Part shown: one piece after another, positions 1 to 23,082 of the stretch
Layout of the letters: each line of letters begins with the position of its first letter
Position numbering within the stretch: the stretch's first letter is position 1
Source of the DNA: Spraguea lophii
Taxonomy: Eukaryota > Microsporidia > Spragueidae
Direction of reading: 5' to 3'
Assembly (NCBI GenBank): GCA_001887945.1
Contig: LDOQ01000330.1
Coordinates: forward strand, 1-23,082
DNA length: 23,082 nucleotides
Notes under the pieces: generated by a model
The model's database searches: none
Seen by the model: the letters and a program-made list of their open reading frames with translations, nothing else
What the model was told of the DNA's origin: nothing
Translations under genes and position numbers: made by a program

Positions 1-110
1 CATATCTGTAGCGAAACCAGTTAGTACAAGTTTAATTTCGCTCGAGGAACCGAAGGTCTCAGACCATGGTAGGCCGCAACCGGCCAGGAAGCTTTGATAA
101 ATAAAAGTTT
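1..110 (+). rRNA. 3' end fragment of large-subunit rRNA, probably non-functional copy
   Basis: TTAGTAC (21-27) and GAGGAACCG (44-52) match the two halves of the universal sarcin-ricin loop, normally continuous as AGTACGAGAGGAACC. A GC hairpin follows, GGCCG-CAAC-CGGCC (72-85), then GGAAGCT (87-93), matching the order of the last LSU helices in eukaryotes. The block is clearly GC-richer than its flank and stops abruptly at an A-rich run near 110-127. Ending so soon after GAAGCT fits the shortened LSU of microsporidia; other eukaryotes continue for hundreds of bases. Oddity: 16 bases (28-43) sit where the loop should have only GA, so the elongation-factor site would be destroyed. It is therefore either a decayed copy or an assembly error. 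The 5' part lies outside the window. Confidence 0.62.
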
Positions 111-133
111 CATTCGTAAAAAAAAAACCTATA

Positions 134-182
134 ATACTTTTATGTAATATATTTATAATATAATTCTATTACATAAAAGTAT
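134..182. repeat. Perfect 16-bp stem-loop just 3' of the rRNA fragment
   Basis: Bases 134-149 are the exact reverse complement of 167-182 (arm core ACTTTTATGTAAT), with a 17-base AT loop. It starts about 25 bases after the apparent rRNA end, so a role in 3'-end formation or transcription termination is possible, but that is inference. Confidence 0.85.
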
Positions 183-198
183 CAGAATGTTTATAAAA

Positions 199-358
199 AT
201 TTTATATTCTTTAAAACTATGATAATATTTTAATAAATAATAAATATATATTTATAATACAATTTAATAGAAATATAGATATTATATAAGAATGATATTT
301 ATTATAATATCATAGAATAGTATTTATGATATTATCATAGTTTTAAAGAATATAAAAT
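199..358. repeat. Perfect 30-bp inverted repeat around a 100-base AT spacer
   Basis: Bases 199-228 pair without mismatch with 329-358 (core TTCTTTAAAACTATGATAAT). The spacer holds a smaller 8-bp stem around 291-312 (ATGATATT / AATATCAT). The structure could be a short non-autonomous foldback or MITE-like element of 160 bp, or a cruciform next to the rDNA. No target-site duplication is obvious at its edges. Confidence 0.85.
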
Positions 359-751
359 CTAAAACAATAATCATAGAATTTAAAACAATAATCAATATTT
401 TATAATCATAAAACAAAAATAGAATATAAAACAATATCCTAAAACAACAATCATAGAATATAAAACAATATCTTAAAACATCATTTCATATTTTATAATC
501 CTAAAACAACACTCATAAAACAATAATAATAAATATAATAACATTTAATATCTTATAAACGATAAACAACAATAATCATTACAACAATAGCATACAATAA
601 TCAATAATCAGTAATCATATTAACAATAGCATACAATAGCATACAATCAATAATCATTACAACAATCATTGTTATAATAATAATCATAACACTGATAGTT
701 ACTATTTATCCATTCTGATACACATCTACTTTATATTATTCTGTAACGAAA
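359..751. other. AT-rich intergenic DNA with degenerate short repeats
   Basis: No gene is visible. Variants of AATCATAGAATATAAAACAATAT recur at about 365-480, and CAATAATCA/TAGCATACAATAG motifs recur at about 555-670, so the stretch looks built by slippage of short units. It forms the 5' flank of the 752 gene. No CCC-type start motif is seen before that ATG. Confidence 0.6.
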
Positions 752-2740
752 ATGGTTATGGAAGAAAGATCACATACAGAATTACCAACAAGAGGTAGAC
801 CTAGAAAGAAACCTAAACAAAGTAATTATAATTATAATGATATAAATAATTATAATTATAATAATGGTAATACAAGTGATATAAATTATAATGGTAATTA
901 TAATAGAATGTTAGATATAAATGATATAAATAATTATAATAAAGATAATTATAATAATACATCATATAATAATAAAGATAATAATACATCATATAATAAT
1001 AATAATAATAATACAACTGATATAAATAATAATAATAGAATAGATAATATTATTAATAAAATAAATAATAATAATCTTTATTATAATAAAAATAATCATA
1101 ATGATAGAATACATTATATGCGTCCTTTTAAAAATTATAACAGAGATGTTTATAATGGTAATGGTAATAATAGTAATCTTAATAATCATAATAATTATAA
1201 TAATAATAATATAGATATTGCTAACCTTCCTGATTTTAATAATTTTAATAAGAATAATAATAAAAATAATTTTGATAAGAATAATAATGATATTCCTAAC
1301 CTTCCTGACCCTACTACTTTTAATGATAATAACAATGATATTATCAACACTCATGACTCTATTAATTTTAATAATAACAATAATTTTAATAGTAATCATA
1401 GTAATAATAATGATATTACTAACCTTCCTGACCCTACTACTTTTAATAACAATAATATACATACCAATACACATATTAATCCACAAAATATACAGAATAC
1501 CAATCCACATGTGGATATACAAAATATACATACTAATCATAATACACATGTTAATACGTATACTAACCACAATACTAATATACAGAATATCCAAAATCCA
1601 CATACATATATTAATCCGCAGAATATCCATAATCCACATACATATATTAATCCACAGAATATCCATAATATACAAAATATGCATACTAACCATAATCCAC
1701 AAAATATACACAACCTACAGAATCCACAAAATACACATATTAATCCCCATACCAACCAACAAAATATCCACAATATAAACAATCCCCATACTAATCATAA
1801 TACACACAATATACACAATACACAGAATATAAACACGAAAGACGGATTTGCCGATTTTTCCTGGATGAATAAAAAGAAGCGTAAAAACAATCCTCTGTTA
1901 TGGCAATATATCCGCGATCATCAAGATTTCTATCCTGGTATTATGCACCCTAGTAAATATTCCTCTGTAGATTTTATACGTGGTATAAAAAGTGATAAAA
2001 TGTATCTTGGATCATATAAAAAAAATATGAATAATTTAGGATATTACAACAATAATAGCGTATTACCATTATATTTAAATAGTACCGTACAAGATAATGG
2101 TAATTCAGAATTTAGAAGAATATCAAATAGTTTTATAGAAAGAACCACCAATATAAATTTAAATAATCAAACAGTACAACAGTTGAAGATATTGATGAAG
2201 GAATATGGATTGAATCATACAGGGAAGAAAATAGAGTTAATAGAAAGAGTAAGATATACATTAAGACAAATAAGAGATAGAAGTGATATAAATGTGAGTG
2301 AAGTGGATGATGTAAATGAAGTTGATGATAATATCAGTGGTAGTATGGATGATGGTATGAGTGTAAGAAGTGATATAGTTGAAATAGATGATAAGATGAA
2401 TGGTAGTATAGATGATACGAATGATAGAAGTGATATGAATGATAAAATGAATAGAAGAAATGATGTGGTTGAAGTAGGTGATATGAATTGTAATATAAAT
2501 TTAAATGATAATGTAAATAATAATATTTATATAAGAGATAATAGAAATAATTTAAATAATAATAATATAGAAGATAATTTAAATAATAATAATATAAAGG
2601 ATGGTAGAAATAATATAGAAGATAATAGAAATAACCTAACCATTAATAATATTAATAATAGAAATAATATAAATAACAACAAAAAAGATGTAAATAATAA
2701 TAAGAAGAATGTAAAAAATGATAATTATTTATTTTTTTAA
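752..2740 (+). CDS. AT-hook and SAP domain protein with very long Asn-rich tracts
   Basis: A 662-residue ORF starting at ATG (752); a second in-frame Met is codon 3. Residues 14-22 (RGRPRKKPK) are a good AT-hook, a minor-groove AT-DNA binding motif. Residues ~24-360 are low-complexity Asn/Tyr/His/Ile sequence, including at least two copies of NLPDPTTFN and several of NPHTYINPQNIHN. Residues ~362-465 are of normal complexity (basic KKKRK, Trp, Pro, Cys-free) and match no family I know. Residues 470-503 fit a SAP motif: TVQQLKILMKEYGL, then TGKKIELIERV. The tail is acidic (SDI/EVDD repeats) and then Asn-rich again. Inference: a nuclear DNA- or chromatin-binding protein, perhaps suited to an extremely AT-rich genome. 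It converges on the OLA1 gene, 124 bases apart. The coding-strand AAT runs create spurious antisense ORFs. Confidence 0.85.
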   Translation: MVMEERSHTELPTRGRPRKKPKQSNYNYNDINNYNYNNGNTSDINYNGNYNRMLDINDINNYNKDNYNNTSYNNKDNNTSYNNNNNNTTDINNNNRIDNIINKINNNNLYYNKNNHNDRIHYMRPFKNYNRDVYNGNGNNSNLNNHNNYNNNNIDIANLPDFNNFNKNNNKNNFDKNNNDIPNLPDPTTFNDNNNDIINTHDSINFNNNNNFNSNHSNNNDITNLPDPTTFNNNNIHTNTHINPQNIQNTNPHVDIQNIHTNHNTHVNTYTNHNTNIQNIQNPHTYINPQNIHNPHTYINPQNIHNIQNMHTNHNPQNIHNLQNPQNTHINPHTNQQNIHNINNPHTNHNTHNIHNTQNINTKDGFADFSWMNKKKRKNNPLLWQYIRDHQDFYPGIMHPSKYSSVDFIRGIKSDKMYLGSYKKNMNNLGYYNNNSVLPLYLNSTVQDNGNSEFRRISNSFIERTTNINLNNQTVQQLKILMKEYGLNHTGKKIELIERVRYTLRQIRDRSDINVSEVDDVNEVDDNISGSMDDGMSVRSDIVEIDDKMNGSIDDTNDRSDMNDKMNRRNDVVEVGDMNCNINLNDNVNNNIYIRDNRNNLNNNNIEDNLNNNNIKDGRNNIEDNRNNLTINNINNRNNINNNKKDVNNNKKNVKNDNYLFF

Positions 2741-2802
2741 TTATAATTAATATTTTTATAATTAATATTTTATTCTTAATAATATTTATTTTTATTATCA
2801 TT

Positions 2803-2856
2803 TACTCAGTTACTCATCTCTACTCAGTTACTAATTCACTTATTCATTAACTCATT
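2803..2856. repeat. Degenerate 18-bp tandem repeat between convergent genes
   Basis: TACTCAGTTACT begins at 2803 and again at 2821, 18 bases apart, followed by a weaker third unit (CTTATTCATTAACTCATT). It lies in the 124-base gap between the two stop codons and may overlap both 3' ends. Confidence 0.6.
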
Positions 2857-2864
2857 TATCTATT

Positions 2865-4253
2865 TTATTTTTTATTGAGCTTATACAAAATTATATCTCC
2901 ATCTTCTACTATGTAATCTCTTCCTTTTGTTTTGACTAAACCTTTTGCTTTTATATCACTCAATCTCTCCACTGGATTCTCTTCTGTGAATATTTCCTTA
3001 TACTTTATTACTTCTGCTCTTATAAAATTTTTATAAAAATCTGTATGTATTACTTTTCCTGCATTATCTATTGTTTGATCTTTTGTTACGATCCATCCTC
3101 TTACTTCTACTTCACCTGCGGTGAAAAATTTTATAAGGTTGAGACGACTAAATCCTATTTTACTGATTTTTTCTATCATGGTGGGATTTTCTATTTTTGT
3201 GCAAATCGGGGTAAATGGGATTTTGTGGGTTAGTAGGCTTTTAAGGTGTTTGTTGCCTTTTTTGTTAATGTAGTCGGATTCGGTCATGTTCGCGAGAATT
3301 ATTATCGGTTTTATGGACAGTAGGTTTAAATCGGTGATAAATTGTATTTCGGGGGAGGTGAAATTGTGGGCAGTTAATTTTTTTAATATTTCTTCATTCT
3401 TTCTACCTATTATATTATTTGTTATATTTATTTGATTGTTAATATTTGTTGTTTGATTGTTCGTTGTTTGATTGTTAATATTTGTCGTTTGATTTGTATT
3501 GTTGGTATTTGTTGTGGTATTTGTTATATTGTTGGTATTTGTTGTGGTATTTTCTACGGGATTATTATTTTCTATATTTTTACCCTCACTCTTATTCTCA
3601 TTTCCATTATCATTCTTATTCTCACTCTCATTTTTATCCCTCTCACTCTTATCACCATCGTTTTTATCACACTCACTCACTTTCTTATCACCATCACACT
3701 CACTCTTATCACTATCACACTTACCACTTTTAACTTCTTCTAAAATTTCCAAAATAATTCTTACTATTTTCAATTCCCCTTTATTTCTATTCTTACTTTC
3801 TATTCTCTTTAATATTTCTATATCTTTATTAATTAATTCATTTTCTATTACTATGATATCATATACTGGATTTATTGTATTATTAACGTGTATGACCTCT
3901 TCATCTATAAAAGTTCTTACTACATGAAATATACCATCCACTCTTCGTATATTATCTAAAAATTGATTACCCAATCCTTTACCTTCTGACGCACCTTCTA
4001 TCAATCCAGCAATATCCAAAATATTTAAAACAGGAAATATTTGTTTTTTCGGACGATATAATAATGATAACTTGGGAATACGATCGTCAGATATTGTCAT
4101 AATACCTTCATTTGGTGTTGTGGTGCAGAATGGGTAGTTGGCAGCAGGTATAGTAGATTTTGTAAGTAGATTAAATAATGTGGATTTACCAACATTTGGT
4201 AAACCGACAATACCGAAAGATAGATTGTTGCTTCTACGTTGAAATATAGACAT
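2865..4253 (-). CDS. OLA1: Obg-like ATPase 1 (YchF/OLA1 family P-loop NTPase)
   Basis: 462 residues; the family is usually ~360-400. The P-loop is GLPNVGKST (17-25); NYPFCTTTPNEG (39-50) is the switch region; G3 is DIAGLIEGASEGKGLG (80-95); NMTE (322-325) replaces the NKxD of GTPases, as in the ATP-binding YchF/OLA1 branch. The last ~88 residues (from FFTAGEVEVRGW through HTDFYKNFIRAEV to DGDIILYKL) form the TGS domain. The family is a cytosolic, ribosome-associated ATPase linked to translation and stress responses. Residues ~177-282 are an extra Lys/Asp/Glu/Ser then Asn/Thr-rich insertion with TTNINNQ repeats, placed in the helical region between G3 and G4; the catalytic core is intact, so the gene is probably functional. 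The start is ATG at 4253, just before the conserved core, preceded by a CCC-type motif. Confidence 0.95.
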   Translation of the reverse strand: MSIFQRRSNNLSFGIVGLPNVGKSTLFNLLTKSTIPAANYPFCTTTPNEGIMTISDDRIPKLSLLYRPKKQIFPVLNILDIAGLIEGASEGKGLGNQFLDNIRRVDGIFHVVRTFIDEEVIHVNNTINPVYDIIVIENELINKDIEILKRIESKNRNKGELKIVRIILEILEEVKSGKCDSDKSECDGDKKVSECDKNDGDKSERDKNESENKNDNGNENKSEGKNIENNNPVENTTTNTNNITNTTTNTNNTNQTTNINNQTTNNQTTNINNQINITNNIIGRKNEEILKKLTAHNFTSPEIQFITDLNLLSIKPIIILANMTESDYINKKGNKHLKSLLTHKIPFTPICTKIENPTMIEKISKIGFSRLNLIKFFTAGEVEVRGWIVTKDQTIDNAGKVIHTDFYKNFIRAEVIKYKEIFTEENPVERLSDIKAKGLVKTKGRDYIVEDGDIILYKLNKK

Positions 4254-4264
4254 GGGATGGGTAA
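4254..4264 (-). promoter_or_regulatory. CCC-like start-site motif of OLA1
   Basis: On the minus strand the sequence directly before the ATG is TTACCCATCCC, with two CCC triplets inside 11 bases of otherwise AT DNA. CCC-like elements immediately before start codons are a described feature of microsporidian genes. The match supports both the chosen start and the microsporidian assignment, but a single case proves neither. Confidence 0.5.
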
Positions 4265-5650
4265 TAAAAAAATATTAAAAAATATTAAAAATATTGAGAG
4301 ATGATAGAAAATGGATGTAAATTATTGTAAAGATATACGAATGAGTGTATTGATAATAATATATAAATATAATATTAAAAAATGATAGAAAATGATTGTA
4401 TTGATAATAGAAGAATGAACTAAAACGTATTTAGATAATGAATATAAAAATAATTTTTATTCTTTTATTTAATAATAATTTTTTAGTTTTTCAGAGGTCA
4501 TTTGTTTTTCTTATAATTGTAACATCATCTATTTCTACTGTTTTTTAATACGATGGTTTTTATATTGTTATTATTTCTTCTGATAGTTTAAATCTATTAT
4601 AAATCTTTTATTAAATATAATAATTACATTATTCTATGTTAATACAATTAGTATTATTTATATTTTTATATTATACACTGATTTCAATTCATTTGTAAGT
4701 AGATTATATTTTCGATATTTTTAATGTTTTTCTCGATTTCATGTCAAGTGGTTTAATCTAATTATTCTTATATCTATCAATTTAATATATTATGTTTAAT
4801 GTGTAAGATAATTTTTATTGATATATTATATTTAATATGTAATATAATTTTTATTGATGTATTTACTTTTATCTATGTTTTATTATTTGTTGATATCAAT
4901 TTTATTCTATGATTTTTTAATTTTTCGTTTTTTTTTAATTGATATTTATTACAAAATTAGAGACGAATTGTTTTTAATAATTCATTATATAATATTTTTT
5001 CTATATAATGTTTATACGTTATTGTTATATAATATTTATTCTTATAACAATTAGGATATTTTTGTTTATCGATTTTAAGTATAATGGTTTTATTCTAAAT
5101 ATAATATAAATAGGTTTTCTGTTTGTTATATCATATTCTTTTTATTTAATCACGGGAATGATATTATTTACTATTTTATTTATCTATATTTTTTAATTAT
5201 TTATATCTGATATATTATATTCTTATTATGTTATGTTGCAAGTAATGATTATACTCTCAATATAATAATCTCTTAATAGTGGAAATAGTGTTTTGTGGAA
5301 GGTTTTTAAAATTAATAAAAATATGTATATTTATATTTATTTATTTCACATTATATATATTTATTTTGATGATATCTAAAATAATCATAATATTAATTTC
5401 GTTTTTTAATTTCAATATTATGGATTGATTTAAAATATTCTGAAATCAACGAGTTTTCATATGGTTTATACCATGATGTGTGAAGGAATTATTATATATT
5501 TTATTTGTATGGTATTTAGTTGTAAAAAATCTTATATTATATTTAATTTTGTGAAGTTATTAACTTTATATATTATAATTTACGTTTTTTTTATTCTATA
5601 AATATAATTTTAAAGATTAATAATATTTCGGATCTTTTATAATTATTACT
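4265..5650. other. AT-rich gene-free stretch
   Basis: I find no recognisable coding frame on either strand. Short open stretches here (for example 4854-5054) are Leu/Ile/Tyr/Phe-rich and look like random AT sequence. The only clear structure is the 36-bp tandem duplication at 4785-4856. Very old transposon remnants could be present but cannot be read by eye. Confidence 0.5.
4785..4856. repeat. 36-bp tandem duplication
   Basis: Bases 4785-4820 and 4821-4856 are adjacent copies that differ at three positions; in two of them the first copy has G where the second has A. Each copy ends with TAATTTTTATTG. It is a local duplication with no sign of function. Confidence 0.8.
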
Positions 5651-5759
5651 CCCAGGAAGAAGATTAGGTAAATTTCTGTAATAAAATTATAATTATCAAT
5701 GTATTTATATATAAATATTTTAAATAGTTTATTAATATCATTTTTGACAATATTTTAGT

Positions 5760-6600
5760 AAAAAAATGATTGGGATGTAGTAAAAAAATATATTATTAAA
5801 AGCTTTATGGAAGCATGATAATTAAAAATGGAGATATTTTAAAATATCTTATCAAAAATATATTATCTTTTGTTACGTTTTTAAGAGAAAAAAAGGGTAA
5901 TTTTAAAAAAATAAAAAATGTTATAAATGTAGAAATTTGTTAAATATTTATGTTGGGGATATGTTTGAGCGTCATATTTTTATTGTAAGAAAAGATTATG
6001 TACTAAGAAACGATATTTGTTTAAAACAATTTTTTTTTAATGAGTTACGTATACCTGTGAGTAAAATTTTAGAAATAATTTATGAGTTTTCTGAAAAAAC
6101 AAAATTAAAATAAATAATTATAAGAAACAGGTTTAAATAAGGAAATAGTTAAAAAATAAGAAATATATATTGACAAGGATTATCTAATCTCCCCAAAAAA
6201 CCATTTTAAGTGATGTTGAAATAGATGAATCTTTTGTTATTAAAAGGATATATAATAGGGTCGAAACTGATTTGGAGCGTAGATAATGTATATAGAGAAA
6301 ATAAGTATGTATTCTTTGTAATAACAATAAAGATAAATTCTGATAAACTCCAAAAAATTATATATAGGAATGTAAAATTAAAAACACATATAATTACAGA
6401 TTGTTGGAAAGGATGTAGGTTTTAAAGATTCAACACATAAGTACTTGATTATTAATCGCAAAAAATTATTTGTTGATTCAAATAAGTCTGAAATGAATAC
6501 ATAAATAAGTAAAAACAAATGGAAATACCTAAAATTAGAAGGGACCAACAAATACAAAAACATCAGAGATTTTATTATTGGTTTTCATATTTTTAGAAAA
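5760..6600 (+). pseudogene. Decayed Merlin (IS1016/IS1595-like) transposase
   Basis: Reading across frames gives the Merlin order. An N-terminal block at ~6000-6110 reads RNDICLKQFFFNELRIPVSK then ILEIIYEFSEK, the region after the zinc-binding part (family pattern RKGTIFENSRLPL..ILEIIY). Then EIDESFVIKRIYNR (first catalytic Asp at 6224-6226), IITDCWKGCRF (second Asp at 6399-6401), and FVDSNKSEMNT followed by a stop and NKWKYLK, where the family has HTN-IE and W..LK; the third acidic residue is gone. The first Asp is in one frame and the second in another, and several stops occur, so the gene is dead. The open stretch 6225-6425 is part of this remnant, not a gene. The 5' limit could reach ~5640. 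No terminal repeats were found. Confidence 0.75.
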
Positions 6601-6604
6601 TAAA

Positions 6605-7180
6605 AGATACTTTTTCGGATTTGTTAACCTTATTTAGATTTAATTGAAGTTTTTTATGCTTTTCGATCTCTTTTAATAATAATTTTTTTTGTTCTTATCC
6701 TAATTTGTTTACAAATCTTCAAAATATACGAATATTCTTTTTTAACATTATTTTTAGAAAAAAAGAAATTTACGATAATTCCAATTCTTTAAAAACATAA
6801 TTTAAATTTCATTTTGAATTTAAAAAAACCGATACTTAACAAATAAATATATTGAATAAACCTAAAATATTTTAATATATAACCTTTACTAATATATCAC
6901 GTTGTCTGTTCACCGGCCACAAAAAAAACCCTTGATATTTTCTTATATTTTTTATCAATGTTGCCTTCATTAGTATATATTTTTAAATATTTTTTATATT
7001 GGTTATTAGTTGTTTAGTAAGGAGAACATATACGGTTATGTTTTTATAATATATGTATAGGATGCCGTGTCCATAAAGCGATCGTATTTTCAGAATGGTT
7101 TAACGTTTTTATTATAGTATTTCAACCCATTTTTTTAATTTTCAAAAAAAAGAAAAATAAAATTATTATTCAATTAGAGT
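6605..7180. other. AT-rich spacer between transposon remnants
   Basis: No frame is recognisable. A short stretch of higher GC (about 7020-7100, including CCGTGTCC and GCGATCG) and ACCGGCC at ~6912 stand out from the background; they may be ends of neighbouring elements. Confidence 0.4.
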
Positions 7181-8060
7181 CGCCCTTAATAATAACCTTT
7201 AAATAATTACATCATATATCTTAAATATCGATTTAAATCATTTATCGTTAATTGATTTATTATACTTAATATTGGATTTGGAAATGATTCATCCAAAATT
7301 TTTTAACAATAGATTTTGTTTTATCTCTAAAAATAATACCAAACCATCATTAATTAATAAATATAATAATAACGTATTCCGGGTTAACAGTAAGTTAAAT
7401 AAATATGAATAACCGGTAGATTTAATTTTAGAAAATATAAATTCTATCGGGTAAGTATATAATTATGCGGTGACAGAAACATAAACTTTGCTATTTTTTT
7501 ATCAAAAAATTTTCGCCTTATTGAATGATAAATATTTACGTTATCTAATGTAAAAATAAATTTACTAGAGTTTACTGAATCAACAAATATTTTTATAAAA
7601 AGAAATTTATTTCTGATATAATTAATGTTAAACACATCTTAATTCCATAGGTTGATGAAATTATAACATCGATATTTACTCTTTGGATATCTTTTTAGTG
7701 TTCTGCTTGAATATAAATTAATATTTAATTCATCGATATAAACTTTTGTAAATGATTCTTCTATATTTATAAAGTAATACATATATTTTTTCATTTGGTT
7801 ATGGTCAGATTAGAATTTATATTTATGGCAATATAGCAAAATCTGTAATATAAGTGAAACTTGTATATTATTCTCATTATAGATTCACAAATAAACTTAT
7901 AATAATTGTATCTTCTATTCACAAATCACATTTATGGTGAACGATATATTTAATTCTATTAAACCTCCATATAATCAACAAGATCGTCGTTAACTTTTTA
8001 TTTGATAAATATCTATTTTTTCGTTCTAACTATAACTCGATGATCGAGCCCTAAATAAGA
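7180..8060 (-). pseudogene. Decayed Tc1/mariner transposase
   Basis: Minus-strand frames give a Tc1/mariner DDE domain. The first block has VYIDELNINLYSSRT followed by KRYPKSK (first Asp at 7732-7734). Then comes FIFTLDNVNIYHS (second Asp at 7543-7545), LSPHNYIL, and after a one-base frameshift PIEFIFSKIKS (Glu at 7442-7444). The distance from second Asp to Glu is 101 bases, about 34 codons, as expected for DD34E. All three catalytic residues survive, but the first two are only ~63 codons apart (about 90 is usual), suggesting a deletion. N-terminal DNA-binding sequence can be traced weakly to ~8060. The open stretch 7444-7635 is the middle of this remnant. Confidence 0.75.
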
Positions 8061-8129
8061 AATAATTAATTCTGATTATTTTTATTTTAAAATGTACGTT
8101 ACTCTTTAAATAAAAAAATACATAATATT

Positions 8130-9030
8130 TATTGCATCTTTTTGGAAGATTATATATCACATCTAGCATTGTTATTTTCACCACTGATTTCAGAATTATA
8201 AAACATTTTGTCTATTTTATTTTTAACGATTTCGTATTGTTTTTTTAATTCTTATCAAGTTTATACCAATTAGGATAAGAAATTAAAAATGTCAAATTTA
8301 AAGATTGATGCCAACCTTTTAAGATGCTGATTGTTTTAAAGCATATTTAAAATTTCTCTTCTAATATTGACCAAAACGTGTAGGTAAATATATTATTTTT
8401 TTCTCCGATATTAAATTTTAATACAACAATTTTTCTTCCATATATCAAGATATTTCGAGGTTTGTGTACTTCTTTTAATAATTAAAAAAATTGTAAATAA
8501 TATAAATGTTATCATATGAATCTTTGTAAATCCGGATTTGTCTATATTCTTGATTACCCAAAACTCGTATTTTTAAATAAAAATAAAAAAAACGGAAAAA
8601 TAACCATATAATTTCGTTTAATTAAAAAGTTTCTTTATTGATAAATAAGATATCATTTAAAAATTTAAAGAAATACTATCTGGATTCTTTATTAACATTA
8701 ATCTAATAAATGTATTTACTTCTAAATAAGTTATTCTTCAAGTTTGGTTTCTATTGAAATATGTACCAATGTGTATTTCCACATTTAATAGGTATAATTA
8801 TTGTATATAATTGTACAAAACTTTCCAATCCTGATTTAAATATTCCGTCATAATACTATTTTTTTGTGGGGGAGATATTAAGATGTATAATACAGGTTTC
8901 TGTTAAAACATAATTATCTATCTGGATTCTTTAGTTAAAGATCGTATCAAAAAGTCCATTGACATATGCGGTTTCATTTGAATTGGAATCCCATCTTCTA
9001 TAATATTTATATTGTCTTTTTTTTCTTCTG
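8130..9030 (-). pseudogene. Decayed Mutator-like (MULE) transposase
   Basis: Minus-strand frames show, in order: EDGIPIQMKPHMSMDF (~8980-8930); DGIFKSGLESFVQLYTI (first catalytic Asp at 8847-8849), matching the MULE pattern DGTFK..P..F.QLYTIH; then KGWHQSLN and SYPNWYKL followed by ELKKQYEIVKNKIDK (~8320-8200), matching the C-terminal N.VEGWH...HPNIW...LK.E pattern. Stops and frameshifts are many. The upstream end lies next to the left terminus of integrase element A at 9036, so A may have inserted into or beside this MULE. Confidence 0.65.
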
Positions 9031-9035
9031 TAATA

Positions 9036-9200
9036 TTAAATTAAGGTACCTTTAAAAATAAATGTATATAAAAAAATAAAAAATGGGATTTATTTATATT
9101 AAATTATTATATAATATATTATTTTCTCTTGATTTCTAATAATCTTTATATATCAATATTTTAAAAAAATCGTTGTTTTTTGAATAGATCCTGATATAAA
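9036..9200 (+). repeat. Left terminal inverted repeat of element A
   Basis: It starts TAAATTAAGG and runs through AAATAAATGTATAT, ATATATTATTTTCTCTTGATT and TCCTGATATAAAAT. The reverse complement of 10372-10527 follows the same order (ATATATTATTTTTTCTTAATT, TTCCTGATGTAAAT). The outer right flank of element B (18640-18804) carries the same sequence. Confidence 0.65.
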
Positions 9201-9326
9201 ATTAAGACCCCCGTTGTTCATAACGTAAAAAATGAAAAAAATATCAACCGTGAAATTAAAGCCTTAATGGTAAAAATCAAATACTAAATAAGAATAAGAA
9301 TGATTATAAAATGTAAACTTCTCTTC

Positions 9327-10330
9327 GTATTAAAAAATCCATCGTGACAAATCTAATAAAAATAAGGACAAAAAAGAATACAATAATTCCGTTATATATT
9401 TAAGAACAAGAATATATCCAATCGAGCTGAATAAAAACCAAAAAAAAAAGAAATTCAAAATAAAAGCAGACATGATGATACCGTTAAATTATAAAATTTT
9501 ATAAAAATAAACAATTATCCTTTGTAATACATTTTAAAGTATATTATTGGAATAAAAAAGTTCACGAAAGTTGCAGAAAAAACATAAATTCAGCGTTCAA
9601 CGAAATAAAAAAAATAAATTCTATGACATAAAAATAACTGATGTCAAACAGTATTGGGCAACTATTTTATCAACGATGTACACAATCCACATGTTGATCA
9701 AATACACATGCAACTTATTATACGGAAATTTGATAGAATTCAATTGGATATAACACATATATTAGATTATCAATCTGGTAATAATAATTTAAATATATTT
9801 TAAATATGATTAATTATGTTCTTCATGTATTAACAAAACAGCAGAGGAGATGTATATTCACTTAGAAAACATATTTTTAAAATACATTATTCATAATGAA
9901 ATACACATTGATAATTGAAATGAAATTCAATAATAAATTAATGAGTTTTTTGCGTAATAAATATAACGTAAGACATATCCTCGTCGCCCAGGATCACATG
10001 GTCAGATTGAAAGATTTAGGTTCGCAACTAAAAAGAGTTTAATATTCGTAATGTTTTACAGAAAATAAGCGAATATTATTGACGAAATAGCATATCAGTA
10101 TAATATAAAAACATAAACCACGAATGAAACATTATCCAGATTATTTCTAAACACGATTTGCTTTGATAGTAGCAGTAATATCTATAATAGATGTAGGCAT
10201 AATTCCAAATATTATTAAACGAAAAAAAATACTCGTTATAAGAGAATATAAAATGAGATACTTTAATGAACCAACTGACATAAATGAACAATAATTTGAA
10301 GAACAGATGATAATAACCCTAACAATGTCA
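9327..10330 (+). pseudogene. Decayed KRBA2-like (rve) integrase of element A
   Basis: The frames give an N-terminal block (SVIYLRTRIYPIELNKNQ, KKFKIKAD), a zinc-finger-like region (KNKFYDIKITDVK), then the integrase core. First Asp lies in KFDRIQLDI (9747-9749). The second is in HIDN-NEFNNKLMSFLRNKY (9904-9915, frameshifted). The Glu is in HGQIERFRFATKKS (10009-10011). After the core come NIIDEIAYQYN and TNETLSRLFLN, then a family-specific tail ILVIREYKMRYFNE. The gene has stops and several frameshifts. The block before the core (YLRTG.YP..L.KNQ) is the hallmark of KRBA2/SCAND3-type integrases. The open stretch 9571-9753 is one fragment of it. Confidence 0.72.
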
Positions 10331-10371
10331 ATATTAATAACAACGGTAATTAAAAAAACGATTTTATTTAA

Positions 10372-10527
10372 TGGTTGATTTACATCAGGAACCACGCAAA
10401 AAACACAGTGATTATTTCAAATATTAATACGAGTCTATTAGAAATTAAGAAAAAATAATATATTAATATAAATAAATTCCGCTTTTTTATTTTTTACCTA
10501 CACTTATTTTAAGAAAAAGCTTAAATT
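10372..10527 (-). repeat. Right terminal inverted repeat of element A
   Basis: Read on the minus strand it begins TAAATTTAAGCTTTTTC and follows the order of the left repeat down to TTCCTGATGTAAAT. It is diverged, with roughly two-thirds to three-quarters of positions agreeing by eye. Confidence 0.62.
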
Positions 10528-10614
10528 TAAAGATTACAGCATCAATTATTACATCACAAAAATCTTAATCAATCGCATTATTTGTTTAAGGCATTTAACT
10601 TTGGTGTATTAAAT

Positions 10615-11180
10615 AAAAACGAGGTAGATTATGAAAAAATATTATATCCATTTAATATATGAGAATTTTTCTTCGTCATATATTTTTATAGATGAAAATG
10701 AATTTCTTTTTGATAATGTAATAAAAAAAGAAAGATATTGATTGGAAGATTCGCATATCTTCAAATTTGGTGATGTAAGAAATAAAAATTTTAGTTCTAT
10801 AATTACTGTAAATAAAGAGCAAGTACTACATTATAAAAAAATACAAATAATGTTAATAATTTAAATTTGGATGAATATTTGATGAAAATGTCCTAGGTTG
10901 TAAGATAATAAAATCAATATATATTTGAAAAGATCAATATTAATTGGTATGAAAAATATCATACAAATTAAATCCATATGTTTTTATCTTTCACCATATT
11001 CATAATTTTGAGTATAATTAAAAATTATTTTACTAAATACAGAATTATATAGCAAGATGTAATAACAATATTAATGATGAACTTTTTGATTCAATAAATC
11101 AGGGTTTTATAATTATATTGTATGTAATAATCTAAATAGATATTGTAGAAAAATACTTAGTTGATTACTAAAATATTAAA
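10615..11180 (+). pseudogene. Decayed mariner/IS630-like transposase
   Basis: A frame starting at ATG 10631 reads SSSYIFIDENEFLFDNV, with the first Asp at 10691-10693, then FGDVRNKNFSSIITVNKE and EQVLHYKKIQ, the usual order after the first catalytic residue. The second Asp block is not found, probably deleted around 10880-10950. Near 10985-11030 the frames resemble SPYS...N.IE, with Lys (AAA) where Glu is expected. At 11040-11160 NYIARCNNNINDELFDSINQ and CNNLNRYCRKILS match the transposase C-terminus. It is broken by stops and a deletion. Confidence 0.65.
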
Positions 11181-11640
11181 ATACAAAGGAAATGTTTGGA
11201 TAAAGGGTTTAATATAATTTATAATAACTGATTTGAAACGACGTACGAAATTAATAATAAAACCTTATAATGAGTATTACAGGGGCTCTATAAAAACCCC
11301 GGATAAATCAAAAAAAAATAATAAACTTTTGATAAATTTAATTTATAAGTCAGTCACTTTCTAACATATATGAATGGATATGGGGTATGGGAGATAATTA
11401 CCTAAATTAATAAATTCACGAGTGAAGTTGATTCGATTTTTAATAGCGAACTTGATTTTAAATGAAATAGGATATGTAAAAATACAAGAAAAAATGGGTT
11501 TAATCCGTAAAAGGGGATATATGGGTTTGTTTGAATGTACATGTATAGGAATGCTGCTGTTGTATTATGTGTATAAATAAAAATAGTTAATTTGAAAATA
11601 TAAAATCTGAATTGGATACAATACCTGTTATAAATTTTAT
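11180..11640. other. AT-rich DNA before the second Merlin remnant
   Basis: No clear protein. A weak SEVDSIFNSELDFK at ~11415-11455 could be the Merlin N-terminal RKGSFF-NS-L block, which would extend the neighbouring remnant upstream, but this is not secure. A small inverted pair, GGGGCTC / CCCCGG, lies at about 11280-11305. Confidence 0.35.
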
Positions 11641-12160
11641 GGCGGTATCAAAACATATCTTTCAAAACGGATAAAAACCAATACACAATTAATTATTACC
11701 TAACAAAGACAATATTTTCAATCTCAAAAGAAAATCAAGCAAACTTCCAATAAAAAATAGGTAATGAAAATAAGATAGTAGAAATAAATGAAACTTTTGT
11801 AAATAGGAAAAAATGTAATAGAATATTTGCGTTATCTTCAAAATGTGTTGATAGTGGAATTTGTAGATATAATGGCGAAATCTTTTATCTTGCTGAAAGT
11901 CAAGAAAACGAAAAAAATATAAAAAATCACAGAGGAAAATATTAACAGGAATCGAAAAGTATCACAATTAATTAACTTCTTATAAAGGATTGAAAAAATG
12001 GTATTAATAATGTTATATTAAATCACCGCGAGAACGCCATAAATCCAATAAACAAACAAATACACTGAATATAACGTAGAGATGAATCAAAAAAATCTTA
12101 AAAAACATCTAAACGCGTATGAATTTTTAAAACGATAACAACATCGCCTTAAAAGGATTC
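11640..12160 (+). pseudogene. Decayed Merlin transposase, second copy
   Basis: The frame reads KIVEINETFVNRKKCNR, where the family has KIVEIDET..KRKYNRG: the first catalytic Asp codon is now AAT (Asn) at 11787-11789. Then ICRYNGEIFYLAES, TSYKGLKK, NGINNVILNHRENAINP and IHTEYNVEMNQKNLKKHL, which match GICRETGEIF, WKSYKGL, VNHRENFVNP and HT.NIE..W..LK. The third acidic residue (Glu in NVE) is still present. Frameshifts separate the blocks. It is diverged from the 6-kb and 22-kb copies, so they are not recent duplicates. Confidence 0.75.
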
Positions 12161-12329
12161 GTATTTTAAAACATATAAAAATATTTCGATAAAGATTTTT
12201 AATTATTTTATTTTTTTAATTTCAAAAGTAACTGAGTTTATAAGCTACGTTTCTGAACTTTTAATAATAAACCCTGTATTTAATATTTTTTTGTCTTTTA
12301 ATAAAAAAAAGATAAATAACGGCATGTGA

Positions 12330-13130
12330 AACTACTGAGTATCTTTAATCTAGTTAAACAAATAAAAAGCCAATGGGTCTTGAGAAATATATGAAATTAT
12401 CAAACATCTAGTCAGTGTATATAAGGTACTTGAGTTTCCCCGAGCTTTATCCGGAGAACTATTTCAAGATTATAGCAAAAACATAATAGAAAGGAAAATC
12501 GAAACTTATAGAGGAAGCGGTTACTAAATTTGTTTTTGACAGATATAATGTCTTGACGCGAAATATGCGAAAAAAATATATTAACAAAAATAGTAAGATA
12601 CTTTCCCATTTTAAAACTATTTTTCTCGAAAGTCTAACAAAGAAAATAATAAAAAAGATTTTTTATGATTATAGGGAATTATTATAACTGAGTATTATTT
12701 TGTTTTGTTTGGTTCGACGCATACGATTTTACCTTTCTTAATGAAAGCAGATTTAACTTGCATACAAATAACTCTTACGGGCAAATCCCTGTAAACGTTG
12801 ATGAATTAACTTATTGATTAAATACAGAGGACGAAATATTTCGCACAAAGTAATATTTTCTCCTATTGGAATATAAAAAAAATAAAAATATGATAGTTTA
12901 TAAACAAAAAAATTTATTACATTCATTAATAAAACTCACACGAGAAAATATTATTAATTAAAATACGATATTAAGTATGAATAACGTGAACTCCCATAAA
13001 ACTCTGATGATAATGGATGCTTTAGGAACAAATATGGAAAACTTTATTTTATCCTCCGATATACCTAAATTAAATAATATTAAAAACGTACACGAGGCAT
13101 AAAAATAAGATTAACTTCAAAAAGATCAAA
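12330..13130 (+). pseudogene. Decayed mariner transposase with all catalytic residues replaced
   Basis: The N-terminal DNA-binding half is traced weakly from 12330 (EAVTKFVFDRYNVLTREI at ~12520). The catalytic half is clear: FLNESRFNLHTNNSYG and QIPVNVDELT (12735-12810), then IMNN-type VNSHKT (12975-13000), and SSDIPKLNNIKNVHEA (13055-13100), matching IDESGFNLH, MDN.NFHK and P.LNPIENV. The expected D, D and E codons read AAT (12740), AAT (12980) and AAA (13082), each one G-to-A change away. The second and third sites are 34 codons apart. The open stretch 12412-12609 on the other strand is a shadow. Confidence 0.7.
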
Positions 13131-13830
13131 TGCCGATATTAGAAATAAAATACAAAAATATATAAAAAATGTTCAAAAAATTTAATGATGATATGTAAAA
13201 TACTTAAAATGTTTTATACAAAAGGTGCAGAATAAGTAATATTTTCCATAATAAATAATAATTTTTTTTGGTTTATCAAATTTTCGTAATATTCTTGCAA
13301 TTCAATAATTTTTAGATTTCTATTATTCGTTTAAATTATTATTATATTTATAGATAATAGTTTTTTTTATTTAAAATTATTAACAAAATCTATTAATTAT
13401 TCATTTTGAAATAACACAAAGATAAATATTAAATAATCTCGTTGTAGATAGTTAGTTATAATATCCTCAAATAATCTTAAAGAATTAAGTTTAGCAAAAA
13501 AAAATAAAATATTGTTGGTCATGTTTAATTAAATATTGGTCTATATTTAGTATATCTTATAAATATTAAAAAAATGATTATAAATAATTTTTTAATCAAA
13601 CCTGGTTTGTCCCATAATGTTTACTCTAATTAACGTCTGTTATTAGTAGACTATAATGAATGTAATAATCCCGCGAGTAAAATCTGAAAATTGTTAGAAG
13701 ACTATGTATGTTAAGATTTTTCCGTACGTATTTATGTTTTGGGGAATGGATTGTTATGGATAAGATATTACCAAAATAACTATTGATAAAATTTTACAAT
13801 TGAGAAAATTAAACTTTACATATAAAATTA
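13131..13830. other. AT-rich spacer, no recognisable gene
   Basis: The minus strand at about 13180-13530 has long semi-open frames rich in Leu/Ile/Asn, but they match nothing I know. CAAACC-T-GGTTTG (13598-13610) is a small palindrome. Either end of the neighbouring mariner and Tc1 elements may lie here, but no terminal repeats could be paired. Confidence 0.4.
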
Positions 13831-14640
13831 TTAAAAGAGATACGGAGTTTCCGAAGTTATAACCATGAGATACGTAAAATAAAATATAATAAGAAAAATT
13901 ATAAATGATAAAAAAAATGTTAACTGAACAAATAATTTAAAGGTAATTCAAGAAGAAGTATTCAAAAATACCACAAAAAACTTAATGTAAGAATTATAAG
14001 GCGACATTAAATAAAAATTGAATAAAATATCTTTGATGCCATCAAGCCCATTTATATTTTTAAAACATCAAATAGGGATGTAATATCGCAAAAAATAATT
14101 TTATGGAGGAAGTAATTTTCCGGATGCTGTAATTTTTTACCGACTAAAACATATCCAGTATTTTAACGATATGGGACGATCGAAAACAAAACGGGAGATG
14201 CTAAATATTGTAAACAAATAAAACAAATAAAAAATGATTATTTTAAGAAATTAATGACTTGGAGTGTTTCGCATATAAATATATGGGAATTTATATTTTT
14301 TAAATAATACCATGGATATTACATATTATGTCGGCATATTATTTAATAATTTCCAGATAAATTTTAATAAGTTTGGGGTTAAAGTTTTAAAAAATGCAGT
14401 AAGATGATGAGCCTCAAATATAAAAATAAACTTGCATTCAGGTATTTTCAAGAAAAAACGTAAATAATATTGAATGACCACCCAAATCATTCGATTTAAA
14501 TTAAATATAAAGCACCCGGGAATTTATTAAGCAAAAATACGGTAAGTATTTTGAGGGTATGGCATCTCTAATTATGTTTATGAATAACATTTAGGGTTTA
14601 ATGCCAACTCCTACAAGTGAAAATTTTGTTTATCTGTAAA
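13830..14640 (+). pseudogene. Decayed Tc1-type transposase
   Basis: The frames read GNSRRSIQKYHKKLNVRIIRR (13940-14010), the HTH part (VS..TV.R.LKE.G...R); KIILWRK, where the family has VLWSDES, so the first Asp is lost; MTWSVSHINIWEF and TMDITYYVGIL (~14250-14330), matching VWGC..YNGVG.L and G.MDA..Y; MQ-stop-DDEP (14396-14411), matching FQQDNAP; and IE-stop-PPKSFDLN (14469-14498), matching EWPPQSPDLNPIENLW. The Trp codon of that motif is now TGA, and the Glu position is a stop. The WPP-S-DLN signature places it in Tc1 rather than the other mariner-like copies here. Confidence 0.7.
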
Positions 14641-15029
14641 TAAGAGAATATTCCAAGTAATACACTCAAGGGGCATACATATTAGCTATTAAATTAAATT
14701 ATTTTATTATATAGTATTTATTTAAAAAAATATTTAGCGATATCTTATAAAAAACTTAAAAAAAATTCAACAAATAAATCAATACAAAAATAAGAAATGT
14801 TAATTAATATTTAAATAAAAAACTTCAAATAATATTTAAATGATATTTTATTTATTTCTTTTTTTTGTCTCTAACAATATATTTGATTTTTTGGTAGATA
14901 AATTTTATATAAAAAAAATATAATGGTTCTTCTTTACTTTTTGATCTACAAAATTTTGTTCTATTGAATTTTAAAATAAACAGTTCTATATTCTTTTCAA
15001 ATGCGGATTTATTTGATTTCATTTTTTAT
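14641..15029. other. AT-rich spacer
   Basis: Mostly A/T homopolymer-like sequence. On the minus strand at ~15020-14850 a semi-open frame (EKNIELFILKFNRTKF) has more balanced composition, but I do not recognise it. Confidence 0.35.
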
Positions 15030-15960
15030 TATGAAACAATGACCCATCCGTCCTTTTGACGCGCTGAATGTCCTCATCCGTATATATACGTACAAAGGCT
15101 AATGTTGAATGCAATGATCACAGATGTACAAAAGGAATTTATTAAAATAGGCAATCATTATTTAACATCGACTTGGGCCTTACATTCCACGGGCATGCAT
15201 TGTACCTTATATTTACAGATGTTTCATACGATAAGTTGTATTTGTGACACAATATTTCAGACCGATTATATTTGAAATAACGTCGAGGTTTAGAGGTATC
15301 ACAAAATGTACGAAAATAGGCCCCTATATATTAAATGGATGACGCTGTACTACAACCTGATGAGATTCTTTTCTCAGAGAAAGGTATTATTTTTAACCGA
15401 GAATCTATATTAAACAATATCCCGTTTACGGTTTGAATATTTGATTCAATTGCCATTTCGGATAAAACGAAATTCATAGTAAAAGGGGTGATCAATCGAA
15501 GAACAGGGATTATAATAAAATATATTGAGATATAATGTTCATCTAAGTAATGTTTTACATAATGATGAATATTTTTTATATTCATGTGTGTTTTCATGAT
15601 TTAAAATGCAATACAACATAGTAAATCACAATTTTGTTTTTTATTAATGAAACTTTTTATATATAGAAATTTCTTTGCCAGTTGCAGACTCTCAGGTTCA
15701 CGACTTTTAGTTACTAAAGCATATTTAACGTGTACTAACTAATCTAGTCACGGATATGAATTAGTATCATCATACCTTATATTCCAGGCCGTTGATATTT
15801 TGTATATGGTGAAAGTCACTACCCAAAATTTTTTAGAGATTCCTAACCTCTTTCTTTGAATAATGTTGATCAAATCATAAATCAATATAGACATTGCAAT
15901 TACATCAGTTAAGCACTACTTTAATCTAGTAATGGGACCGTCATACAAAGCATAATTAAT
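15030..15960. other. Block of distinctly higher GC, origin unknown
   Basis: From about 15035 (CCCATCCGTCC, GACGCGC) to the SINE-like unit at 15960-16102, the base composition is visibly more balanced than the flanks, with few long A/T runs. The block contains one short minus-strand ORF (15331-15597). Minus-strand frames continuing past its stop (for example SKPRRYFKYNRSE) also have balanced composition but match nothing known to me. It could be a more recent insertion, a transposon of unknown type, or DNA from elsewhere such as the host. Confidence 0.45.
15331..15597 (-). CDS. Short hypothetical ORF in the higher-GC block
   Basis: 88 residues from ATG at 15597. The sequence is of ordinary complexity (HHYVKHYLDEHYISIYF; ITPFTMNFVLSEMAI; IDSRLKIIPFSEKRISS), unlike the Ile/Tyr/Asn-rich shadows elsewhere. 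There is no signal peptide, clear membrane segment or motif I can name. The frame after its stop also lacks obvious AT decay for a while, so it may be part of a longer, broken gene running to ~15040. Treat it as a possible pseudogene fragment; I cannot exclude chance. Confidence 0.25.
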   Translation of the reverse strand: MKTHMNIKNIHHYVKHYLDEHYISIYFIIIPVLRLITPFTMNFVLSEMAIESNIQTVNGILFNIDSRLKIIPFSEKRISSGCSTASSI

Positions 15961-16102
15961 GCTGCATTATTGAACCTCGCGTCCACTCAACAACCTTTTC
16001 GCTTCGCTTCTACCTGTTTTTTGAAACTTCTTCTATGGGTGTGATTCGAATCCGACAAGCTGAGATTTGGTTGTAACCCGCGACCACTGGACCAAACGGG
16101 CA
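15960..16102 (-). mobile_element. tRNA-derived SINE-like unit
   Basis: The minus strand begins GCCCGTT at 16101. It carries a perfect pol III A box, TGGTCCAGTGG (16094-16084, consensus TRGYNNARNNG), and a near-perfect B box, GATTCGAATC with flanks (16053-16043), 30 bases apart as in tRNAs. The would-be acceptor and T stems do not pair, so this is not a working tRNA. The head runs on through CACACCCATAGAAG into an unrelated body (GAAGTTTCAAAAAACAGGTAG, GCGAAGCGAAAAGG) to ~15960. A tRNA-like head with an unrelated tail is the SINE plan; a lone tRNA pseudogene is the alternative. GC content is far above the surroundings. Confidence 0.55.
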
Positions 16103-16480
16103 TCATATTTATGATTAATACATTTTTAATAAACAATATATATCAAGATCAAACATACGACATATTTGAAATATATAAATAGAAGAATAAAAACCAAGAT
16201 AACAATACCCTACTTAATAGATTTGTATAAATAACCAAAATATTATTTGTACTGATATCAATATTATCATAATACATTTAATCTTAATATGTTATTTAAT
16301 GTTACTTTATCTATATTTATTATTTATGCCGCGGTTCGTTTTATTGTAATTCTCTCAAATTTCTTTGATGTGATATTAAAATAATAAATATAATTAATAT
16401 CCTTATAGTTAGATAATTTTAATACAATTAGGTTTATTATGAAATTTAAATGATACAAATTCTCCAGGAATTTCGGTAAT
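16103..16480. other. AT-rich spacer
   Basis: No frame or repeat that I recognise; ordinary AT-rich background with one CCGCGG at ~16330. Confidence 0.4.
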
Positions 16481-17130
16481 GAGACCACCATTATAATTAT
16501 AGTCTATACCAAATTAATTTTTAATCGAATTACTATATAAATAAACACATAAACGATCAATTCTACTTTATAAGTATTATCAACGAGGTTGTTATGTTTA
16601 TAATTTATTAAAGAGCCAATGCGTATAAACATATTTATAACAACATTGCCTATTATTATGTTAGTGTAAAATAACATAGCAATTATCAGTATTTCGTTTT
16701 CTGGTACATTTGTGCCATTCTCATCTTTTTTTTTTAATTTTCCTTTGTTATTTAATTTTAAATTTAAGAAATTATAATAATAACCCCTCTCTTTTTATAA
16801 TTGATCACAACATCATTATACTCTAAATTATTATTCGTAAATTCTTTACCATCGTCAATCCTATTCTATAACTATGACTACCAACAATTCCATTGTCTTG
16901 TTTCACAGCTTATTATTCGTTTGTATTTCTATTAAAACATTTTGAACATTAGTTTCTTCTCCACGGTTACTTATATCACTTGCTTGTATATTTATACAAT
17001 ATATTAAGTAAAGAATCGGTAATTTTCTATTCTTATCATAGTTATTAGTTTAATACTTCTATATATCTTAATAAAAAAATCAAAATCTTTTTCTTTTCCG
17101 TACAGAAAATTTAATATATTTTTATTTATC
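16480..17130 (-). pseudogene. Remnant of a retroviral-type (rve) integrase
   Basis: The minus strand reads NRIDDGKEFTNNNLEYNDVV at ~16860-16800 (Asp at 16854-16856), matching the second catalytic block SDNGKEFTN of rve integrases. Before it, EETNVQNVLIEIQTNNK fits the helix linking the first and second catalytic blocks; after it, INYKHNNLVDNTYKVE fits the YN...H...TPYKV region following the core. The first Asp and final Glu cannot be placed. It differs from elements A and B, so it could be Ty3-like or another KRBA2-like lineage. Confidence 0.45.
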
Positions 17131-17350
17131 ATTTCTTATTCTCGTTTAAAAAAAGATTAAATACTTATTTTCTGATCAAAATGTATAAAAAACATATTTT
17201 AAAAAATTATTTTTATTAATAAAAAATTAATATCTTTGTTTTCTACCTTATAAATTTTTATGTTTAAATTGTTTTTATTCTTTATAATTATAATCAAATA
17301 TATAATTTATTGATAAGATAATAATTTAAATAGATTACCATATTGTGGCT

Positions 17351-17462
17351 AAAATTAAGGCGCAATAGTAAAAATCAAATATTAAATAAAATAATTACAT
17401 AGATATATTTATTATAAAAAATAAGAATGCTTATAAAATGTAAATTTATTTTTTAAAAAAAT
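17351..17462 (+). repeat. Left inner terminal inverted repeat of element B
   Basis: Pairs with 18505-18597 on the other strand. It carries an insertion near 17392-17420 relative to its partner. The interior side adjoins the end of the integrase frame at ~17475. Confidence 0.65.
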
Positions 17463-17474
17463 ATTTTTAATCAT

Positions 17475-18515
17475 TGCTGTTGTTATTATTAACATTATTG
17501 GGGATAGTATTACTCGTCCTTCTAGCTGTTGTTCTATTTATGCTAGCTATTTCATTAAAACATCTCATTCTATATTCTCATATAACTAGTATTTCTTCCC
17601 CATTCAACAATATTTGGGAATTATGGCCATTCCTATTATATATATTATTGCATTATTAAATCCAGCGGTGTTTAGAAATAATCTGTCTTGCGTTTCATTC
17701 ACAGTTCTATATTTTTTATATGTATTGATATGTTATTTCATCAATAATATTCACCCATTTTCTTGTATTTCTGTATAACATTACAAATATTACACTTCTT
17801 TTGATTGTAAAATTAAATCTTTCAATTTGACCCTACGACTCTGGATGAAGTGGGCGACCAAACATATGTCTTATATTATATTTGTCACACAAAAAATTTA
17901 TTGACCTATTGTTAAATTCTCCGGAAATAATACACCCTAAAAAAGATTTTCAAATGGTTATATATTTCGTCTACTGTTTTATTAATAACGGAAAACATCA
18001 TGCAAATTTTGTTGTACAATCGATCATAGTTAAAATATATTTAAAGTTATTATTATCAGATTAATAATCTAACAAATATGCTATATCTAATTGAATTCTA
18101 TCAAATTTTTGTATAATAATGATGGGGGATATTTGATCAATATATGTACCATGTGTACCAGAAATAAAACAATTATCCAATACTGCTTTTATATTGGTTA
18201 TTTTTATATTATAAAATTTATTTTTTATTTCATTAAAAGTTGAATTTATATCTTTATGGCAACTTTCATAATTTTCAATGCATTCTTCTTTTAATCCAAC
18301 AATATATTCTGAAATATATTCCAGAAAATGATTATTTGTTTTTATAAAAATTTTATAATTTAATAATAACATTTTATCTGCTTTTATTTTAAATTTCTTG
18401 TTTTGGTTTTTAGTTAGATTAATCGGATATAGTCCAGTTCTTAAATATATAACGGAATCATTATATTCTTCTTTTGTTTTTGTTTTTATTAAATTGCCAT
18501 GATGAATTTTTTAAA
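17475..18515 (-). pseudogene. KRBA2-like (rve) integrase of element B, lightly decayed
   Basis: Almost continuous minus-strand coding over ~340 codons. The N-terminal block reads GNLIKTKTKEEYNDSVIYL, RTGLYPINLTKNQ and KADKMLLLNYKIFIK; the zinc-finger-like part is ESCHKDINSTFNEIKNKFYN then DNCFIS, with Ser in place of the last Cys. First catalytic Asp: FDRIQLDIAYLLDY (18085-18087), then FKYILTMIDCTTKFAWCFP. The second catalytic Asp-Asn is missing before SGEFNNRSINFLCDKYNIRH. The Glu is in ES-stop-GQIERFNFTIKRS (17821-17823). The family tail is MRCFNEIASINRTTARR. Stops and a few frameshifts inactivate it. The open stretches 18061-18372 (-), 17474-17659 (+) and 17882-18064 (+) are a fragment and two shadows of it. 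The start may lie in the terminal repeat (ATGCAAACTTCTC), so the repeat may hold the promoter. Confidence 0.75.
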
Positions 18516-18804
18516 AAGAGAAGTTTGCATTTTATAAACATAATTTTATAAGTGTTTTTATTTAATATTTGATTTTACTATTGAGGTCTTAATTTTGCGA
18601 TTAATACTTTTTTTTATTTTTTACATTATAAATAATGGGATTCTAATTTTACATCAGGAATTATTCAAAAAATATGGATTTTTTAAATATTAATATATAG
18701 AGACAAACGGAGATTATGACAAATAATATATTATATAATAGTTTAATATAAACAAATTCCATTTTTTATATACATTTATTTTTAAAAAAAGCCTTAATTT
18801 TATT
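18505..18804 (-). repeat. Right terminal inverted repeat of element B
   Basis: The inner part (18505-18597) pairs with 17351-17462 in this element. The outer part (18640-18804; AATTTTACATCAGGAAT, AATAATATATTATAT, TACATTTATTTTTAAA) matches the right repeat of element A in the same orientation and the reverse complement of A's left repeat. Beyond 18804 similarity fades. Confidence 0.65.
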
Positions 18805-19117
18805 CAACATGAATAGATTATCATATGCTTTAAAATAATGATAAAGACAATATTATATTGTTTATATATATAATTTATAATATAATATAATATAATCATT
18901 GATGTTTAATTCGGTATCCTATATACATGGTAATTCAGAAAAAAAGATAAAAATTAATTTTTAAATAAAATGTGTTCGTTTTAATAAATTACGTATAATA
19001 AATTGGGAATATACCATTAAAAACATTACTTTTTTCTTCCGCATTTTAATATAAAATCTTTTAAAAAATCATCGTTGTTATTTTAAGGTCGATTACATCT
19101 TTTAGAATATATTCTTT
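18805..19117. other. AT-rich spacer
   Basis: Contains a pure TA-type run (TATAATATAATATAATATAA at ~18876-18896) and nothing recognisable as coding. The 3' end of the mariner remnant on the minus strand probably reaches into ~19080. Confidence 0.4.
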
Positions 19118-19923
19118 TTAAACATCCCTTCTGGTTACATTTGATCTTTTATTTGATACATAGTTGTTAAGACAATTAAAGGTATTTTCTACGGGATCGA
19201 ATTCAGGAAAAGTAAATGAGCAAAAATAATACCCTATGTCTTCCTCTATCAAATAAGATAATATTTTGTTAGTTTTATGGAATCCGACATCATTTAATAT
19301 TAAGATTATATTTTTATTGAATATATTTTTATCATACGTTTCTCTAATAATTACTTTAAAACATTCCATCTTATATGTACCATCTAAAATCTTATGGTGT
19401 ATTATACTAGCTGGTGAAAAAATAGCACGCATGGAAATATTTTGATCTTTACTAAATACAATATAAGTAACAGTCGATATATTTTTTTGGGGGTATACCC
19501 ATATGAATTGCTTATGTCGAGGCAAACCTACATTTATCTAAAACAAAACCGTTTTGTCCCTCGTTTCAATAAATGTGAGCCGTAACTAATAATTTGTTTT
19601 CTATGATCATTTATAAGATAACCGAAAACCTCCTTTTCAACTTTTTTTAATTATACCACTAGTCTTAACAATTTTATGTATAATAGACCGAGATACATAA
19701 CCGCTCTTGCTATATATTCTTCGCCTCTTTATTTTCCGATCTCCTGTCTTTTTACCACGTAATCCCTAAAGTTTTCATTTATAAATTTCAAAAGTTTATA
19801 TACATAATTTTGAGCGGGATTAGGTATTTTTATAGTGATATGTGTGTCGCACCCGTTCTTATGCATTTACCTATTCAAAAGACCTTTTATTACAGCAATA
19901 AACGTTTTTCTTTGTGTAACCAT
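19118..19923 (-). pseudogene. Tc1/mariner DD34E transposase, best preserved of the set
   Basis: It starts at a credible ATG on the minus strand at 19923 (MVTQRKTFIAVIKGLLN) and ends after SNKRSNVTRRDV at 19118, with frameshifts and stops in the first half (for example a TAG/TAA around 19860 and 19740). The order is EEYIARAV...; GYLINDHRKQIISYG; FVLDKCRFAST with first Asp at 19536-19538 (expected IDE, here DK); IWVYPQKNISTV; IILILNDVGFHKT, where the canonical Asp is Asn (AAT at 19292-19294); and FDPVENTFNCLNNYV with Glu at 19187-19189. There are 34 residues between the second and third sites. The continuous 19118-19525 stretch begins with TTG and is only the C-terminal half; the full remnant is ~268 codons against ~340 for an intact family member. 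Confidence 0.78.
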
Positions 19924-19929
19924 TAGGGT

Positions 19930-21790
19930 GGAAATATAATATTTAAAATCCTGTATACGAAAAAGACTCTAAATATACGTAATTTATTAAAATAAATACA
20001 TTTTATTCAAAAAATAAATTTTTTTCTGAATTCACCTCTAATCATGTGTTTATAAATTTTCTTTAATTTATTCTAATAATACGGTTTCCATAATTCAGAA
20101 TTGTTATATCTTACTGGTATTTAAATATTAACCAAAGATTGTAAAAGACTCTAGTTTTTATTATTAATTCAATGGAATAATTTATATCCATATTAGCTGA
20201 TATAATAATGTTTTTTATAAAGAATAATTTGGAGACAATAATCAAAAAAATCTTTTACATAAAACAACTTTGATATATTTTTTAACATGATAGAACATCA
20301 ATAATAATAATACATTATACCTATATATACTTTAACCCAATATAAAATTATTTTTTTAATCATGGTATAGTTCGAAATCTATTCACGATTTAATGACATC
20401 CTACTTTTGAAAACATCTAGAAGGATAGATATAAATTTAAATAGTCATTAAAATACATGGTATATTTAAATTATATTTCTGTATTAAAGATCGCTATAAT
20501 CATTCACATATAAACGATATGTTAATTGTTCATATATAATTAAAGATAATAATTATAGATATCTATACTTTCTAATTCAGTATTATTCTTAATTATACCT
20601 TTTAATTATAGAGAAAACACACTGCTTATACTTTAAATTATATCATAACATACAATCTAATTATTATTATCTCAATATTAATGAATTTAAATCTCTTTAT
20701 TAACATAATAATGTTTAAATAATCATAGAATAAATGTACATGTTTATACTAGTTAATCATTGTTGGTATTGAAAATATGCTATCCTATGGAAATATTTAT
20801 ATTATAATTTCAAATGATTAATTATTCAACAATCTTCCTCTTTACATATATTATTTTTTATTTTGAATTTATCTGGATAAGAAATTCAAATATGCTATCT
20901 TTAGGATTTAATTACCACCGTACAACTATTGTATTTTAATATTATTTATTATTAATAATTTTAAGTAATTTATATCTTTATCTTTCCACCTTTTGATTTT
21001 ATTTAAAATAAATTATTTTTTAAAGGGTTTATCGAAGGAAAATATATGTTTCTTTTTTATAACCCCTATGCTTATTAATAATGATTATTAAAGAATAATT
21101 ATATTTTATATATATGAGAGGAATAATTATTTAAGCGTTGATGTTATTAAGATGTAAGTGGAAACAAGTTTTATAAATTTAAAGAAGTTGAATATAAAAG
21201 AAATAATTATACTGAAAAACAGATGATTTTAATAATTTAATTACAATAATAAATGAATTGAATTGTAGGAGATTCGCAAAAAAATATTATATTTATATCT
21301 ATAATGTTATATAATTGTATTATTTACCTCTATTAATCTATATTTTATTGTTATAATTGTTTTTTAAGATTACAATAGTTAGTGATATAGAATAAGAAAT
21401 GAAAATTTTTATAAAAAGCATGCTCAAATAATGATAAATATGGATTTAAATGATAAAATAAACACGTTAATTTTTTAAAATATATATTTATTTATTAACA
21501 TTCTTATTGGATAATAGAATTGATAATTTATGAATAGATTTTAATTTATAGTTAAATAAATATTATATACGCTATAAATTTTTTATTTAATAATAATATT
21601 GATTCAGTTTATATTTAATTTGACAACTAACTTCAAAAGCCTTTCAAGCAATATACAATCTTATTACATTTGTTACTGCCATATCTTATAATTTTAGAAA
21701 ATTTTCTTTATTCATAATTTTTCTAAGATAGATAGAATTGATTTGATTAGATTTACAACTTCTAATAGTTTATTATTGCATTTATGCGGG
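19930..21790. other. AT-rich gene-free stretch
   Basis: Nearly 1.9 kb in which I find no frame, RNA gene or clear repeat. AAAAGACTCTA occurs twice, at ~19961 and ~20144. Similar phrases around AAATATGCTATC recur at ~20775 and ~20889. These are too short to interpret. The composition is uniform AT-rich background. Confidence 0.5.
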
Positions 21791-21818
21791 TGGATAATAG
21801 CATAGCGGCCTCAGAAAA
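21791..21818 (+). repeat. Left terminal inverted repeat of the Merlin element
   Basis: It contains ATAGCGGCCTCAGAAAA and pairs with 22991-23018 with six mismatches. The same core occurs at 23048-23075. Confidence 0.75.
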
Positions 21819-21900
21819 TTGAAAGCGCCCCCGGGAGAGCGCAATAAAGATTTCTTTCTCCGCAACTTTAACCTCAGAGGGCCTGTCAGTCTAATTCACC
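21819..21900. other. GC-rich leader inside the Merlin left end
   Basis: It includes an imperfect hairpin GCGCCCCCGGGAGAGCGC and then CCTCAGAGGGCCTGTCAG. The reverse complement of the latter (CTGACAGGCCCTCTGAGG) loosely resembles the terminal-repeat phrase CTGACAG...GGCCTCGG seen at 23051-23071. It may be the transposon's untranslated leader or a scrambled inverted terminal fragment. Confidence 0.4.
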
Positions 21901-21966
21901 ATTAAACAAGTAGTCTTAAAATTATATATTACTGTATATTTATAATAATATTTTATTCTTTATTAG

Positions 21967-22975
21967 ATGAAATATATCATTATAAGATACTCTTTAATGT
22001 TACGTAATAAATTATTACAAATTGAATACATTATTATAACCGGGAATTCTGATATACAAACTCCAGATATAAATCGAAAGGAATTTGAAGACTTAAAAAC
22101 CATGACAAATAAAGAAATTGTCAATCTTTTCCAGTTAACTGGAATGCTTCCACAAAGATATAGATACGTGGGTGTAATAGAATATTAACGGCGGTCATTG
22201 GCAGAATAACATATCACCTAAATTTTGATGTAAATTTACCGATTTCCAGAATAAAACAAATTATAATATATTAAAAGATACCATATTTAATGATACAAAG
22301 CTACAGTACGGGGAAGTACTTGAAATACTTTATCGGTTTAGCTGTCGAAGAACAGTAGCTGATAGCGCAGAGACTCTTGGCAATAGTAAAACAACTATAA
22401 TGAGTTTTTATAAGCTATTTAAGTCAAGTTTGATATATTTTCTTGAAAAAAACATCTGAAAAATTAGGGGGAGATGGGATAATAATCCTTTTTTATAAAA
22501 CTCCAATGACAACAAGACATGGAAATACTGGAGCTACTAGATCTTCAAACACTGTCTGGGTTGTTGGTGCGGTGGACATCCACAGTAGGAAATGTTTCTT
22601 ATCATTTTTACCGTCGAGATCAAGAGAAGATCTATTTAGATTTTTAGAAGAGTGGATTTTATCAGGATCGGTAATACACACTGATTCCCACAGATCGCAT
22701 TTAATATTATCTTCTTGGGGATATATACATTTCACGATTAACAATTCAATAGAGTTAGTAACGAGGACAGGAATACATACCAATTGGATTGAAGGTATTT
22801 TGGGTATTCTTAAAAATCAAAGGGAAATATGAACCCATTGGTCTGGTATGGGTAATTTAAATATTTTTTTATCGGAATTTTGTTTTAGATATATATATGA
22901 CGGATGAGACAGGAGAAATGCAGTATTGAAGCTTCTATATGTTTTAAAATATGTCAAGAATACATTTTATTTTAT
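21967..22975 (+). pseudogene. Merlin transposase, frameshifted, first catalytic residue lost
   Basis: The coding sequence runs through all three frames. Frame 1 (from ATG 21967, to 22188): FEDLKTMTNKEIVNLFQLTG then MLPQRYRY, the Merlin N-terminus. Frame 2 (~22253-22440): NILKDTIFNDTKL and RTVADSAETLGNSKTTIMSF, the helix-turn-helix part. Frame 3 (22443-22832): SEKLGGDGIIILFYKTPMTT, VWVVGAVDIHSRKCFLSFLP, HTDSHRSH and TRTGIHTNWIEGILGILKN. Then, after another shift, MGNLNIFLSEFCFRYIYD to ~22975. Second Asp (22683-22685) and Glu (22791-22793) are intact; the first catalytic pair, normally Asp-Glu, reads Tyr-Lys (22494-22499). It is dead, but the least decayed Merlin copy here. The stretch 22443-22832 starts at TTG, mid-gene. 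Confidence 0.82.
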
Positions 22976-22991
22976 CAAAATTTTTAAATTT

Positions 22992-23074
22992 TTTCCGAGG
23001 CCACTATTCTGTTATTTAGGGAAATTTTCAAACGTAAAAACCCTTTAGCACTGACAGAATAATGGCCTCGGAAA
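22992..23074. repeat. 21-bp near-perfect inverted repeat formed by back-to-back Merlin ends
   Basis: Bases 22992-23012 (TTTCCGAGGCCACTATTCTGT) and 23054-23074 are inverted copies with one mismatch, separated by 41 bases. The left arm is the right terminus of the 21.8-23.0 kb element; the right arm has the orientation of a left terminus. The pair is more alike (20/21) than the two ends of the 21.8-kb element itself. Confidence 0.8.
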
Positions 23075-23082
23075 GTTCACTA
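23048..23082 (+). mobile_element. Left terminus of a second Merlin copy, cut by the window edge
   Basis: ACAGAATAATGGCCTCGGAAA lies in left-end orientation only 30 bases after the right end of the first Merlin element. What follows is outside the window, so it could be a full element, a MITE or an isolated end. Confidence 0.55.

Follow-up and report, generated by a model that had tools for sequence, protein, structure and literature searches.

The window analysed here is the whole of contig C58 (23,082 nucleotides) in a Spraguea lophii genome of 5,273,041 bases and 73 contigs. It holds one element in two copies on opposite strands, as a preliminary description had noticed: copy A on the plus strand (9029-10538) and copy B on the minus strand (17343-18809). 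Copy A had rightly been recognised as an element, but its limits had been set at 9036 and 10527, and the real ends were found slightly further out, with TGTAATATTAAATTAAGG at 9029 and ...AAGATTACA at 10538. The features of the two copies are as follows.

9029-10538, plus strand: copy A, 1510 bp, heavily decayed; ends mapped and inverted ends tested; flanks agree at 4/16 positions, no target-site duplication
9029-9301, plus strand: left terminal inverted repeat of A, with the L-type tip TGTAATATTAAATT; 9038-9301 is 80% identical to an arm of the copy on contig C35
9038-9050, plus strand: iteron-like motif AAATTAAGGCCCC (up to three substitutions), one of three in the left arm of A; the others start at 9199 and 9253
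9352-10347, plus strand: integrase gene remnant of A, in several frames with many stops; protein matches at 9352-9651, 9441-9797 and 9814-10347
10379-10538, minus strand: right terminal inverted repeat of A, an inverted match to 9029-9200
17327-17342, plus strand: left target-site duplication of B, 14/16 identical to 18810-18825
17343-18809, minus strand: copy B, 1467 bp; R-type tip at 18809, opposite end fixed by the duplication
17343-17460, plus strand: arm of B 3' of the gene, shortened, with a degenerate tip
17470-18516, minus strand: integrase gene remnant of B, 349 codons in a single frame with 12 stops; the rve match itself is seen in the copy on contig C48
18555-18809, minus strand: arm of B 5' of the gene, with the R-type tip TGTTGAATAAAATT
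18788-18800, minus strand: iteron-like motif of B; two more begin at 18595 (minus strand) and 17352 (plus strand)
18810-18825, plus strand: right target-site duplication of B, partner of 17327-17342

Elsewhere in the window, an OLA1/YchF GTPase gene (2865-4274, minus strand) encodes a protein 98% identical over 99% to that of Spraguea lophii 42_110, which bears out a fish microsporidian as the host; it contains a long low-complexity insert, and the BLASTP alignments to the other species listed cover 26-40%. An SSU rRNA search gave no match. A 673-aa open frame at 719-2740 is highly asparagine-rich and matches the SAP domain with 31.5 bits (cut-off 23.9). There are also a Tc1/mariner-like element at 18949-20022, with a DDE_3 fragment (26.0 bits, cut-off 28.6) and 49-bp inverted repeats (88% identity), and a Merlin/IS1595-type transposase fragment at 22434-22832 (DDE_Tnp_IS1595, 55.5 bits). 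No tRNA or Rfam match was found in the window.

The ends of copy A aligned in inverted orientation with a score of 179, compared to a best score of 91 in 300 dinucleotide shuffles, whereas in direct orientation they scored 51 (null maximum 79). For copy B, the scores were 127 inverted (null maximum 87) and 76 direct (null maximum 80). The termini of both copies are thus inverted, above the shuffle background, while direct alignment is at background in both, and no reverse transcriptase match was found within the window. These results confirm the earlier observation of an integrase gene between inverted terminal repeats, and agree with a DNA transposon that carries a gypsy/retroviral-type integrase and lacks LTRs. 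The two copies carry the same integrase gene and left end (72% identity over 1.38 kb), with the right arm of B being shortened and its tip degenerate. The dimensions first estimated for the element also proved approximately right: terminal repeats of 250-300 bp compare with arms of about 365 bp on C35 and of 228 and 246 bp on C66, and a single gene of about 340 codons compares with the 349-codon frame of B and a 360-aa relative from Dictyocoela.

A DNA search of the genome gave 60 matches, which we grouped into at least 23 places on 17 contigs, namely A and B, 20 fetched regions and C5:118182 (within L045); these counts are lower bounds. A tip-pattern search (19 matches; one in the reversed control) added C34:102160, C12:128126 and C17:12705. 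Copies of this family (family 1) with both ends measure 1.2-1.6 kb. The longest open stretches noted were of 149 aa (B) and 141 aa (C66 copy), and no intact integrase gene of the family was seen among the genome copies, so that activity is presumed from relatives. Because the copies B and C44 have at least 490 bp of flank in common at high identity, they represent one insertion, later duplicated; at least the left part of the Tc1/mariner-like element lies inside this common flank. Three truncated ends (L015, L024 and L026, on C5, C45 and C23) also have a common flank, which over 300 bp is 95% (C5) and 93% (C23) identical to that of C45, and derive from one old insertion copied inside a larger duplication. 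One scan each of viral contigs and of prokaryote contigs found no relatives of the element.

C-to-T changes among the copies fell on 27/479 CA, 16/239 CT, 8/133 CC and 1/23 CG sites; RIP-like decay was rejected, as these changes show no CpA preference. AT-to-GC transitions account for 69/110 of the private changes of copy A (9301-10400) versus 50/132 in five other copies together. Of its AT-to-GC changes, 22 were testable in codons, with 16 being silent, five derived and one open; since they are mostly silent, copy A may be an outgroup of the other copies.

Two further repeat families were encountered. Family 2 (C73:51280-53709, the same stretch as L051:981-3410) is bounded by 95-bp inverted arms (89% identity) with the tips TGTNGTATATAATT; it contains a fragment of the zinc-finger domain Integrase_H2C2 (H2C2) scoring over the cut-off, and its inner open frame resembles, by eye, a piece of another transposase. 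Family 3 is the repeat into which the C66 copy inserted, and bears fragments 31-39% identical to the Dictyocoela protein. Several of its copies (L011 near 2661, L044, L047, L064 and L065) show a tRNA B-box-like TTCGAATCC on the 5' side. ARAGORN, run on nine loci, reported a tRNA in L068 only (tRNA-Thr), and Rfam gave no match on six loci at E up to 0.1. The family-3 repeat that received the C66 copy is broken, next to that copy, by another insertion with 49-bp inverted repeats (92% identity; L011:4959-6154 on C66).

The nature of the encoded protein was examined in the copies and in relatives. A profile search of the B fragment returned neither an H2C2 nor an rve match, and B is without the stretch holding the second catalytic Asp (an alignment gap). 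The C48 copy, translated with read-through, scored 28.0 bits against rve, under the cut-off of 32.6, and its matches in the PDB were retroviral integrases (best 8e-8). A protein search with this translation gave no homologue up to an E-value of 1e-3; a seven-row alignment as query found 17 proteins at E up to 10, most of them unnamed. KRBA2 was not a name seen in either search, so that the earlier label "KRBA2-like" was not confirmed. The top of the 17 comprised a Dictyocoela muelleri protein (P0121), a metagenome protein (P0122), two S. lophii fragments and a Cucumispora protein (P0125). P0121, annotated as a "Pro-Pol polyprotein" of 360 aa, is intact and 46% identical to B over 95%, while P0122 (351 aa) is 36% identical to B. 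P0121 matches Integrase_H2C2 with 30.1 bits (cut-off 25.5) and rve with 55.4 bits (cut-off 32.6). The H2C2 cut-off was also exceeded by P0122 and the family-2 fragment of L051, with L050 and P0125 falling under it, and the rve cut-off by P0122 and P0125. In P0121, the Asp in HSDNG is separated by 35 residues from the Glu in QIERFN (manual count). Its AlphaFold model is of moderate quality (mean pLDDT 74, pTM 0.48), with a helical N part, strands of a core and a final 65 residues below 50 pLDDT; the best Foldseek matches in the PDB were foamy virus integrases (E 1e-17), with poor overall superposition (TM 0.4, rmsd 17). In a tree of 19 rows, B and the C48 copy were joined with 100/100 support and the whole microsporidian group with 59/81; we gave this tree no weight owing to the latter support and several long branches.

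We then analysed the flanks. Direct repeats of 15-16 bp adjoin the tips in four of the six copies with both ends: C35 (16/16 identical), C66 (14/16), B (14/16) and C34 (15/15). The latter (L053:1161-1200; C34:102160-102199) is a 40-bp remnant consisting of two element tips alone within a perfect 15-bp repeat, and looks like collapsed inverted repeats. Among 200,000 pairs drawn at random from the window and the 20 fetched regions, identity of at least 14/16 arose three times. The two both-ended copies without a duplication are A and the family-2 copy on C73, and none of the six shows a 4/4 or 5/5 repeat at its tips. The C66 copy sits within another repeat, so its joined flanks could be searched for; they match nine other places across the joint (the remaining two rows are that copy's own flanks), and at all nine paralogous empty sites the 16-mer is present once, showing that this copy inserted with a 16-bp duplication. 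A search for an empty site of the C35 copy found none; its left flank (L013; C35:37193-37277) is a repeat of about 85 bp with at least 39 further matches (40 of 174 candidates scored); in four contigs (C15, C25, C54 and C56) it lies at about bases 48-130 from the start. When flanks were searched from 22 ends, with two anchors off by a few bases and many copies truncated, five ends (three copies) gave a shuffle-rare match and 17 gave none, including the C44 end, which belongs to the same insertion as B.

The tips read TGTAG, TGTCG, TGTGG, TGTTG and, in A and C22, TGTAA, which likewise ends in a purine, and a few decayed tips deviate. Two tip types occur among the copies, L (TGTNGTATTAAATT) and R (TGTTGAATAAAATT), and the three copies with two clear tips (C35, C66 and the C34 remnant) carry L at one end and R at the other. 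The right tip of A is L-like (4/14 positions differ from L, seven from R), which would make A L+L; that of B is too degenerate for typing, and in C17 another R-type tip lies 1.3 kb away. In seven copies (C35, C16, C22, A, C48, C1 and C45) the 5' side of the gene is next to L or the 3' side next to R, and the opposite holds for four (C17, C66, B with its duplicate C44, and C30). As the gene is found in either orientation between the tips, recombination between the arms probably inverts the internal part, a reading that draws on 9-bp tips of decayed copies. Beyond the outer 9 bases, where they show three differences, the C35 arms match perfectly over about 356 bp, and those of C66 are identical over 219 bp except for a single 4-bp indel; larger matches of other arms to the C35 arm show 69-94% identity. 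The simplest reading of these sequences is that the arms recombine, with conversion equalising them and crossing over inverting the inside, while the tips stay. The iteron-like motif occurs eight times in the whole window, six of them inside the arms of A and B, and is absent from the right arm of A. AAATTRAGRCCCC, present four times per C35 arm, is a candidate binding site.

We propose that A and B are, very probably, dead copies of a short DNA transposon with an integrase of the retroviral DDE type. In this mechanism, a single protein of about 350 aa, combining an HHCC zinc finger with a DD35E core, would bind the iterated AAATTAAGGCCCC motifs in the long inverted arms, pair the TGT/ACA tips and join them to the target at two phosphodiesters 15-16 bp apart, and host gap repair would yield the 15-16 bp duplication. 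After insertion, the arms would go on recombining, which would equalise them internal to their outer 9 bases and flip the part between them relative to the tips. The integrase-like protein would serve as the transposase and bind the arm motifs, and movement would presumably be by cut-and-paste. The stagger of 15-16 bp may be the usual 4-5 bp plus one helical turn.

The preliminary description had assigned the element to the Ginger type. This holds for the H2C2 and DDE layout and for the TGTNR tips, which match Ginger2, but not for the 15-16 bp duplications or the shorter element. It is accordingly unlikely that A and B belong to an ordinary Ginger2/Tdd element whose 15-16 bp repeats would be exceptional or fortuitous, even though the domains, the tips and the long arms would all fit one, Ginger2 having TGTNR tips and inverted repeats of 45-297 bp in the part of the source consulted (PMC2836005). 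In the same part, Ginger1 and Ginger2 make target-site duplications of 4-5 bp and autonomous Ginger elements measure about 2.65 kb and up (PMC2836005), whereas here four copies at separate sites carry 15-16 bp repeats, none of the six both-ended copies carries a 4/4 or 5/5 repeat, all nine empty sites of C66 agree with the long duplication, and the element is shorter than those autonomous ones.

The duplications would instead suit a microsporidian transposon of the IS481EU type, a group described in the relevant sections of PMC10045372 as having TGT...ACA ends and duplications of about 4, 15 or 25 bp; moreover, the best NCBIfam model was IS481 (45.9 bits). We nevertheless regard this reading as improbable, since IS481EU elements are described there as having no HHCC motif and inverted repeats mostly below 50 bp (PMC10045372). 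The model score is not specific either: of the gypsy integrase pieces of the same genome, three scored 47.5-56.5 bits and a fourth, short one 22.3 bits against the IS481 model, so that we rejected it as proof of IS481 kinship. With a Ginger2-like enzyme and tips and an IS481EU-like stagger, the element is, by the tests done, placed in neither group.

A gypsy retrotransposon wreck, in which an integrase gene was trapped between two oppositely oriented LTRs, is very improbable. Gypsy elements are present in the genome, their enzyme is of the same fold class, and the TGT/ACA tips are LTR-like; however, the same inverted layout recurs in copies at different sites, with their own 15-16 bp duplications, and the direct ends of A and B are at background. 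In the 20 fetched regions, a gypsy-type reverse transcriptase was found only at C44, about 1.6 kb off, along with a weak 39-aa match at C23 (L026). As the earlier reading held, a Polinton/Maverick remnant can be dismissed as next to incredible: six of the 17 protein matches, each of them weak, pair rve with a chromodomain in a layout resembling that of Polintons, but a genome search for DNA_pol_B_2 gave no match, the both-ended family-1 copies are at most 1.6 kb, and P0121 and P0122 have no chromodomain.

That the element duplicates 15-16 bp of target DNA, unlike its nearest known relatives, is the new point of this study. Stagger length is held to follow the geometry of the integrase assembly, with 4-6 bp in retroviruses (PMC10045372, in part). 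A Ginger-like integrase that has a zinc finger and makes a 15-16 bp stagger would uncouple the long stagger from the IS481 enzyme, which would then have either several origins or a greater age than supposed for that stagger; with the intact Dictyocoela protein, this idea can be tested. We also consider it possible, though somewhat short of an even chance, that such integrase transposons form a microsporidian lineage of their own rank, with a retroviral-type zinc-finger enzyme attacking the target strands one helical turn wider than in retroviruses and Ginger, and with inverted arms through which the inside is flipped and homogenised, the two tips remaining distinct.

In the portion of a microsporidian survey consulted, the elements listed are Mariner/Tc1, piggyBac, Merlin, helitron-like, LTR and non-LTR elements, with Ginger absent from the list, and partial sequences or the integrase domain sufficed to recognise some LTR families (PMC4202319). 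The main text of the S. lophii genome paper, as far as available, contains "integrase" and "gypsy" zero times (PMC3749934), and a literature search confined to open-licence PMC articles, partly in excerpt, brought up no article describing Ginger-like elements from microsporidia. Our results suggest that DNA transposons may be the source of some microsporidian "Pol" or rve proteins filed as LTR retrotransposon pieces. The available part of a Nosema paper describes a MITE family that has TGT ends and duplications of 5-6 bp (PMC4405373); this family is a possible relative of the element.

Among known systems, the rve core is shared with the gypsy integrases found in this genome (L038, L039 and L040), but these adjoin a reverse transcriptase or its RNase H. 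P0121 and P0122 are H2C2 and rve proteins that match the gene of the element in length, and are intact, unlike the Spraguea copies. Ginger1 makes 4-bp CCGG/CCGT duplications, compared to 15-16 bp here. The IS481EU/Banshee elements of parabasalids, as presented in the cited sections, are alike in their TGT...ACA tips, 15-16 bp duplications and one-gene build, and differ from the present element in its HHCC zinc finger (seen in relatives), its arms of 228-365 bp (C66 and C35) and its microsporidian host (PMC10045372). Ginger2/Tdd elements, from the sections at hand, share the H2C2 and DDE integrase, the TGTNR tips and the long inverted repeats, but have duplications of 4-5 bp rather than 15-16 bp, autonomous lengths of 2.75-6.7 kb rather than 1.2-1.6 kb, and arms of 45-297 bp where those in Spraguea reach about 365 bp (PMC2836005).
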